A stretch of 64,000 nucleotides of DNA from Lachnospiraceae bacterium YSB2008 (GTDB lineage Bacteria; Bacillota; Clostridia; Lachnospirales; Lachnospiraceae). The stretch covers positions 124,001-188,000 of the forward strand of contig JHWR01000003.1 of assembly GCA_000687655.1 (NCBI GenBank), in the 5' to 3' direction. Position 1 is the first letter of the stretch. Every line of letters begins with the position of its first letter. Positions 1 to 64,000 of the stretch are shown here, piece after piece. The notes beneath the pieces were generated by a model. That model worked only from the letters and a program-made list of their open reading frames with translations, made no database searches and was not told where the DNA came from. Both the position numbers and the translations under genes were made by a program.

Positions 1-1
1 A

Positions 2-898
2 GGAAACCTTCCTCTTGTTGAACTTGGAAAGATAACTCCTGATGATATTCCACTTTCACCGAAGAAGAGATATAAGTATATGGATGCTTATTTCAAGAGA
101 AGCGGAAAGTATGGAAAGTACATGATGCGTGCTTCAGGCTCTGCACAGGTTTCCATAGATTATAAATCCGAAGAGGATATGGTAAGGAAGCTGCGTGTTC
201 TGGAGAAGATATCACCTATTCTCATGATAATGATGGAGAATAAAACTGATGAAGCATCTACGCTTCCGGGTGTAAGTGATAAGCCGCACCTTCTCAGGAT
301 TCAGGAGTGGGATGACCTTGATCCGGAGAGAACGGGCTTCGTTCCATTTTCACTTGATAATGATTTTGGATATGACAAGATGGCTGAGGTGGTATATCAT
401 ACACCGCTTATTCTTCTTACTGATAATGGAGAGACAGTAAATGTCGGTCATCAGAATGCAGAGGAACTGATTCAAAATCATATCGTGTATACTGATGATA
501 TTACGGACGAGAGAAAGACTAAGCTTATCGAGCATTTCATGTCTATGGGTTTCTTCCATTTCAGAGTGAAGAAGTATATAGAGGTAAGAGTAGCTGACAG
601 CGTACCTATAGATAAGGCGCTGGGCTATGTTGCCCTGTTGAAGGGCTTGATATATTCAGAAAAAAATCTCAGTAAGCTTGAGAAAAATCTTGAAATAATA
701 ACAAGTCTTGATGATATTCAGGATGCAGTTATTGCCATAGAAAAAAATGGCTTCGACGCTGTCATATATAAGAAATGGACAGCAGCAGGCTGGGCTGAAT
801 ATCTCCTTAAGCTGGCTGAGGATGCACTTACGGACATAGATAAGGAGTACCTGAACAATGTGCGAACTTTTTGGAATTACAGCGAACAGGCGTGTTAA
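2..898 (+). CDS. Glutamate-cysteine ligase family (GCS2-like) protein, 5' end outside window
   Basis: The reading frame is open from base 2, so the gene begins before the window; the ATG at 80 is internal. The visible segment has the GCS2 layout: a KYGKYMMRASGSAQVSIDY-like block (the family has MLRTxxxQVxLDY here), then SEEDMVRKLRV, and near the C-terminus an EVRVADSVPIDKALGYVALL block equivalent to the E-x-R-x-x-D segment. GCS2 enzymes join the gamma-carboxyl of glutamate to cysteine or another amine using ATP. The stop lies 41 bases inside the downstream amidotransferase gene, so the two are probably translationally coupled. The amine substrate cannot be told from sequence; it may not be cysteine. 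Family confident, exact reaction inferred. Confidence 0.72.
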   Translation, partial: GNLPLVELGKITPDDIPLSPKKRYKYMDAYFKRSGKYGKYMMRASGSAQVSIDYKSEEDMVRKLRVLEKISPILMIMMENKTDEASTLPGVSDKPHLLRIQEWDDLDPERTGFVPFSLDNDFGYDKMAEVVYHTPLILLTDNGETVNVGHQNAEELIQNHIVYTDDITDERKTKLIEHFMSMGFFHFRVKKYIEVRVADSVPIDKALGYVALLKGLIYSEKNLSKLEKNLEIITSLDDIQDAVIAIEKNGFDAVIYKKWTAAGWAEYLLKLAEDALTDIDKEYLNNVRTFWNYSEQAC

Positions 899-1631
899 GA
901 TAAATGATCTCCTGAAGACTTTTTTCTCACATAGTTTAGAACACAGAAATGGATGGGGACTTGTATTCCTGGATGATAATTCTGTGTCGATAGAGAAGGA
1001 GCCGGTCAAGGCAAGTGACAGCCTGTATCTTAAAAACAGACTAACAGGAAGAATAGAGACTGCCAGATGTATGGCGCATATCAGAAAAGCTACTGTCGGC
1101 GACGTCAGTTTTTCAAATACTCATCCTTTTTCGAAAAGGGATGAGGCCGGGCGAAACTGGGTTCTGGTTCATAACGGAACCATATTTGATTCGCCGCTTC
1201 TCAGCGCTTATCAGTATGAGCAGGAAGGAAATACCGACAGCGAGAGGATACTTCTTTACATAGTCGATCAGATGAATAAGCATTATGTACGAGAGATGAA
1301 TTCATTTGATGCAAATGAAAGAGTAAGGCTCGTTGAGAAGATAATCAAGCGACTTGCGCCGGGAAACAAGTTGAATCTCATGATCCATGACGGCGATTAT
1401 TTCTACGTACATATGAATGAAGAGGCAACTCTTTATATGAGTGAGCACGAAGGCTCGGTAATCTTTTCCACCCATCCGCTTCAGCCGAAGGGCTGGACAA
1501 GAGTTCCGAAAAACAGACTCCTGGTGTATAAGGACGGAATCCTCGTATATACAGGAGAACAGCATGAATATACATACATTCCGAGTGAAGAGCATATGAA
1601 GCTCATGTATCTTGAGTTTGCTTCGTTATGA
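858..1631 (+). CDS. Class II glutamine amidotransferase (EgtC/YafJ-like)
   Basis: 257 residues. Begins MCELFGI, so removal of Met exposes Cys2 as the N-terminal nucleophile of class II (Ntn) amidotransferases. Supporting blocks are RNGWGL, AHIRKAT and HPF followed by VHNGTIF, which form the glutamine pocket. There is no synthase domain, so this is a stand-alone amidotransferase or gamma-glutamyl hydrolase of the YafJ/EgtC type. It overlaps the GCS2-like gene by 41 bases. In ergothioneine synthesis a GCS2 ligase (EgtA) and such an amidohydrolase (EgtC) add and remove the same gamma-glutamyl group. That known pairing suggests, but does not prove, that these two proteins act on one intermediate. 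No other ergothioneine genes are visible. Confidence 0.85.
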   Translation: MCELFGITANRRVKINDLLKTFFSHSLEHRNGWGLVFLDDNSVSIEKEPVKASDSLYLKNRLTGRIETARCMAHIRKATVGDVSFSNTHPFSKRDEAGRNWVLVHNGTIFDSPLLSAYQYEQEGNTDSERILLYIVDQMNKHYVREMNSFDANERVRLVEKIIKRLAPGNKLNLMIHDGDYFYVHMNEEATLYMSEHEGSVIFSTHPLQPKGWTRVPKNRLLVYKDGILVYTGEQHEYTYIPSEEHMKLMYLEFASL

Positions 1632-1673
1632 TATAATCCGGAAAATGAGAAGATTGAAACTGCAGTGCAAAAA

Positions 1674-1708
1674 CGCCCTGCCCGAAATTATCGGGTAGGG
1701 CGCTTTTG
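1674..1708. terminator. Bidirectional intrinsic terminator
   Basis: CGCCCTGCCCGA and TCGGGTAGGGCG form a 12-bp stem (one wobble) with a 5-nt loop. T residues follow on the plus strand and A residues precede it, so it can serve both the amidotransferase gene and the convergent minus-strand coiled-coil gene. Confidence 0.85.
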
Positions 1709-1720
1709 TTATATATCTTT

Positions 1721-3991
1721 TTATTCAGCCTCTACTGCACCTGTTCTTATGATGAACTTTACGCTTCCTGTCATGTCATCCGACTTACCGGCGAATGACT
1801 GATAATTACGTCCCGCATCGCTGATCTTATCTATATTGGATGCTATATCCTTAATGTCTTTTCCTGAATCATTAAGCTTCTCGTCTATAGTTTCAGTTGC
1901 ATCACTGAGTTTTCCTGCTCCATCTTTAAGAGCGTCACTGTTAGCATCAAGAGTTTCTGCTCCTGTTTTAAGCTTATCTGCACCACTGTCCAGAGCGCCT
2001 ATTCCATCGTTAAGCTTTCCGGCACCTGATGCGAGTGCGTCAGTTCCCGCGCGGAGCTCTGTTGACTTGCCGCTTACCATGGCAAGATTATCAGCAAGTG
2101 TAGAAAGATTTGAATTATATGTTTCAATGCCCGTTGCAAGCTCAGCTGTCTTGGTATCAAGAAGTGCCATATTCTTCTGAAGTGCATCTATCTTTGGCTG
2201 ATATTCTGTCTTTGCAGCCTCAACCTTAGTCTTAACCTCACTCATAGTTGCGGTCTTTCCGACTTCTGCGCCTGCAGTACCGTATGCCTCACAGAGTTTT
2301 GCAATTCCGTTATTCAGATATACTGAAACGCTGTTAGGATTGTTATCACCTGATACATTGAAGCTCACTGTCTGAAGGACAGTTCCGTATGCATTTCCAT
2401 ATCCATTTCCGTAGCCGTTTCCATATCCTGAACCATAAGCTGCTGCAAGTGCCTGAGCGATACTTGCTATTGCTGCCTGCTGGGCAGGATCTTCCGGATT
2501 AAATGCATCACTACCATATATTCCTGCTACCAGCTGTGCGGCTGTAGTCTTGGCTGTATCAGCATATCCTGCTCCTGCAGTCTGTCCTGCTTCAGCACCC
2601 TTTGCTGCTGCATCCTGCTGTATAGCAGTCTGATCAGTATTAAGTCCGGCTGTAAGCTTTGCAGCTACAGTATTACTGTCTATGCCTGCTCCTGATGCCT
2701 TTGCATATGCGGCACCTTTGTCTGCAATCTGCTGTGAAAGAGCTGCCTTTTCTGCAGGTGTAAGCTCTCTGTCTTCTACAGTAAGTCCGTCGAGTGACAA
2801 CTTCTGAACTTCTGTATTCAGTGCTGTAACGCCCTGGCTTAACTGCTTTGCACCTATAACAAGCTTTGTATTTCCTATGGTTCTGAGAGTATCAGCACCT
2901 GCGCTCATCTGGTAGAGCCCCGTCTCGAGTGCTTTTGTTCCGGCTGCAACTTTGTCCGTACCATCCTTAAGATCCTCGCCGCCTTCTCTGAGCTTCTTTG
3001 TTCCTCCGCTGAGTTCTTCTGCGCCTTCTGTAACCTTGCCGACACCGTCTGTATATTTTTCGATACCACTCTTAAGAGCCTCCATTCCTGAACTGTACTC
3101 ATCTGCCATATCATCTATATAGTCAGCAACTTCATCAACGTCTGCATTCTTTGATATGCGATTCATTTCTTTACATGTTGCAACCGTCATAGTCATTCCG
3201 AGTTCAAAATCATCTACATTTGCTGTTACCTCGAAATGATCCGGAACCTCGATATTAAGATCTGTATCCGTAAGTCCAAGTGCATCCTTGATTCCCGGCA
3301 TTCCCATGCCGATTACTATATAACGGTTTCCGTCTGATATCACATCGCCGCCTGATACTGTTACAGATGAGAACTTATCCTGATCAAGTATCATACCTGT
3401 TATCATCATAAATGGAACGTACTCGGTATTACTTGTAAGGTTCTTATAATCTACCCTTATAGTTACAAGTCCGTCACCACCGGCTATCTCTTCAGGAGTT
3501 TTCTCTGTTCCGTTAAGCTTGTAGCTTATATCTACTCCTACAGGAACAGTCTTATCTGTATTTCCCTGGTAATATATATCATCACCGGTAGATTCCCAGG
3601 TAAGCTTTCCGTTCGACTGTGAGAAGGTTTCGTCTCCCTTTACATTTTCAATATCCTTAAGAGAAGAGGTATCCTTTACTTCTCCTGTCTTACCCTTGTT
3701 CTTCAGCCAGTCGCTGACTATGACCTGATCTTCCTTGCCGGTCGCATCAGCTATGACATAAACAGTCTCTTCCTTATCAACGTCAGTATTCTCATTTTTA
3801 GTTATACTTCCCTCGAGTATCTCAGTAAGCTTATCTGCATCTCCTGATGAAGCAAGAGCTTCAGTCTTCGGAACCTCTGCTGTTTCAGGTGCAGCATGCA
3901 TATTTCCTGTTCCCAGCAGTCCGATACCTATACCTGCTGCAAGTACTGCTGATACTGCTGTAAGTGCTTTCTTATTTTCCAAAAGTTTCAT
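1721..3991 (-). CDS. Secreted/membrane-anchored coiled-coil protein with YhgE-like repeats
   Basis: About 756 residues from the start chosen here. ATG at 3991 is preferred over ATG at 4000 because AGGA lies 8 nt before the former but touches the latter. An N-terminal hydrophobic stretch (LTAVSAVLAAGIGIGLLG) is a signal or anchor segment. The middle and C-terminal parts are repeats of L-x-x-G-x-x-x-L-x-x-G type (LSGGTKKLREG, LKDGTDKVAAG, LASGAGKLNDG), as in the YhgE/Pip family and mycobacterial MMPL partners. Around residues 520-535 is a Gly-Tyr-Gly-Asn run. It lies 8 nt after the MMPL exporter gene, so the pair probably forms one envelope export machine. No enzymatic motif is seen. Confidence 0.7.
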   Translation of the reverse strand: MKLLENKKALTAVSAVLAAGIGIGLLGTGNMHAAPETAEVPKTEALASSGDADKLTEILEGSITKNENTDVDKEETVYVIADATGKEDQVIVSDWLKNKGKTGEVKDTSSLKDIENVKGDETFSQSNGKLTWESTGDDIYYQGNTDKTVPVGVDISYKLNGTEKTPEEIAGGDGLVTIRVDYKNLTSNTEYVPFMMITGMILDQDKFSSVTVSGGDVISDGNRYIVIGMGMPGIKDALGLTDTDLNIEVPDHFEVTANVDDFELGMTMTVATCKEMNRISKNADVDEVADYIDDMADEYSSGMEALKSGIEKYTDGVGKVTEGAEELSGGTKKLREGGEDLKDGTDKVAAGTKALETGLYQMSAGADTLRTIGNTKLVIGAKQLSQGVTALNTEVQKLSLDGLTVEDRELTPAEKAALSQQIADKGAAYAKASGAGIDSNTVAAKLTAGLNTDQTAIQQDAAAKGAEAGQTAGAGYADTAKTTAAQLVAGIYGSDAFNPEDPAQQAAIASIAQALAAAYGSGYGNGYGNGYGNAYGTVLQTVSFNVSGDNNPNSVSVYLNNGIAKLCEAYGTAGAEVGKTATMSEVKTKVEAAKTEYQPKIDALQKNMALLDTKTAELATGIETYNSNLSTLADNLAMVSGKSTELRAGTDALASGAGKLNDGIGALDSGADKLKTGAETLDANSDALKDGAGKLSDATETIDEKLNDSGKDIKDIASNIDKISDAGRNYQSFAGKSDDMTGSVKFIIRTGAVEAE

Positions 3992-4008
3992 ATATATCAT
4001 CCTTTCGT

Positions 4009-6123
4009 TTATGCTAAATGCTTTCCGCCAACTATATGTTCATGCTTCTTCATTTCCTTACGTACTTCTCCGAAGCCAATTGTCGAATAAACGATCAATC
4101 TGTCAAAGAGTATCAGAAATGCAGGAACAACAAGTATAACTGTAAACATACTGATTATCGCGCCCCTTGCCATGAGTGTGCAGAGTGAGCTGATCATATC
4201 TATCTTTGAATAGAGGCCAACGCCGAAGGTTGCTGAGAAGAAGGTGAAGCCGCTGACAATAATCGAGGTTATCGATTTCTGAAGCGCTATCCTTACGGAT
4301 TCCTTTCTGTCAAAGCCACTCAGACGTTTTTCCTTATAATTATTTGTAAGTAGGATTGCATAGTCTACAGTCGAACCAAGCTGTATGGTTCCTATTACTA
4401 TGGAAGCCACAAATGGAAGGACCGTTCCTGTATAATGCGGAATTCCGAGATTGATAAATATCGCAAACTCAATAGCAGATACCAGAAGTACCGGGATGCT
4501 TGCTGATCTGAATACAAGCGCTATGATAACTGCTATGACAGCTATTGAAATGATACTTACATTTCTGAAATCAACTGCTGTCGTATCTATAAGATCCTTG
4601 GTACAAGGTGCTTCACCGACGAGCATTGCTCCGGAATCGACCTCCTTGATCAGCTTATCTATGACTTCACACTGATGATTAACCTCATCGGATGCGACCT
4701 TATATTCAGACATGACCATCAGAAGCTGGTAATTGTCGCTTTCAACAACCTCTCTGACATCATCAGGTATAAGCTCCATAGGCACCGATGAACCAACAAG
4801 TGTATCAAGTCCGAGTACCTTCTTAACTCCGTCGACATCCATCAGGTCATCTGCAAGATGGCTTACTGTCTTTCTGTCTACATCTTTGCTTAGAAGTATG
4901 ATGTGAGTTGAATTCATTTCAAACTTATCATTCAGCTCGTTGTTCGCCTTTATACTCGGAAGTGATGCAGGAAGTGAAGAATCCAGATTGTAATAAACCT
5001 TTGTATTCTTATATCCATAGAATGCCGGTCCAAGTATCAAAAGGAAGAGTATCAGGAATATAGGATACTTATTAACTATGAAATTACTAACCTTATCAAA
5101 TGAAGGAAGCAGAGGCTTGTGCGAGGTCTTTGCTATAGCCTTGTCGAATATAAGTATCATGGAAGGAAGAACTGTTACACAGCAGATAACTCCTATGACT
5201 ACTCCCTTCGCCATTACTATTCCCAGATCCATGCCGAGCGTAAAGCTCATGAAGCAAAGTGCTATGAAGCCGGCAACTGTTGTTACTGAACTTCCGATAA
5301 CAGATGAGAATGTACTGTTGATGGCAGCGGCCATCGCTTCATTTTTCTGCAGGCCCTTTCTCTTCTCATGACAGTAGCTGTGCCAGAGGAATATTGAATA
5401 ATCCATCGTAACTGCCAGCTGAAGAACTGCTGCAAGAGCAAGTGTTATATATGATATCTGACCTCGTATCATGTTGGAGCCGAGGTTATAAATGATAGCC
5501 ATTCCTATACTGAGAAGAAAGAATATCGGTATAAGAAATGAATCCATCGAAAGTGACAGAACTACGAGTGAAAGAAGAACTGCTATTCCTACATATATAG
5601 GAACCTCTCCGTCTGACAGGTTCTTCGTATCAAGTACGACTGCGGTCATACCCGAGAGGAAGCACTGATCACCGCTCAGCTTTCTTATCTCTGTAACTGC
5701 TTCCATGGTTTCATCTGCCGATATGGTGGTGTCATATATGATCGCCATCATGGTGGCATCTCCATTTCGGAAGATCTCTCTGTATTTATCCGGAAGGATT
5801 TCTTCAGGTATGCTTATGTCGGCGATGCTGTCGTACCAGAGGACTGTTTTAACATGATCAACACCCTCTATCTCTTTCTTCAGCTTCGAGACATCCTTGT
5901 CCTGCATTCCTTCCGTAATCAGGAACGAAAAAGCACCTGTTCCGAATTCGTCTACAAGTATGTCCTGACCCTTCATGGTTTCTATGTCTTTCGGAAGGTA
6001 AGTCAGAACATCATAATTGATTCTGGTTTTCAGAAATCCTATGGCTGCGGGAACCAGAAGTGCTATCGCAACTATGATGATAGGGATGCGAAGCTTAACT
6101 ACTGCTTTTCCTAAACCTTTCAT
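4009..6123 (-). CDS. MMPL/RND-family membrane transporter
   Basis: 704 residues with two similar halves, each a TM helix, a large outer loop and a bundle of about five TM helices: first half TM near residue 14-30, bundle near 175-325; second half TM near 350-365, bundle near 525-690. The paired segments LAVTMDYSIFLWH and LGSTVDYAILLTN are the conserved TM4 motifs of MMPL proteins, with the Asp-Tyr pair proposed to carry protons. MMPL proteins move lipids or hydrophobic compounds across the membrane. The next gene encodes a secreted coiled-coil protein 8 nt downstream. The SD is AAGGGAAA before ATG. Substrate unknown. Confidence 0.85.
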   Translation of the reverse strand: MKGLGKAVVKLRIPIIIVAIALLVPAAIGFLKTRINYDVLTYLPKDIETMKGQDILVDEFGTGAFSFLITEGMQDKDVSKLKKEIEGVDHVKTVLWYDSIADISIPEEILPDKYREIFRNGDATMMAIIYDTTISADETMEAVTEIRKLSGDQCFLSGMTAVVLDTKNLSDGEVPIYVGIAVLLSLVVLSLSMDSFLIPIFFLLSIGMAIIYNLGSNMIRGQISYITLALAAVLQLAVTMDYSIFLWHSYCHEKRKGLQKNEAMAAAINSTFSSVIGSSVTTVAGFIALCFMSFTLGMDLGIVMAKGVVIGVICCVTVLPSMILIFDKAIAKTSHKPLLPSFDKVSNFIVNKYPIFLILFLLILGPAFYGYKNTKVYYNLDSSLPASLPSIKANNELNDKFEMNSTHIILLSKDVDRKTVSHLADDLMDVDGVKKVLGLDTLVGSSVPMELIPDDVREVVESDNYQLLMVMSEYKVASDEVNHQCEVIDKLIKEVDSGAMLVGEAPCTKDLIDTTAVDFRNVSIISIAVIAVIIALVFRSASIPVLLVSAIEFAIFINLGIPHYTGTVLPFVASIVIGTIQLGSTVDYAILLTNNYKEKRLSGFDRKESVRIALQKSITSIIVSGFTFFSATFGVGLYSKIDMISSLCTLMARGAIISMFTVILVVPAFLILFDRLIVYSTIGFGEVRKEMKKHEHIVGGKHLA

Positions 6124-6332
6124 TTATTTCCCTTCTTTCTCTTTAATCTGACACCGTTTTACACGAAAAAAGGAGGCCTGTAATTATACAAGCCCCCCTG
6201 TTTGTCTGATTTTTATACATTTTGCCCTTTTTGTATAAATCTGATTGAATTTAATTTTCATTTAAGTTTCGTGTTATATATTGCATTTTGAAAATAAAGG
6301 ACTAGAATACTTAGATTGAAGGAGATGATTAT
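6124..6332. promoter_or_regulatory. Divergent intergenic region with leader hairpin for the MMPL operon
   Basis: About 210 bp between the MMPL gene (minus) and the HtrA gene (plus). On the minus strand an imperfect stem (6172-6197) is followed by six T residues at 6166-6171, about 43 nt before the MMPL start, so it could act as an attenuator. A TATAAT on the minus strand lies in its loop (6183-6188), and could instead be a -10 element. For HtrA only the SD GAAGGAGA before ATG 6333 is clear; no convincing -35/-10 pair was found. Confidence 0.4.
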
Positions 6333-7697
6333 ATGGATAGTAAATGGAATGGTGAGTACAGATATGATTATGGCAGTGGTTATGGAAGCTCCAGCTACGG
6401 TTATGATAATTCTGGAGAGAGTTATTCCGAAAACTATGCAAACGTAGCTTCAGAAACTGTTTATAGCAATGAGACTATGGAAAGCGATATGAATTACGGC
6501 ACCAAGTCAACCAGTGCAGATACAACAATTCAAAAAAAGATACGCAAAAAGAAAGTCAGCACGCAGAGAAAGATTGCACGCGCAGCTGCATACGGACTTG
6601 TTTTCGGACTGGTTGCAGGCGCTTCATTTGGCGGAATCAATTATGGAATCTCGATGCTTTCCGGAGAATCTTCTGTGGAGACTTCCTCCGGCGGTGACAA
6701 TGAAGTATCCAAACAGACTACTGTAACTCCTGCCAATTCAACAGGCACTCTGAATTATGACGTGGCAGAGATAGCCGCAAACGCAAAGTATTCAGTAGTC
6801 TCCATAAACACGGTGACGAAGAACACGGTCCAGTATTTCTTCCAGACTTATGAGCAGGAATCTGAAGGCGCCGGAAGTGGAATCATCATCGGGCAGACAG
6901 AGGATGTGCTTTACATTTCAACAAATTATCATGTTATAGAGGGTGCAAGTGCTATAACGGTCGGATTTACGGAAGGCAGCCTCATCGATGCAACCGTAAA
7001 AGGCTATGACGCAGATTATGATATAGCTGTCCTTGAGGTAAAGAAATCCGATATCGATTCTGATACCCTGGACACACTGACTGTAGCTTCAATCGGCGAC
7101 TCTGACAGTCTTGCGGTCGGCGAACCTGCGATAGCTATGGGCAATCCGCTTGGAACAGGACTTTCCGTAACCGTCGGATATATTAGTGCTCTTTCAAAGA
7201 GCATAAGCAACTATTCGGGTACATTTATTCAGACTGATGCAGCTATCAACCCGGGCAACAGTGGCGGCGCACTTCTGAACAGCAAGGGTGAAGTCATAGG
7301 AATTACTTCCTCCAAATATGTAGACAGCTCAGTTGAAGGCATGGGCTTTGCCATTCCTATCAACAAGGCCATGGAGCTTGTCGATGATATTATAAATGGA
7401 ACGAACAGTGCGCGACTTGGCATCGGTGGCGTAGATATCACTTCAGACTATGCTTCAATATACGGCTTCCCTGAAGGAATATATGTAAAGACTATCGAAA
7501 GCGGCTCTGCCGCAGAAAGAGGCGGACTTCGTGAGAGCGACATCATTGTAAATATAGATGGCGCAGATGTTAAGCAGACTGAAGAGCTTGCAAGGATCAT
7601 AAAGTCCCACAAGGTCGGAGATGAGATTACTCTGAAGATCTACAGAGTAGATAATACCGGAAGGTATAATCAGCAGGAAATTACGATAACTTTATAA
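6333..7697 (+). CDS. Membrane-anchored HtrA/DegP-type serine protease with PDZ domain
   Basis: 454 residues: a cytoplasmic tail rich in Tyr, Gly and Ser (1-65), a basic stretch KKIRKKK (68-74), one TM helix (about 85-108), a trypsin-like domain and a C-terminal PDZ domain (about 360-450). The catalytic triad is visible: His200 in NYHVIEG, Asp230 in DYDIAVLEV, Ser310 in NPGNSGGALL. These proteases degrade or sense misfolded proteins on the outer face of the membrane, as Firmicute HtrA/YyxA/YvtA do. The Tyr-rich tail is unusual. Start supported by GGAGATGATT 8 nt upstream. Confidence 0.92.
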   Translation: MDSKWNGEYRYDYGSGYGSSSYGYDNSGESYSENYANVASETVYSNETMESDMNYGTKSTSADTTIQKKIRKKKVSTQRKIARAAAYGLVFGLVAGASFGGINYGISMLSGESSVETSSGGDNEVSKQTTVTPANSTGTLNYDVAEIAANAKYSVVSINTVTKNTVQYFFQTYEQESEGAGSGIIIGQTEDVLYISTNYHVIEGASAITVGFTEGSLIDATVKGYDADYDIAVLEVKKSDIDSDTLDTLTVASIGDSDSLAVGEPAIAMGNPLGTGLSVTVGYISALSKSISNYSGTFIQTDAAINPGNSGGALLNSKGEVIGITSSKYVDSSVEGMGFAIPINKAMELVDDIINGTNSARLGIGGVDITSDYASIYGFPEGIYVKTIESGSAAERGGLRESDIIVNIDGADVKQTEELARIIKSHKVGDEITLKIYRVDNTGRYNQQEITITL

Positions 7698-7705
7698 AAT
7701 ACAAG

Positions 7706-7739
7706 AATGCCCTACCCAGTAATTTCGGGTAGGGCATTT
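7706..7739. terminator. Intrinsic terminator after htrA-like gene, probably bidirectional
   Basis: AATGCCCTACCC and GGGTAGGGCATT form a perfect 12-bp stem with a 9-nt loop. The core CCTACCC/GGGTAGG resembles the terminator at 1674. It separates the protease gene from the small minus-strand ORF ending at 7742. Confidence 0.85.
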
Positions 7740-7741
7740 CG

Positions 7742-7876
7742 TTATGATTCTTCTTCAAGACTATACTTTTTCATTACTTCTTCAATAATAGCTTCGCTTT
7801 CAGCATCAACCTCAGGGTTTACATCTAATCCATATGTGTATTCCTTGTCATCCATAATCAGATATTCTCTTTCCAT
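7742..7876 (-). CDS. Small acidic protein, 44 residues
   Basis: Not recognised. ATG at 7876 is preceded by a very strong SD (CAGGAGGTGGT), and the frame runs 44 codons to TAA. The protein begins MEREYLIMDDKEY and ends MKKYSLEEES. It is acidic, probably helical at the C-terminus, and has no membrane segment. The strong SD, and a terminator immediately past the stop, argue that it is expressed. The last 26 bases of the frame recur exactly at 8039-8064 in the same orientation. It may be an antitoxin-like or regulatory peptide; function unknown. Confidence 0.55.
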   Translation of the reverse strand: MEREYLIMDDKEYTYGLDVNPEVDAESEAIIEEVMKKYSLEEES

Positions 7877-7925
7877 ATAAACACCACCTCCTGTGGGATA
7901 ATTATAATTTGCAGGAAATCATTAT

Positions 7926-8039
7926 TCAAGAGCTAGCACATTTAAAAGATGGATTTTTTATTACTCGATCGACCTCTTCGGATGGGTCAATTCCATATCT
8001 ATCGAATGCCCAAATCATGGTGGAATTGAAGCTACGCAT
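7926..8039 (-). CDS. Possible 37-residue ORF, uncertain
   Basis: ATG at 8039 overlaps the stop of a duplicated ORF tail (TAATG), and the frame runs to TGA at 7926. Its middle part, AFDRYGIDPSEEVDRVIKNP, has protein-like composition. There is no separate SD, so translation would depend on coupling to the tail fragment upstream. It could be a decayed piece of a small multi-gene cassette together with the 44-residue gene. Function unknown. Confidence 0.25.
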   Translation of the reverse strand: MRSFNSTMIWAFDRYGIDPSEEVDRVIKNPSFKCASS

Positions 8040-8064
8040 TATGATTCTTCTTCAAGACTATACT
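8039..8064 (-). repeat. Second copy of the 3' end of the 44-residue ORF
   Basis: The 26 bases are identical to 7742-7767. Read on the minus strand they encode the same ending, YSLEEES and stop, preceded by VM in both copies (VMKKYSLEEES against VMIEYSLEEES). Upstream of the second copy the frame meets a stop within a few codons, so it is a gene remnant from a partial duplication. Confidence 0.6.
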
Positions 8065-8148
8065 CTATCATCACATCTTGATATTAAAAAAAATATGCAT
8101 TATACTTTCCTTCAGGGATTGAAACAGTAAATCAAGGAAGGAAAGCGT

Positions 8149-9960
8149 ATGGTAAAGACATTACTAAAACAGGTGGGAGAATATAAACGCGATTCTATTC
8201 TCACGCCTGTTTTTATGTTGTTTGAAGTTATATTTGAGACGCTCATTCCGTATTTCATGGGACTCATCATCAATGAGCTTTCCATGAAGGACAGGGAGCC
8301 GGATCTTAAGCTCGTGTTTATCTATGGCGGAATAATGCTTGTTCTGGCACTCGGTGGACTCTGGTCAGGTATAATGGGCGGAAAGTATGGAGCGAGTGCA
8401 TCGACGGGATTTGCGAAGAATCTCAGAAAGACTATGTACAGAAATATCCAGACATTCTCTTTCTCCAATATTGACAGATTCTCGACAGCCAGTCTCGTTA
8501 CGAGAATGACCACGGATGTATCAAATGTTCAGAATGCATATCAGATGATACTCCGTATATGTATGAGAGCACCGGCAAGTCTTATAGTCGCTTCATTTAT
8601 GGCTATAAGAATTTCTGCGAAGCTTTCAAGTATATATCTTATAAGCTTTGTTTTCCTCATTATAGTGTTCTCATTCATCATCAAGAATGCTATGGCACTC
8701 TTCATGGAAGCTTTTCCGAAGTACGATAAGCTGAATGAGAGTGTACAGGAAAATGTAACGGGCATCCGAGTTGTCAAGGGCTTCGTCCGTGAGGAGCATG
8801 AGATAAGCAAATTCAAGAAGGCCAGCCAAAGCATATATGATATCTTCATAAAGGCTGAGACTCTTGTAGTATGTAATATGCCGGCAATGATGATCGCAAT
8901 CTATACATCAATGCTGCTCATAAGCTGGTTTGGTGCCAAGATGATAGTTGCTGAAGTAGGGCTTCCTGATGGTTTCCAGATCGGTAACCTGTCCCAGCTG
9001 ATCGCATACTGCATGCAGATTCTCATGAGTCTTATGATGCTTGCGATAATCTTCGTTATGGTTACCATGAGTGCGGCAAGCGCAAGACGTATAGTAGAAG
9101 TTATAAATGAAACGACAGATATAACTAATCCTGAGAATGCTGTGACTGAAGTAGCTGATGGAAGCATAGAATTCAAGGATGTCGTATTCAGATACAATGA
9201 ACATTCCGAAAGTCCGGTTCTGACGGATATTGACCTCAAGATCCGTTCGGGTGAATCGATAGGTATCATCGGCGGTACCGGAAGCAGTAAGTCCAGTCTC
9301 GTCAATCTTATCAGCCGTTTATATGATGTTAATGAAGGAAGCGTTTCTGTCGGTGGAGTAGATGTAAGGAAGTATGACCTTGTTACTCTCCGTGATTCTG
9401 TAGCAGTAGTTCTCCAGAAGAATGTCCTCTTCTCGGGAACCATAGCTGAGAACCTACGATGGGGTAATAAGGATGCCTCTCTTGATGATATGAAGGAGGC
9501 CTGCGCCATCGCATGTGCAGAGGAATTCATAGATTCTCTTCCGGATGGATATGAGACTCATGTTGAGCAGGGAGGAACGAATTTCTCCGGCGGTCAGAAG
9601 CAGAGACTCTGTATAGCCAGGGCGCTCATCAAGAAGCCTAAGGTTCTTATACTTGATGACAGCACCAGTGCTGTAGATACAACTACCGATGCAAAGATAC
9701 GTAAGGGTATGAAGGAATTCATGCCTGACATGACTAAGATCATCATCGCCCAGAGAGTTTCTTCCGTACAGGATATGGACAGGATCATAGTCATGGATAA
9801 GGGTAAGATAAATGCAATAGGAACCCATGAGGAGCTCCTGCAGACCAACGATATTTATAAAGAAGTATACGAGTCACAGACCAAGGATGCTGATTTTGAT
9901 GCTGCGCCTGCTGTGCGGGCAGATTCACTGGAAGTTGCAGAGAATGGAGGTGATGAGTAA
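8149..9960 (+). CDS. ABC exporter half, subunit with degenerate ATPase site
   Basis: 603 residues: a six-TM exporter domain (about 1-310) and a nucleotide-binding domain (340-575). Walker A is GGTGSSKSS (375-383), with Ser replacing the usual Gly before Lys381. The Q-loop is at Q423. The signature FSGGQKQ (479-485) is canonical, Walker B ends in DDS with Asp504 in place of the catalytic Glu, and the switch His is Gln535. This is the degenerate partner of a heterodimeric exporter (TM287/TM288, BmrCD type) that pumps drugs or lipids outward. It overlaps the next subunit by 1 nt. SD AAGGAAGGAAAG. Confidence 0.92.
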   Translation: MVKTLLKQVGEYKRDSILTPVFMLFEVIFETLIPYFMGLIINELSMKDREPDLKLVFIYGGIMLVLALGGLWSGIMGGKYGASASTGFAKNLRKTMYRNIQTFSFSNIDRFSTASLVTRMTTDVSNVQNAYQMILRICMRAPASLIVASFMAIRISAKLSSIYLISFVFLIIVFSFIIKNAMALFMEAFPKYDKLNESVQENVTGIRVVKGFVREEHEISKFKKASQSIYDIFIKAETLVVCNMPAMMIAIYTSMLLISWFGAKMIVAEVGLPDGFQIGNLSQLIAYCMQILMSLMMLAIIFVMVTMSAASARRIVEVINETTDITNPENAVTEVADGSIEFKDVVFRYNEHSESPVLTDIDLKIRSGESIGIIGGTGSSKSSLVNLISRLYDVNEGSVSVGGVDVRKYDLVTLRDSVAVVLQKNVLFSGTIAENLRWGNKDASLDDMKEACAIACAEEFIDSLPDGYETHVEQGGTNFSGGQKQRLCIARALIKKPKVLILDDSTSAVDTTTDAKIRKGMKEFMPDMTKIIIAQRVSSVQDMDRIIVMDKGKINAIGTHEELLQTNDIYKEVYESQTKDADFDAAPAVRADSLEVAENGGDE

Positions 9961-11867
9961 TGGCAAGACCGGCAAGACCTCCAAAGGGAGCAAGCTTTAA
10001 ACCTTCCGTAGAGAACCCGGGCAAGGTTATGAAGAGAATCCTGTCTTACGTAACAAAATACTATGGCGTTCACATGGTACTGGTCGTGATCTGTACATTT
10101 ATAAATGTATTTGCTACGCTTCAGGGAACTCTGTTTACGAAGACTCTTATAGACGGATATCTTACTCCGTTTGTAAAGGATGGAGTGGAATTCTCATTCA
10201 ATGACCTTTTCATGGATATGGTTCCTGTCATAGTACTGTTTGTATTTGGAATCATCGCTTCATTTGCCCGTCAGCTTATCATGGTAAGAGTAAATCAGGG
10301 CACACTCATGAGAATGAGAAATGAACTGTTTGAACATATGGAGAAGCTTCCTATAAAGTATTTCGACAGCAATGCTCATGGCGATATCATGTCCATATAT
10401 ACGAATGATATCGATACTCTCCGTCAGATGATAAGCCAAAGCTTACCTCAGCTTCTGGAAAGCGGGCTTTCAGTTATAGGAACACTTATATACATGCTGA
10501 TCATTGATGTTCCGCTCACATTACTGACACTTTTCATGGTATTCGTCATGATGGCAGTGACTGCAAAACTCGGCGGACTGTCAGGCAAGTATTTCCTGAA
10601 GCAGCAGGAATCGCTCGGAAAGGTAAATGGATTTATCGAGGAACGAGTGACCGGGCAGAAGGTTGTCAAAGTCTTCAATCATGAGGATGAATGTATAGAT
10701 GAATTTGATGAGTTGAACGAAGAACTCTGTGACAGCTCAAATAATGCAAATAAGTTCGCAAATATTCTTATGCCTATAAATGCGCAGCTGGGACATACTT
10801 CGTACGTGCTCTGTACAGTAGCCGGTGCATTTATAGCTATAACAGGACTTACGAGACTGACGCTTGGAGGACTCGCAAGCTTCCTTCAGTACAACCAGAA
10901 CTTTAACAGACCTATAAGTCAGATCAGCATGCAGTTCAATGCGATAATCATGTCGCTTGCAGGAGCAGAGAGAATCTTCAAGCTTCTTGATTCAGAGCCT
11001 GAGACAGATGCAGGTTATGTAACACTTGTAAATGTAAAGGAAGGCGAAGACGGAAAACTTACCGAAACTACGGAGCATACCGGAGTATGGGCTTGGAGAC
11101 ACGAGCATCAGGAATCACACGAGGTAGAGTACAAGAGACTCCAGGGCGCTATATACATGGATGATGTCGACTTCGGATATGTGCCTGACAAGATGGTACT
11201 TCACAATGTAACCATAGACGCAAAACCGGGCCAGAAGATAGCCTTCGTAGGTTCGACCGGTGCAGGAAAGACTACCATAACCAATCTTATCAACCGTTTC
11301 TATGACATTCAGGATGGAAAGATAAGATTCGACGGAATAAATGTAAATAAGATAAAGAAGGGCGACCTCAGACGTTCGCTCGGACTTGTTCTTCAGGATA
11401 CGCATCTCTTCACTGAGACTGTTATGGAGAACATCCGTTACGGAAGGCTCGATGCCACTGATGAGGAATGTATAGCGGCAGCCAAGCTGGCAAATGCAGA
11501 TCTCTTCATAAGGCAGCTGCCGGATGGATACAATACAGTGCTCACAGGTGATGGCGGAAATCTGTCACAGGGACAGAGACAGCTCCTTGCCATAGCAAGA
11601 GCAGCGGTTGCAAATCCACCTGCACTGATACTTGATGAAGCTACAAGCTCAATCGATACCAGAACAGAACGAGAGGTTCAGGAAGGTATGGATTCACTTA
11701 TGGCAGGACGAACAACCTTCGTTATAGCTCACAGACTTTCAACAGTAAAGAACAGTGATTGTATAATAGTTCTTGAAAAGGGAAGCATCATAGAGCGTGG
11801 CACACACGCAGAACTTATAGAGAAGAAGGGCAGGTACTATCAGTTATATACCGGATTATCTGCATAG
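9960..11867 (+). CDS. ABC exporter half, subunit with catalytic ATPase site
   Basis: 635 residues: exporter TM domain (about 25-340) and nucleotide-binding domain (395-630). Walker A GSTGAGKT (431-438), signature LSQGQRQ (535-541), Walker B ending ILDEAT with Glu560, and switch His591 are all intact except that the signature has Gln for the second Gly. Paired with the preceding subunit this gives one competent and one degenerate ATP site. A hydrophilic insert (about 350-395) rich in Glu, His and Trp links the domains. ATG overlaps the previous stop (TAATG), so the two are coupled. Substrate not predictable. Confidence 0.93.
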   Translation: MARPARPPKGASFKPSVENPGKVMKRILSYVTKYYGVHMVLVVICTFINVFATLQGTLFTKTLIDGYLTPFVKDGVEFSFNDLFMDMVPVIVLFVFGIIASFARQLIMVRVNQGTLMRMRNELFEHMEKLPIKYFDSNAHGDIMSIYTNDIDTLRQMISQSLPQLLESGLSVIGTLIYMLIIDVPLTLLTLFMVFVMMAVTAKLGGLSGKYFLKQQESLGKVNGFIEERVTGQKVVKVFNHEDECIDEFDELNEELCDSSNNANKFANILMPINAQLGHTSYVLCTVAGAFIAITGLTRLTLGGLASFLQYNQNFNRPISQISMQFNAIIMSLAGAERIFKLLDSEPETDAGYVTLVNVKEGEDGKLTETTEHTGVWAWRHEHQESHEVEYKRLQGAIYMDDVDFGYVPDKMVLHNVTIDAKPGQKIAFVGSTGAGKTTITNLINRFYDIQDGKIRFDGINVNKIKKGDLRRSLGLVLQDTHLFTETVMENIRYGRLDATDEECIAAAKLANADLFIRQLPDGYNTVLTGDGGNLSQGQRQLLAIARAAVANPPALILDEATSSIDTRTEREVQEGMDSLMAGRTTFVIAHRLSTVKNSDCIIVLEKGSIIERGTHAELIEKKGRYYQLYTGLSA

Positions 11868-11883
11868 TAGATTAATAATAAAT

Positions 11884-11923
11884 ACCCCGGGTGGATTGTA
11901 ATTTCAATCTACCCGGGGTTTAA
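11884..11923. terminator. Bidirectional terminator between exporter and purine permease
   Basis: ACCCCGGGTGGATTG and its near-complement TCAATCTACCCGGGGT form a long stem with a short loop, followed by T residues. The genes on either side converge on it. Confidence 0.85.
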
Positions 11924-11977
11924 TATTGTAATTCTATGTACACTCTGCGCCAGGCACAAAGTGTCGATGATTCGTGA

Positions 11978-13438
11978 TTACACGATCAGGAAGAACTTGA
12001 TGAGGAAGAGTACCGAAATGATATATGTAAGTACTGATACTTCCTTTGGCTTTCCTGAGAATACCTTGATAACTGTGTAGCTTATCATTGCAAGTCCTAT
12101 ACCATGTCCTATGGAACCAGAGATCGGCATTGCAAGGAGCATGATGAATACAGGAACTATCTGATCGAGATCATCGAAATCAATATTTCTAAGACCCTGA
12201 AGCATGAGTATACCAACGTATATAAGTGCAGATGATGTAGCTGCTGCAGGGATGATAGCTGCGATAGGAGCTATGAATATGCAGAGCAGGAACATAACTG
12301 CAGCTGTAAGTGCTGTAAGACCTGTTCTACCACCGGCCTCAACACCTGATGCTGACTCAACGAAGGTTGTTACTGTACTTGTACCTGAGCAGGCACCTGC
12401 AACAGTACCGATAGCATCTGAAAGAAGAGCTTCCTTCATCTTTGGCATGCTGCCGTCTTTCTCTGTCATACCTGCACGTGAAGCAGTTCCGACAAGAGTT
12501 CCGATAGTATCGAACATATCGATCATACAGAATGTAATAATAAGAGTTACTGCGGTAAATATACCGAGATTGAAGAAACTCTTAAAGTCAAACTTGAACA
12601 GCGTGGTTGCCACCATATCCTGGAATGGTGGAAGGAAAGAAGCTGTCTTCAGGCTCTCGAAAGGATTGGTTCCGAGGAACACTGCCTCACCTATCCAGTA
12701 GATGATAGAAGCAACAAGCATTCCTATAAGTACGGATGCCTTCATGCCCTTCTTGGAAAGAAGAACTATAACATAAAGACCTATGAACATAGTCGCAACT
12801 GTAAGGATCATCTCATGATATCCTGCTGAACCGGTTGCTTCACCTGACATAGCGTCCTTGAGGATCTTAGGCATCATTGAACCGAAGAAGTCTCTCATTA
12901 CGTAGAAAGGTGTCTGGAAGTTATTTCCTTCTGCGTAGATACCTACATTTGAACCAAAACCGATATTCATAAGCATAAGACCTATAGCAGGTCCGATACC
13001 AAGTCTTACGCCAAGAGGGATAGCATTTACTATCTTGTCTCTTATATTTAAGACTGAAAGGATTATGAATACGATACCTTCAACAAGAATGATACAAAGT
13101 GCTGCCTGGAATGCACTTGTGTATCCGCCATCCTCAGGAAGTCCGAGGAGCACTACGATGTTCGCAGTGATAGTTGCGAAGAATGAGTTAAGACCCATTC
13201 CCGGCGCCATAACGAAAGGCTTGTTTGCAAGAAATGCCATGCACATTGTACCAAGAGCAGATGCAAGACATGTTGCAAGGAAAACTCCGTTCCAGAGAGG
13301 AGTTCCAACCTGGAAGCCAGTAAGGAGGTTCGGGTTCAGAGCTATGATGTAAGCCATGGTCATGAAGGTAGTAAGACCGGCCAGAATCTCTGTACGAACC
13401 GAGGTGCCGTTTTCCTTAAGTTTGAACAACTTTTCCAT
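11978..13438 (-). CDS. NCS2-family purine permease (guanine/hypoxanthine, AzgA/PbuG type)
   Basis: 486 residues, about 12-14 TM helices. The N-terminus MEKLFKLKENGTSVRTEILAG followed by LTTFMTMAYIIALNPNLL is the hallmark of the AzgA branch, with GMGLNSFFA (TM3) and the SGTSTVTTFVESASGVEAGG segment that contributes the substrate site. These proteins import hypoxanthine, guanine or adenine with protons. Start supported by AGGAGAG upstream. The promoter gives a leader of only about 33 nt, too short for the purine riboswitch common before such genes, so regulation is probably by another route. Purine choice is inferred from family only. Confidence 0.9.
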   Translation of the reverse strand: MEKLFKLKENGTSVRTEILAGLTTFMTMAYIIALNPNLLTGFQVGTPLWNGVFLATCLASALGTMCMAFLANKPFVMAPGMGLNSFFATITANIVVLLGLPEDGGYTSAFQAALCIILVEGIVFIILSVLNIRDKIVNAIPLGVRLGIGPAIGLMLMNIGFGSNVGIYAEGNNFQTPFYVMRDFFGSMMPKILKDAMSGEATGSAGYHEMILTVATMFIGLYVIVLLSKKGMKASVLIGMLVASIIYWIGEAVFLGTNPFESLKTASFLPPFQDMVATTLFKFDFKSFFNLGIFTAVTLIITFCMIDMFDTIGTLVGTASRAGMTEKDGSMPKMKEALLSDAIGTVAGACSGTSTVTTFVESASGVEAGGRTGLTALTAAVMFLLCIFIAPIAAIIPAAATSSALIYVGILMLQGLRNIDFDDLDQIVPVFIMLLAMPISGSIGHGIGLAMISYTVIKVFSGKPKEVSVLTYIISVLFLIKFFLIV

Positions 13439-13478
13439 AGGTTCTCTCCTATTCTATTAAGATTTTTAAACAAAAAAT

Positions 13479-13507
13479 ATTATAGTATAAATAGAAAATA
13501 GCGTCAA
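13479..13507 (-). promoter_or_regulatory. Sigma-A-type promoter of purine permease
   Basis: On the minus strand TTGACG (13507-13502), a 17-bp spacer, then TATAAT (13484-13479). It is followed by an SD and ATG at 13438. Confidence 0.85.
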
Positions 13508-13671
13508 TTACGGATAGCAATAATTGTCAGTAAATCAAGGCAATAATTACATTGAAAAAATACAGTTTAAATGGCAAAATAATCATGTTAGTGTCATGAG
13601 AGGGAAGTCTAATTCTTACGACTTTCAATTTATATGAAACCATACATCGGTTTGAGAGGTATTTATATAAA

Positions 13672-14274
13672 ATGAACGTTTTAAAATTTGAAAAAGAGAG
13701 TTCATTCAAAGTAGATGTCGACGCAGCTGTAAGAGAGTTTGCGGACACAGTCTACAGACTGGCTGTTGTAAATACGAACAGTACAGCCGACGCAGAGGAT
13801 GCATTCCAGGAGGTTTTCATCCGGCTGGTCAAAAATAAAGATAAGATAGAAAGCAAGGAACATCTGAAAGCCTGGCTTATTCGAGTGACTATAAATGAAT
13901 GTCGTAGGCTCACAGGATCTTCATGGAATAAAAATGTAACGCTCTCCAGCAGTAATGCGGATGACGAGGATATGGATACGCCGGTTGATATAGCAGTTTA
14001 TTCGGAGGACGGTGCCGGAACAACCGGGAAGGGCAGTCCGGGTGATACGACACTTGATGCTGTAATCCGGGAAGAAGAGGCCGGCAGTGTCAAGGAAGCG
14101 GTGATGAAGCTTCCCGAGAAATACAGAGAAGTTATACATCTTTATTATTATGAAGAAATGAAGATACCGGAGATAGCAGAAGCACTGGAAACAAATGAAT
14201 CAACGGTAAAGACGAGACTGAAGAGAGCAAGAGAGTCGCTCTCAGTAATGCTGAAAGGAGGAGTGGAGTTATGA
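13672..14274 (+). CDS. ECF-type sigma-70 family RNA polymerase sigma factor
   Basis: 200 residues. Region 2 spans about 20-90 (DAEDAFQEVFIRL, AWLIRVTINECRR) and region 4 about 140-195 (LPEKYREVIHLYYYEEM, then ESTVKTRLKRAR as the recognition helix). The linker is longer than usual and acidic. ECF sigmas direct RNA polymerase to a small stress or envelope regulon. The next gene overlaps by 4 nt and has one TM helix, as expected for its anti-sigma partner. GAGAGG lies 12 nt before ATG. A TGAAAC at 13635-13640 upstream recalls ECF -35 elements, but the matching -10 would leave almost no leader, so autoregulation is only a possibility. Confidence 0.9.
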   Translation: MNVLKFEKESSFKVDVDAAVREFADTVYRLAVVNTNSTADAEDAFQEVFIRLVKNKDKIESKEHLKAWLIRVTINECRRLTGSSWNKNVTLSSSNADDEDMDTPVDIAVYSEDGAGTTGKGSPGDTTLDAVIREEEAGSVKEAVMKLPEKYREVIHLYYYEEMKIPEIAEALETNESTVKTRLKRARESLSVMLKGGVEL

Positions 14275-15299
14275 ACAATTACAAAGACGAAATGAATAAT
14301 CTTCACGCTCCTGAGAGCCTTATAGCAAAGACACTCGAGAGAGTACATGCTGAGGAAGCTAAAATACAGAATGAAGCGCAGAACGAAGCACAGAATGTTG
14401 AAGAACTGAAAACTGAAACAAAAGAATCATCCACAAACAAGTCTGTAAAAAAGTACTATCCATTTATAATCGGAGCCGTGTCTCTGGCAGCATGTTTTCT
14501 GATCTTCATGCTGGCGAGCATCGGAATGAGAAGCAGTAACAGCAAAAACAAGGAAGCAACTGACAGTAAACTTGATTACAATGTAGCTGAATCTGTAGAC
14601 GAATCATATGATGATGTAGCCGCAGAGAGCGATGACTATGAGATGGTTGCTGAGGATACTGAAGCTGCGGAGCCGGAAGAAAGCGTGCCTACGGATGATG
14701 CAGATAGTGTAGCCGGCGGAAGGAACAACGATGATAAAAAGACAGCACAGCCGGTAATGACAGGAAATGCTACATATGATAAGAAGTCTATGTATGATAA
14801 GTATCACGGCGAGATGGGATCGTCTTTCAAGATATTCCCGGATACGACAGATGGAATGACAAAGCTGGATTATCATGAATCAGTAACAGAAGGGCTCCTC
14901 GACGCGGATGGATTCTTAGTTTTGGAAGCGTATTTCGAAAAGGATGCTTTCGTGGAGGAAAACCAGAGACTTAAGAATGTCACTTGTGACGTAACCTATG
15001 AAGATCAGACGGTGACCAATAAGGTAATTCAGGACGGAAAGCAGTATAATTACCCCGCATATATAGCTATGGACGGCTTTGATTATGCATATGAATATGC
15101 TCTGATAGATAATGCCAATCAGCGTATCATTTATGTGGCGATCAGTAATTCTGAGTATTGCGACCTGACAGGCTTCGAGGATTATCTCAAGAAAGATATG
15201 GACAGTTATAAGCTAAGCAGTGATGAAGTGCTGGATCAGTTTTCTATCTATGCACATAAGTTTCCGGAATTTGACGGTTATATAGTAAATTCCGACTGA
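14271..15299 (+). CDS. Single-pass membrane protein, probable anti-sigma factor
   Basis: 342 residues. A short cytoplasmic part (1-60) begins MNNYKDEMNNLHAPESLIAK, one TM helix follows (about 65-85), then an acidic, low-complexity spacer (about 95-160) and an outer domain (about 170-342). It lacks the HxxxCxxC zinc motif of ZAS anti-sigmas. The position, 4-nt overlap with the ECF sigma gene and membrane topology are the evidence for the role. The outer domain could sense envelope state; its ligand is unknown. Confidence 0.7.
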   Translation: MNNYKDEMNNLHAPESLIAKTLERVHAEEAKIQNEAQNEAQNVEELKTETKESSTNKSVKKYYPFIIGAVSLAACFLIFMLASIGMRSSNSKNKEATDSKLDYNVAESVDESYDDVAAESDDYEMVAEDTEAAEPEESVPTDDADSVAGGRNNDDKKTAQPVMTGNATYDKKSMYDKYHGEMGSSFKIFPDTTDGMTKLDYHESVTEGLLDADGFLVLEAYFEKDAFVEENQRLKNVTCDVTYEDQTVTNKVIQDGKQYNYPAYIAMDGFDYAYEYALIDNANQRIIYVAISNSEYCDLTGFEDYLKKDMDSYKLSSDEVLDQFSIYAHKFPEFDGYIVNSD

Positions 15300-15332
15300 T
15301 TCCGGAGAAAAACGAAAACTGAATATCAAAAT

Positions 15333-15349
15333 TTGAAAATCATTTTCAA
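15333..15349. promoter_or_regulatory. Zur/Fur-like operator 1
   Basis: TTGAAAATCATTTTCAA is a perfect 17-base palindrome of Fur-family type, lying just upstream of the -35 of the znuA-like gene. The zinc assignment rests on the gene it controls. Confidence 0.7.
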
Positions 15350-15356
15350 TTTATGC

Positions 15357-15400
15357 TTGACAAACGGAAAAGTCATGTTAAAATTGAAAACGATTTCCAA
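15357..15400 (+). promoter_or_regulatory. znuA promoter with overlapping operator 2
   Basis: TTGACA (15357-15362), 16-bp spacer, TAAAAT (15379-15384). A second Fur-family box, TTGAAAACGATTTCCAA (15384-15400), starts at the last base of the -10 and covers the initiation region, the classical position for repression. Confidence 0.75.
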
Positions 15401-15410
15401 ATTCGCACAA

Positions 15411-15448
15411 AAGATGGCAGTGGGAATCATAAAAACTGCCATCTTTTT
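15411..15448 (+). terminator. Terminator-like hairpin in the znuA leader
   Basis: AAGATGGCAGT and ACTGCCATCTT form a perfect 11-bp stem with a 13-nt loop, followed by T residues (15444-15448), only 5 nt before the SD GAGGAGG. It could attenuate transcription or protect the mRNA 5' end. Confidence 0.65.
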
Positions 15449-15468
15449 CATTGAGGAGGCACATAAAA

Positions 15469-16491
15469 ATGAAAAGCATTAAGAAAATTCTTACATTTGT
15501 TCTTATAACAGCCATGGCAGTTGCAAGTCTGACCGCGTGCGGTGGAACAGGAGAAAACAGTTCCGGAACAAAAGGGAAAAAACTGAGTATCGTTACTACT
15601 ATATTCCCGGAATACGATTGGGTAAGAGAGATTACAAAAGATGTAGACGGAGTTGAGATAACACTCCTTATGGATACAGGAGCAGATCTTCACAGCTATC
15701 AGCCGACTGCGGAGGACATCATGAAGATAAGCACAGCAGACATCTTCATATATGTAGGTGGAGAGTCAGACAAGTGGGTTGACGACGCTCTGAAGAATGC
15801 TACTAATAAGGACCTCACAGCTGTAAATCTTATGGAAGTTCTGGCACAGAGCATAAAGGAAGAAGAAGTAGTTGAAGGCATGCAGGGTGAGGATGAGGAA
15901 GAAGATGGTGAAGAGGGACATACTCACGACGATGCCGAAGAAGAAGAGGAAACAGAATACGATGAGCATGTATGGCTTTCTCTCAAGAATGCAGAAAAAG
16001 CAGTTTCTTATATATCAGATGTTTTCAGTTCCAAAGACTCTGAAAACTCTGAAACATATACATCAAACGCAAATGCATATAACGATAAACTTGCTGCACT
16101 TGATACTGAATACAAGAAAGCAGTAGATGAAGGAAGCTTCGATACAGTTCTTTTCGGAGACAGATTCCCATTCAGATATATGGTTGATGATTACGGTATC
16201 AAATATTATGCAGCATTTGTCGGATGCTCAGCGGAGACCGAGGCTAGCTTCGAAACAGTTAAGTTCTTGGCTGATAAGGTAGATGAGCTCGGACTTCATC
16301 ATGTTCTTACAACTGAAAAGACTGACGGAAAGATAGCAAAGACCATCGTAGATACTGCAGCTGCAGATAATGTTGATGTACTTGCCCTTGACTCGATGCA
16401 GTCAGTTACCGTTACAGAGGTTGAAGCTGGGGAGACCTATTACGGAATCATGGAGAAGAACCTTGATGTGCTTAAGGAGGCTCTTAAGTAG
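15469..16491 (+). CDS. znuA: Metal (zinc) ABC transporter substrate-binding lipoprotein
   Basis: 340 residues. The start is ATG 15469, with GAGGAGG 9 nt upstream; a TTG at 15451 is part of that SD. The signal peptide ends in a lipobox (LTAC, Cys about residue 24). This is a cluster A-I metal-binding protein: IVTTIFPEYDWVREI, then DLHSYQPTAEDI with a ligand His, and EHVWLSLKNA with a second. Between these is an acidic His loop (EEEDGEEGHTHDDAEEEEE), the feature that separates zinc ZnuA-type from manganese proteins. It delivers zinc to the ZnuB/ZnuC pair encoded next. Upstream operators predict repression when zinc is ample. Confidence 0.9.
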   Translation: MKSIKKILTFVLITAMAVASLTACGGTGENSSGTKGKKLSIVTTIFPEYDWVREITKDVDGVEITLLMDTGADLHSYQPTAEDIMKISTADIFIYVGGESDKWVDDALKNATNKDLTAVNLMEVLAQSIKEEEVVEGMQGEDEEEDGEEGHTHDDAEEEEETEYDEHVWLSLKNAEKAVSYISDVFSSKDSENSETYTSNANAYNDKLAALDTEYKKAVDEGSFDTVLFGDRFPFRYMVDDYGIKYYAAFVGCSAETEASFETVKFLADKVDELGLHHVLTTEKTDGKIAKTIVDTAAADNVDVLALDSMQSVTVTEVEAGETYYGIMEKNLDVLKEALK

Positions 16492-16519
16492 TAATTGAGA
16501 GAAATGTCTGGACTCGTCA

Positions 16520-16564
16520 TTGACAAAGAGTTGATTCAGTAATAGAATTGAAAACGATTTTCGA
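16520..16564 (+). promoter_or_regulatory. Second znu promoter with operator 3
   Basis: TTGACA (16520-16525), a 17-bp spacer, TAGAAT (16543-16548), immediately followed by TTGAAAACGATTTTCGA (16548-16564), one base from a perfect Fur-family palindrome. It gives znuCB its own promoter separate from znuA. Confidence 0.8.
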
Positions 16565-16598
16565 TTTTGTTGATTTGAATTATCTAAATGGAGCGTAT

Positions 16599-17300
16599 AT
16601 GTCACAGATAGAATGTAAGGATTTAAAAATAGGATATGACAGACAGGTCGTACTTGAAGGTATTAACTTCCAGGTACATAAAGGTGATTATCTCTGTATA
16701 GTAGGTGAAAATGGATCGGGCAAGTCAACTCTCATGAAGACTCTGCTCGGACTTACACCTAAGCTTGACGGCGAGATCATATTCGGTGATGACCTGAGAC
16801 AGACAGAGCTCGGATATCTTCCGCAGCAGACAGAGGTTCAGAAGGATTTCCCTGCGTCTGTTAAGGAGATAGTTCTTTCCGGATGCCAGAGCAGGATGGG
16901 GCTTCGTCCATTTTATAATAAGGAAGAAAAGAAGCTTGCTGATGAGAATATGGAGCGTATGGGAATTACCGAGTTTAAGGACCGTTCATACAAAGCTCTT
17001 TCCGGCGGTCAGCAGCAGAGGGTTCTTCTTGCCAGAGCACTTTGTGCTACAAGAAAGCTGCTTCTTCTCGACGAACCTGTTTCCGGACTTGATCCCAAGG
17101 TTACTCAGGATATGTATGAGCTTATAGATTCCCTTAACAAAGAAGGAATAACAATAGTCATGATATCTCATGATATTGATGCGGCTATAGATTATTCAAG
17201 CCACATTTTATATATAGGTAAGCATCTCTTCTTTGGAACCAAGGAGGACTTCATGCACAGCAAGGCAGGAAGAAGATATCTTGCAAAGGAGGGTGAATAA
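16599..17300 (+). CDS. znuC: Metal (zinc) ABC transporter ATP-binding protein
   Basis: 233 residues from ATG 16599 (GGAG 5 nt upstream). A TTG at 16548 lies inside the operator and is not the start. Walker A is GENGSGKST, the signature LSGGQQQR, Walker B LLLLDEPVSGLD, and the switch His is in ISHDI. The sequence groups with the metal branch (ZnuC/MntB). It drives uptake of the metal captured by the lipoprotein upstream and works with the permease that starts 2 nt after its stop. Confidence 0.93.
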   Translation: MSQIECKDLKIGYDRQVVLEGINFQVHKGDYLCIVGENGSGKSTLMKTLLGLTPKLDGEIIFGDDLRQTELGYLPQQTEVQKDFPASVKEIVLSGCQSRMGLRPFYNKEEKKLADENMERMGITEFKDRSYKALSGGQQQRVLLARALCATRKLLLLDEPVSGLDPKVTQDMYELIDSLNKEGITIVMISHDIDAAIDYSSHILYIGKHLFFGTKEDFMHSKAGRRYLAKEGE

Positions 17301-17301
17301 G

Positions 17302-18132
17302 ATGGATAAGCTTATAGAGTATTTACAATATCCTTTCGTCAGAAATGCATTGATAGTCGGAATCCTTATTGCACTCTGTTCATCACTGCTCGGAGTAACG
17401 CTGGTTCTCAGACGATTTTCATTCATAGGTGACGGACTTTCGCATGTGGCATTCGGAGCTATGGCTATAGCCAGCGTTCTCGGAATAACAAATGAAATGC
17501 CTATAGTCCTGGCGATAACAACTATCGCAGCGGTGCTTCTCCTTCGCACGGGAAAGAATACGAAGATCAAGGGTGACGCGGCGATAGCCATGATATCAGT
17601 CGGAGCACTTGCATTTGGTTACCTTCTGATGAATGTTTTCCCGAAATCGAATAATATATCCGGAGATGTCTGCAGTACGCTCTTCGGTTCAACGTCTATT
17701 CTGACCCTTTCCACATGGGAGGTATGGTTATCCATAATCCTTTCCATTGTAGTGGTAGGGATTTTTGTGCTTTTCTATAATAAGATATTCAGCATTACAT
17801 TTGACGAAGCATTTGCAAGAGCAACAGGCACTAAGGTAAATACTTATAACCTTATAATAGCGGTAGTAATTGCTGTTATCATAGTGCTTGCAATGAATCT
17901 TGTCGGATCGCTTCTTATATCGGCGCTGGTAATATTCCCTGCCCTTTCAGCCATGAGAATATTCAGGAGCTTTAAGTCAGTTACTATTTTCTCTGCGGCC
18001 GTGTCGGTTATCTGTGCACTTTCCGGAATGCTGATTTCCATTCTTGCAGGTACGCCGGTAGGATCGACCATAGTTGCAGTTGATGTAGTTGTTTTCTTTA
18101 TATGCTCCGTGATCGGACGGGTTCGGGCATGA
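17302..18132 (+). CDS. znuB: Metal (zinc) ABC transporter permease
   Basis: 276 residues from ATG 17302, with AAAGGAGG upstream inside the end of znuC. About 8-9 TM helices in the ABC-3 family arrangement: SLLGVTLVLRRFSFIGDGLSH near the start, then the coupling segment FDEAFARATG. It forms the membrane channel of the zinc importer. The operon ends at a strong terminator. Confidence 0.93.
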   Translation: MDKLIEYLQYPFVRNALIVGILIALCSSLLGVTLVLRRFSFIGDGLSHVAFGAMAIASVLGITNEMPIVLAITTIAAVLLLRTGKNTKIKGDAAIAMISVGALAFGYLLMNVFPKSNNISGDVCSTLFGSTSILTLSTWEVWLSIILSIVVVGIFVLFYNKIFSITFDEAFARATGTKVNTYNLIIAVVIAVIIVLAMNLVGSLLISALVIFPALSAMRIFRSFKSVTIFSAAVSVICALSGMLISILAGTPVGSTIVAVDVVVFFICSVIGRVRA

Positions 18133-18170
18133 TGCAACGGGCAGGTTCGAGCATAACGAAACAGATATGT

Positions 18171-18211
18171 GCGCCTTCGGCGCGGCGTGTGCCGCGGGAG
18201 GCGCTTTTTTT
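18171..18211 (+). terminator. Strong intrinsic terminator after znuCB
   Basis: GCGCCT pairs with AGGCGC and CGCGGC with GCCGCG around a GTGT loop, followed by seven T residues (18205-18211). Confidence 0.92.
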
Positions 18212-18234
18212 ATATGTATATACGTTGAACTGCT

Positions 18235-18264
18235 TTGACATGGTATATCCGTGTGGTTTATAAT
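18235..18264 (+). promoter_or_regulatory. Promoter of diguanylate cyclase operon
   Basis: TTGACA (18235-18240), 18-bp spacer, TATAAT (18259-18264). Initiation near 18271 would leave about 60 nt before the ATG chosen at 18331. Confidence 0.85.
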
Positions 18265-18330
18265 TAAACCGTATATGCTTAATCAATCCATATGCTCCAT
18301 CGGATTGACATCAGGAGGAAACATCAGGAT

Positions 18331-19587
18331 ATGGAGATATTGACATCATCAGGGAAAAAGAGAACAGTTCTCATAGTATCAGACGGAGTAAATGATCTGA
18401 TACCACTTAAGGAAGTCATAGATAAGAATTATAAAACCATATATGTAGATCAACCGACGGCTGACTTTCAGAAGGTAAGGCATCTGGCAGGCAACCTTTC
18501 AGCTGCCATCATATGCGCGTCTGATGCGGCGGCTAATGATTTTGCGATTTTTGACTGGATATCACAGGACAGCTTCGTGGCATCAGTTCCGCTTCTTATA
18601 TATTGCGGAAATGAATCGGATATGTCTATCGCAGGCGAATTCTTTAAGAGAGGAGCGGTAGATGTTATAACTCCTCATTTAAATGATGAAATCATCTACA
18701 ACAGACTGGAGAATTCGATCAGGCTCAGAGATTCCGCTACGTTTTATGAGATAGAGCGGATGCTGAAGGAGCTTCCTTCAAATATCTATCTTAAGGATTC
18801 TGAAGGAAAGTATGTCTTTGCGACACATTACTGGCATCATCTGGATCAAGACAATGATCCTGACTGGACCATAAGAGGAAAGACTGATCTTGATATCCGT
18901 AAGGATAAGGAGAATGCAGCGAAAGCCATGGCCAGTGATATGGAGATACTCCGTACCGGCAAAGGCACGAATTACATAATAGAAGAGAAGGCTGACGGAG
19001 TCAGTGATTATCTCGAGCTTATCAAAAGACCGGTCTACGATGAAAAGGGAAATGTAACGGGAATTATTGCCCTCATCAATGATGTTACAGAGCAGCAGCT
19101 TCTAAAGATGAGCCTTGAAGAGAAGGCTATGAAGGATGAGCTGACAGGAGCATACAACAGATACTTCTTCGATAGCTATATATCTTCGCTCGAAAGAACG
19201 CATAGTATACCTGTGAGTTTCATATCAGCAGACTGTGATGGACTTAAGATTGTAAATGATACCTATGGTCATCTGATGGGTGATGAGTACCTTCGTATTT
19301 CAGTGCTACTGTTCAGAACAGTAATGCCTGAAAACTGCGAGATATTCCGTACCGGTGGAGATGAGTTTCTCATAGTACTTCCGGGGATGACGGAGGATAT
19401 AGCAAACGAATATATAGAAAAACTTGAGAAAGAGTCAGAACAGTTCTCCATAAGAGACTGCAGACTTCGAATATCCTGTGGTGCATCATGTCTTTCCGAA
19501 CTGACACAGTCGGTTAAAAAGATTATAAATGATGCAGATCAGAGGATGTATGAAAATAAACGTCAGAGAAAGCTGGAAATGAAATGA
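18331..19587 (+). CDS. Diguanylate cyclase with receiver-like and PAS domains
   Basis: About 418 residues. ATG 18331 is chosen because AGGAGG lies 12 nt before it, while ATG 18292 has no SD. The N-terminal third resembles a receiver fold, but the phospho-acceptor position reads IICAS instead of an Asp. A PAS domain follows (ELPSNIYLKDSEGKYVFAT to FINDVTEQ-like end), then GGDEF (from KDELTGAYNR). The active site RTGGDEF is intact, so it should make c-di-GMP. The inhibitory RxxD site before it is absent (ENCE there). Membrane segments are absent, so it is cytoplasmic. It overlaps the following lipoprotein gene by 4 nt. Confidence 0.88.
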   Translation: MEILTSSGKKRTVLIVSDGVNDLIPLKEVIDKNYKTIYVDQPTADFQKVRHLAGNLSAAIICASDAAANDFAIFDWISQDSFVASVPLLIYCGNESDMSIAGEFFKRGAVDVITPHLNDEIIYNRLENSIRLRDSATFYEIERMLKELPSNIYLKDSEGKYVFATHYWHHLDQDNDPDWTIRGKTDLDIRKDKENAAKAMASDMEILRTGKGTNYIIEEKADGVSDYLELIKRPVYDEKGNVTGIIALINDVTEQQLLKMSLEEKAMKDELTGAYNRYFFDSYISSLERTHSIPVSFISADCDGLKIVNDTYGHLMGDEYLRISVLLFRTVMPENCEIFRTGGDEFLIVLPGMTEDIANEYIEKLEKESEQFSIRDCRLRISCGASCLSELTQSVKKIINDADQRMYENKRQRKLEMK

Positions 19588-20228
19588 GAAAGATTATTTC
19601 AAATGTAAAAGTATATATCCTTGCAGCGGCAATTTCAATTACATGCCTTACCGGATGCGGAAGCGATACCGTCGAAGGTATGATAGATGAACAGAAAACC
19701 GATACAGAGGTAACGACGGAAGCAACTACCGCTGCTACCACTGAGGAGGTTACTGAGGCAACTACAGAAAAGGCAACCGAAGAGAAGACGACCGAAGCTG
19801 ATACCGAAGATAAAACAGAGGATTCATCTGAGGACAAAACAGAAGCCTCAAAGGACGGTTCGGACTCAGGCGATGATACTGCAAAGGATGACGGAACTAT
19901 AGACCTCGACCTTACCAACATGAGCAGTACCATGGTTTATTCTGAGGTTCTGAATATGATGAGTTACCCTGACGACTATAAGGGTAAGAGAATCAAGATT
20001 ACCGGAACATATTATTCGGTCGTTGACAGCAACAATGGTAATACCTACTATTACTGCCTTATTCAGGATGCGACTGCATGCTGTGCAAACGGACTTGAGT
20101 TTGTTCTGAATGACGGAAATTACCCGGATGAGAATACTGAGATTACTATCGACGGTGTTTTTACAACTTATTTTGAGGGCGATTTTGAATACGTAACTTT
20201 GCTTGATGCAAAGCGTGATGATATATAA
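19584..20228 (+). CDS. Lipoprotein with Thr/Glu-rich linker and OB-like C-terminal domain
   Basis: 214 residues. A signal peptide ends in a lipobox (CLTGC, Cys about residue 25). Residues about 40-105 are a low-complexity linker of Thr, Glu, Lys and Asp that would hold the C-terminal domain away from the membrane. The C-terminal domain (about 115-214) has a beta-rich pattern (GKRIKITGTYYSV, ITIDGVFTTYF) typical of small OB-type folds. Translationally coupled to the diguanylate cyclase (ATGA overlap), so the two may share a surface or biofilm role. No known family was recognised with certainty. Confidence 0.7.
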   Translation: MRKIISNVKVYILAAAISITCLTGCGSDTVEGMIDEQKTDTEVTTEATTAATTEEVTEATTEKATEEKTTEADTEDKTEDSSEDKTEASKDGSDSGDDTAKDDGTIDLDLTNMSSTMVYSEVLNMMSYPDDYKGKRIKITGTYYSVVDSNNGNTYYYCLIQDATACCANGLEFVLNDGNYPDENTEITIDGVFTTYFEGDFEYVTLLDAKRDDI

Positions 20229-20237
20229 GGAGATTAA

Positions 20238-20879
20238 TTGAAGGCAATAATATTTGATCTTGACGGAACATTACTGTATACGCTTGAAGACCTTATGATT
20301 TCCGTGAATTATGTGCTGAAAAAGCATGGCATGAAGGAACGTACGCTGGATGAGATAAGGATCTTTGTCGGAAATGGAATTAGGAAGACTCTGATCAGGG
20401 CAGCTGATCCGGGAACACCCGATGATGAAATAGATGTAATGTATGACGAATTCGGCGAGCATTACAGCGAGCATTGCGTGGACAATACGAAGCCTTATGA
20501 CGGAATCATGGAGATGCTGGACAGGCTCCATAGAGCCGGATATAAGATGGCTATAGTATCGAACAAGTATGACCCTGCAGTTAAGGAACTGAATGAGAGA
20601 TTCTTCAGTGACTACATTAAAGTGGCTATAGGTGAAACGCCGGAGATCAGAAAGAAGCCGGCACCCGACACTGCCATCACAGCTATGAAGGAACTTGGAG
20701 TAAGCAGTAGTGAAGCTATCTACGTAGGAGATTCAGATGTCGATATCGAAACCGCTAAAAATGCAGGACTATCCTGCATATCGATAACCTGGGGCTTCCG
20801 TCCCCGAGAGTTCCTTCTGGAACATGGCGCAACAAAACTGGCAGACACACCGCAGGAGCTGACAGACATATTCTGCTGA
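20238..20879 (+). CDS. HAD-superfamily phosphatase (phosphoglycolate phosphatase-like)
   Basis: 213 residues beginning at TTG 20238, which has AAGGAG 5 nt upstream and places the catalytic motif at the very N-terminus. Motif I is FDLDGTLLYT (nucleophile and acid Asp), motif II IVSNKYD, motif III the Lys in RKKPAPD, motif IV VGDSDVD. The helical cap of about residues 15-80 is of the Gph/YqaB type. Likely hydrolyses a small phosphate ester such as 2-phosphoglycolate; exact substrate unknown. It is the last gene before a terminator. Confidence 0.87.
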   Translation: MKAIIFDLDGTLLYTLEDLMISVNYVLKKHGMKERTLDEIRIFVGNGIRKTLIRAADPGTPDDEIDVMYDEFGEHYSEHCVDNTKPYDGIMEMLDRLHRAGYKMAIVSNKYDPAVKELNERFFSDYIKVAIGETPEIRKKPAPDTAITAMKELGVSSSEAIYVGDSDVDIETAKNAGLSCISITWGFRPREFLLEHGATKLADTPQELTDIFC

Positions 20880-20888
20880 TAACTATTA

Positions 20889-20932
20889 AAAAGGACGATT
20901 CCGAATGATTAGCTATTCAGAATCGTCCTTTT
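20889..20932. terminator. Bidirectional terminator
   Basis: AAAAGGACGATTC pairs with GAATCGTCCTTTT, extended by GAAT/ATTC inside. It has T-rich ends on both strands and lies between two convergent genes. Confidence 0.9.
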
Positions 20933-20947
20933 GGTTATTGTTATTGA

Positions 20948-21574
20948 TTATTTCTTACGAGGCCCCGGAAGGATTCGGTTTGTGTGAGTATAATAATCAG
21001 AATACTCATCACCGAATTTCTCAAGCAGCCATACCTCTTCGGTCTTCTTCAGCATGATTGTTAATGCAATCCAGAAGAATATCGGAAGTACGTACATATA
21101 AGCATTTCCGGAAATGAAAAGAACTCCGGTATAAATTCCGAGCAGTGCCGCATATATAGGGTTTCTGGTGTATTTATAGATTCCTGTTGTGCAGAGCTTG
21201 TTGGACATGATGTGAGCATCTATCTGTGAATTGACTATGGCATCAACCCATATCTTTACAGATGCAATGATAATTATTACTCCAAATCCTATATACATAT
21301 AACGTAGAAAGTTCTTCGGGATTCCATTACTGATAGGCGATATGTGACCGGCTACAACCGCAGCTAATGTAACTATAGCGCAAGGTATGGACCACTTAGG
21401 ACCGACTCCGTATATAGGAAGATGGTCGCTGTGATCTGCCGTAACGCTTTCAGTCATGCTGCCTTCAAGATCACTGAATTCGTTGCTTTCTTCCTTCTTG
21501 ACATCAACTGTCTTTTCCTCTTTAACTTCTTCTTTTATTTCTTCTGCTGTAACTTCGTTTATTTCATTATCCAT
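20948..21574 (-). CDS. Isoprenylcysteine carboxyl methyltransferase-like membrane protein
   Basis: 208 residues. A charged, Glu/Lys-rich N-terminal tail (about 1-45) precedes 4-5 TM helices. The C-terminal half has the ICMT/PEMT signature: GIYKYTRNPIYAA (the RHPxY-like SAM/lipid motif with Asn for His), then E in KKTEEVWLLEKFGDEYSDY and TNRILP at the end. Such enzymes methylate lipids or lipophilic thiols at the membrane. It diverges from the acyltransferase operon with about 250 bp between. Substrate unknown. SD is GTGAGG. Confidence 0.75.
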   Translation of the reverse strand: MDNEINEVTAEEIKEEVKEEKTVDVKKEESNEFSDLEGSMTESVTADHSDHLPIYGVGPKWSIPCAIVTLAAVVAGHISPISNGIPKNFLRYMYIGFGVIIIIASVKIWVDAIVNSQIDAHIMSNKLCTTGIYKYTRNPIYAALLGIYTGVLFISGNAYMYVLPIFFWIALTIMLKKTEEVWLLEKFGDEYSDYYTHTNRILPGPRKK

Positions 21575-21821
21575 GCTAAAACCTCACTCAATCATATATG
21601 TAGAAAACGCCGCATGATGCGTGGACGTCATGTCAAACTGCAAGCGTTTCATTTCCACGCAAAATGATACCATTCTTAGGGAAAACATTCAAGCTTGTCA
21701 CGGATTATTCATCATTTACCATACATTACTTTTATTATATAATACTAGGGTCATTTAGATTAGTTTCATAAAAACATGGAAAGGAAAGTAATGATTATTT
21801 CGGTCATTACACATTGCAATC
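21575..21821. promoter_or_regulatory. Divergent region with promoter of the acyltransferase operon
   Basis: TTTACC (21715-21720), 17-bp spacer, TATAAT (21738-21743) faces the acyltransferase operon. A perfect inverted repeat TGCGTGGA (21618-21625) / TCCACGCA (21654-21661) with a 28-nt gap lies nearer the minus-strand gene and might be an operator. Confidence 0.5.
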
Positions 21822-21832
21822 ATGGCGAATGA
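21791..21832 (+). CDS. Possible 13-codon leader ORF overlapping the acyltransferase start
   Basis: ATG 21791 has AAGGA 5 nt upstream, while the acyltransferase ATG at 21822 has no SD. The small frame (MIISVITHCNHGE) stops at 21830-21832, overlapping the larger gene's first codons. Translation of the larger gene may depend on it. Weakly supported. Confidence 0.3.
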   Translation: MIISVITHCNHGE

Positions 21833-22973
21833 TGTAACTGCTAAGAAAAAACCATTAACACGTTTCGGCGAATTTGACTTCCTGAAGGCAGCCGCCATAC
21901 TCGGACTTCCTGCTGTTCATCTTCTTGAGGAAGCTATGGAAGGTGGATATGCCAGTGCCGGACTTGAGAAATTCGGATTCATGATTATCGGGCTCTGTGC
22001 CTTCGGACCATCCGTATTCATGATATGTATGGGCTTCGGAGTCGGTGGCGGACGAATGAATGTAGATGCGCTTAGAAGAAACGGTATCCAGTTCCTTCTG
22101 ATCGGTGCAATTCTGAATGTTCTCCGCTGGTTTATTCCGGGAATCCTTCAGTCAATACTGATTGACAAGAATCTGATTGATGATTTTGAATTCTGCATTC
22201 AGTCGGATATTTATTATTTCGTTGGAATTTTCTATATATTCTATTCAATCCTGAGACAGCTGAAGATTCAGTCACTCGGAACTATCGGAATCAGTATTGT
22301 GATGCTAACGATCAATACGCTGCTGACTCCATTTATGAGTACACATATAACCAATACTACACTTGCATGTTTAGTAGGTAACTTTGTATATGTAAATGAA
22401 ACGAGCTGCTTCCCGCTTCTTTCATGGGCTATATTCCCGAGCATAGGAATATTCCTCGGAGAGATCCTCAAGAAGTCAGATGAAGAGCAGCGTGAGAACA
22501 TAATGAAGAGAGTGCTCGACTTCTCAGCAGTTCTCTTCGTTTCATTCACTGTATTCCTTTGGACATATCATATAGATATAGAGAAGGCTCTTGTATCACC
22601 GGCAAATGAATACATCACGGACCTTCCGAATGTTGTACTTCTGGTCAGCCTTGCACTTTTCCTGGTTGCTCTTACATATTATCTGTGTAAGCATATCGGG
22701 GCATCCAAGTTTATGGAATTCATGTTAAGAATCTCAGCATTCATCATTCCATTTTACATGACTCAGTGGGTAATAATTGCGTGGATATTCTACGGAGTAG
22801 AAATCTGTCACGGTACTGAGGGATGCTTTAATCTGTGGTGGTATATCGGCTGCGTAATAGTTGTCACAGCTTTCTGTATATATGTTGCAACTAAACACGG
22901 AATGAAGCTCATGAAGGTGCTTCTCAAGGTAACTACATTTAAGAAGAAGAAAAAGAAGAAAGCGAAGGCGTAA
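21822..22973 (+). CDS. Acyltransferase-3-like multi-pass membrane protein
   Basis: 383 residues, about 10 TM helices, with a very basic tail (TFKKKKKKKAKA). The N-terminus FDFLKAAAILGLPAVHLLEE matches the first helix of membrane acyltransferase-3/heparan-glucosaminide-type proteins, with the characteristic His at residue 33. Such proteins pass acyl groups across or onto outward-facing sugars or lipids. The three genes that follow encode an acyl-AMP ligase, an acyl carrier protein and an Lnt-like acyltransferase, so a supplied acyl thioester is the likely donor. ATG 21822 has no SD; start or mode of initiation uncertain. Confidence 0.72.
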   Translation: MANDVTAKKKPLTRFGEFDFLKAAAILGLPAVHLLEEAMEGGYASAGLEKFGFMIIGLCAFGPSVFMICMGFGVGGGRMNVDALRRNGIQFLLIGAILNVLRWFIPGILQSILIDKNLIDDFEFCIQSDIYYFVGIFYIFYSILRQLKIQSLGTIGISIVMLTINTLLTPFMSTHITNTTLACLVGNFVYVNETSCFPLLSWAIFPSIGIFLGEILKKSDEEQRENIMKRVLDFSAVLFVSFTVFLWTYHIDIEKALVSPANEYITDLPNVVLLVSLALFLVALTYYLCKHIGASKFMEFMLRISAFIIPFYMTQWVIIAWIFYGVEICHGTEGCFNLWWYIGCVIVVTAFCIYVATKHGMKLMKVLLKVTTFKKKKKKKAKA

Positions 22974-22977
22974 GTGT

Positions 22978-24567
22978 ATGAGGAATAAAGCTTATCCATT
23001 TTATGAAATAGCTCCAAGAATAAAAAGCATCGCAGACATGCTTAAGATAAAGGCTGAGCAGACTCCGGATGACGTTGCTTTCAGATTCAGAAAAGGTCGT
23101 TCAGGCATCGCTGAGAAGACATATGCCGAGGTTTACGCTGAGGCAAAGAAATCTGCTCAGTGGATAGATAAGAATTATGGCAAAGGTAATCATATAGCTA
23201 TAATCGGTGAGAATTCCTATGAGTGGCTGATGGCATTTTTCGGAACACTCTGTTCAGGAAATGTGGCAGTTCCTATAGATAAGGAACTTCCTGCTGACGA
23301 GATAGAATGGCTTCTTCAAAAAGCTGATGTATCTAAGGTATTCATCTCAAAGACCTACAGCGATCTTGTTGAAAATGCAAAGAACGTGAAGGTAATGACT
23401 CTCAAAGAGCTTCAGACGGCGTACGAGGAAGAAGATGGCGAATTTACGTTATATGAGCCTGAGGAAAATAATGAAACGGGAACTATCTTCTTTACATCAG
23501 GAACATCCGGAAGAAGCAAGGGTGTTATACTCAGTCATGGCAACATAGTTTCAGAGATAAATGAAGCGTCCGCCATGTTTGATCCTGAAGGAAAATCAAC
23601 TCTTGTTGTGCTTCCGTTCCATCATACATTCGGACTTAATGTTGCAACTCTTATGGCTTACAATTACGGCGTAAGCATATTCCTTAATAAGAGCCTTAAG
23701 AGAGTTAAAGAGGATATTAATGAAGCTAAGCCAGATGTAATGATGCTTGTACCACTGTTCATCGAAGCTTTCTATAAGCGTCTTAAGGACGGAATAGAGA
23801 AGAGTAGACAGAAGGCTAAAGTAGAAAAGGGCGTAAAGGTCAGCCAGGCATTCCTTAAACTTGGAATCGACAGACGCCGCATCATGTTTAAGCCTATAAT
23901 AGATATGTTCGGAGGAAACCTTAAATACATCATCAGTGGTGGTGCACCTCTGAATGCATTCTATGTAAAGGAATTCAGAAAGTTCGGTATAGAGATACTG
24001 AATGGATATGGTACTACAGAATGTTCACCTTGCGTTGCCATCAACCGAAACTATTTCAAGAAAGACGGCAGCGTAGGTCAGGTTATACAGGGAACTGAAA
24101 CAAAGATTTCAGACGAAGGTGAAGTTCTTTTTAAGGGAACTGTCATTATGCAGGGTTATTACAATGATCCTGAGAATACAGACGAGGCTATAAAGGACGG
24201 CTGGTATTCAACAGGCGACCTTGGATATGTAGATAAGGATGGTTTCCTGTTCCTTACCGGAAGAAAGAAGAATCTTATTATTCTCAGTAACGGCGAAAAC
24301 ATATCACCTGAAGAGCTGGAGAATGATATACAGATAGATCCGGGTGTATGCGAAGTCCTGGTATATGATAAGGATTCAAAGATCATAGCTGAGATATTCC
24401 CTGAAGAGGAATTCATGGGAAATAAGGAATACTTCGATGCTCTGATCGAGAAGGTAAATGAAGGACGTCCGGTTTATAAGCAGATTGCAAGTCTTAAGCT
24501 TCGAGATGAGGAATTCATCAAGAATGCAAGCAAAAAAATAGTTAGATATAAAAACATTCCACAATAA
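22978..24567 (+). CDS. Acyl-AMP/acyl-ACP ligase (AMP-binding enzyme)
   Basis: 529 residues of the ANL superfamily. The phosphate loop is TSGTSGRSKG (173-182), followed by FHHTFGLN, GYGTTE (A5), YSTGDLGYVDKDG (A7), TGRKKNLI (A8) and the A10 lysine in SKKIVRY near residue 520, so the adenylation machinery is complete. It would activate a carboxylic acid as the AMP ester and load it onto the carrier protein encoded 24 nt downstream. The short linker to the acyltransferase (4 nt) makes one operon. The acid is unknown: a fatty acid is the simplest idea, an amino or hydroxy acid is possible. Confidence 0.88.
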   Translation: MRNKAYPFYEIAPRIKSIADMLKIKAEQTPDDVAFRFRKGRSGIAEKTYAEVYAEAKKSAQWIDKNYGKGNHIAIIGENSYEWLMAFFGTLCSGNVAVPIDKELPADEIEWLLQKADVSKVFISKTYSDLVENAKNVKVMTLKELQTAYEEEDGEFTLYEPEENNETGTIFFTSGTSGRSKGVILSHGNIVSEINEASAMFDPEGKSTLVVLPFHHTFGLNVATLMAYNYGVSIFLNKSLKRVKEDINEAKPDVMMLVPLFIEAFYKRLKDGIEKSRQKAKVEKGVKVSQAFLKLGIDRRRIMFKPIIDMFGGNLKYIISGGAPLNAFYVKEFRKFGIEILNGYGTTECSPCVAINRNYFKKDGSVGQVIQGTETKISDEGEVLFKGTVIMQGYYNDPENTDEAIKDGWYSTGDLGYVDKDGFLFLTGRKKNLIILSNGENISPEELENDIQIDPGVCEVLVYDKDSKIIAEIFPEEEFMGNKEYFDALIEKVNEGRPVYKQIASLKLRDEEFIKNASKKIVRYKNIPQ

Positions 24568-24591
24568 AAAAGTTAACGGAGGTAGCAAAAA

Positions 24592-24816
24592 ATGTTTGAC
24601 AGAACAGTAGAAATTCTTAAGGAATTCGTAGACGGTGACGAGGAAATAACGATGGACAGCGCACTCATCGATGATCTCGGACTCAGTTCACTTGATGTTA
24701 TCAATGTAGTAGCTGCATTTGAAGATGAGTTTGACATTGAGGTTCCTGACCGCGTGATTCCGACATTACGTACGGTAAAAGATATCGTAGATTATCTGGA
24801 GGAAAATGCAGAATAA
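24592..24816 (+). CDS. Acyl carrier protein
   Basis: 74 residues, acidic, four-helix ACP fold. The phosphopantetheine attachment site is Ser33 in DLGLSSLDVI. It is separate from the FabD/FabF gene cluster normally carrying the housekeeping ACP, so it is a dedicated carrier. It stands between the ligase and the Lnt-like gene, which starts 11 nt before the ACP stop. SD ACGGAGGT upstream of ATG. Confidence 0.92.
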   Translation: MFDRTVEILKEFVDGDEEITMDSALIDDLGLSSLDVINVVAAFEDEFDIEVPDRVIPTLRTVKDIVDYLEENAE

Positions 24817-26317
24817 GAAGGTAACAATATTTAGATTCATATTATTTCTGATCGGCTGTGTATTTTTCATAGTGCCGGTAATCAATACGGAGAGAGATGT
24901 TTTATACGTCATCTCTCCGTGGATTTATATTACCTGTTTTTTGTTCTTTACCAGGACGATTGAGAAGAAACGTGAGTGGATATTCTTTGGCTTAATGTTT
25001 CTTACATCCTGTGAGTTACGTTATATAGGCTTTTTAGGGGATACGGGTGAGATGTTCGATTTATATTCGGCACTGCTTCTCATCGTGCTGGCATCGGCGA
25101 CCATTATCCCTTATTTTGTTGACTTTTTTTATCTGAAAATGGGGCATGGAGTTCTGAAGGTTCTTGCGTTTCCTTTAACAAGACTTATGGCAGAGAGATT
25201 TTTGATAGGTCAGCAGTTCAATATCTCGCTGACTCAGTTTGGAAATAAACCCCTGATTCAGAGCGTTCCATTTTGGGGCGATGTTTTTGTTTCGTTCATA
25301 GTGGCCTTCCTGGCATCTGCAGTTGTTTATATGGTCATCAGAAGAGACAGCAAAATCATGGTCCGTACAGGTGTTATAACCCTTATAGTTTATGCTGTTT
25401 TATTGATAATCGGAGGAATAAGGTACGAAACATCCCATAATTGTGGCAAAAGCATACTGATGGCATATGCGTCAGGTCCTCAGAAATCCTATTATGAGAA
25501 TCCTTCGGAAGAAGATCCGGGATATGAGGATAATGTTCTTTATATAGAGAGGACGGCTTCTGAAGCGGCCGCAAATGGCGCTAAGCTCATAGCTTATGCA
25601 GAGGAAGCATTCATAATAAGCAGCACGGGAGAAGAGAATGATTTCCTCGAGGTAGCTGAGAGAGCTGCAAGGGAGAATGATATCTATATACTTGTATGCC
25701 TTGACGTTTTTTCCGGAGAAGAAGATTACTGGTACAATAAAGCGGCTTTAATAAGTAATGAGGGTGAATATCTGTCGGATTATCTGAAAACTTATCTTAT
25801 CCCTGTAGTTGAAGATTCTGAATATATAGAAGGAAATGGAGAGATTCCTTCCAATCATGTGATTATAGACGGAGAAGAGCATGTTATCTCATATTCAATA
25901 TGCTATGACGCTACATTCTCGAATTATATGCTGACTTCCGATAAGGATACAGATATATTCATCAGTCCATCCTGGGACTGGGACGAGATAGATGACCTTA
26001 ATTACCGACTGCAGGGAATGAGTGCGGTCGCAAGCGGCGTATCACTCTTTAAACCGACCGTGGATGGATGGAGTATTGTGACCGATGCTTACGGAAGAGT
26101 GACGTATAAAGAGAGTACACTTGGAAAAGATTATAACAACGTTTATTACGCGGAGGTTACTCCGGGAAAAACCATAACGTTATATAGATATATATATAAA
26201 ATCATGCTGTGTTTCTGGTCGGGTGCAGTAGCAATCATGATTATTGATATGATCAGAATAGTAATAAAAAGACTGAAGGCAAAGAAAGTTAAAGAAGTTG
26301 AGCAGAATAATTCATAA
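24806..26317 (+). CDS. Apolipoprotein N-acyltransferase-like (nitrilase-fold) membrane protein
   Basis: 503 residues. Seven or so TM helices (about 1-205) are followed by a nitrilase-type domain (about 215-460) and a final TM helix (about 468-488). The catalytic triad of Lnt is recognisable: Glu266 in AYAEEAF, Lys328 in YLKTYLIPVVE, Cys366 in SICYDATF. Lnt in proteobacteria transfers an acyl chain to the lipoprotein amino group. Firmicutes generally lack that enzyme. Here the gene overlaps an ACP gene and follows an acyl-AMP ligase, so the donor may be acyl-ACP and the acceptor may be another surface molecule. SD GGAGG inside the ACP gene. Confidence 0.78.
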   Translation: MQNKKVTIFRFILFLIGCVFFIVPVINTERDVLYVISPWIYITCFLFFTRTIEKKREWIFFGLMFLTSCELRYIGFLGDTGEMFDLYSALLLIVLASATIIPYFVDFFYLKMGHGVLKVLAFPLTRLMAERFLIGQQFNISLTQFGNKPLIQSVPFWGDVFVSFIVAFLASAVVYMVIRRDSKIMVRTGVITLIVYAVLLIIGGIRYETSHNCGKSILMAYASGPQKSYYENPSEEDPGYEDNVLYIERTASEAAANGAKLIAYAEEAFIISSTGEENDFLEVAERAARENDIYILVCLDVFSGEEDYWYNKAALISNEGEYLSDYLKTYLIPVVEDSEYIEGNGEIPSNHVIIDGEEHVISYSICYDATFSNYMLTSDKDTDIFISPSWDWDEIDDLNYRLQGMSAVASGVSLFKPTVDGWSIVTDAYGRVTYKESTLGKDYNNVYYAEVTPGKTITLYRYIYKIMLCFWSGAVAIMIIDMIRIVIKRLKAKKVKEVEQNNS

Positions 26318-26394
26318 TTCTTTCATAATACTTTAATTGAATTAGAGACTGCACAGTGATAAACTTCCGACTTAGAAATTGGATATTGTATACA

Positions 26395-26530
26395 GTCACG
26401 CAAATGCATCAAGCATTTGCGTGACGGTGCGGCCCTGCTCCGTAGGAGCAGTCCGAAGGATTATCGAACGGCCAACCGATGCCGTTCGATAAGGCATAAG
26501 TCGCGCAAATGCATCAAGCATTTGCGTGAC
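26395..26530. repeat. Cluster of four hairpins bounded by a repeated palindrome
   Basis: GTCACGCAAATGC-ATCAA-GCATTTGCGTGAC at 26395-26425 is a perfect 13-bp hairpin. The same unit recurs at 26500-26530 with one wobble pair (GTCGCG). Between them are CTGCTCC/GGAGCAG (26435-26451) and TTATCGAACGG/CCGTTCGATAA (26461-26492). The last copy ends 1 nt before the SD of the decarboxylase gene. It may be a structured 5' leader or a small palindromic repeat element. Confidence 0.75.
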
Positions 26531-26540
26531 GGAGTGGAAA

Positions 26541-28205
26541 ATGAGAAAGTATATAAATGATGCAATAAATGAATATGTCGATGAACCTTATTCACCATGG
26601 CATATGCCGGGTCATAAGCGAAAGATGGAGATGGATCCACTCTTCATTCTGGATTTTTCAGAGGTTCCGGGACTTGATGACCTTCATCATCCTGAAGATG
26701 TCATAAAGAAATCCGAGGAGGAACTCAGGAGAGTATATGGAACGGAGCACAGCTTCTATCTTGTAAATGGATCGACAGCCGGAATCCTTGCCGCAATCCA
26801 TGCGTCGGTCGAGCTTAAAGCTCGTGAGATACATGATTCTGAAAACAGCGGTGAACCATTTAAAAGGGATTATTCCGATATCAAAGTGATCATGGGAAGG
26901 AACTGCCATAAGTCAGTATATAATGCGATTGAGCTTCTTGGTGTGGAGCCACTTTATCTGACACCGGATGAGGTTCAGCATGAATCTCCTGTGGAAGAGG
27001 TCAGTGATGATATAGTACTCGAGGATTATATCTATATAGGCGGTGCAGTGAGAAATCTGAACGAGCTTAAATATATATGCAGCAATGATATATCTCATAT
27101 TGCATGTGCAGTTATTACTTCGCCGACTTATGAAGGGTTCTTTGCGGATGTAAAGAGCATAAGCAGTCTGCTTCACGGATATGGTATTCCGCTTATAGTT
27201 GACGAGGCACATGGGGCGCACCTTCCATTTTCAGAAAGATTCGGCGAGAGTGCTCTCGCAGAGGGGGCTGACATTGTTATTGAAAGCCTTCACAAGACAC
27301 TCCCAAGCCTCACTCAGACTGCGGTGGTCCATGTGGCAATGAATTCTATATTCGATGCAGATTCTGAGATAAATGGCGGAACACAGCCTGTGGATAGGAG
27401 CGGTGAGTCGGGAATAGTCGGAAAGATTAGAAAGTATCTCCGTATGTTCGAGTCTTCATCACCATCATATATCCTGCTTGCGGGAATGGAAAGATGTGTT
27501 GCATGGTGTGATGCTCACAGAGAGAACTTCGAGACATTTTATGAGAGAGTAAGTTCTTTCAGAGAAAGAGTTTACGAAAGCGACCTGAGACATGTTCAGC
27601 TGGTTAAGAATAAGGAGTCTGCACCACTGGATATCTCCAGACTTACATTTATGATTGACGGGATTACCGGTGAAGAGGCGTATTCGATACTGAATGACAG
27701 ATATAAGATAGTCCCTGAGATGTCAGGTACAAACTATTTGGTATTCATTTCAACGGTTGTTGATACTGATGAAGATTTTAACCGCTTGTACAAAGGACTT
27801 ATTTCTCTTGAGGATGAGATAAAGATTGCAATAGAGAAGAAAGGGTCAGAATCTTCAGGTGTTGATAACGGGAATAATAATTATTCAGAGAACAATATTA
27901 ATAATGGTAATGCCGACAGGAGCGGCAGTACAAATATAAACGGCAGCACAAACATAAACAGTAACACAGAGAGAAACGTTAATACTTATAGTAATTCAGC
28001 GGCTGCATCGATAGATGAGTATATCATCGAGACAGAATCAGGTGTGATGCCGCTCAGCAGGTCCGTCGGTGAGGTAAGCAGGGACAGTATATATGTCTAT
28101 CCTCCGGGAATACCGATCGTTGCGGTCGGCGATACTATCACAGAGGGCATGCTGTATGATCTTGATGTTTTCATGCGTCTTGGAAAGAAGCTTCGAAAAC
28201 AGTAA
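26541..28205 (+). CDS. Orn/Lys/Arg decarboxylase family PLP enzyme
   Basis: 554 residues from ATG 26541 (GGAG 6 nt upstream; the GTG at 26526 lies in the preceding hairpin). The fold-type I core shows SPWHMPGHK at the N-terminus, NGSTAGILAAI, VDEAHGAH (Asp binding the PLP nitrogen), and the Schiff-base Lys252 in ESLHKTLPSLTQTA. Enzymes of this Clostridial short type decarboxylate lysine, arginine or ornithine to make polyamine precursors or resist acid. An Asn/Ser-rich low-complexity stretch (about residues 430-490) is inserted before the C-terminal domain, which is unusual. Substrate not determinable. Confidence 0.87.
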   Translation: MRKYINDAINEYVDEPYSPWHMPGHKRKMEMDPLFILDFSEVPGLDDLHHPEDVIKKSEEELRRVYGTEHSFYLVNGSTAGILAAIHASVELKAREIHDSENSGEPFKRDYSDIKVIMGRNCHKSVYNAIELLGVEPLYLTPDEVQHESPVEEVSDDIVLEDYIYIGGAVRNLNELKYICSNDISHIACAVITSPTYEGFFADVKSISSLLHGYGIPLIVDEAHGAHLPFSERFGESALAEGADIVIESLHKTLPSLTQTAVVHVAMNSIFDADSEINGGTQPVDRSGESGIVGKIRKYLRMFESSSPSYILLAGMERCVAWCDAHRENFETFYERVSSFRERVYESDLRHVQLVKNKESAPLDISRLTFMIDGITGEEAYSILNDRYKIVPEMSGTNYLVFISTVVDTDEDFNRLYKGLISLEDEIKIAIEKKGSESSGVDNGNNNYSENNINNGNADRSGSTNINGSTNINSNTERNVNTYSNSAAASIDEYIIETESGVMPLSRSVGEVSRDSIYVYPPGIPIVAVGDTITEGMLYDLDVFMRLGKKLRKQ

Positions 28206-28214
28206 GGAGGTAGT

Positions 28215-29774
28215 ATGAATCCATTTAAAGAGATACCTTATAAAAGAGATATGACAAGTGATGAGTATAAGATGAGGTTTGAGGAGAACGCTAAGATAGG
28301 AGCATCGTTCTATAAGGCAGCATTCCTTCCGACCATACTCTATGCTCTGGCATTTGGAATACTTATTTATGACAATTACACATCCATAACCATGACGGTA
28401 TATGCTCTGCTGACTATAATCTACTGCACATATATGTTCAGCAAGACAGGACTTAAGTTCAAAATAGGTAATATATTCTATATGGTTGTTCTGCTTCTGC
28501 TTGGAATATCCACTTTCCTTACAGGAAATGGAACGATACATGTATTCAATTATTGCGCCTTCCTGCTTATGCTGGTTTCTCTTCTTGTTCATCAGTTTTA
28601 CAACGACAAGGGCTGGGGACTGGGTAAATATCTGGCTGCTGTACTCTTTAATATTTTCGGAAGTGCATCCTGCTGGTTACGTCCTTTTACTGAGGGAAGT
28701 GCGTACAGAAAACAGCAGAGAGCTGCAGGCACAGGTGCTGAGAAGAAAGAGGTTAGTTCTTCAACCAAATATGTAGTTGCCGGACTTATGATTGCCATTC
28801 CATTTGTACTTGCCATAGGTGCAACTCTCGCAAGTGCAGATGCAGTATTCAAGAATTTCATAACTTCAATAGGGTTCAACGTTAAAATCGGAAATCTGGT
28901 CGGAAGGCTTATTTTCATATTCGTTTCATTTATACTTGCATATGCAGGTATGAGATTTGTAGCACTCGAGAAATTCGAGGATGATATTCAGCCTACGAAG
29001 AAGAGCAATCCTATCATGGCTATGACTTTCGTAACAGTGCTTGATATACTTTACGTTATATTTGCAATCATTCAGATTACATGTCTTTTCATGGGCGGTA
29101 CGCTTCCTGAGGGAATGACATATGCAGAATACGCAAGAACAGGTTTCTTCCAGCTTCTGTTCGTAAGTATCCTGAATCTTCTGATCGTACTATTTATAAA
29201 GGCTTTTGCTGAGGATAATGCAGTTCTGAAGATATTACTTCTTCTGTTCAATATCTGTACATATATAGTTATAGCTTCAAGTGCTTACAGAATGATGCTT
29301 TATATAGAGGTTTATTATCTTACATTCCTCCGTGTATTCGTTCTTGTTGCACTTCTGCTTCTTGCAACTCTCTTCCTGGGAGTTACGATATATATCTTTA
29401 CGGATAAGTTCCCTATGTTCAAATACGGACTTATATGTATAACAGTTATTTATCTTGCATTTTCATTTGCAAGAGTTGACTACTGGATAGCAGATTACAA
29501 TCTTGCCAGAGTTGATCAGGCTGCCTTCGTTGATTTTTCAGATCCGAAGACTCCTGTGGATATGAAGAGAAGACTGGAAAATGACATCCTGTATTACGGA
29601 TGCCTTTCAACTGACGCCGCACCGGCCATAAAGAAGCATGAAGAAAGACTGGGAGATGCCGGTGAAAGAATATCACTCCTTTTTACCGAAACACATTCAC
29701 AGGAATTCAAGAGAGATGATTTCTGGCATTACAACAAATCTGTACACGATGCAAAAGAACTCTTTGGAGAATAG
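28215..29774 (+). CDS. DUF4173-type multi-pass membrane protein
   Basis: 519 residues with about 11 TM helices spaced from residue 36 to 430, an ASADAVFKNF motif typical of DUF4173, and a soluble C-terminus (about 435-519) with LARVDQAAF and LSTDAAPAI. Nothing is established about the family's function. AAGGAGG precedes ATG by 5 nt. It lies 9 nt after the decarboxylase stop and 3 nt before ispE. Confidence 0.75.
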   Translation: MNPFKEIPYKRDMTSDEYKMRFEENAKIGASFYKAAFLPTILYALAFGILIYDNYTSITMTVYALLTIIYCTYMFSKTGLKFKIGNIFYMVVLLLLGISTFLTGNGTIHVFNYCAFLLMLVSLLVHQFYNDKGWGLGKYLAAVLFNIFGSASCWLRPFTEGSAYRKQQRAAGTGAEKKEVSSSTKYVVAGLMIAIPFVLAIGATLASADAVFKNFITSIGFNVKIGNLVGRLIFIFVSFILAYAGMRFVALEKFEDDIQPTKKSNPIMAMTFVTVLDILYVIFAIIQITCLFMGGTLPEGMTYAEYARTGFFQLLFVSILNLLIVLFIKAFAEDNAVLKILLLLFNICTYIVIASSAYRMMLYIEVYYLTFLRVFVLVALLLLATLFLGVTIYIFTDKFPMFKYGLICITVIYLAFSFARVDYWIADYNLARVDQAAFVDFSDPKTPVDMKRRLENDILYYGCLSTDAAPAIKKHEERLGDAGERISLLFTETHSQEFKRDDFWHYNKSVHDAKELFGE

Positions 29775-29777
29775 AAA

Positions 29778-30701
29778 ATGGATCGACTGGAAAAAAGAGC
29801 TTATGCGAAAGTGAATATTACACTGGATGTTCTCGGAAGAAGGGATGATGGATATCATCTGGTTCAGATGATAATGCACAGTGTCGGACTTTATGATGTA
29901 CTTACATTTGAGAGGATTCCTGATGGCGAAGGAAAGATATATCTTTCGGCTAAGAATCCTGACGAGCTGGACAGCCTTGTGACCATGGATGAAAAGAATC
30001 TCATATACAGGGCAGCGGCTATGCTTTATGAGGCTTATGGTATAAAGGACAGCGTAAAGATAGTTCTGGAGAAGAATATCCCTGTAGCGGCCGGACTGGC
30101 CGGCGGAAGCACAGATGCGGCAGCAGCATTTAAAGGTATAAATGAATTGTTCGGACTTGATATTCCGATATATGAACTCTGTAACTTTGGTGCGAAACTG
30201 GGTGCAGATATTCCTTACTGCATACAGGGCGGCACTATGTTATCTGAAGGAATAGGTGAGATACTGACTAAGCTGCCGGACTTTCCAAAAGCTTATTTCG
30301 TACTGGCAAAGCCTGAGTGTGCTGTATCAACCGCTGAGGTTTATAGGGGCATAGATGCCTATGATATAAAGGAACATGAAAGACCGCTTACTCAGGGAAT
30401 CCTGGATGTACTTTATGATCTGGAGGAGAATTCAGACGATCCGGAGCTTGATATGTCAGATGATGCTCTTGATATAATAGGAGAGTGTATGGCAAATGTA
30501 CTTGAGCTGGTTACGGTTCCGATTCATCCTGAGATAGGAAAGATCAAGGATATAATGACGGAAAATGGTGCAGTACGCGCTATGATGAGTGGCAGCGGAC
30601 CAACTGTTTTCGGTATATTCAGAGATGTTGAGACCGCGAAAGCAGCAGGGGCAGCTGTGACGGAATCGGGTCTTGCCAAGAATGTATATGTACTGGATTG
30701 A
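29778..30701 (+). CDS. ispE: 4-diphosphocytidyl-2-C-methyl-D-erythritol kinase
   Basis: 307 residues, GHMP kinase. The N-terminal AYAKVNITLDVLGRRDDGYH holds the catalytic Lys and substrate-binding residues, the phosphate loop is PVAAGLAGGSTDAAAA, and the third motif is MSGSGPTVFG near residue 272. It phosphorylates CDP-ME in the MEP pathway of isoprenoid synthesis, in the cytoplasm. Length is normal. It starts a run of conserved housekeeping genes reaching to rsmI. Confidence 0.95.
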   Translation: MDRLEKRAYAKVNITLDVLGRRDDGYHLVQMIMHSVGLYDVLTFERIPDGEGKIYLSAKNPDELDSLVTMDEKNLIYRAAAMLYEAYGIKDSVKIVLEKNIPVAAGLAGGSTDAAAAFKGINELFGLDIPIYELCNFGAKLGADIPYCIQGGTMLSEGIGEILTKLPDFPKAYFVLAKPECAVSTAEVYRGIDAYDIKEHERPLTQGILDVLYDLEENSDDPELDMSDDALDIIGECMANVLELVTVPIHPEIGKIKDIMTENGAVRAMMSGSGPTVFGIFRDVETAKAAGAAVTESGLAKNVYVLD

Positions 30702-30779
30702 TCGGTAGTGAAGGCTGTGTACGACACAGAGATTAAAAGGAATTTTGCTCTATACTAATGATAATGGGGGACGGAAAGT

Positions 30780-31451
30780 ATGAAGCTTGAACTTGAGAAG
30801 GGAGAGTATCTTCCTCTTAGAGATGTTGTTTTCAGAACTCTGAGGAAGGCTATAATCAAAGGAAAATTCCAGCCGGGCGAGCGCCTTATGGAAGAAAAGC
30901 TGGCTGATATGCTGGGCGTAAGCCGTACGCCTGTCAGAGAAGCAATCCGAATGCTCGAACTCGAAGGACTCGTTATAATGATTCCGAGAAAGGGAGCCGA
31001 GGTTGCAGATATAACAATAGAGGATCTTCGTGATGCGCTTGAACTCCGTATGGCACTGGAGGTGCTGTCAGTAGGACTTGCCTGTGAGAGAATAGATGAT
31101 GCGGGTAAGAAGGAACTTATAGCAGTAGGCGTTGAATTCAAGGAGGCTATCAACAGCAAGCTTGTTCCTGCCATAGTTGACAAGGATGAGCATTTTCATG
31201 ATGTTATATTTAAGGCATCAGGTAATAAGAAGCTTATAACAACTGCCATGAATCTTCGTGAGCAGGTATATAGATACAGATATGAATACATAAAGGATTC
31301 CAGTTATCATGACAAGCTTATCAAGGAGCATGATGATATAACAAGAGCAATCCTTGCAGGCGACAGGAAGAAGGCTGAAGAAGTGATGAGGCAGCATATC
31401 CTGAGCCAGGAAGAGATAGTTATCCGCAATTTGAAAAACAATTCACAGTAG
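30780..31451 (+). CDS. GntR-family transcriptional regulator (FadR/FCD subfamily)
   Basis: 223 residues. An N-terminal winged helix (about 8-75; QPGERLMEEKLADMLGVSRT then PVREAIRMLE as recognition helix) is followed by an all-helical FCD domain (about 80-215). The FCD metal site is suggested by Asp and His in DEHFHDVIF, KEHDDI and RQHILS. Such regulators bind a small carboxylate and control nearby metabolic genes. It lies next to ispE, as often in Lachnospiraceae and other Clostridia. No operator was identified. Confidence 0.9.
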   Translation: MKLELEKGEYLPLRDVVFRTLRKAIIKGKFQPGERLMEEKLADMLGVSRTPVREAIRMLELEGLVIMIPRKGAEVADITIEDLRDALELRMALEVLSVGLACERIDDAGKKELIAVGVEFKEAINSKLVPAIVDKDEHFHDVIFKASGNKKLITTAMNLREQVYRYRYEYIKDSSYHDKLIKEHDDITRAILAGDRKKAEEVMRQHILSQEEIVIRNLKNNSQ

Positions 31452-31496
31452 GTGTCAGAGCAGTCTGACATATGGGGCGAAGTGAGGAGAAGATAT

Positions 31497-32120
31497 ATGA
31501 AGGGCATTTTCATAAGCATGGAAGGACCTGATGGTTCAGGAAAAACAACCCAGATTAAGAAACTGGAGGAATATCTCACAAACAAGGGTTATGATGTTCT
31601 GATTACCAGAGAACCGGGTGGTACCCGCATCAGTGAAGCTATAAGAGAGGTAATACTGAACAAGGATTTCACGGAAATGGATCCTGTTACAGAAATGTTG
31701 CTCTATGCATCGGCCAGAGCTCAGCTGGTGGCAGAGGTTATAGGACCAGCCATAGAAGCCGGTAAGGCTGTAATAAGTGACAGGTTTGTTGATTCTTCAG
31801 TTGTATATCAGGGGATAGCAAGAGGGCTTGGAGTCGAGACGGTGTATGAGTTAAATGCTCACGCTATACGCGAATATATGCCGAACGTTACATTTATGCT
31901 TGATCTTCCTGCTGAAGAGGGCATAAGGAGAAAGAAGGATCAGAAGGAACTCGACCGTATGGAACAGGAATCGTTGGATTTTCATAAGAAGGTTGCTGAA
32001 GGGTACAGACAGCTGGCGGCTCTTGCTCCCGAAAGGATAAAAGTTATAGATGCCACTTTGCCAATAGATGAGATATATGGTATGATAAAGAGTGACGTAA
32101 AGCGTCTGCTTATTGACTGA
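31497..32120 (+). CDS. tmk: Thymidylate kinase
   Basis: 207 residues from ATG 31497 with GAGGAGA upstream; the earlier in-frame start at 31452 has no SD and would add a foreign tail. P-loop GPDGSGKTTQ, DR motif SDRFVDSSVVYQG, and the LID region with REPGGT upstream in the sequence. It makes dTDP from dTMP. Followed by holB, ricT, trmN6 and rsmI in the order known from Bacillus (tmk-yaaQ-yaaR-holB-yaaT-yabA-yabB). Confidence 0.95.
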   Translation: MKGIFISMEGPDGSGKTTQIKKLEEYLTNKGYDVLITREPGGTRISEAIREVILNKDFTEMDPVTEMLLYASARAQLVAEVIGPAIEAGKAVISDRFVDSSVVYQGIARGLGVETVYELNAHAIREYMPNVTFMLDLPAEEGIRRKKDQKELDRMEQESLDFHKKVAEGYRQLAALAPERIKVIDATLPIDEIYGMIKSDVKRLLID

Positions 32121-32165
32121 GCAGCCGGAAAGGCTCTCCGGAAGATTACGGGGGGAGGGGTTTAT

Positions 32166-33152
32166 ATGGATTTTACAAACATAGTAGGACATGAGGATAT
32201 AATCAAGCATTTTAAGGCCAGCATCGAGATGGACAGAGTTGGTCATGCTTATATAATATGCGGAGAAGAAGCCAGTGGTAAGAAGAGTCTGGCCAAGACT
32301 TTTGCGAAGACACTTCAGTGTGAACAGCACGGTATAGATCCTTGTAATGAATGCAAGTCATGCCTTCAGGTCGAGTCCGGCAATCATCCGGATATTATCT
32401 TCGTAAAGCACGAGAAGCCGAAGGTTATTACGGTTGACGAGATAAGAGATCAGGTCGTTAATAATATACAGATCAAGCCTTATTCCGGAAAGTATAAGAT
32501 TTATATCATAAATGATGCGCAGCTTATGAATGTAGAGGCACAGAATGCCATACTCAAGACTATTGAGGAGCCGCCTCAGTATGCTGTCATCATACTGCTT
32601 GCAACTACAGCAGAGAAGTTCCTGCCGACCATAATATCAAGATGTATGCTTCTTAATCTGAAGCCGGTCAAGGATGAGGATATCAAGAATTATCTTATGA
32701 CTAACTTCGGAATAGACAGTCATAAGGCAGAGACTGCTGTCGGTTACGCTGCAGGTAATCTCGGCAAGGCCATAAAGCTTGTCACAAATGAAGAATATCA
32801 GATGCTGATCAGGTCAGTCATCCGACTCGAGACCAATATTTTTGATATGGGAATGGAAGATATCGAGGAGACCATTCTGGACAGTGACAGATTCAAGGTT
32901 ACTATAAATGAATATCTGGATCTTATGCTTGTATGGTACAGAGATATACTTGTTCTCAAGGTTACGGGAAATCCGGACAAGATCATCTTCAAAGAGAATT
33001 ATTCGGAAATCAGGAATCAGTCACAGTTCCTGTCATTTAACGAGCTTGAAGATAAGAAGAAGGCCATAGAGGCTGCTAAGATCAGAATCAATGCAAATGC
33101 AAAGATATCAGATGTCATGAAGCTTCTTATCATGACACTTAAGGAGAAATAA
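32166..33152 (+). CDS. holB: DNA polymerase III delta' subunit
   Basis: 328 residues. AAA+ clamp-loader subunit with a Walker A relic GEEASGKKSLA (33-43), a zinc knuckle of Cys52, Cys60, Cys63 and Cys66, and the sensor region ISRCMLLNLKP. TIEEPPQYAVIILLATT is the SRC-type helix region typical of delta'. Works in loading the beta clamp. The next gene starts directly after its TAA, so the pair is coupled. SD GGGGAGGGG. Confidence 0.94.
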   Translation: MDFTNIVGHEDIIKHFKASIEMDRVGHAYIICGEEASGKKSLAKTFAKTLQCEQHGIDPCNECKSCLQVESGNHPDIIFVKHEKPKVITVDEIRDQVVNNIQIKPYSGKYKIYIINDAQLMNVEAQNAILKTIEEPPQYAVIILLATTAEKFLPTIISRCMLLNLKPVKDEDIKNYLMTNFGIDSHKAETAVGYAAGNLGKAIKLVTNEEYQMLIRSVIRLETNIFDMGMEDIEETILDSDRFKVTINEYLDLMLVWYRDILVLKVTGNPDKIIFKENYSEIRNQSQFLSFNELEDKKKAIEAAKIRINANAKISDVMKLLIMTLKEK

Positions 33153-34076
33153 ATGAAGAAGGTTATAGGCGTTCGTTTCAGGGAAAATGGAAAGATATAC
33201 TTTTTCAATCCCATGGACGAAGAGATGAATATCGGCGACAATGTTATAGTCGAGACGGTAAGAGGCGTTGAGTTCGCAACAGTTGTACTCAGCAACAGGT
33301 ATATAGATGATGAAAAGATCCTTGCATCACTTAAACCTATTCAGAGGAAGGCAACGCCGGATGATGTAAAGAGATATAACGAGAATAAAGAAAAGAACAA
33401 AGCAGCTTTCGATACATGTGTAGAGAAGATCAATCAGCATGGACTTAAGATGAAGCTTATAGAGGCTGAATATACTTTCGACAGGAGTAAGGTGCTGTTC
33501 TATTTCACAGCAGATGGAAGGATAGACTTCCGTGATCTGGTTAAGGATCTCGCAAGCCAGTTCAGGACAAGGATAGAGCTGAGACAGATAGGTGTCCGTG
33601 ATGAGACCAAGCTTCAGGGCGGCATAGGTATATGTGGAAGAGAGCTCTGCTGCCATTCATATCTTTCGGATTTCGTTCCTGTGTCCATCAAGATGGCTAA
33701 GGAACAGAATCTGTCACTTAATCCTACTAAGATATCAGGTGTATGTGGAAGACTCATGTGCTGTCTCAAGAATGAACAGGATACATATGAGTATCTTAAC
33801 AGCCGACTTCCAAATGTCGGTGATATAGTTACTGCTATAGACGGTGTTACAGGTGAGGTTGCATCTGTAAATGTACTTCGCCAGAGAGTTAAGCTTCTGG
33901 TCGATGATTCAGAAGGAAACCGTGAGCTTGTAGAATATCCTATAGAGGAGCTTAAGAACAAGCCAAAGAGAAGACGTGACAATGGAAAGCGAAAGAACCA
34001 GAACGCAGCCGAAGAGCGTGAGCTCTCCGAACTTGAGGCACTCGAAAAGGCTGAGGGCAGGTCTAAGCTTGATTAA
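33153..34076 (+). CDS. ricT: PSP1-domain protein RicT (YaaT)
   Basis: 307 residues. The PSP1 core carries the Cys pattern GICGRELCCHSYL and GVCGRLMCCLKNEQ that in Bacillus RicT helps bind two [4Fe-4S] clusters together with RicA and RicF. The complex aids RNase Y processing and Spo0A phosphorylation. The C-terminus is a basic tail with KNKPKRRRDNGKRK, perhaps RNA-contacting. ATG follows the holB stop without gap. Confidence 0.93.
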   Translation: MKKVIGVRFRENGKIYFFNPMDEEMNIGDNVIVETVRGVEFATVVLSNRYIDDEKILASLKPIQRKATPDDVKRYNENKEKNKAAFDTCVEKINQHGLKMKLIEAEYTFDRSKVLFYFTADGRIDFRDLVKDLASQFRTRIELRQIGVRDETKLQGGIGICGRELCCHSYLSDFVPVSIKMAKEQNLSLNPTKISGVCGRLMCCLKNEQDTYEYLNSRLPNVGDIVTAIDGVTGEVASVNVLRQRVKLLVDDSEGNRELVEYPIEELKNKPKRRRDNGKRKNQNAAEERELSELEALEKAEGRSKLD

Positions 34077-34111
34077 AAAAGTGCGATGATTCTCTTTAAC
34101 TAAGGAGTAAT

Positions 34112-34849
34112 ATGGTAGAATTAAAGCCGGATGAAAGAATAGATGATTTAGAGATTAGAGGGTTCCGTATTATACAGAACCCTTTATATTTCTGTTTTGG
34201 ATGTGACGCGGTATTACTTTCGGATTTTGCAAGGCCGGGCAAAAATGACAGGGTCATGGATCTCTGTACCGGAACAGGTATAGTTCCGATTCTTATGGCA
34301 GCAAAGGATAAAGGTAAGAGCTTCGCCGGACTGGAGATCAATTCCTATATGGCCGAGATGGCGGGAAGAAGCGTTGCCATGAACGGTATCGAGGACAGAT
34401 TCGATATCCGTGAAGGCGATATCAGGAATATCAGGGATATGTACAGCCATGGTTCGTATGACTATGTTACTGTTAATCCACCTTATATTAAGGAGAATAA
34501 CGGATTGACCAATCCAAGTTCTGCCATAAATGTAGCGCGACACGAGATAGAACTGAACCTCGAGGACGTCATAAGCGGAGCGGCATACCTTCTTCGTTCC
34601 AAGGGCGGCTTTGCCATGGTTCATAAACCTTTTCGACTCCCTGAGATCATAACTCTCATGAAAAAGTACAGAATAGAGCCAAAGAGACTCAGAATGGTTC
34701 AGTCCAAGGTTGATTCCGAACCAAGCATGCTTCTTATAGAAGGGGCAAAGGAGGGTGGCGAATTCCTAAAGGTAGAACCGGTGCTTATTATGTACGATGA
34801 AAACGGCGAATATACGGAAGAGGTTCTGAAGATATACGGAAAGATTTAA
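34112..34849 (+). CDS. tRNA1(Val) (adenine-N6)-methyltransferase-like (YabB/TrmN6)
   Basis: 245 residues, class I SAM methyltransferase. The SAM loop is VMDLCTGTGIVPILM and the catalytic motif IV is TVNPPY, as in N6-adenine methylases. The position between ricT and rsmI is that of Bacillus yabB. Likely modifies A37 of tRNA. A yabA homologue, usually next in this cluster, is not here. SD TAAGGAG before ATG. Confidence 0.9.
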   Translation: MVELKPDERIDDLEIRGFRIIQNPLYFCFGCDAVLLSDFARPGKNDRVMDLCTGTGIVPILMAAKDKGKSFAGLEINSYMAEMAGRSVAMNGIEDRFDIREGDIRNIRDMYSHGSYDYVTVNPPYIKENNGLTNPSSAINVARHEIELNLEDVISGAAYLLRSKGGFAMVHKPFRLPEIITLMKKYRIEPKRLRMVQSKVDSEPSMLLIEGAKEGGEFLKVEPVLIMYDENGEYTEEVLKIYGKI

Positions 34850-34878
34850 ACTGTTTCATTATGACGTGGAGGAAAAAC

Positions 34879-35727
34879 ATGTCAGGAATTTTGTATATGG
34901 TAGCAACTCCGATAGGGAATCTTGAAGACATGACATTCAGGGCTGTGCGGATTCTTAAGGAAGCTGATCTTATAGCAGCTGAAGATACGCGTAACAGCAT
35001 AAAGCTCCTGAATCATTTTGATATTCATACTCCTATGACGAGTTATCACGAATTCAATAAATACGACAAGGCAGAGCTCCTGCTTGAGAAGCTTCGTTCG
35101 GGTCAGAATATTGCGCTTATCACAGACGCCGGTACTCCGGGAATCTCAGATCCGGGAGAAGTAATGGCTGAGAAATGTATCGCTGAGGGAATCAGAGTGG
35201 TTCCTGTTCCGGGTGCTGTTGCAGCGGTAAATGCACTGATCGCATCAGGACAGAAGACGAGACGTTTTACATTCGAGGCATTTCTTCCTGCTGACAAGAA
35301 GGAAAGACGGGAAATGCTGGAGCAGATAAAGAATGAGACCAGGACTATAATTCTATATGAAGCTCCCCATCATCTGAAGAAAACTCTGAAAGAACTTCTC
35401 GAGGCGGTTGGTCCGGACAGGAGTATTACCATAGCCAAGGAGCTTACAAAGAAGCATGAAAGCTTTGTAAAGACTACACTTGGAGAGGCTGTCCTTACAT
35501 TTGAAACGGAAGAACCGCGTGGTGAATATGTTCTGATCATAGAGGGAAAATCGGACAGCGAGGTGAAGGCTGAGAAAGCGGCTGCCTGGGACGGGATGTC
35601 CATTGAAGACCATGTCAGGATGTATATTGATCAGGGCATGGATAAAAAGGAAGCTATAAAAAAGGCAGCGGCTGACAGAGGAATTCCAAAGAGGGAAGTA
35701 TATAACGCAGTTACTGAGATTGTTTAA
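34879..35727 (+). CDS. rsmI: 16S rRNA (cytidine-1402-2'-O)-methyltransferase
   Basis: 282 residues from ATG 34879, with GGAGG 7 nt upstream; the ATG at 34861 lacks an SD. Tetrapyrrole-methylase fold with VATPIGNLEDMT, AEDTR, DAGTPGISDPG and the C-terminal helical segment of RsmI. It methylates the ribosome P-site cytidine 1402. Last gene of the ispE-to-rsmI run. Confidence 0.94.
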   Translation: MSGILYMVATPIGNLEDMTFRAVRILKEADLIAAEDTRNSIKLLNHFDIHTPMTSYHEFNKYDKAELLLEKLRSGQNIALITDAGTPGISDPGEVMAEKCIAEGIRVVPVPGAVAAVNALIASGQKTRRFTFEAFLPADKKERREMLEQIKNETRTIILYEAPHHLKKTLKELLEAVGPDRSITIAKELTKKHESFVKTTLGEAVLTFETEEPRGEYVLIIEGKSDSEVKAEKAAAWDGMSIEDHVRMYIDQGMDKKEAIKKAAADRGIPKREVYNAVTEIV

Positions 35728-35755
35728 GAGTTAAAGGGACTGAACAAAAATTTTA

Positions 35756-35784
35756 TTGATAATAAATATCAAATAGTGTATTAT
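35756..35784 (+). promoter_or_regulatory. Ferredoxin promoter
   Basis: TTGATA (35756-35761), 17-bp spacer, TATTAT (35779-35784), about 50 nt before the ferredoxin ATG. Confidence 0.75.
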
Positions 35785-35836
35785 ATGGTGGTCAGATGAG
35801 AATTATTATCAACTACTTATGAAGGAGGATATTATT

Positions 35837-36010
35837 ATGGCATACGTTATAGATGAAGGTTCATGCATCGGTTGTGGTTCATGTGCAGGTACATGCCCAG
35901 TTGGAGCAATCGCTGATAACGGCGGTACATTTGCTATCGATGCTGATAGCTGCATAAGCTGTGGAGCATGCGCAGCAGGTTGTCCTGTAAGCTGCATCTC
36001 TGAGGGCTAA
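35837..36010 (+). CDS. 2[4Fe-4S] ferredoxin
   Basis: 57 residues from ATG 35837; an upstream ATG at 35819 overlaps the SD (AAGGAGG). Two CxxCxxCxxxCP units (CIGCGSCAGTCPVG and CISCGACAAGCPVS) bind two clusters. It is a low-potential electron carrier of clostridial type, for example for pyruvate:ferredoxin oxidoreductase, hydrogenase or Rnf. It has its own promoter and terminator, so it is a single-gene unit. Confidence 0.96.
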   Translation: MAYVIDEGSCIGCGSCAGTCPVGAIADNGGTFAIDADSCISCGACAAGCPVSCISEG

Positions 36011-36045
36011 TCAGACAGCTGATAAGATAATAAAGAATACTTAGT

Positions 36046-36076
36046 AAGCCGGAGATTTTAGGTCTCCGGCTTCTTT
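36046..36076 (+). terminator. Terminator after ferredoxin
   Basis: AAGCCGGAGA and TCTCCGGCTT form a perfect 10-bp stem with a 7-nt loop, followed by a short T-rich stretch. Confidence 0.85.
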
Positions 36077-36429
36077 GGTATCATGTGATATATAGACTTT
36101 TTATTTTTGAAAAAAATACATGTCTTTTAAACAGGTTTTTCAGCATCTCTCCCTTCTTTCAGAATACTGTCCTTCCTTCAGAGGTTTCTGTGATGTATTT
36201 TCTATTCCTCTCATTTACGGATAAGTATTCAGCTTATTTTCGGAATGTTCTGGAATGATGCTACACGATTCATTTTCAAAAATCAAATTTCTGCCGTGAA
36301 TTCGAGCACTTTGCCAGCATTACCGGCATATAAGCGAATATGCGGCACACTTTATTCACAATAATAAAGTTTTGCTTTACATAGAGGGAAAATATGCTAA
36401 ACTATCTGTAACATATCGGAGGATACTGT
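36077..36429 (+). promoter_or_regulatory. Intergenic region with mecA promoter
   Basis: About 350 bp. No ORF with an SD was seen. A promoter for mecA is likely at TTTACA (36376-36381), 16-bp spacer, TAAACT (36398-36403) with an extended TGC. A small hairpin CCGGCATAT/ATATGCGG (36323-36345) has no assigned role. The rest shows nothing recognisable. Confidence 0.55.
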
Positions 36430-37239
36430 ATGAAGATAGAAAGAGTCAGTGAAAATAAGATAAGGTGTACGCTGAATAAGGATGAGCTTGAAGAGAAGCA
36501 GATCCTTATATCGGAGCTTGCCTATGGCTCGGACAAGGCGAGGGAGCTCTTCTCTGAGCTTATGCGTCTTGCAGAGGAAGAGGTCGGCTTTGAAGCGGAT
36601 TCTACTCCGATCATGATAGAGGCTATACCCGACAGGTCAGGAAATCTTATCCTGAATATTACTAAGGTTGAGAATCCTGAGGAGCTTGATGTTAAGTTTT
36701 CCAGATTTTCAGGTGCCGGAAGACCGGAGAGTGATTACTCCGGACAGATATCATCTGAAGATATAGATATAACCATAAATGACGGAACCTTGGATGAACA
36801 GGATGCGGAGGAAACTGAAGACGCTGCGACTGCTTCAACGGAAGAAAGGCTCGAGAATCTCAGCGATTTCCTGAAGGAGCTTAAAAAGACTGCAAATGCA
36901 GCGGGAACGAACCTTCAGCCACTTCCGAAGCCGGATGAGAATGAGGGACGACAGGCGGTATTTGCATTCAAGAGTCTTCGTGATGTTATTTCAGTTTCAA
37001 GACTTGTGAGAAGACTGTATCACAGTACCAATTCACTCTATAAAAACGAAGCTGACGGCAAGTTTTACCTTTATATAGAATGCGATCGTGATAAGAAAGA
37101 AGATTTTATCAAGACATGCAGCATAATAAGTGAGTTCGCGGCACCTTGCCGTTTCACATATGCGACTCCTGATTTCTTCGGAGAGCATTTTAAGACTATC
37201 AGAAAGGCGAATGCCCTTCAGATACTTTCGACATTGTAA
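36430..37239 (+). CDS. mecA: Adaptor protein MecA-like
   Basis: 269 residues. The N-terminal domain begins MKIERVSENKIRCTLNKDEL, as in MecA, and the C-terminal domain (about 165-265; AVFAFKSLRDVISVSRLV, KFYLYIE) is the ClpC-binding module. The two are joined by an acidic linker (about 95-150). MecA delivers targets to ClpCP and holds regulators such as ComK in Bacillus. Here its targets are unknown. SD CGGAGGA before ATG. Confidence 0.85.
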   Translation: MKIERVSENKIRCTLNKDELEEKQILISELAYGSDKARELFSELMRLAEEEVGFEADSTPIMIEAIPDRSGNLILNITKVENPEELDVKFSRFSGAGRPESDYSGQISSEDIDITINDGTLDEQDAEETEDAATASTEERLENLSDFLKELKKTANAAGTNLQPLPKPDENEGRQAVFAFKSLRDVISVSRLVRRLYHSTNSLYKNEADGKFYLYIECDRDKKEDFIKTCSIISEFAAPCRFTYATPDFFGEHFKTIRKANALQILSTL

Positions 37240-37260
37240 ACTATATATTTATAAATAATG

Positions 37261-37291
37261 AAAGCCCAGCGGTATGAACCGTTGGGCTTTT
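37261..37291. terminator. Bidirectional terminator
   Basis: AAAGCCCAGCGG and CCGTTGGGCTTT pair with a 6-nt loop, between convergent mecA and transketolase genes. Confidence 0.88.
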
Positions 37292-37329
37292 GCTATCTGT
37301 ATCGTATGCCACGAAAGGCACACTCTGTT

Positions 37330-39312
37330 TTACAGTGATTTAAATGTATTAACTACATTTTCAACTGTGAATCCGAAGTATGGGAAGAGCTCTCCGGCAG
37401 GAGCGGAAGCGCCGAAGGTTGTCATACCTATGGTCTTACCATTAAGTCCTGTGTAGCGGTCCCAACCGAAGGTTGAAAGTGCTTCAACGGAAACTCTCTT
37501 TGTAACATCCTTAGGAAGTACAGCGTTCTTATATTCATCCGGCTGATCCTCGAAGAGATCCATACATGGCATGCTGACTACTCTTACGTCTATACCGTCT
37601 GCAAGGAGGGCTTTTCTTGCATCTACTGCAAGTGATACCTCTGAACCTGAAGCAATGAGGATTCCGTCCGGAGTATCCTTGTCGCTGTCCTCAAGTATAT
37701 ATCCACCCTTAAGTGCATCAACAGATGAACCGTCGAGCTGTGGGAGATTCTGTCTTGAAAGTATGAGTGCTGAAGGAGCATCCTTACTGTTCTCTGCGAA
37801 ATACCATGCAGCTGCTGTTTCCATAGCATCAGCAGGTCTCCATGCATAGAAGTTTGGAAGTGCTCTGAAAGTAGCGAGCTGTTCAATCGGCTCATGTGTA
37901 GGACCGTCCTCACCTACTCCGATACTGTCATGTGTAAGAACATATGTAAGTGGAAGCTTCATAAGTGATGAAAGTCTTGCCATCTGCTTCAGGTAATCAC
38001 TGAATACGAAGAAGGTAGAAACAAATGGTCTGAGTCCGCCGTGAAGAGCTATACCATTTCCGATAGCTGCCATTGCAAGCTCTCTTACACCGAAATGAAG
38101 ATTTGAACCGGTTCTGTCTTCAGCTGAGAAATCGCCAAGTCCGTTCATATAGGTCTTTGTTGAAGGAGCAAGGTCAGCTGCACCACCGAACATATTCGGA
38201 AGCACCTTTGTCATGTAGTTGATAAGCTTTCCGGATACGCTTCTTGTAGCTTCAGGCTTATCTGCAACATGCCAGAAATCATCCATATCATAAAGAACCT
38301 TTGCTGAATCAGCATCGAAGTACTTATCCCAGAGCTCTTTCATTTCAGGATATTCTGCTGCATAAGCTTCGAAGAGCTTATTCCATTCATCCTCTGCCTT
38401 AGCCTTTTCATCAGCAATAGCTTTATAATTATCGTAGATATCCTGCGGAACTACGAAGCTTTCTTTTTCTTCCCAGCCAAGATTCTCACGAAGTGCTGCA
38501 ACATTTTCAACTCCGAGAGGCTCGCCGTGTGCTGCGGCTTTGCCTTCCTTGGCAGGACAGCCAGCACCGATCTTTGTCTTGATCTCGATGAGTGTAGGTC
38601 TTGTCTTATCTGACTTAGCTGCCTCGATGGCAACTCTTATTGCATTTATATCATTTCCGTCATCTACTCTGATGGTCTGGAAGCCGAATGCCTGGAAACG
38701 CTGCGATACATTTTCACGGAAAGCAATGTTTGTACCGCCTTCTATGGAAATGTCGTTTGAATCATAAAGTACTATGAGTTTTCCAAGGCCGAGGGTTCCT
38801 GCAAGAGAAAATGCCTCGTAGCTTGTACCTTCCATCATACATCCGTCGCCACCAAGTACAAATGTATAGTGATCAACTACCGGATAACCTTCTTTATTAA
38901 ATACTGAAGCGAGATGCTCCTCGGCCATAGCCATACCAACTGCCATAGCCATACCTGCTCCAAGAGGACCGGTAGTGGCATCAACACCTACAGTATGACC
39001 ATATTCAGGATGGCCCGGAGTGAGTGAACCAAACTGGCGGAAATTCTTGATGTCATCTATTGTAAGTCCGTAACCGAAAAGGTGAAGGAGTGAATAGAGC
39101 AGCATTGAACCATGTCCGCCTGAAAGGATGAAACGGTCACGGTTAAACCACTTAGGATCAGCCGGATTGAACTTCATACATTTGCTCCAGAGTGTATATG
39201 CCATAGGAGCTGCTCCGAGTGGAAGTCCCGGGTGACCGGAATTTGCTTTCTGAATTGCATCCGCGGAAAGTATGCGGATGGCGTCTATAGATCTTTCATC
39301 AATCGTTTTCAT
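37330..39312 (-). CDS. tkt: Transketolase
   Basis: 660 residues from ATG 39312 (GAGGAGG 9 nt upstream). Thiamine diphosphate enzyme with [17 protein letters not shown], the cofactor motif GGDGCMMEG to [10 protein letters not shown], and the second-half motif [19 protein letters not shown]. It moves two-carbon units in the pentose phosphate pathway and supplies pentoses for nucleotides, which also fits pentose fermentation in this family. Its start overlaps the DUF1858 gene by 14 nt, so the two are coupled. Confidence 0.96.
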
Positions 39313-39571
39313 CTGCCTGATCCTCCTCAACGTACTTTTTCTTCATATAATATTTAATATCGTCCAGAACCTGTTCAGGATCCATGCCGTGTACCATGCA
39401 TGCCTCAGATATTGATTCCATAAAAGCGGCAGGGCAGGTTACACATGACATACCTGAAGCCATAAGAATAGCGGCATTTCCGGGATCCATCTCAAGGAGC
39501 TGGTATATCGGAAGGCTGCCGTCTATAGCATCGATCTGTTCCGCTGTGTATGTTTTGGTGTTTTCTTCCAT
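39299..39571 (-). CDS. DUF1858-domain small redox-type protein
   Basis: 90 residues. Core domain of about 65 residues ([19 protein letters not shown], then [15 protein letters not shown]) carries the CxxC pair seen in DUF1858 and hybrid-cluster-associated proteins. A charged tail (EEDQADEND) follows. The CxxC suggests a redox or metal role. It is transcribed together with transketolase and overlaps it by 14 nt. No proven function for the family. Confidence 0.8.
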
Positions 39572-39941
39572 GATAGGAATGCGTCCTTTCTATATAAATG
39601 TATGTCGTTCGTATTATCTACGACAGCATACATATTAGCATAAATCAAAATGTATAACAATGGAATAATCTACTCAAAATGTGTGAGATTTTATTATCTT
39701 GCTCACAGAGTTCCTCCCAATAGGTCATGAACCATAATACATTCTATCTGCAAGCAGAGAAATTGTATATTGTATACAATCTCTGTACTTAAAAAAGTAC
39801 AAAAAGTGCTGTTTTTGGCGTTGACGTGTATACAAGAACAAACTATAATGGAACCATTAGAAGGGAAAATGTACGGAGAAAGTGGGTTTTTTGGCTTTCG
39901 ATACATTTCCCAAAAAGAATATCTTAAAGGAGGATTTTTTA
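39572..39941 (+). promoter_or_regulatory. pfl regulatory region: two inverted repeats, promoter, structured leader
   Basis: ATTGTATA-TTG-TATACAAT (39762-39780) is a perfect palindromic operator; TGTACTT-AAAA-AAGTACA (39784-39801) is a second. The promoter is TTGACG (39821-39826), 17-bp spacer, TATAAT (39844-39849); the spacer holds another TGTATACAA half-site. The leader (39863-39911) pairs GGGAAAATGTA with TACATTTCCC around an inner GAAAG/CTTTC, giving a hairpin that ends about 15 nt before the SD AAAGGAGG. The pattern fits a strong, redox- or oxygen-controlled promoter, but the regulator is unknown. Confidence 0.7.
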
Positions 39942-41990
39942 ATGGAAGCAACAGGTTGGAATGGCTTTGTAGGCGGTAAGTGGCAGAAAGAAGTTAATGT
40001 TCGTGACTTCATCCAGAAGAATTATACACCATATGAGGGTGATGACGAGTTCCTCGCTGAGCCTACACAGAACACAAAGGATCTTTGGCAGCAGGTTCTT
40101 GATCTTTCTAAGAAGGAAAGAGAAGCAGGTGGTGTTCTCGATATGGATACAAAGGTTGTATCTACACTTACATCACATGGTCCAGGATATCTTGATAAGT
40201 CCAAGGAGACAATCGTAGGATTCCAGACAGACAAGCCATTCAAGAGAGGTATGAACGTTTACGGTGGTATCCGTATGGCTGAGAAGGCTTGTAAGGATAA
40301 CGGTTATGAGGTTGATCCTGAGATAGTAGAATTCTTTACAATTCACAGAAAGACACACAATGCAGGTGTATTTGATGTTTATGATCCAGAGATCAGAAGA
40401 TGCCGTTCAAATCACATCATCACAGGACTTCCGGATGCTTACGGACGTGGACGTATCATCGGTGACTACAGAAGAGTAGCACTTTACGGTATTGATTACC
40501 TTGTAGCTGATAAGGAAGATCAGAAGGAATCATTCGGTACAGAGTACACAGATGACGTAATCAGAGGTAAGGAAGAGATCTCAGAGCAGATCAAGGCCCT
40601 TAAAGAGTTAAAGCAGATGGCTGCATCATATGGTTTTGATATTTCAAAGCCGGCACAGAATGTTCAGGAAGCAATCCAGTGGACATACTTTGGTTATCTT
40701 GGTGCTGTTAAGGAGCAGAACGGTGCTGCTATGTCACTTGGACGTACAGCTACATTCCTTGACTGCTACGCTGAGAGAGACCTTGCAAACGGTACATTTA
40801 CAGAAGAGCAGATTCAGGAGTTCGTTGATCACTTCATCATGAAGCTTCGTCTTGTTAAGTTCGCAAGAACACCTGAGTACAACCAGATATTCGCTGGTGA
40901 CCCAGTTTGGGTAACAGAGTCACTTGGTGGTATGGGTGTTGACGGACGTACACTTGTATCAAAGATGTCATTCAGATATCTTCATACACTTGACAACCTT
41001 GGTACAGCACCGGAGCCAAACCTTACAGTTCTTTGGTCAACAAGACTTCCTATCAACTGGAAGCAGTACTGTGCTAAGATGTCTATCAAGTCTTCATCAA
41101 TCCAGTATGAGAACGATGATATGATGAGAGTTGTTCATGGTGATGATTACGGTATCGCTTGCTGCGTATCTTCAATGAGAATCGGTAAAGAGATGCAGTT
41201 CTTCGGAGCAAGAGCAAACCTTGCTAAATGTCTTCTTTACGCTATCAACGGTGGTGTTGATGAGTGTACAGGAGTTCAGGTAGGACCTAAGTATAGACCA
41301 ATCACATCTGAGTACCTTGACTATGATGAGGTTATGGAAAAATATGAGGATATGATGGAATGGCTTGCTAAGGTTTATGTAAATGCTCTTAACATCATTC
41401 ACTACATGCATGATAAGTATGCATATGAGAGAATCCAGATGGCTCTTCATGACAGAGACGTAAAGAGATACTTTGCAACAGGTATCGCAGGACTTTCAGT
41501 TGTAGCTGACTCACTTTCAGCTATCAAGTATGCTAAAGTTAAATGTATAAGAAATGAACAGGGTGTTGTTGTAAGCTATGAGACAGAGGGTGACTTCCCT
41601 AAATATGGTAACAATGATGACAGAGTTGATGAGATTGCTGCAAATCTTGTTACAAAGTTCATGAAGATGATCAGATCACATCATGTATATAGAAATGGTT
41701 TCCCAACAATGTCAGTTCTTACTATCACATCAAACGTAACTTATGGTAAGAATACAGGTGATACTCCATGTGGTAGAAAGCATGGTCAGCCACTTGCTCC
41801 TGGTGCAAACCCAATGCATGGTAGAGATACTCACGGTGCTTATGCATCACTTTCATCAGTTGCTAAGCTTCCATTCGAGTATGCTCAGGATGGTATTTCA
41901 AATACATTCTCAATCATTCCTAATGCACTTGGTAAGGAAGATCAGGTATTCGCAGGCGACCTTGAAGTTGACCTTGGACTTGATAAATAG
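39942..41990 (+). CDS. pflB: Pyruvate formate-lyase core lacking the C-terminal glycyl-radical domain
   Basis: 682 residues from ATG 39942 (AAAGGAGG 9 nt upstream). It aligns along the normal [12 protein letters not shown] near the N-terminus, [12 protein letters not shown], and the active Cys407-Cys408 pair in YGIACCVSS. It ends [17 protein letters not shown] and a few residues more, where ordinary PFL continues for about 80 residues with the glycyl-radical loop RVSGYA. That domain is absent here and is found as a separate gene at 42339. PFL converts pyruvate and CoA to acetyl-CoA and formate. Codon use is strongly biased, as in very highly expressed genes. No activase gene is in the window. 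Confidence 0.93.
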
Positions 41991-42081
41991 GGCAGGATTG
42001 CGAAGTAAATCGAGGAATCATACCGTTAAATATCAAAAGTATCACATATACCACATGTGAGATTATGATAGAGGTATAAAT

Positions 42082-42303
42082 ATGAGTGATAAGTTAAATG
42101 ACGTTAATGACATAGTTTCTATGCTTGATAATATGGTAGAGAACGGGACCGGACACATCAATGTGTCCGTGGACCCGGAAGCCGAAGCAGGCAAAACGGT
42201 TGAAACTATGGGCTGTATAGACTGTGCGAAGGGTGATCTTGCATGTTCAGTGCCTACACTTATGGAAGGCATGGATGACGCTTTTGCAGATCAGAATAAG
42301 TAG
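42082..42303 (+). CDS. Small Cys-containing paralogue of the PFL radical domain N-terminus
   Basis: 73 residues. The first 30 residues ([20 protein letters not shown]) match the first part of the separate PFL radical domain ([20 protein letters not shown]). After that the sequence differs: there is no RVSGYA loop, and instead [15 protein letters not shown] gives Cys45, Cys48 and Cys55. It lies between the PFL core and the radical-domain gene, with AGAGG 7 nt before its ATG. It may occupy the same docking surface, perhaps as a cap, assembly factor, redox switch or metal-binding partner. All of these are inference; no described family was recognised. Confidence 0.75.
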
Positions 42304-42338
42304 TGCAGGTCTTAATAAATAAAGGAGGAGATAAAGAA

Positions 42339-42578
42339 ATGGCTAGTAAAGCACAGGTAGATAACTTAGTAGATATGTTAGATGGTTATGTTGACAAGGG
42401 TGGTCATCACCTTAACGTTAACGTGTACAACAGAGAGACTCTTATAGATGCTCAGAAGCATCCAGAGAATTATCCACAGCTCACAATCCGTGTATCAGGA
42501 TATGCTGTTAACTTCATCAAGTTAACAAAGGAGCAGCAGGATGACGTTATCTCACGTACATTCCATGAGTCACTCTAA
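42339..42578 (+). CDS. Stand-alone PFL glycyl-radical domain (GrcA-like)
   Basis: 79 residues from ATG 42339, with AAAGGAGGAG upstream; an earlier GTG at 42303 has no SD. The whole protein is the PFL C-terminal domain: [20 protein letters not shown], then [16 protein letters not shown] with the radical glycine at Gly54, then [18 protein letters not shown] as at the end of PFL. The E. coli GrcA (YfiD) and phage T4 homologues are spare radical domains that rescue an oxygen-cleaved full PFL. Here the neighbouring PFL has no such domain of its own, so this protein is probably an obligatory subunit (682 + 79 = 761 residues). Confidence 0.92.
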
Positions 42579-42613
42579 GAAAATCTACCATTAATTAAAT
42601 ATGGTGATAAATG

Positions 42614-42640
42614 GCGCGGAGCATATGCTCCGCGCTTTTG
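42614..42640 (+). terminator. Terminator of the pfl operon
   Basis: GCGCGGAGCAT and ATGCTCCGCGC form a perfect 22-base palindromic stem, followed by TTTT. Confidence 0.9.
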
Positions 42641-42710
42641 TTATATAACAGGAGACTGTGTATCCTATTATAAATAGTCAATTGTATCATATTTGTGATA
42701 TGATTATGCT

Positions 42711-44162
42711 ATGCTTAAAGATATCTTTTTAAAACTGAATAAGAAGCTGCCGTCTGATGTTCTTGATTATGACAGTACTTCAAAAATACTGTCATTCTAC
42801 GGGAATAATCTTCATGCTACTTTCACTAAATCAAATAATAATGTGCGGATGTCCATCCGTCGAAATGGAAAACAGTACGATTATATCCTTAAGAACGAGA
42901 AGGAAGTCTATTACGTTATAAAAAGGCTATATAAAGGAAAAATCAGCTTTGACGAGACTGACAGTAGAAGCATCTCTGTAAAAGGGTTGCTGTGGTACAG
43001 GTTAAACTATAAGCCTCTTGCCACGAAGATATTCATGATAGTTCTTGGCCTGGCTATAACTATATCCTCTTCGTTTATGGTTCTTGCCGGAATCTTTACT
43101 TTTTCTGATGGCTACCGCAAAATGGGATATTATGATATTGGACTTTTTATCATGCTTTTCTTTTTCATTGCGGCCGGAATAGCTCTTATAATCGGGGCAT
43201 TCGGAAGATATGTATATGAAGGCCTGCATTTTATAAGTCTCTTTCTGAGCGGATTTTCAATCTGTATGTTTTTTTATGGAATAGAAGACTTGATCAGTGA
43301 TAAAGATTATGGCGTACGGAATCTCATTTCTACTATAGTACTATTTGGTTTCATGCTTCTTGCCGGAATACTCTTCATGATCATGAGTCTTCTGAAAAAG
43401 AAAAGTGACAGTGTTGTTATCCGCAGAACTCCGGTTCTGCCGCCTGACGAAAAACTTAGTATTCTTTTTGATAACATATATGAGAACAATAAGGTCCAGA
43501 CACTCAGTCTCAATCTGACAGGGGATATCCCCCAATACAGTGGGAGCCGCATAGGAGGAAATCCTTATACTGATGGAACTATAGATACAAACGAGGTATC
43601 GGGCATGACCTTCCTCGGACAGATCAACCTTGCCCAGATTGAAACTCCATCAAAACTTCCTTCAAATGGATTGCTCCAGTTTTTCTTTGTGGAGGAAGGA
43701 GATTATGAGCTGGAGGTCGAGACTCTATACTACCCTCATATAGATGAGCAAAGGGATGAATTCTGTAATAACAGCAAGAGCCTTCAGGTTACGTCCGAGA
43801 TGTGGCCGGAAATCAAGGACACAGATGTAAGCGATATATATGCAGTTGCAGCAGAGCTCGGAATACCTCTCGAAGCAGACCTCGAGTTTCAGGACTTCTA
43901 TGATCAGGATGCATTCCCGAAACCAAAGGGAGATTACTTACTCGGTCCAATCCGTAATACCGCACCTGAAACACTTAATACGGAGGCAGATTCATATAGT
44001 ATTCCGCTTTTCTCAATTTCTTCAGATTCACCGATAATCACACACCTCTGCAGTGATAACAGCGTTTATCTGGACGGTTTACAGGTATTTATAAGCGATG
44101 AGTGCCTTCGCGCTAATGATTTCAGCGATGTATATACAGTTATGAATTTCTATTATTGGTAA
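42711..44162 (+). CDS. Membrane protein with C-terminal DUF1963-like domain
   Basis: 483 residues. A small soluble N-terminal domain (1-95), then four or five TM helices (about 103-230), then a cytoplasmic or outer soluble region (about 245-483). The C-terminal segment shows GMTFLGQINLAQI and GLLQFFFVEEGDYEL, which recall DUF1963 (YwqG-like) proteins. No SD is visible before the ATG at 42711, so the start is uncertain. Single gene between two terminators. Function unknown. Confidence 0.65.
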   Translation: MLKDIFLKLNKKLPSDVLDYDSTSKILSFYGNNLHATFTKSNNNVRMSIRRNGKQYDYILKNEKEVYYVIKRLYKGKISFDETDSRSISVKGLLWYRLNYKPLATKIFMIVLGLAITISSSFMVLAGIFTFSDGYRKMGYYDIGLFIMLFFFIAAGIALIIGAFGRYVYEGLHFISLFLSGFSICMFFYGIEDLISDKDYGVRNLISTIVLFGFMLLAGILFMIMSLLKKKSDSVVIRRTPVLPPDEKLSILFDNIYENNKVQTLSLNLTGDIPQYSGSRIGGNPYTDGTIDTNEVSGMTFLGQINLAQIETPSKLPSNGLLQFFFVEEGDYELEVETLYYPHIDEQRDEFCNNSKSLQVTSEMWPEIKDTDVSDIYAVAAELGIPLEADLEFQDFYDQDAFPKPKGDYLLGPIRNTAPETLNTEADSYSIPLFSISSDSPIITHLCSDNSVYLDGLQVFISDECLRANDFSDVYTVMNFYYW

Positions 44163-44177
44163 GTTTTATATGCATAA

Positions 44178-44202
44178 AGCGCGGAGTTCAAAGCTCCGCG
44201 CT
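44178..44202. terminator. Terminator-like hairpin between convergent genes
   Basis: AGCGCGGAG and CTCCGCGCT form a 9-bp stem, extended by TT/AG pairs. T-rich sequence follows on the plus strand. The stem repeats GCGCGGAG from the pfl terminator at 42614. Confidence 0.7.
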
Positions 44203-44203
44203 G

Positions 44204-44344
44204 TTATTCTTCTTCAGCTTTTAAAACGGCAAATATCTTCTTCATTTTCTGATCAGTCTCCGGTGGCGGATTGCAGTCCTCGGCTATGATTCGGAAGAAG
44301 TCTTTCAGGCTGTATTTAGTTTCTGAACAATGTTCATTTCCCAT
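44204..44344 (-). CDS. Small 46-residue protein
   Basis: Not recognised. ATG 44344 has AGAAGGAGG upstream. The frame starts MGNEHCSETKYSLKDFF, contains DCNPPPETDQ and ends KAEEE with TAA at 44204. It has two Cys residues and no TM helix. It resembles the other small minus-strand gene at 7742 in size, strong SD and acidic end, though no clear homology is visible beyond the short KYSL stretch. Confidence 0.6.
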   Translation of the reverse strand: MGNEHCSETKYSLKDFFRIIAEDCNPPPETDQKMKKIFAVLKAEEE

Positions 44345-44432
44345 TTGAATTCCTCCTTCTGTAATATAGACAGCAAAATAAAGGAAGCGGTTTTATATTC
44401 TTTCAGTTTTTTTAAAAAAAAGCAAAAAAAAT

Positions 44433-44461
44433 AAAACCGATTGAACCTAAGCGTTGTCTAT
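44433..44461 (+). promoter_or_regulatory. ECF-like promoter A
   Basis: AAAACC (44433-44438), 17-bp spacer, GTCTAT (44456-44461), followed by CTATCAGAT. The same arrangement occurs at 48611. It is unlike sigma-A promoters and resembles ECF promoters (AAC-type -35, GTC-type -10). The gene for an unusual ECF sigma lies 2.5 kb away. Confidence 0.6.
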
Positions 44462-44501
44462 CTATCAGATTAAAAGGAAAAACCTAAAGGAGGACGAAAA
44501 A

Positions 44502-45056
44502 ATGTCAGCAAAATTATCACCAGTAGAAAAGAGTAACATATGTAAGGCAATGATGGATGGAAGATGCAGGGATGTAGTTTTATATCAGAGTCCGAGGTTC
44601 AATGGCAGTAACAAAATAAAGGATACTAGAACGAATGCGGTAAACACAATGAATGCAGTAGGAGATATAGCACATCTTCTGGCTTATGGTTTTACAATAG
44701 GTGGACTCATGCATATGGCAGGAAGAAGCGTGAGCCAGGATGCAAATTGGTCAAATGTAGTAGCCAATGCTAAAACAAGAGCAAATTCAAATAGATTATA
44801 TACAGTTGAAAATGCTCCGTGTACACAGTTTGCAGTGGTTGGTGGAAGATATATTACTCTCTATGAAAAAGGGGAGTATAAAAGCAGAATTATAAACTAT
44901 AAAGATGTTGTTCAGATAAGTGTAGGACCGAAAGGCCTTACATTTTTAACAGATAATAATGAAAAAGGAAATGTATATAATGCATATATAATCCATACAG
45001 ATGTAATCGGTCTTGAGAAGATGGCTATGTACAGTGTAGAAAATTGCCTTAGATGA
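44502..45056 (+). CDS. Hypothetical protein, 184 residues
   Basis: Not recognised. Starts at ATG 44502, with AAAGGAGGACG upstream; an earlier TTG at 44454 is part of the promoter. No signal peptide; a moderately hydrophobic Gly-rich stretch (AHLLAYGFTIGGLMHMAG, about residues 57-74) might insert in a membrane. The C-terminal third (FAVVGGRYITLYEKGEYKS, VVQISVGPKGL) is beta-rich, similar in pattern to small PH-like or bPH domains. It lies behind the ECF-like promoter A, so it is probably a member of the regulon of the nearby sigma. Confidence 0.6.
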   Translation: MSAKLSPVEKSNICKAMMDGRCRDVVLYQSPRFNGSNKIKDTRTNAVNTMNAVGDIAHLLAYGFTIGGLMHMAGRSVSQDANWSNVVANAKTRANSNRLYTVENAPCTQFAVVGGRYITLYEKGEYKSRIINYKDVVQISVGPKGLTFLTDNNEKGNVYNAYIIHTDVIGLEKMAMYSVENCLR

Positions 45057-45179
45057 TGAGTGTTAATGCCATATCACCCTGTGGCATATAAATGTAAGAT
45101 GCATAATCCTGTATGAAAAAACTGTTGTGATTGGCCATATCCTCATTAAAATGTGTTGGAAGGTAAAAAACAAATTGAT

Positions 45180-46088
45180 TTATTTCTTGTAATCAAATAT
45201 ATCTAGATCAGCAACCTTTGCGATTCCGTTGGCGATTGCCTCATCATACGAAACATCATCATAGAGCAGTTTCTTGGTTATGTTGTTATAATCAGGCTCA
45301 TAGAACCTACTGCTAATGATGTCTTTAAGCATTTCAGGAATGTCGTGTTCCAGCTGAGCAGAAGGATTATTCCTTGAAAGCATACGATCCTCTCTGACTT
45401 CATCGATAAGAGCATCAAGACTTTCATTGATTTCCACTTTCGGAAACAGCTTAGCAATATCATACAGATGTCTTGAATCACGATCCTGCATATCTTGTAA
45501 CCTGTAATCGCAGATCGCAAAGACCTTATCTATGAAGGTGCGTTTTATTGACTGAACCTGCATATGCACAACTGCTGCTTCAAATGGAATAGGAAGCTTG
45601 ATTCCTCGATTCTCACAGAATCTTCCAACAAAGCTGTAAACCTCATGGGTTTCCGCTGGGTATGCTGATTGATAGATATTGGTTTCGATGATCAGTTCCA
45701 GTGGAATCTCACTAAAGAGAGACTCGTATTTGAAAACAAACTTGTTGTAGCTGTGTCTTGACTGGACGTGCTCTGGATTAGAAATTTTAAGTCCGATATT
45801 ATTGGCAATTTTCAATATGGTGTTCTTCGCTTTTTTCTTTTCAGATTCAGTCAGTTTTCGATTCATAGACAGATCGATATCTTCGGAGAATCTTTCAATC
45901 AGTGCGTAAGCCTTCGAAAGTGAAGTTCCACCCTTGAAAACAAATGGAAGCTCGCTTTTTGACAATTCCAGAAGGAAAATGGACTGTATGGTATCTTTTT
46001 CAACCATCTGGGTAGTCCTGTGTTCTTCAAGTGCGACAGTTTCAATTATTTCTTTCCATTCGTTTTTATAGTCTTTATACCAGTTCAC
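45180..46088 (-). CDS. AbiEii/AbiGii-type nucleotidyltransferase toxin
   Basis: 302 residues. FVFKGGTSLSKAYALI and RFSEDIDLSMN (the GS and DxD nucleotidyltransferase motifs) identify the AbiEii family, with C-terminal helical region to 302. AbiEii is the toxin of a type IV toxin-antitoxin and phage abortive-infection pair; it adds nucleotides to tRNA or other targets. It overlaps the antitoxin gene by 14 nt. No truncation is seen. Confidence 0.9.
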   Translation of the reverse strand: MNWYKDYKNEWKEIIETVALEEHRTTQMVEKDTIQSIFLLELSKSELPFVFKGGTSLSKAYALIERFSEDIDLSMNRKLTESEKKKAKNTILKIANNIGLKISNPEHVQSRHSYNKFVFKYESLFSEIPLELIIETNIYQSAYPAETHEVYSFVGRFCENRGIKLPIPFEAAVVHMQVQSIKRTFIDKVFAICDYRLQDMQDRDSRHLYDIAKLFPKVEINESLDALIDEVREDRMLSRNNPSAQLEHDIPEMLKDIISSRFYEPDYNNITKKLLYDDVSYDEAIANGIAKVADLDIFDYKK

Positions 46089-46680
46089 TCATCATTCCCG
46101 TTTCGTAAATGTTTCTATAAACCTTATCTGGGTAAAGAGGCATTAGTTTTTTTACCACAGAAAAATCAACTTCGACAGCTTGAACATATTTCCTCAGTTT
46201 GCCTACAAGTTCAGCACCTTTGATTTCGCTGTACTTATCTATCACTGTCATTAAATCAAGAAACTGCAGTGCAGATTTGTTCTTTTCCGTAATGTTCATC
46301 ACAGGTTTATACACGATGATTGTATTGCCGTCCACAGTCTGCTTCCGTTGCTTAGTTGTTGCTTCATTGCTGCAGATTTCATAGCATGAGGGAGTCTGAG
46401 TTGTAAAGCCGTATTTGTTCGCTAGCTGAAGTCCGGTAATATAACCTCCGTTACATAGATAGCGTTTCTCAATATAACTATCTATAGAAACCTTGCCCTT
46501 GGTTCCGAGTATTGTCAGATAGGAGAGATAATACACCCCGTTATATAAACGCTCCAGTTTCCCATCATCGCAAAGCTGTTTCATCTCCTGACGAAGATAA
46601 TCTCTTGAGCTTCCAGGCAGCTCGCTTAGGAAAATCGGCTCGCCATTCTTATAATTCTGAATAATAAAATCATATATCAT
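46075..46680 (-). CDS. AbiEi-type antitoxin/regulator
   Basis: 201 residues. The N-terminal winged-helix part (IFLSELPGSSRDYLRQEM, GKLERLYNGVYYL) is typical of AbiEi antitoxins that bind their own promoter; the C-terminal part (about 95-201) is the neutralising domain. The gene precedes the toxin, as in known pairs. The promoter upstream carries a palindrome for autoregulation. Confidence 0.85.
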   Translation of the reverse strand: MIYDFIIQNYKNGEPIFLSELPGSSRDYLRQEMKQLCDDGKLERLYNGVYYLSYLTILGTKGKVSIDSYIEKRYLCNGGYITGLQLANKYGFTTQTPSCYEICSNEATTKQRKQTVDGNTIIVYKPVMNITEKNKSALQFLDLMTVIDKYSEIKGAELVGKLRKYVQAVEVDFSVVKKLMPLYPDKVYRNIYETGMMSELV

Positions 46681-46707
46681 GCGAAATGCCTCACAAAATA
46701 GAAACTT

Positions 46708-46750
46708 ATAATTTCAAAATTATGATAATGGACTATTTTTTTAATGTCAA
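46708..46750 (-). promoter_or_regulatory. AbiE promoter and palindromic operator
   Basis: On the minus strand TTGACA (46750-46745), 17-bp spacer, TATCAT (46727-46722). ATAATTT-TG-AAATTAT (46723-46708) overlaps the -10 edge and initiation site, as expected for autorepression by the antitoxin. Confidence 0.7.
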
Positions 46751-46884
46751 GCCAGATTTCCTTATTTTGCTGTTTGACACTTCTTATACATTATACGAGA
46801 CTTATCATATAGTTGCATGTAAATAATCTGTGGAAAATGCTAGTGTTTGTTGCGCCAATAAGTTCATATTTAGGGGGAATATAA

Positions 46885-46935
46885 ATGGACTGCTTGTATC
46901 AAATGAGAGAAGAATGTATAATTCTGTGTGGATAA
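46885..46935 (+). CDS. Possible 16-codon leader peptide before the ECF sigma gene
   Basis: AGGGGGAAT lies 5 nt before ATG 46885; the frame (MDCLYQMREECIILCG) ends at TAA 46933-46935, ten nt before the next ATG. The main gene's first ATG has no SD, so coupling is possible. Three Cys among 16 residues. Confidence 0.35.
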   Translation: MDCLYQMREECIILCG

Positions 46936-46944
46936 AAACTTGCT

Positions 46945-48579
46945 ATGGGGGCTGAAATGGCAGACATAATCAGTAAATTCAGGGATAAAGATGCGGTGCT
47001 CTTTGCTGAAGTTGATAAGCTTAAGAGCGGGAAGACTGAAAGCTTTAATACTATCTATGATCTTTCCAAGAATTACGTTTACAAAATCATATGGGATATT
47101 GTGAAGAATCAGGATGCTGCTGATGATATCATGCAGGACACATATCTTCAGGTATATAACAAGATAGGAAGCCTTGCGGACACCAAGGCTTTTTATTCGT
47201 GGGCTGGAAGGATTGCCACGAATAACTGTCTTAACTACATAAAGAAGGAAAGCAAATATGTGCTTGCCGGAACGGATGAGGATGGTGAAGCAGAGGAATT
47301 TGTATTTGAAAGAGCTTCAGACGATCAGGAGGGGATAATCCCGGAATCTGTGATCATAAACAGGGAGCAGCAGAAGATAATAGGTGATATTCTTGATAAT
47401 CTCAGTACAGAACAGAAGCTCTGTGTTCAGTATTACTATTATGAGGATATGTCAGTTAAAGAGATAGCTGCGCAGATGGAGACCAGCGAAGGAACCATCA
47501 AGAGCCGTCTTAACTATGCACGAAAAGCCATAAAGAGTGCAGTCGAAACATTCGAGAAGAAACAGGGTACAAGGCTTTACAGTCTTGGTGGTATTCCACT
47601 TCTTTATCTTATTATCAGAGAAAATGTGGATATATTCTATGGCGGTGCAGCAACCGCAGCCGGAGTCGGAGTTGGAACTGCAGTTGGAGTTTCTGCAGCT
47701 AGTACATCAGCGGCTGCAGGTGGGGCGACTGCAACAGCCGGTGGTGCTTCTGCAGCTGCAACAACTGCAACAGCCGGGGGAGCGACTGCAACAGCAACAT
47801 CAGCTGCCGCAGCATCGGCAAGTAGTGGCGGTGCAGTTGCTGGGGCGGCAGCAGCAGGTACAGCTGCAACAGGAAGTACATCAACATCTACTGCAGGTGG
47901 AATGTCACTTGGTGCAAAGATTGCACTTGCAGTTGCGGTGCCAGCGACAGCAGTTGCCGGAACGGTGGTAGCTTTGAACATTGACACCGATAAAGATAAG
48001 ATGGCCAGAGATATTCAAAGGGCCGAGGCTTTACAAACTGCCGTATATACGACTATGACAAAAGAGGAGTACTATGACAGGTTGGATGGCTCTGGGGCGG
48101 CCGGGGATGAGATAGAAGCGGATACTGTACTACTAGTATATCCTAATGAACCGCTGTACCAAGCGCTAGAGGAAGGCGAAGAACCACCAACTGGTTTGGA
48201 TAGATCGCAGTCTTCCGGTGGATATATATATTGTGTTTATTCAAGTGATGATGGTGGTTCAAACTATACTATGAATACGTCGCCTGTGGATTGCTTGGAT
48301 GATATAGAAACAAATTGGTTTGGGGAAATGTCCAACGAGGATATTGATAGAGATCTTGAATATACCGGAAACGGAAGTGACTGTTATTATGTCTTGGTTC
48401 TTGATCCATTTAGCCTTCCTGATGAGTTTGATCCTCGAGAGGTAAACAATGTATATATAGCTATCGGAAATGTAGGAACAACACCTCACTTGGAACTTGG
48501 TGAGGATGGTGTTATTCATGTTGTAGATGCTTATGAGATTACACCGAATATTTGTCCTGAATACGAGGAGGCAAAATAA
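46945..48579 (+). CDS. Membrane-tethered ECF sigma factor with outer C-terminal domain
   Basis: 544 residues. Sigma regions 2 (about 30-100; DAADDIMQDTYLQVYNKI) and 4 (about 150-200; LSTEQKLCVQYYYYEDMS, TIKSRLNYARK) are followed by an Ala/Gly/Thr low-complexity stretch (about 232-320), one TM helix (about 323-345) and a soluble domain (346-544) with scattered Cys. Such a protein would be held at the membrane until released, a one-protein version of sigma plus anti-sigma. Start: ATG 46945 is annotated; ATG 46957 has GGGGG 6 nt upstream and may be the real one. The two ECF-like promoters nearby are candidate targets. Confidence 0.82.
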   Translation: MGAEMADIISKFRDKDAVLFAEVDKLKSGKTESFNTIYDLSKNYVYKIIWDIVKNQDAADDIMQDTYLQVYNKIGSLADTKAFYSWAGRIATNNCLNYIKKESKYVLAGTDEDGEAEEFVFERASDDQEGIIPESVIINREQQKIIGDILDNLSTEQKLCVQYYYYEDMSVKEIAAQMETSEGTIKSRLNYARKAIKSAVETFEKKQGTRLYSLGGIPLLYLIIRENVDIFYGGAATAAGVGVGTAVGVSAASTSAAAGGATATAGGASAAATTATAGGATATATSAAAASASSGGAVAGAAAAGTAATGSTSTSTAGGMSLGAKIALAVAVPATAVAGTVVALNIDTDKDKMARDIQRAEALQTAVYTTMTKEEYYDRLDGSGAAGDEIEADTVLLVYPNEPLYQALEEGEEPPTGLDRSQSSGGYIYCVYSSDDGGSNYTMNTSPVDCLDDIETNWFGEMSNEDIDRDLEYTGNGSDCYYVLVLDPFSLPDEFDPREVNNVYIAIGNVGTTPHLELGEDGVIHVVDAYEITPNICPEYEEAK

Positions 48580-48610
48580 AAACAAAAAGTAAAAAAGTTT
48601 TCAAAAAAAT

Positions 48611-48698
48611 AAAACCAAATTGAACTATCACTTGTCTATATATCAGATGAAGGGGAAAACCCAAGCATTTGATAACTTAGACAAGTGATTTTTATTTT
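48611..48698 (+). promoter_or_regulatory. ECF-like promoter B inside a terminator hairpin
   Basis: AAAACC (48611-48616), 17-bp spacer, GTCTAT (48634-48639), matching promoter A at 44433. ATCACTTGTCTA (48627-48638) also pairs with TAGACAAGTGAT (48678-48689), followed by TTTTTATTTT. Transcripts from the sigma gene upstream would form the full terminator, while those started at promoter B lack the left arm and pass. Confidence 0.6.
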
Positions 48699-48712
48699 AG
48701 GAGGAAAAGAAA

Positions 48713-49264
48713 ATGATCAATAACTTTAACGCAGAGAAAAGAGAAAACAAAATGTTATGGGCACTGTGTTTGATAGCATGTATTGCTGGCTTGTATTATT
48801 TTTTAAGACCTATTCTTGTTATGATAATTATGCCGGATGTAATCCTGCCTGAGAATGCGTTCTTGGCATGGTGGGTTTTGCCGACGAGTATAGTAAATGT
48901 AGTAAATTGGATATTTCTTTATGCACATACTAAAAGCTTACTGAATACTGTCTCATTTGAAATAGATGGTGAGCGAATTGTTTGTTCTATTGAAGGCTTT
49001 CTCAGTATGAATCCTACATCTGAGAAAATTAACAAGATGATACATGTTACACACGATGGTATAAATGTATTCCCGGAAATGAATAACTCATTTTCTCGAA
49101 CCAATGCTATTAATTATACGTTTAAAACAGAATCAGGAAGAAATGTATATGTTCATATGGAGAAAGTAATGAGTAATAGTCCAACCATTGATGTAAACAT
49201 AGATGATGAATTTGTAATATCAAAGAATATGCTGATTAAGAACCGTCTTGCAGCTGTTGCATAA
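48713..49264 (+). CDS. Small two-TM membrane protein, unknown
   Basis: 183 residues, not recognised. Two TM helices (about 15-38 and 48-70) are followed by a beta-rich domain (about 75-183; VSFEIDGERIVCSIEG, TFKTESGRNVYVHME). Starts at ATG 48713 with AGGAGG 8 nt upstream. It has the ECF-like promoter B, which matches that of the 44502 gene. It may be an envelope-stress protein. Function unknown. Confidence 0.6.
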   Translation: MINNFNAEKRENKMLWALCLIACIAGLYYFLRPILVMIIMPDVILPENAFLAWWVLPTSIVNVVNWIFLYAHTKSLLNTVSFEIDGERIVCSIEGFLSMNPTSEKINKMIHVTHDGINVFPEMNNSFSRTNAINYTFKTESGRNVYVHMEKVMSNSPTIDVNIDDEFVISKNMLIKNRLAAVA

Positions 49265-49281
49265 TAAGGAGGAGAATGAAA

Positions 49282-50727
49282 ATGAGAAAGAAGATTTTAT
49301 CTGTATCAATTGCTATGATTATGGCTGTAACAATGCTTGCCGGATGTGGACCGGTAAATGTTCCTGGTGAAACTGATACTGTTGATGAAGGAAATGTCAC
49401 AGTGACTGAAGCTACAGAAGAGGATACTGAAGTGACTGAAGCAGAGATGAATATGCTGAATATAAACATTTCAGACTGGTCATATCCTGAGAAGGTTGAT
49501 TATATAAGTGATGATTATATGGTCACTAAACAGGGTGAGTTATATTACATCATTGATAAAGAAGGGAATGTACTTTCTGATGACAGGTTTCCGGAAGGCC
49601 TGAGCAACGGTTTTGATAGCGTCACGTTAAATCAGCAGGGCGGTACATTTATAGTAAAAAAGACTACGGACGATGGTTTCTTTGTTTCAGCTGTCATGAA
49701 CGGAGATATGAATTCGCTTTACAGGATGGGCGTGAAGAGTCCGGCGATATTCTATATTACGGATTACAGAGATGATCTTGTATTTGGAGAGCAGTACAAA
49801 ATTTCCGAGGATGGAAGTATAGATAAAGATACCCTGATAAGAGCCTGCGGAGCTCCGACAAACGATGAATGCGCATTTTCAAATACGCAGTTCATTAAAA
49901 ATGAAGGGCTGACATTCAATACATCATATGGAACAATTATCGCCAAGTTCGCAAAGTATGATGACAACCGTGAATGCTTTTGCTTCACTAAACCTGCTGA
50001 CCTGGAAAAATCACAGCTCATTTCAGGAGAAAATGTAACGTATACCGGCGATGAGATTAGTATTCCTTACGTGGATAGCTGCCCGATTTCTTTTAATGAC
50101 AATCTCCCTAATAAAGAAGGTTGGATTTCTGCATCCATGCTCTCCGGAGAAAGAGAAGAAAATGGTGACGGAACCTGGAATATGTCTGCCATAAAGCAAG
50201 GTTTCTACAATGTCAAGACCGGCGAATATGTTGAGGAACCACAGGATGTGCTCTGGACAAAGTATTTTACTGAAGATAATGGATGCAGCAAATGTACCGC
50301 GCTGGAAAGTAGGGCGCTCGGTGCTGTTGAGAAGGTTTCAGATGATTTAAGCTATTATAAGATCATTGATCTTAAGACCGGTGAATTCGCTTCTGATAAG
50401 AAATATATCTCTGCAGCTATTGCATACCATGACCTGCTGCTTGTTGAGAATACTGATGAGAAATGGGGTTATATCAGAAATGACGATCTTACAGAGATAG
50501 GTGAATGGTACGACGATGCGACTGATTTCTGTAATGGTTATGCGGTAGTCATAAGAGATGGTAAGGGTTGGATCATAGACGAGGAGCAAAATAAGGTCAG
50601 TGAAGAATTCGACGCAGAATCAGCATATTCAGTCCCTGATTATATAACCGATTCCAACCTTAACGGAAGCTCTGTATTCTTTATTCAGCAGGCCGGTGAG
50701 TATCATATGCTTACTGTTGAAAAATGA
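49282..50727 (+). CDS. WG-repeat-like lipoprotein
   Basis: About 481 residues. ATG 49282 is chosen because AAGGAGG lies 8 nt before it but only 2 nt before ATG 49276. Signal peptide with lipobox (MLAGC). Acidic Thr-rich linker (about 30-60), then beta-strand repeats like WG repeats: DEKWGYIRNDDLTEIGEWYDD, and GKGWIIDEEQNKVSEEF in the C-terminal part. It would be a surface protein folded as a repeat. It is 18 nt behind the two-TM protein gene. Specific role unknown. Confidence 0.75.
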   Translation: MRKKILSVSIAMIMAVTMLAGCGPVNVPGETDTVDEGNVTVTEATEEDTEVTEAEMNMLNINISDWSYPEKVDYISDDYMVTKQGELYYIIDKEGNVLSDDRFPEGLSNGFDSVTLNQQGGTFIVKKTTDDGFFVSAVMNGDMNSLYRMGVKSPAIFYITDYRDDLVFGEQYKISEDGSIDKDTLIRACGAPTNDECAFSNTQFIKNEGLTFNTSYGTIIAKFAKYDDNRECFCFTKPADLEKSQLISGENVTYTGDEISIPYVDSCPISFNDNLPNKEGWISASMLSGEREENGDGTWNMSAIKQGFYNVKTGEYVEEPQDVLWTKYFTEDNGCSKCTALESRALGAVEKVSDDLSYYKIIDLKTGEFASDKKYISAAIAYHDLLLVENTDEKWGYIRNDDLTEIGEWYDDATDFCNGYAVVIRDGKGWIIDEEQNKVSEEFDAESAYSVPDYITDSNLNGSSVFFIQQAGEYHMLTVEK

Positions 50728-50806
50728 TCATATTCACATACTAAATATGACTTTAGTCATATACCGAATGTTTCTTTCTTCACTACAAAACTGAACACAG
50801 TATTTA

Positions 50807-50848
50807 TATAATGAGCATGTCAGATGGAAATCCGGCATGCTTATTTTT
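50807..50848 (+). terminator. Terminator of WG-repeat gene, close to an ABC operon promoter
   Basis: GCATGTCAGAT-GGAA-ATCCGGCATGC (50815-50840) forms a 10-bp stem with one mismatch, followed by TTATTTTT. A TATAAT (50807-50812) lies just before it and would start RNA inside the left arm, but its -35 is poor. It may be a terminator or an attenuator. Confidence 0.6.
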
Positions 50849-50866
50849 CAGAATGGAGAGAAAAGA

Positions 50867-51619
50867 ATGGGAACAATTCTTAAAACAAATGATCTTACAA
50901 AGAAATATGACAAAAGGATAGTTGTTGATAATCTGAATATTGAGATTCAGGAAGGCGAGGTCTTCGGACTTCTGGGACCGAACGGTGCAGGCAAGAGCAC
51001 CACGATGAATATGATCTGCGGAATCGTGAGACCGACACTTGGAAATGTAGAGTTCATGGGTAAGGATTTCCAGAAGAACAGAAATAAGCTGATCGATAAT
51101 CTCGGATACATACCTCAGGAGCTTGCGATTCATGGAAATCTTAAAGCATGGGAAAATGTAGAGCTCTTCACCTCACTCTACGGTATAAAGGGAGCGGAGC
51201 TGAAGAAAAGGATAGACGAATCCCTGGAATATGTCGGACTTCTTGAGAAGAAGAACGATTATGCAAAGACATTCTCAGGGGGTATGAAGAGAAGACTTAA
51301 CATAGCATGTGCAATAGGACATCATCCGAAGCTGCTCATATTCGATGAGCCAACAGTAGGTATAGATCCACAGTCCAGGAATTTCATTCTCGATAAGATA
51401 AAGGAATCAAACAAAAACGGTGCGACGGTCATTTATACCAGCCATTACATGGAAGAGGTCGAAGCCATATGCACAAGGATAGCAATAATGGACAATGGAA
51501 AGGTTATTGCAACAGGAACGAGCGAAGAACTTAAAAAGATGGTTAAGGATGATACATCTTCCATCACACTTGAGGAGGTATTCCTTACGATGACCGGAAA
51601 GAAGCTTCGTGACATATAG
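50867..51619 (+). CDS. ABC transporter ATP-binding protein (ABC-2 type)
   Basis: 250 residues from ATG 50867 (GGAGAG upstream; an ATG at 50837 lies in the hairpin). Walker A GPNGAGKST (37-45), signature FSGGMKRR, Walker B LLIFDEPTVGID, switch His in YTSHYM. DrrA/YhaQ-like branch that pairs with ABC-2 permeases for export of antibiotics or lipids. Followed by two permease genes and a two-component system. Confidence 0.93.
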   Translation: MGTILKTNDLTKKYDKRIVVDNLNIEIQEGEVFGLLGPNGAGKSTTMNMICGIVRPTLGNVEFMGKDFQKNRNKLIDNLGYIPQELAIHGNLKAWENVELFTSLYGIKGAELKKRIDESLEYVGLLEKKNDYAKTFSGGMKRRLNIACAIGHHPKLLIFDEPTVGIDPQSRNFILDKIKESNKNGATVIYTSHYMEEVEAICTRIAIMDNGKVIATGTSEELKKMVKDDTSSITLEEVFLTMTGKKLRDI

Positions 51620-51662
51620 GATAGATGGATAGCAATACATTTTATAGATTGAGGAAAAAGAT

Positions 51663-52739
51663 ATGATCAGATATCTGATAAAGAACAATTTCAAATTGAT
51701 GACGAGGAGTATTACCAACTGCCTTATGATCGTTATCGCGCCGCTGGTTCTCATTGCACTTCTTTCAAGTTCATTCGACGACACGATGAAGAGATATGAG
51801 AATGATTCGGACATTTCAGCCGGATACAGGATAGAGGGTGAAAATGTATCGAATGATATGATTAACGAGTTTGTTAAAGGGGCTAAGGATAACGGCTATA
51901 TTCTGAGCGAGTATCCAACCGGTAACCCTGAGGAAATAATGAAGGAAAAAGAGATAGGCGGTTTTGTAATATTTAAGGACGATACATACACAATATTACA
52001 GAATAATGCCTATAAGGAAGAGGGCAAAGCTCTCGAATATGCCGTTAATTCATTTTATGAAAATGTAATTGCTACCGCATCAGGAATAAAGACGGATTCC
52101 GTTAAGCTTGAAATAGAACATCCGGACTATATGGAAGCGATAGATTCTACAGATTATTATGGAATAATCGAGATCGTGTATTTTGGCTGGTGTGCGATCG
52201 TATGCGGAGCAGGAATATTCATGAGTGAGAAAAAGTACAGGATTAATAAGAAGTTCAGGGTTTCTGCACTTTCTGAAACAGAGCTTTACCTGGGTAAATT
52301 TGTCCCGATACTCTCTTCAGTAGTACTGGGAAATGCAATCACTATACTTCTTTCAAAAGCACTCTTCGGAGTTCACTGGGGAAACCCATTTTATTCAGCA
52401 ATTATAGTACTGTTTTCGGTTGCAGCTGCAACCGCACTGGGACTCATGGCTTACAATATTTTCGATAATATAGTTGTCACAATCATTGCAGTCTTTATAG
52501 TGGTATGGCTTGCAGGGTTTTTCGGAGGAAGCTTTGAGACATATATGTTCTCGTCGCATCCTATGAGTATCAAACAGCTTTCACCGATATATTATATCAA
52601 TCGTTCGCTTGTGGAACTGTCCTGCATGGGACACAGCGATTATGTAGGAAGTGCTTTGATTTACTCAGGAGCAATTACCATCATCTGTTCAGCTGTAGCT
52701 ATTCTTGCAGGGACAATAAGAAGGAGAGGAAGAGCATGA
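51663..52739 (+). CDS. ABC-2 type transporter permease 1
   Basis: 358 residues: one TM helix near the N-terminus (about 15-37), a large outer domain (about 40-170), then about five TM helices (175-355). This is the ABC-2 layout with a PSD-like outer domain. It overlaps the next permease by 4 nt, so the two likely form a heterodimer. SD GAGGAAAAAG. Confidence 0.87.
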   Translation: MIRYLIKNNFKLMTRSITNCLMIVIAPLVLIALLSSSFDDTMKRYENDSDISAGYRIEGENVSNDMINEFVKGAKDNGYILSEYPTGNPEEIMKEKEIGGFVIFKDDTYTILQNNAYKEEGKALEYAVNSFYENVIATASGIKTDSVKLEIEHPDYMEAIDSTDYYGIIEIVYFGWCAIVCGAGIFMSEKKYRINKKFRVSALSETELYLGKFVPILSSVVLGNAITILLSKALFGVHWGNPFYSAIIVLFSVAAATALGLMAYNIFDNIVVTIIAVFIVVWLAGFFGGSFETYMFSSHPMSIKQLSPIYYINRSLVELSCMGHSDYVGSALIYSGAITIICSAVAILAGTIRRRGRA

Positions 52740-54031
52740 AGATATTAGTGAAAACAAGTATGAAACTTTTGCTTAGGACAAAGGCGTTCTGGTTCTTTCT
52801 TATCCTTATGCCTATTCTGTCTACATTTATACTTAAGATTAAGTTTGACAGCTCATCAGCATATATTAACGATTTTGATGAAAAGGTTATAGAGCTCTCT
52901 GATGCAGATCAGAAGGTTGCTTATTACGGTGGCAAGGGCGAGTTTGTTGTAAAAGTATATGATGCTTCAAAGGATGAACTGTCCGAAGCATTTCTGAAAA
53001 AACTTTCAGAAGCAGGAATGTTTCTTGTTATAAGAACTGATATAACGAATGAGGCAGAACCTGATGAGTTTGTCGAAATGCATTTAGAGAAAGATGGCTA
53101 TCAGGACAGGATGGGTGGAGTAATATACATTTGCCCGGACTTTGCTGAAAATGTACTGAATGGAAAGGCTGCTGAAGCACTCAAACTATATGCACTTTCC
53201 GATGACTCAAGGATTGACGCGTTGCAGAAGGAGATGGAGTTCCAGCTTTCACGCATGGATTCGCTCAGTGGATATATTTCAATGACAAAAGGCGGTGCCG
53301 AGGTCAGCACAGATGACCTGGTGAATGCATTGGACGAGAGCGATACATTTATGCCTGAAAAAGAATTGGTAAGTATCGCAGGCGGAACCGGAAGGAGCCT
53401 TTCAGTAACACAGACAAATCAGAAATCACAGGTCGGATATGCTTTTGCATTTATGACACTCGGATTTGTATTCTGTGGAATATTCGTAGCTCATACATCT
53501 ATCAAGGAACAGAAGAACGGAGTATATACAAGAATAGGGCTTACCAGGACATCGTCCCTTAAGTATTTTGCTTCTAAATTTGTTGTTTCATTTATAGTTT
53601 CTGTAATGATAACAGCAGTAGTTTCAGTATGCAGTCTGGCACTCAGCAGTGAAGATATGGGAATGAGCAGGGCTCAGTACCTTATGATCATCTTCATGAT
53701 GGGAACTATATTCTGTTCACTCAGTACGTTGATCGGAATTCTTATCGGTGATGTAATGAGTGCAAATGTGGCAGCCTTCACACTGTGGTGTATGTCGGCG
53801 CTCCTAAGTGGTCTGTACTTCCCTCTTAATTACACTACTGCATGGCTTAAAGCACTTTCTTTCATGATGCCTCAGAAGTGGTTCCTGGAAGGTACTGAAA
53901 TGATATTTGTTGGAGACAATAAGGCGTTTCCTATGTTAATATGTATTACAGTAGCATATCTTGTAGCAGCGCTCAGTCTTGGAGGACTGGGACTTAGGAT
54001 AAGAAGGACTGAATCATGGGGGAATTCATAA
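52736..54031 (+). CDS. ABC-2 type transporter permease 2
   Basis: 431 residues in the same layout as its neighbour: N-terminal TM helix (about 18-35), outer domain (about 40-225), six TM helices (about 230-425), with the conserved YFPLNYTTAWLKALSFMMP-like loop. It overlaps the sensor kinase gene by 16 nt, linking the transporter with its own regulators in one transcript. Confidence 0.87.
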   Translation: MKILVKTSMKLLLRTKAFWFFLILMPILSTFILKIKFDSSSAYINDFDEKVIELSDADQKVAYYGGKGEFVVKVYDASKDELSEAFLKKLSEAGMFLVIRTDITNEAEPDEFVEMHLEKDGYQDRMGGVIYICPDFAENVLNGKAAEALKLYALSDDSRIDALQKEMEFQLSRMDSLSGYISMTKGGAEVSTDDLVNALDESDTFMPEKELVSIAGGTGRSLSVTQTNQKSQVGYAFAFMTLGFVFCGIFVAHTSIKEQKNGVYTRIGLTRTSSLKYFASKFVVSFIVSVMITAVVSVCSLALSSEDMGMSRAQYLMIIFMMGTIFCSLSTLIGILIGDVMSANVAAFTLWCMSALLSGLYFPLNYTTAWLKALSFMMPQKWFLEGTEMIFVGDNKAFPMLICITVAYLVAALSLGGLGLRIRRTESWGNS

Positions 54032-55152
54032 AAGATAAATATTATATTCTGGTAAGAATGATCCTGATGCTCTTATTCTGCATCTACGGGGTTGTGTCCT
54101 ATGCTGAGAATTATCATGAAACAGGAGTATCTTTTAAGATACTCCTGCTTGTTTTGTTTTTTATAGCACTTATGGCAATTAAGGAACAGTTAGGGAAAAG
54201 GTATCAGATAGTGATTCTGATTGCAGCAGCGATACTGCTTGTTTTTCTTATACGTATCGGAGGCTGGGAGTTCATTCTTCTTGGGTTCTATCTGATCTAC
54301 GAATTTCTTACATTATTTGATGCAAAAATGTTCTGGTATTTCTGCCCATATCTCTTCGTTTTCATGAAAACGCCGGTGGGCTACCTGACTCAGTTTCTTG
54401 TTATTACCATGCTCATGCTCTGTTATGTCCAATATATATTCATAGTATCGGTATACAGAAAGCAGATGATGGAGGAAACGAAAGCTCAGCAGGGACTGAA
54501 GAGGGATATCGAGAAGGTTGAAAATGAAACGAAAGTTGAACTTAAGAGAAATATCCTTGAATCTGAGAACAGAATCCTGGAGGAAAGGGCACAGCTTTCC
54601 CAGACTCTTCACGATAAGCTCGGACATAATATAAATGGATCGATATATCAGTTGGAAGCAACCAAGGTCATAATGGATAAGGATCCTGAAAAAGCCAGGA
54701 CCATGATACAGGCAGTTATAGATCAGCTCAGAACAGGAATGGATGAGATAAGAGCAATACTCAGAAAGGAAAGGCCTGACAAGAAGCAGATGGCACTGCT
54801 TCAGATTTATGAGCTGTGTGAAGACTGTAACAAAAAAGGCGTTGAGGCTGAGCTGAATACAGAGGGTGACCTTTCCAGAGTACCTGCTGATCTGTGGGAG
54901 GTTATATTGGATAATGCTTTCGAAGCAGTAACAAACTCCATGAAGTATTCAAGATGTAAGCACATTAATATTGAAATAGTAGCCATGAACAAGATGGTTA
55001 GATGCATAATCTCAGATGATGGCATAGGGTGTGACAGGATTGTAGACGGTATGGGCATATCCGGTATGAGACACAGGATACGTGCAGCAGGTGGTTCCAT
55101 AGACTTTGAGAGCGAAGCAGGCTTCAAGGTAAATATGTTACTACCGATATAG
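54016..55152 (+). CDS. Sensor histidine kinase (NarL-type partner, HisKA_3)
   Basis: 378 residues. Four to five TM helices (about 10-145) act as sensor; a coiled coil (155-200) leads to the phospho-His199 in TLHDKLGHNINGS. The ATPase region has NAFEAVTNSMKYS, DDGIGCD and GMGISGMRHRI. HisKA_3 kinases pair with LuxR-type regulators, as found in the next gene (30 nt on). It probably controls the preceding ABC transporter; the signal is unknown. Confidence 0.92.
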   Translation: MGEFIKDKYYILVRMILMLLFCIYGVVSYAENYHETGVSFKILLLVLFFIALMAIKEQLGKRYQIVILIAAAILLVFLIRIGGWEFILLGFYLIYEFLTLFDAKMFWYFCPYLFVFMKTPVGYLTQFLVITMLMLCYVQYIFIVSVYRKQMMEETKAQQGLKRDIEKVENETKVELKRNILESENRILEERAQLSQTLHDKLGHNINGSIYQLEATKVIMDKDPEKARTMIQAVIDQLRTGMDEIRAILRKERPDKKQMALLQIYELCEDCNKKGVEAELNTEGDLSRVPADLWEVILDNAFEAVTNSMKYSRCKHINIEIVAMNKMVRCIISDDGIGCDRIVDGMGISGMRHRIRAAGGSIDFESEAGFKVNMLLPI

Positions 55153-55181
55153 GAATGCCGGCACGGAAAAGGGAGAAATGT

Positions 55182-55826
55182 ATGGAAAAGATTAAAGTGA
55201 TAATAGCAGACGACAGTGATTTTGTTCGTGACGGAATGAAGATAATTCTGGACGTGGATGATGATTTTGAGGTGCTCGGGTCAGCTTCGAATGGACGGGA
55301 AGCGATTGAACTTGCCGAGCAGGAAAAACCGGATGTATTCCTCATGGATATCCAGATGCCTGAAATGGATGGTATCGAGGCAACGAAATATATAGTTGAA
55401 CATGACCTGGGAAAGGTTCTGATACTGACTACATTTGATGATGATGACCTTGTAAAGCAGGCGCTTTCTTCGGGCGCAAAAGGGTATCTTATCAAGAATC
55501 ATACGCCTGAACATCTGAAGCAGATGATAAAGTCCGTATACAGCGGAACCGGTGTTATGGAAGAAAGCATACTGGAATCCCTGGCGGGGAAAGCCGAGGC
55601 TCAGAATTCGGGGCAGGCAAATGCAGGCTTTAATCCTGAAGGATATTCCGAGCGAGAGCTGGATATAGTGAAAGCTGTTGCCGAGGGACTGTCAAATAAA
55701 GAGATTGCATCAAAGCTCTTCATATCTGAGGGAACTGTAAAGAATTATATAACGACAATTCTTTCAAAAGAGAATCTCTCTCACAGGACTGCACTTGCGG
55801 TTTATTATCTGACAGGAAAGAAATGA
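55182..55826 (+). CDS. LuxR/NarL-type response regulator
   Basis: 214 residues from ATG 55182 (GGGAGAAA upstream; the ATG at 55155 has no SD). Receiver domain with DD pair at 10-11, phospho-Asp56 in FLMDIQMP and the later Lys in GYLIKN. HTH of LuxR type at about 150-205 (YSERELDIVKAVAEG, EGTVKNYITTIL). Works with the kinase encoded before it. Confidence 0.94.
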   Translation: MEKIKVIIADDSDFVRDGMKIILDVDDDFEVLGSASNGREAIELAEQEKPDVFLMDIQMPEMDGIEATKYIVEHDLGKVLILTTFDDDDLVKQALSSGAKGYLIKNHTPEHLKQMIKSVYSGTGVMEESILESLAGKAEAQNSGQANAGFNPEGYSERELDIVKAVAEGLSNKEIASKLFISEGTVKNYITTILSKENLSHRTALAVYYLTGKK

Positions 55827-55879
55827 ATGTGATATAATTTAATGTTGTTAAATTATGATGTAAGGTGCGAGGGACAGTA

Positions 55880-58800
55880 ATGATAGAGCATTATAATGCA
55901 TTTATATCTTACAAACATGAACCGGAAGATATCAAAATCGCCAAGACCATTCAGAAGAGTCTGGAGAGATATCATATTCCAAAGAAGCTTCGTGATTCAA
56001 CAGGCGTCGATAAGATAGACAGAATATTCAGAGATACTGACGAGCTGCCGCTTACCAGTGATCTTACTGAAACTATTTATGATGCTCTGGATAAGTCGGA
56101 CTATCTTATAGTCATCTGTTCTACAAAGACTAAGGAATCACAGTGGGTTGAGAGGGAGATAGAGTATTTCATTTCCAAGCATTCGCGCAAGGAAGTACTC
56201 ACGATTCTTGTTGATGGTGAGCCGTCAGAGGTCGTCCCTGAAATACTCAGCTATGAAGAAGAAACGGTTACCGATGAAGAGGGAAATGAAAAGACCGTAA
56301 GAAAACCGCTTGAACCACTTTCATGCGATTATCGTATGCCTGTAAAGGAAGCTGAAAAGACTGAACTTCCGAGACTTGTCAGCACACTTATCGGCTGCGA
56401 TTATGATGAACTGGTTGACAGGCAGAAAGCATATAAGACCAGAAGTCTTATCCACAAGCTGGCAGTAGCAATTGTTATCATATCGCTTTTTGCTTTACTG
56501 CTTTTCTATGGAATAATAAGAATCCAATATAGCTACGGAATAACTCTTGCAAGTAAATCCAAAATACTTGCAAATGAATCGTTGGAGCAATTGGAGGAAG
56601 GACAGCGTGTCCTTGCACTTCAGCTGGCTCTGGCAGCTCTCCCTAAGGAGGGTGAAGTTGGTATGCCTGTCACATCTGAAGCTGTTCGTGCCATCACTGA
56701 TGCAACCGGAGCTTATAACTCCAATAAGGAAGGTGAGTTTCTAAACGATTATATGTATGAAATGCCAAGTATGATCCGTGACTTTGTGGTAAATGATTCA
56801 ATGAACAGACTTGCAGCTGTAGACCTTACCGGAAGTGTATGCCTGTGGGATACAGAAAAGCATGAAGAGATTTTCTTCCATGAACCTTTAAATGAAAGCG
56901 TATGGCTTAGTATTCTGTTTATAAATGATAGGACTCTTATCGTCTGGACCCCGGAATATATCGAGGCGTACAATGCACAGAATGGAAACCTTCTCTGGAA
57001 GAATTCATATGACAGTTTCAGCGTTATTGAATCTGATTCAGAAGCTGATAATGTTTATCTGGTCGATTCTGAGAATACGATCCATATATTATCAGCTGAG
57101 ACCGGAAAAGAATCAGCGGCAGTTACAATCAAGGATTTTGACTATAACATTGAAGAAACAGCTTCATATATGGAGCTGTCACCTGATGAAAAACAGATTG
57201 CTTTTTTTGTACACAGCGATAATTATGATGTGGGTATCTACACACTGTATGTTTTTTCCTTCGATACAGAAAAAATGGAGGCATATAAAGAAATAACGAA
57301 TCCAAGTATCATTTATTGGTACGATTCAACGAGATTACTTATAAATGAAACTATTCATCAAGGTGAGAACTCGATAGTTTATTACAGTAGAGACAGGATA
57401 TATAAGCACGATATAAGTATTTATTGTATTGATACAAAGAAAAAGGATGTATTATGGCAGAATTCCATTTCACCATATACCGATTCATATGAATGCGGAT
57501 TCTTACCTTCTGAGGATGGAAATGCAGTTTCATTCTTTTCAGGCGAAATAATAGTTACTTATAATGTTGATACAGGGAAAGAACTGGATCTGTATAGATT
57601 CAACGGTTCTATCAGTACTGTATATGATATCCGGGACTTAGGTATGCCTCAATGCATCACATATCATGGATATCTTTGTGGACCCGATTCAGATGATGAT
57701 TCCGGGGTTATGTATAACCAGAAATTGTTTCCGGATAAAATAGACAGTGCAACTCTGAGGAAAAACTGTGTTTTTGTCCTGCCTGAAGACTCGAATGAAG
57801 TACTGTCATATACGGATTCTTTATATGATGAAGACTATAATGTGGTATGTGAAGAATCCGATGGCGAGGAAATGTATTCAGATATGACCGTCTATGGGGA
57901 TGATATTGTATTCCTTTCGGTTAAGAATCATATACATTATCTGAAAGTTGTTACGACAGAAGATAAGAAGATATATACGCTTAACATAGAGGGGTTATAT
58001 GAAAATGTACATGATGTCAAGGGAGTGTATAACGGGAACATTTATTTCATGTACAACGATGAAGAGAATAATCATCTGAGGGAGATTAATATTCTGTCGG
58101 GAAAAGAACGGGATATTATTCTCGATGAAGCTGATATGTTAGCAATATTCTACAGTACATTAGAGGATGGATATCTGTGTTATATTAAACAGGCTGAGGA
58201 TCATATCCAGGTAAAAACACTGAGTCTTGATGACTGGTCTGTAGAGGATGCGCAGGTTTTTGATCTCTTTGATGAAGAAGGTTTTCCTGAAATGACGCCA
58301 TATTTCAGCCCTGATGACGAAATCATATACTATTCAGGCGAGAAAGATTACATCATAAAAACAGATACTGAAAAGATTATAAATGTATCGCTCCCGGAAG
58401 ACTGGTATGGGACAGAAAAGGTTTCGAACATTCTGAATAACAGCATACTTATTACTGATGAAAACAGAGTGCTCAAAGTAAATATGGACGGTAAGGTAAA
58501 ACTGGAAATATCAAAGCCCGGTTACAAACCTCTTTATATCTATCAGTACGATGGAATTGACGTTGACAATATACTTGTGTTCTATCCGGGAATTCTCTGC
58601 AGATATGATATTAGTACGGGTAAAAATGAAAAGACGACCAACCTGAGCATGGCATATTATGACAGTCCTATAAGCATAGATGAGCCGGATGATTACTCAT
58701 TATTTGTTAAGAATGATTCCATGCAGCTCTGTATCATAGATACGGAGGACTGGTATGAAACAGCGGTAGTAAATGCCTACGGTGGCTGTGATTCTGATAA

Positions 58801-58960
58801 GAATATCTATACCTTTAATTTCAGTATGGAGAGGGGCAAGAACAAAATGGGTTACTATAAATACTATGAAGTAGATGACCTGATAGAAAAAGCTGAGAAA
58901 ATGCTCGGTGGCAAAGAGCTTTCAGATATAAAGAAGGCTTACTACGGATTGGATGATTAA
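55880..58960 (+). CDS. TIR domain protein with TM helix and beta-propeller-like outer domain
   Basis: 1026 residues from ATG 55880 (GAGGGA upstream). An N-terminal TIR domain (about 1-125) begins YNAFISYKH and has IFRDTDELPL and YLIVICSTKTKESQWVERE, with an acidic residue where NADase Glu is expected. A TM helix (about 194-213) is followed by about 800 residues of beta-strand repeats of WD/PQQ type (VCLWDTEK, NGNLLWKNS). The enzyme or scaffold part is inside, the propeller outside. It follows the two-component system by 53 nt. TIR proteins of bacteria can destroy NAD+ in defence; here a sensing role is equally possible. Confidence 0.82.
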   Translation: MIEHYNAFISYKHEPEDIKIAKTIQKSLERYHIPKKLRDSTGVDKIDRIFRDTDELPLTSDLTETIYDALDKSDYLIVICSTKTKESQWVEREIEYFISKHSRKEVLTILVDGEPSEVVPEILSYEEETVTDEEGNEKTVRKPLEPLSCDYRMPVKEAEKTELPRLVSTLIGCDYDELVDRQKAYKTRSLIHKLAVAIVIISLFALLLFYGIIRIQYSYGITLASKSKILANESLEQLEEGQRVLALQLALAALPKEGEVGMPVTSEAVRAITDATGAYNSNKEGEFLNDYMYEMPSMIRDFVVNDSMNRLAAVDLTGSVCLWDTEKHEEIFFHEPLNESVWLSILFINDRTLIVWTPEYIEAYNAQNGNLLWKNSYDSFSVIESDSEADNVYLVDSENTIHILSAETGKESAAVTIKDFDYNIEETASYMELSPDEKQIAFFVHSDNYDVGIYTLYVFSFDTEKMEAYKEITNPSIIYWYDSTRLLINETIHQGENSIVYYSRDRIYKHDISIYCIDTKKKDVLWQNSISPYTDSYECGFLPSEDGNAVSFFSGEIIVTYNVDTGKELDLYRFNGSISTVYDIRDLGMPQCITYHGYLCGPDSDDDSGVMYNQKLFPDKIDSATLRKNCVFVLPEDSNEVLSYTDSLYDEDYNVVCEESDGEEMYSDMTVYGDDIVFLSVKNHIHYLKVVTTEDKKIYTLNIEGLYENVHDVKGVYNGNIYFMYNDEENNHLREINILSGKERDIILDEADMLAIFYSTLEDGYLCYIKQAEDHIQVKTLSLDDWSVEDAQVFDLFDEEGFPEMTPYFSPDDEIIYYSGEKDYIIKTDTEKIINVSLPEDWYGTEKVSNILNNSILITDENRVLKVNMDGKVKLEISKPGYKPLYIYQYDGIDVDNILVFYPGILCRYDISTGKNEKTTNLSMAYYDSPISIDEPDDYSLFVKNDSMQLCIIDTEDWYETAVVNAYGGCDSDKNIYTFNFSMERGKNKMGYYKYYEVDDLIEKAEKMLGGKELSDIKKAYYGLDD

Positions 58961-58974
58961 CTTTCGGAGATATT

Positions 58975-59661
58975 ATGACAGAAGAGATAAGAAAAAGATT
59001 ATATGAGCTTCGGGATGAAGAATATGCTGTATTTCAGGCAAAACTGATTCCGACCAGGGATTCCGGTGCATTTATAGGAGTCCGGACTCCGGCACTCAGA
59101 AAGCTTGCAAAGGAAATGTCTAAACAGGAAGGAATAGATGAATTCCTTAAGGATATTCCGCATAAGTCTTTCGATGAGGATCAGCTTCATGCATTTATTA
59201 TCTCAGAGATGAAAGATTATGATAAATGTATCGAACATCTTTCTGCTTTCCTTCCATATGTAGACAATTGGGCAACGTGTGATCAGATGTCTCCGAAGAC
59301 TTTCAAGAAACATAAGTCCGAGCTACTTGATGAAATAAAGACCTGGATAAAGTCGGACAGGACATATACGATACGTTTTGGAATCGGTATGCTTATGGAA
59401 CATTATCTGAATGAAGATTTTGACCCGATATATCCGGAAATGGTTGCGGCTGTAAGCTCTGAGGAATACTACGTAAATATGATGAGGGCATGGTATTTTG
59501 CTACGGCACTTGCCAAGCAGTATGAGGCAGTCATTCCATTTATAGAGAAGAACAGACTCGATGTATGGACTCATAATAAGGCTATACAGAAAGCGGTTGA
59601 GAGTTATCGTATCACTCCGGAACAGAAGGAGTATCTGAAAAGCTTAAAGATTAAAAAATAG
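58975..59661 (+). CDS. DNA alkylation repair protein (AlkD-like)
   Basis: 228 residues of HEAT-like helices. The N-terminus FIGVRTPALRKLAKEM and the later NWATCDQMSPKTFK and FGIGMLMEHYL are characteristic of the AlkD/DNA_alkylation family, including the Trp-Asp-type catalytic region. It removes 3- and 7-methyl purines. It lies 14 nt after the TIR gene and 14 nt before the next one, which suggests one transcript. Confidence 0.9.
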   Translation: MTEEIRKRLYELRDEEYAVFQAKLIPTRDSGAFIGVRTPALRKLAKEMSKQEGIDEFLKDIPHKSFDEDQLHAFIISEMKDYDKCIEHLSAFLPYVDNWATCDQMSPKTFKKHKSELLDEIKTWIKSDRTYTIRFGIGMLMEHYLNEDFDPIYPEMVAAVSSEEYYVNMMRAWYFATALAKQYEAVIPFIEKNRLDVWTHNKAIQKAVESYRITPEQKEYLKSLKIKK

Positions 59662-59675
59662 AGGAACACACGGAA

Positions 59676-60779
59676 ATGAACGGAAGAAAGATATTAACCA
59701 TAGTATTTGCTTTGGTGCTGGGTATCGCAATATCAGTGATACTTGTATTTGTTCAGACTGCAAGTCTGAAGAAAACAGTTGAAATGACATTCAACACTAC
59801 AAATAAAAAGATCATGACAGGCGCTGTACAGCATGGTGTTAATATTTACATCTCTGAAAACGAAGATGGTGTTTCAGAAGAGATACTGAAGAAACGCGAA
59901 GGGGCGAAAGAGCTGAACGGCGGTACATTTGAAGACGGTTTTAAACAGATGCGCTGCTTCGCATCGAAGCTTGTGTCCGGTATTAATTCTTCTGATATAG
60001 AAACAGTGAACGGTCAGCTGTCCACTCAGGATAAATTTGCATACTATGACGAGAACATGTCAAATATCATGATGGAGAATACTCTGCTGTATGTGAAGCG
60101 TGATATCGCAGGTGGCAGCAACGCAGAGGTTTTTTATACATACAGCGATGATACTCTTACAGAAGTCATGAATGGACTTATGGATAAAAATGTGAACACC
60201 ATCGGAACATTTGTATTTGAGGTAAATGGACTGTACACGAAAGGTGATGAATTTGTTCCAAAGAGTATCAAATACTATTCTGTCGGTGAAGGTGGTACAA
60301 AGCAAGATGGGGATTATATACCTACGGCTGCCAAAACTCCCGAGGAAATGATAGCTGACGGATATGAATATGTAACCTTTGAAGATCAGTTCCGGGTAGG
60401 TGATATTACAGATAATTCTGACTATATTACTTATTGCTATGCAATTAAGGAAGAACCAAAGGCAAAAATGGAAGAGGTTCTGAAAAATGCTGTAGATAAT
60501 GGAGAGCTTGATACAGTGATTCGTGGAAAAGAGAGCCTTTTCACGGTTGAGTACTACCGTGTATCAAAGTACGATGTTCCGGAAATGGGAAAGAGCATAT
60601 ATACTGTCTCTTATAAAAGGAGTGCACTTCTGTATGAGATTTTTGGATACGGCATGTTCGGGGGAAGAGGGCTTCTCTACATAGAATGGTTCATTATTCA
60701 GACCGTCCTGATCATTCTTCTTTCAGTGGTAATTGCATTGATAATAAACAAGATTACGGCAAAGGTAAAGGTAAAGTAA
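59676..60779 (+). CDS. Unknown protein with N- and C-terminal TM helices
   Basis: 367 residues, not recognised. TM helix near 7-28 and another near 338-360 bracket an outer domain of about 305 residues (ISENEDGVSEEILK, DKFAYYDENMSNIMMEN, VEYYRVSKYDVPEMGKSIY). The design resembles bacterial surface-tethered sensor proteins but has no catalytic motif. Precedes the terminator at 60831. Confidence 0.6.
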   Translation: MNGRKILTIVFALVLGIAISVILVFVQTASLKKTVEMTFNTTNKKIMTGAVQHGVNIYISENEDGVSEEILKKREGAKELNGGTFEDGFKQMRCFASKLVSGINSSDIETVNGQLSTQDKFAYYDENMSNIMMENTLLYVKRDIAGGSNAEVFYTYSDDTLTEVMNGLMDKNVNTIGTFVFEVNGLYTKGDEFVPKSIKYYSVGEGGTKQDGDYIPTAAKTPEEMIADGYEYVTFEDQFRVGDITDNSDYITYCYAIKEEPKAKMEEVLKNAVDNGELDTVIRGKESLFTVEYYRVSKYDVPEMGKSIYTVSYKRSALLYEIFGYGMFGGRGLLYIEWFIIQTVLIILLSVVIALIINKITAKVKVK

Positions 60780-60830
60780 TTATTTTATGACATTTGTCAC
60801 ATAGCAGTTTATTACAATAATCACTACAAG

Positions 60831-60884
60831 AGGTACGGTTCACTTTGGTAATATACCAATATGAACCGTACCTTTATTGTTTTG
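60831..60884 (+). terminator. Strong terminator
   Basis: AGGTACGGTTCA and TGAACCGTACCT form a 12-bp stem, extended by TTGGTA/ACCAA within, followed by TTTATTGTTTT. Confidence 0.9.
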
Positions 60885-60945
60885 TACAATAAGCTCCGGA
60901 TTATTCAGGCATAAGTCATATTGATATAAAAGAAAGGATTAAAAA

Positions 60946-61893
60946 ATGAGCGAAACAGTAGTTAAGATTACAAATCTGGTTAAGAGATATAAGGAGCTGA
61001 TTGCTCTGGACAATTTCAGCCTTGAGATTAAGAAGGGTGAGGTCTTCGGACTTCTCGGACCGAACGGCTCAGGTAAGACAACAACTATCAATTGTCTTCT
61101 GTCACTTCTTTCATATGACAAAGGTGAGATACTTCTTTTTGGCGAAAAGATGGACCCGAACAGAAGAGATCTTAAAGCAAGGATAGGAATAGTAAGTCAG
61201 AACGTAGCAGTTTTCGATGAACTCACGGTATATGAAAACATCGACTTTTTCTGCGGACTCTACATTAAGGATAAAGAGACAAGAAAGAAATATGTTGAAG
61301 AAGCTATAGAGTTCGTTGACCTTGGAGAGTTCAGAAAGTTTTATCCTAAGAAGCTTTCAGGAGGACTCTTAAGACGTCTCAATATAGCGTGCGGAATCGC
61401 CCATAAGCCTGAACTGATAATCCTGGATGAGCCTACGGTAGCGGTCGATCCTCAGTCAAGAAACAGGATACTGGAAGGCGTTACTGAGTTGAACGAAAAG
61501 GGCGCAACCATAATCTATACTTCACATTATATGGAAGAGGTTGAACAGATATGTTCAAGAATCCTCATTATGGATAAAGGTAAGGAGATAGCTTCCGGAA
61601 CAAGTGAAGAGCTGAAGAAAAAGATAAAGAATACTGAAAATGTAATAGTTGATATCAGAAAGCTCGGACAGGAGCATATAGATAACATCCGTAATCTGAA
61701 TCATGTATATGATGTCCAGTACATGGGTGATAAGCTCACTATCAAGTGCAGCGGCGGAAAACACAATATTACTCATATACTTGAGTATCTGTCAGAACAG
61801 GGTCTTAGCTATGACAGGATTTATTCGGAGCTGCCGACTCTGAATGATGTGTTCCTTGAGATTACCGGTAAGGAACTGAGAGATACACAGTAG
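60946..61893 (+). CDS. ABC transporter ATP-binding protein (second ABC-2 operon)
   Basis: 315 residues. Walker A GPNGSGKTT (38-46), signature LSGGLLRRLN with Leu-Leu replacing the usual Gln-Lys, Walker B LIILDEPTVAVD, switch His in YTSHYM. The ~75 residues after the ATPase core form a DrrA-type C-terminal domain. Closely like the ATPase at 50867 (shared EVFGLLGPNG, DPQSRN, SHYMEEVE), so the two operons are probably paralogues. Followed by permeases at 61905 and 63323. Confidence 0.92.
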   Translation: MSETVVKITNLVKRYKELIALDNFSLEIKKGEVFGLLGPNGSGKTTTINCLLSLLSYDKGEILLFGEKMDPNRRDLKARIGIVSQNVAVFDELTVYENIDFFCGLYIKDKETRKKYVEEAIEFVDLGEFRKFYPKKLSGGLLRRLNIACGIAHKPELIILDEPTVAVDPQSRNRILEGVTELNEKGATIIYTSHYMEEVEQICSRILIMDKGKEIASGTSEELKKKIKNTENVIVDIRKLGQEHIDNIRNLNHVYDVQYMGDKLTIKCSGGKHNITHILEYLSEQGLSYDRIYSELPTLNDVFLEITGKELRDTQ

Positions 61894-61904
61894 GAGGAAA
61901 TGAA

Positions 61905-63311
61905 ATGTTTGGAAGGATATTTTTATCAATTATAAAAACTTCTATCAGATCCCCGAAATACTTATTTTGGACTCTGGCATTCCCTATAGCACTTGGGACT
62001 CTCTTCGCATTTGCATTCGGTTCGATATATTCAAGCGAAACCAGTAAGCCGATACCTGTTGTTATAGAGGTTACCGATGAGGCGGTTGATGAGTACCGTA
62101 TAATGCAGTGTTTCGCCAATCTTGACGGTGAAAAGATGTCGGACGATCTGGAGGAATACAGCAAAGAAGAGGCCATGGCAGAAGCTATGGGACAGGATTT
62201 CGATAAAGAGGCTCCTGTCAGCAAGGATATCCTTGATTCGCTTGACGGGGTTGAAAGCTTCGACGATATGAGAAAGCTTACTCTGGATGATATGCCTATG
62301 GACTATGTTTCCATTAATCCTAATGAAATAAAGGAAGAGGACATTCCATTTATAGAGGTAATGAATTCGCTCGAGTTTGATGATGGAACCAAAATGATCG
62401 ACAGAGTTGTTGTTAAGGATCATGAGGAGGCAGAAGAGCTTCTGGAAGAAGGTGACATTGCAGGGATTATAACTGTAAATGGAATAAAAGATGTCACTAT
62501 GGAAGAGAACGGATACGGCGTTAACCACAGTATACTTTCCAGTGTGATAAGCCAGTACAGACTTCAGGTGGGACTTACTATAGATACCATAAATGAGGAT
62601 CCGGATAAGCTGGAGGAATCAGATGAGATGGTAGATGAGGCTATATCAGGAATCGATTATGTTGAAGTAAAGGGCAGTGCAGGTGAGAACAAGGATCCTT
62701 TTGTTCAGTATTTCTATAATCTTATAGCTATGGTCGCTTTGATGGGTTCTGTCGCATCCTGCAGTTTGATAGTAGAAGCTCAGGCAAATCAGAGTACAGT
62801 CGGTATGAGACTTGACAGCTCACCGGTCAATAAGACGGTTTATGAGCTTGCAGTGCTGGCTGCAGTATCAGTTATACAGCTTTCCATAACACTTATAGCA
62901 CTTACATTTTATATATATGTGCTGGGCATAAAGTTTGGCGGCAATCTTGGAATGATCTATCTGACAACAGCGATTGCCGGCATTACCGGAATCAATCTGG
63001 GATATATAGTTGCACATATGGGAAAGATGAGATTTGAGATTAAGGAAGGAATCCTGATGGTATTCATCCTCGGTGGTGGTTTCATGTCAGGCCTTATGTA
63101 TGGGGATATGAAAGCCCTTCTGGAGGAACACTGCCCGCTCTTCAACCGTATCAATCCATCCGCTGTCATCACTGATGCGTTCTATGCATTGAATGTGTTC
63201 GGTGTTGGACCGAGATATTACAGGGCACTTACTTATATGCTGGTGATGAGCCTGGTACTGCTGGTGCTTGGAATGGCATTTTCAAGAAAAACTGATTATA
63301 AGAGTCTGTAA
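61905..63311 (+). CDS. ABC-2 type transporter permease (second operon)
   Basis: 468 residues. TM helix near 20-45, a large acidic outer domain (about 50-265; DEAVDEYRIMQCF, LDGVESFDDM), then about six TM helices (about 265-460). The pattern VSIVGMRL-like SSPVNKTVYELAVLA follows the second helix. SD AGGAGGAAATG upstream. It works with the ATPase 11 nt before it. Confidence 0.88.
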   Translation: MFGRIFLSIIKTSIRSPKYLFWTLAFPIALGTLFAFAFGSIYSSETSKPIPVVIEVTDEAVDEYRIMQCFANLDGEKMSDDLEEYSKEEAMAEAMGQDFDKEAPVSKDILDSLDGVESFDDMRKLTLDDMPMDYVSINPNEIKEEDIPFIEVMNSLEFDDGTKMIDRVVVKDHEEAEELLEEGDIAGIITVNGIKDVTMEENGYGVNHSILSSVISQYRLQVGLTIDTINEDPDKLEESDEMVDEAISGIDYVEVKGSAGENKDPFVQYFYNLIAMVALMGSVASCSLIVEAQANQSTVGMRLDSSPVNKTVYELAVLAAVSVIQLSITLIALTFYIYVLGIKFGGNLGMIYLTTAIAGITGINLGYIVAHMGKMRFEIKEGILMVFILGGGFMSGLMYGDMKALLEEHCPLFNRINPSAVITDAFYALNVFGVGPRYYRALTYMLVMSLVLLVLGMAFSRKTDYKSL

Positions 63312-63322
63312 GGAGAAAAAAG

Positions 63323-64000
63323 ATGCATATATATAAGACATTTTTTAAAGTGGTAAGACATTACAAAATCGGCATCATAATGTATGCGGCAATCGTAATG
63401 ATCATGCTCGTGGCTCTTACAGGTACAGGAGCCGGCTCAAATGATACAGTCGTACAAAGAAGATATACTCTTTATATAGTTGATAATGATAAGTCAGAGA
63501 TTTCCAAGGCACTGGTGAACTATCTGGATAGTAAGCATACGCTGAAGGAAGGTCCTTATAACGATGACCAAATTAAGGATATGCTGTACTATCAGCATAT
63601 ATCTGAATATATTGTAATTCCGGAAGGCTTTGGCGATTCATTTATGGATTATGATAAAGATCCGGCCACATTACTCAGGGCGGAATACGATGACGCACTT
63701 CCAAGAGGAATATTCATAAATATGCAGATAAATGAATATCTGAACGGTATGAAGGACTATATGAAGAGCGGCCTCAGCCTTTCTGAAGCTGATGAAAAAG
63801 TCAAAGAGGCAACTGATGTAGAGAGCTTCGTTACCCTGAAGGAAAAAGAGGCACAGCCTGTAGACAGAGTGTATACTGCTTTTCAGTTCATTCCATTTGG
63901 AATACTTTCAATAATCTTCTCAGGTGTTATGCCGGTAATACTCAGCTTCAATGAAAAAGAAAAGAAGAACCGTACAAGTGTATCAAAGATCAGAATGACA
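63323..64000 (+). CDS. ABC-2 type transporter permease, cut by window end
   Basis: The frame starts at ATG 63323 (AAGGAG upstream) and is open to the last base, so the C-terminal part is outside. An N-terminal TM helix (about 17-35), an outer domain (about 40-180) with NDTVVQRRYTLYIVDND, and the start of a further TM region (FIPFGILSIIFSGVMPVIL) match the other ABC-2 permeases here. It would be the second permease of the operon. Confidence 0.85.
   Translation, partial: MHIYKTFFKVVRHYKIGIIMYAAIVMIMLVALTGTGAGSNDTVVQRRYTLYIVDNDKSEISKALVNYLDSKHTLKEGPYNDDQIKDMLYYQHISEYIVIPEGFGDSFMDYDKDPATLLRAEYDDALPRGIFINMQINEYLNGMKDYMKSGLSLSEADEKVKEATDVESFVTLKEKEAQPVDRVYTAFQFIPFGILSIIFSGVMPVILSFNEKEKKNRTSVSKIRMT

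Follow-up and report, generated by a model that had tools for sequence, protein, structure and literature searches.

What becomes of pyruvate formate-lyase (PFL) when the glycine that carries its radical and the cysteines that receive it are encoded by different genes? PFL is a textbook case of a one-chain enzyme that is destroyed by oxygen at a single glycine. The DNA analysed here, a stretch of 64,000 nucleotides of Lachnospiraceae bacterium YSB2008 (assembly GCA_000687655.1, contig JHWR01000003.1; hereafter the window), contains a PFL gene that stops at the point where the radical domain normally begins, and that domain is encoded by a small gene of its own further downstream. The source is a gut-type anaerobic bacterium. 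A sequence-only reading of this locus had proposed a naturally split enzyme, in which the damaged part could be replaced without rebuilding the whole, and knew of no description of such a PFL. We propose, with a probability of about three in four, that the locus encodes a PFL obligately made of two subunits, the radical one being exchangeable, together with a third, cysteine-bearing element.

Anatomy of the split locus

The core protein matches the PFL model TIGR01255 with 1101.6 bits (cut-off 994.2) over positions 2-666 of 744 and, because the match stops at 666, terminates short of the radical loop; its stop codon is a TAG (41988-41990). The Cys407-Cys408 pair is invariant among 30 aligned cores, and the mean column identity of 30 close cores reaches 87%. 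The glycyl-radical loop is absent from this polypeptide and is encoded by a separate gene, the product of which matches positions 664-744 of TIGR01255, positions 50-106 of PF01228 and, with 166.5 bits (cut-off 158), the NCBIfam model NF038360 named 'GrcA3'. In alignments with E. coli PFL (1h16), residues 8-682 are accounted for by the core and residues 682-758 by the small protein; the two are therefore complementary and jointly make up one complete PFL. These matches bear out the sequence-only reading in its description of a PFL frame that carries the cysteine pair and ends at the radical-domain junction, and of a radical domain (RVSGYA, Gly54) forming its own gene behind a strong Shine-Dalgarno sequence. 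Its sum of 682 + 79 = 761 residues is correct, and so is its placing of the radical and the cysteines on different proteins, since the loop is found only on the 79-residue protein and the cysteine pair on the core.

The features of the locus are collected in Table 1. The starts of the core gene (39942) and of the radical gene (42339) are in frame with each other. Promoter-like sites numbered 11 in the region, with 9.5 expected from shuffled sequences, which lends weak support to the site listed; the one terminator-like hairpin compares with 1.5 expected. No Rfam family matched within 39571-42720 at the gathering threshold. A frame at 41743-42060, which overlaps the end of the core gene and has a sub-threshold Pfam match only, was treated as a chance open reading frame. 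The structure predicted for the core by AlphaFold had a pLDDT of 53, the input alignment being too uniform, and a Foldseek search with this low-confidence model returned E. coli PFL as the top match (TM about 0.4).

Table 1. Coordinates of the features of the split PFL locus, numbered from the first letter of the window
Feature	Position	Strand	Basis
Sigma-70-type promoter-like site, TTGACG-17 nt-TATAAT, upstream of the core gene	39821..39849	+	Consensus scan, 11/12 positions
PFL catalytic core gene, 682 aa, Cys407-Cys408, without radical loop	39942..41990	+	TIGR01255 profile, E. coli PFL alignment
Ribosome-binding-like AGAGGT before the middle gene	42070..42075	+	By eye
Middle gene, 73 aa; N-terminal half like the beginning of the radical subunit, followed by a cysteine tail	42082..42303	+	Conservation, profile match, dN/dS
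Shine-Dalgarno AAGGAGG before the ATG of the radical subunit	42322..42328	+	By eye
Separate glycyl-radical subunit (GrcA3), 79 aa, RVSGYA with Gly54	42339..42578	+	PF01228, TIGR01255 and NF038360 matches
Terminator-like hairpin with T-rich tail, downstream of the three genes	42613..42636	+	Scan

PFL, activase and pyruvate routes in the genome

The assembly is listed as 100% complete, and its single match to the PFL profile PF02901 is the window core; the search with this profile found no second PFL. The intact copy whose presence elsewhere in the genome would have spoken against the sequence-only reading was thus not found, and 87 of 89 split genomes of the same family likewise have none over the cut-off. 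Besides the small subunit, only one other protein of the genome has a radical domain, and this we take, judging by its sequence, to be a class III ribonucleotide reductase. One activase exceeds the TIGR02493 cut-off (280.8 bits against 231.75) and is encoded 1.9 kb past the end of the window (C3:189885-190580). A genome search for pyruvate-ferredoxin oxidoreductase (TIGR02176) gave three weak pieces, and because none was over the cut-off, pyruvate may be converted to acetyl-CoA mainly by PFL in this bacterium.

Distribution of the split

Comparison with relatives, which the sequence-only reading had called for, gave a uniform picture: all of the best 80 of 585 matching loci in named genomes (80/80) are split at the same junction. 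The radical gene lies 103-982 bases downstream of the core in 78 of these 80, and the contigs of the remaining two end 375 and 412 bases past the core. Most of the 80 titles name Lachnospiraceae; Eubacterium, Clostridium, Acetatifactor, Parablautia, Blautia, Robinsoniella and unplaced names also occur. The nearest named isolate among the best 80 of 585 is Eubacterium ruminantium ATCC 17233 (94%), and it too is split. E. ruminantium forms formate. According to the available part of PMC4478896, PFL is present in 61 of 62 butyrivibrio genomes, and formate is among the products observed.

An evenly drawn sample of 250 genomes of the family contained 178 with a PFL over the cut-off. Among the matches listed, a PFL reaching the C-terminus was counted by hand in 89 genomes, and a split core was found in 55 (the window's own genome included), two of which also belonged to the full-length set. 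A set of 89 genomes, composed of 54 with split cores and 35 carriers of the middle gene described below, was searched again; 88 proved to be split, and the remaining one (G006, 67% complete) gave no PFL match. The split genomes of the family sample consequently number 89, namely the window's own and these 88, and a full-length PFL over the cut-off accompanies the split one in only two of them (G085, G132). About 7 of the 178 genomes fall outside this count and could hold exceptions. Many split genomes carry other, more distant glycyl-radical enzymes, which score below the PFL cut-off. In a sample of 391 genomes of the class, 21 have a radical gene that exceeds the GrcA3 cut-off, always as a short frame (78-106 aa); five of the 21 genomes are in the window's family, its own included, and one is in another family of the same order. 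The split PFL is also present in other families of the class. On the sequence evidence, the split is real, widespread and obligate at the gene level.

A third, cysteine-bearing element

The sequence-only reading left out the gene at 42082-42303, as well as the core cysteine tails, the re-fused forms, the breadth of the split and the NCBI GrcA3 model. Of the 80 named loci that match best, 79 have a middle open reading frame, 75 of them recognised by its motif and 4 by eye; it is missing at the remaining one (L057). A comparison of the middle-protein and radical-subunit profiles with hhalign gave a probability of 91.7% and an E-value of 7.9e-7 over 31 columns, and the middle-gene profile also matches the starts of GrcA3 proteins in many genomes with E-values of about 1e-4. 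The likeness ends where the RVSGYA radical loop would stand, which is replaced by a cysteine tail in all 40 aligned middle proteins. Most of the 40 have a CxxC motif and a third cysteine; cysteines 2 and 3 alone are invariant and the spacing varies. One middle protein (L051) is devoid of the first cysteine, and in two genomes (G012, G026) the frame terminates after the first CxxC. The middle gene is under purifying selection, with dN/dS of 0.02-0.15 in 6 of 12 pairs formed with the window, synonymous sites being saturated in the other 6. No family of Pfam, NCBIfam or PHROG was over the cut-off for the middle protein, no relatives were found in the viral contigs or plasmids searched, and its profile had no meaningful match in the PDB. 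Since the protein predicted alone (AlphaFold) adopts no confident fold (pLDDT 56), its proposed docking rests on the 31 aligned columns.

Split genomes that do not have the middle gene possess a longer core, which ends in a similar cysteine motif; examples are DCSNGACSTPTLFEGLDNQ in a locus outside the family (L193) and GCGDMACKVPTLHKGIDD in L132. The shorter type of core tail forms the DCACCEP group, and core-borne tails range down to CC. In G092 the middle-gene profile matches the tail of the core itself (positions 50-65 of 67; E 3.8e-4), which supports a motif common to core tail and middle gene. In the family sample, the 89 split genomes divide into 63 with the middle gene and 26 with the core tail, with none having both and none having neither; 88 of the 89 loci were read, and G132 is counted from a profile match beside its split core only. 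Every split PFL in the family sample examined thus has either the middle protein or a core cysteine tail. Because 34 of the 89 genomes were chosen for having the middle gene, the fair ratio of the two arrangements is 29:26, as counted in the 55 chosen by PFL score alone (29 with the middle gene, 26 with the core tail and none with neither). Eighteen further split genomes of the class sample, 17 outside the family and one inside it (G489), comprised 5 with the middle gene, 9 with the core tail and 4 with neither (G401, which is 82% complete, G602, G501 and G439), so that the cysteine element is not universal. The middle gene can move and yet stays in the genome: it lies on another contig in G002 and downstream of the radical gene in G398. 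It was found, among the matches listed, in none of the 87 family genomes with intact PFL only. On a tree of 158 cores, made by a quick method and containing one genome twice (G012, as L134 and L236), there are 11 changes from one arrangement to the other, at least 5 of them on well-supported branches.

Evolutionary history and probable re-fusion

A tree of 68 rows places 47 of 48 split cores in one clade of 54 rows (support 99), within which 7 intact PFLs are nested; the split core of G439 (L207) lies outside this main clade. The grouping of the 47 main split rows as a single clade of their own, picked for the AU test after a first tree had been inspected, is rejected (p-AU 0.004). A signature of the radical domain, DAQ, is present in 105 of 106 split subunits, in 7 of the 7 nested intact PFLs and in 0 of 42 other intact PFLs; this count omits five split and two intact loci with no motif match as well as the duplicate L236, and includes as split the radical genes of L258 and L260, which lie on short stretches. 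The nested intact PFLs accordingly look like re-fusions. One of them (L024) retains DVTCGCEEVTCAVD, an insert rich in cysteine that lies precisely at the former junction. The other six of the seven have no cysteine insert in the protein, and a search of five of their genomes found no middle gene; the presence of the cysteine element is thereby linked to the split state. The simplest reading of these trees and signatures is one main split that was followed by later re-fusions, with at least one independent split (G439).

Proposed mechanism and alternative explanations

It is highly probable that the small protein docks into the core, gains a radical on Gly54, passes it to the cysteine pair and is replaced alone after exposure to oxygen. 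The helix and strand at its start, which correspond to E. coli PFL from residue 682 onward, would dock into the open core, and the activase would then install the radical on Gly54 of the docked protein. From there the radical would be handed to the cysteine pair of the core, as it is in ordinary PFL. Cleavage by oxygen at Gly54 would cost the cell the 79-residue subunit only, the place of which a fresh copy would take.

The role of the middle protein is a more tentative matter. We hypothesise, at odds below even, that it occupies the slot of the radical subunit when this is empty. As a placeholder it would shield the open active site during that time, and it might in addition be a thiol switch, admitting the radical subunit under reducing conditions only. 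Lineages that have no middle protein would have a similar tail on the core itself instead. The fuller idea of a dedicated redox gate, in which the slot is filled by a cysteine-bearing protein that mimics the radical subunit, or by a core tail, which shields the open active site from oxygen and from thiol chemistry and makes way for the true radical subunit only once its cysteines are reduced, is speculative, and we regard it as rather unlikely. If it were true, changes in oxygen would set when the enzyme is put together and taken apart around its radical, and the gate would become superfluous in lineages in which the two halves are re-fused.

An alternative of comparable weight, doubtful and yet worth retaining, is that the middle protein or core tail is a recognition element, which recruits the radical subunit or the activase and replaces residues 696-733 of E. 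coli PFL. In the available part of PMC8683613, the damaged core requires these residues to bind YfiD and to be activated, they are proposed as a recognition element, and an E. coli core cut after residue 695 showed undetectable YfiD binding and 32-fold less activation. From these losses we infer that an efficient split core needs adaptations; the defect offers a possible reason for the cysteine element, as the split cores do not have residues 696-733 either. The association of the element with the split state, in that 6 of the 7 re-fused PFLs are without it and the five of their genomes that were searched are without the middle gene, is also consistent with recruitment. However, because the middle protein resembles the subunit's docking half, it would be expected to compete with the radical subunit and not to help it, and recognition alone leaves the conserved cysteines unexplained.

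A less probable explanation is that the middle protein is a third subunit that stays in place permanently, its cysteines binding a metal or an iron-sulphur cluster. Such ligands are found in the small subunits of certain other glycyl-radical enzymes, and the CxxC with a third cysteine, present in most aligned members, would suit such a role. Against it stand the invariance of the second and third cysteines alone (n=40), the variable spacing, the core tails that shrink to CC, and the want of a known family over the cut-off in Pfam or NCBIfam. The conserved cysteines, taken together with the likeness to the docking half, favour a redox-sensitive placeholder, as far as the sequences can be read, over a recruiter or a metal-binding subunit.

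The NCBI name of the small protein, 'autonomous glycyl radical cofactor', would suit a GrcA3 that is merely a spare part beside a relic core, with another enzyme carrying the pyruvate load; this is very improbable. The core as a relic is rejected, since the genome holds no other PFL and the core is strongly conserved (87% mean column identity in 30 close cores), and the spare part is rejected, since a full-length PFL is absent here and in 87 of the 89 split genomes; the missing TIGR02176 match over the cut-off and the uniform split of the best 80 of 585 named loci also speak against this explanation. An assembly or sequencing error or a recent nonsense mutation, which the shared frame of core and radical gene might suggest and of which the sequence-only reading had named assembly errors as a possible refutation, has a negligible chance and is rejected, because the identical break recurs in the best 80 of 585 named loci, in many assemblies and in an isolate, and because a different gene under purifying selection separates the two pieces.

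Novelty and significance

The phrase 'split pyruvate formate-lyase' and the word GrcA3 had no match in open-access full text, and the open-access literature on related topics, among the matches listed, consisted of the E. coli spare-part work and unrelated papers, none on a split PFL. The available parts of PMC8683613, PMC12288474, PMC12338860, PMC11574389 and PMC4478896 do not mention it. The impression of the sequence-only reading that no split PFL has been described agrees with the open-access texts searched; it fits less well with the Protein Data Bank, in which two entries, 38la and 38lb, look like radical-less PFL cores. For that reason the split itself is not claimed as new, and it is probably already known to someone. 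What has left no trace in the open-access literature searched is the third element, with the two forms that replace each other.

A large group of anaerobes appears to have turned the breakable part of the enzyme into a separate and cheap subunit, and a companion cysteine element has been retained in nearly all the cases examined. The arrangement would offer a natural system in which to study the installation of a glycyl radical across a protein-protein interface, and a handle on how anaerobes survive brief exposure to oxygen and on why a similarly cut E. coli core fails to bind its spare part. A further suggestion is that what the databases list in these bacteria as 'truncated' PFL and as 'autonomous cofactor' belongs together as the two subunits of a single enzyme. 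As middle gene and core tail have replaced each other repeatedly, a comparison of the two may help in the study of a protein without an assigned family.

Comparison with known systems

A close counterpart is E. coli PflB (TIGR01255), to which the core aligns from residue 8 to 682 with its cysteine pair and the radical subunit from 682 to 758. In contrast to PflB, the enzyme described here consists of two polypeptides, with a new core tail, a third cysteine-bearing gene and no intact copy in the genome. GrcA/YfiD (TIGR04365) is likewise a stand-alone radical domain with RVSGYA. The available part of PMC8683613 describes a YfiD that rescues oxygen-cleaved full-length PFL and the residues 61-127 of which match PFL 693-759, behind a disordered N-terminus of 60 amino acids. 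The small protein differs from it in that it starts at PFL residue 682, without the long N-terminus and without a full-length PFL to rescue, and it scores 97.7 bits against TIGR04365, under the cut-off of 170, over positions 66-126 only. The name and the type ('exception') of the model that it does pass, NF038360 (rad_fix_GrcA3), do not mention a subunit of a split PFL.

Of the solved structures, 38lb and 38la ('Formate acetyltransferase'), both recent entries, are the best-matching chains for the core (1113.1 and 1107.1 bits; E. coli PFL 985.1), and neither was among the 50 Foldseek matches listed for a structure copy up to 8 April 2026. The chain of 38la stops right past the junction and that of 38lb extends 43 residues beyond the aligned part; neither has a radical-domain match, nor was a chain of a radical subunit found alongside. 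Among 398 genomes of the phylum, the 38la fragment is best matched by frames of intact length, and 38la may for that reason be an engineered truncation. The best 13 matches to the 38lb fragment among 291 genomes of the class are all split cores, which makes it very likely that 38lb is a natural split core. The natural split point lies about 13 residues before the experimental truncation of E. coli PFL (1-695) reported in the available part of PMC8683613.

Radical subunits and their possible exchange in split PFL systems

Among the other 88 split genomes, a hand count gives at least 15 with an additional stand-alone radical gene located at another place (G080, G144, G221, G247, G112, G041, G042, G064, G184, G241, G097, G235, G031, G208 and G190), and a radical subunit and a true spare part may therefore both occur in one split genome. 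The middle gene, which encodes the cysteine-tailed element, is shortened in L236 (G012) and L235 (G026), where the ORF terminates after the first CxxC and the stop falls within the profile match. The full-length PFL of L024 / L237 (genome G096) is placed within the split clade, the tree group that holds most split cores; it carries an insert rich in cysteines precisely where the former junction lay, ends in CCM at its C-terminus, and looks like a re-fusion.

Split-type genes in viral-classed contigs

IMG/VR entries classed as viral (L297-L310, L312) encode split-type radical subunits as short separate genes, with the DAQ signature and mostly of ~77-79 aa, while the frames of the other viral entries (L319-L370) are mostly longer, about 120-176 aa. 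In L300, from a contig of 332,864 bp, the radical subunit gene is flanked by nrdD-like and nrdG-like genes, and in L298 exonuclease, helicase and thymidylate synthase genes match phage families. A second kind of split PFL, devoid of the cysteine tail, is present in L302, whose core ends in SITPASLGKDED with the radical gene immediately next, and in L303 and L312, where the order is reversed, radical gene first, and the core is spread over two frames. The source contigs of these three loci may be misclassified bacterial DNA.

Upstream neighbours and structural counterparts

The gene of the 90-aa protein in the table lies upstream of the core gene in divergent orientation.

Neighbours of the core gene in the window, and the L302 locus
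Feature	Position	Strand	Remark
Small protein, 90 aa, CxxC motif (SCVTCPAAF)	window 39299-39571	-	named by eye
Transketolase-like gene	window 37330-39330	-	adjoins the 90-aa protein gene; named by eye
Split PFL without cysteine tail	L302:1916-4225		viral-classed contig

Among known structures, the chains of PDB 38la and 38lb, named 'Formate acetyltransferase', look like PFL cores without the radical domain.
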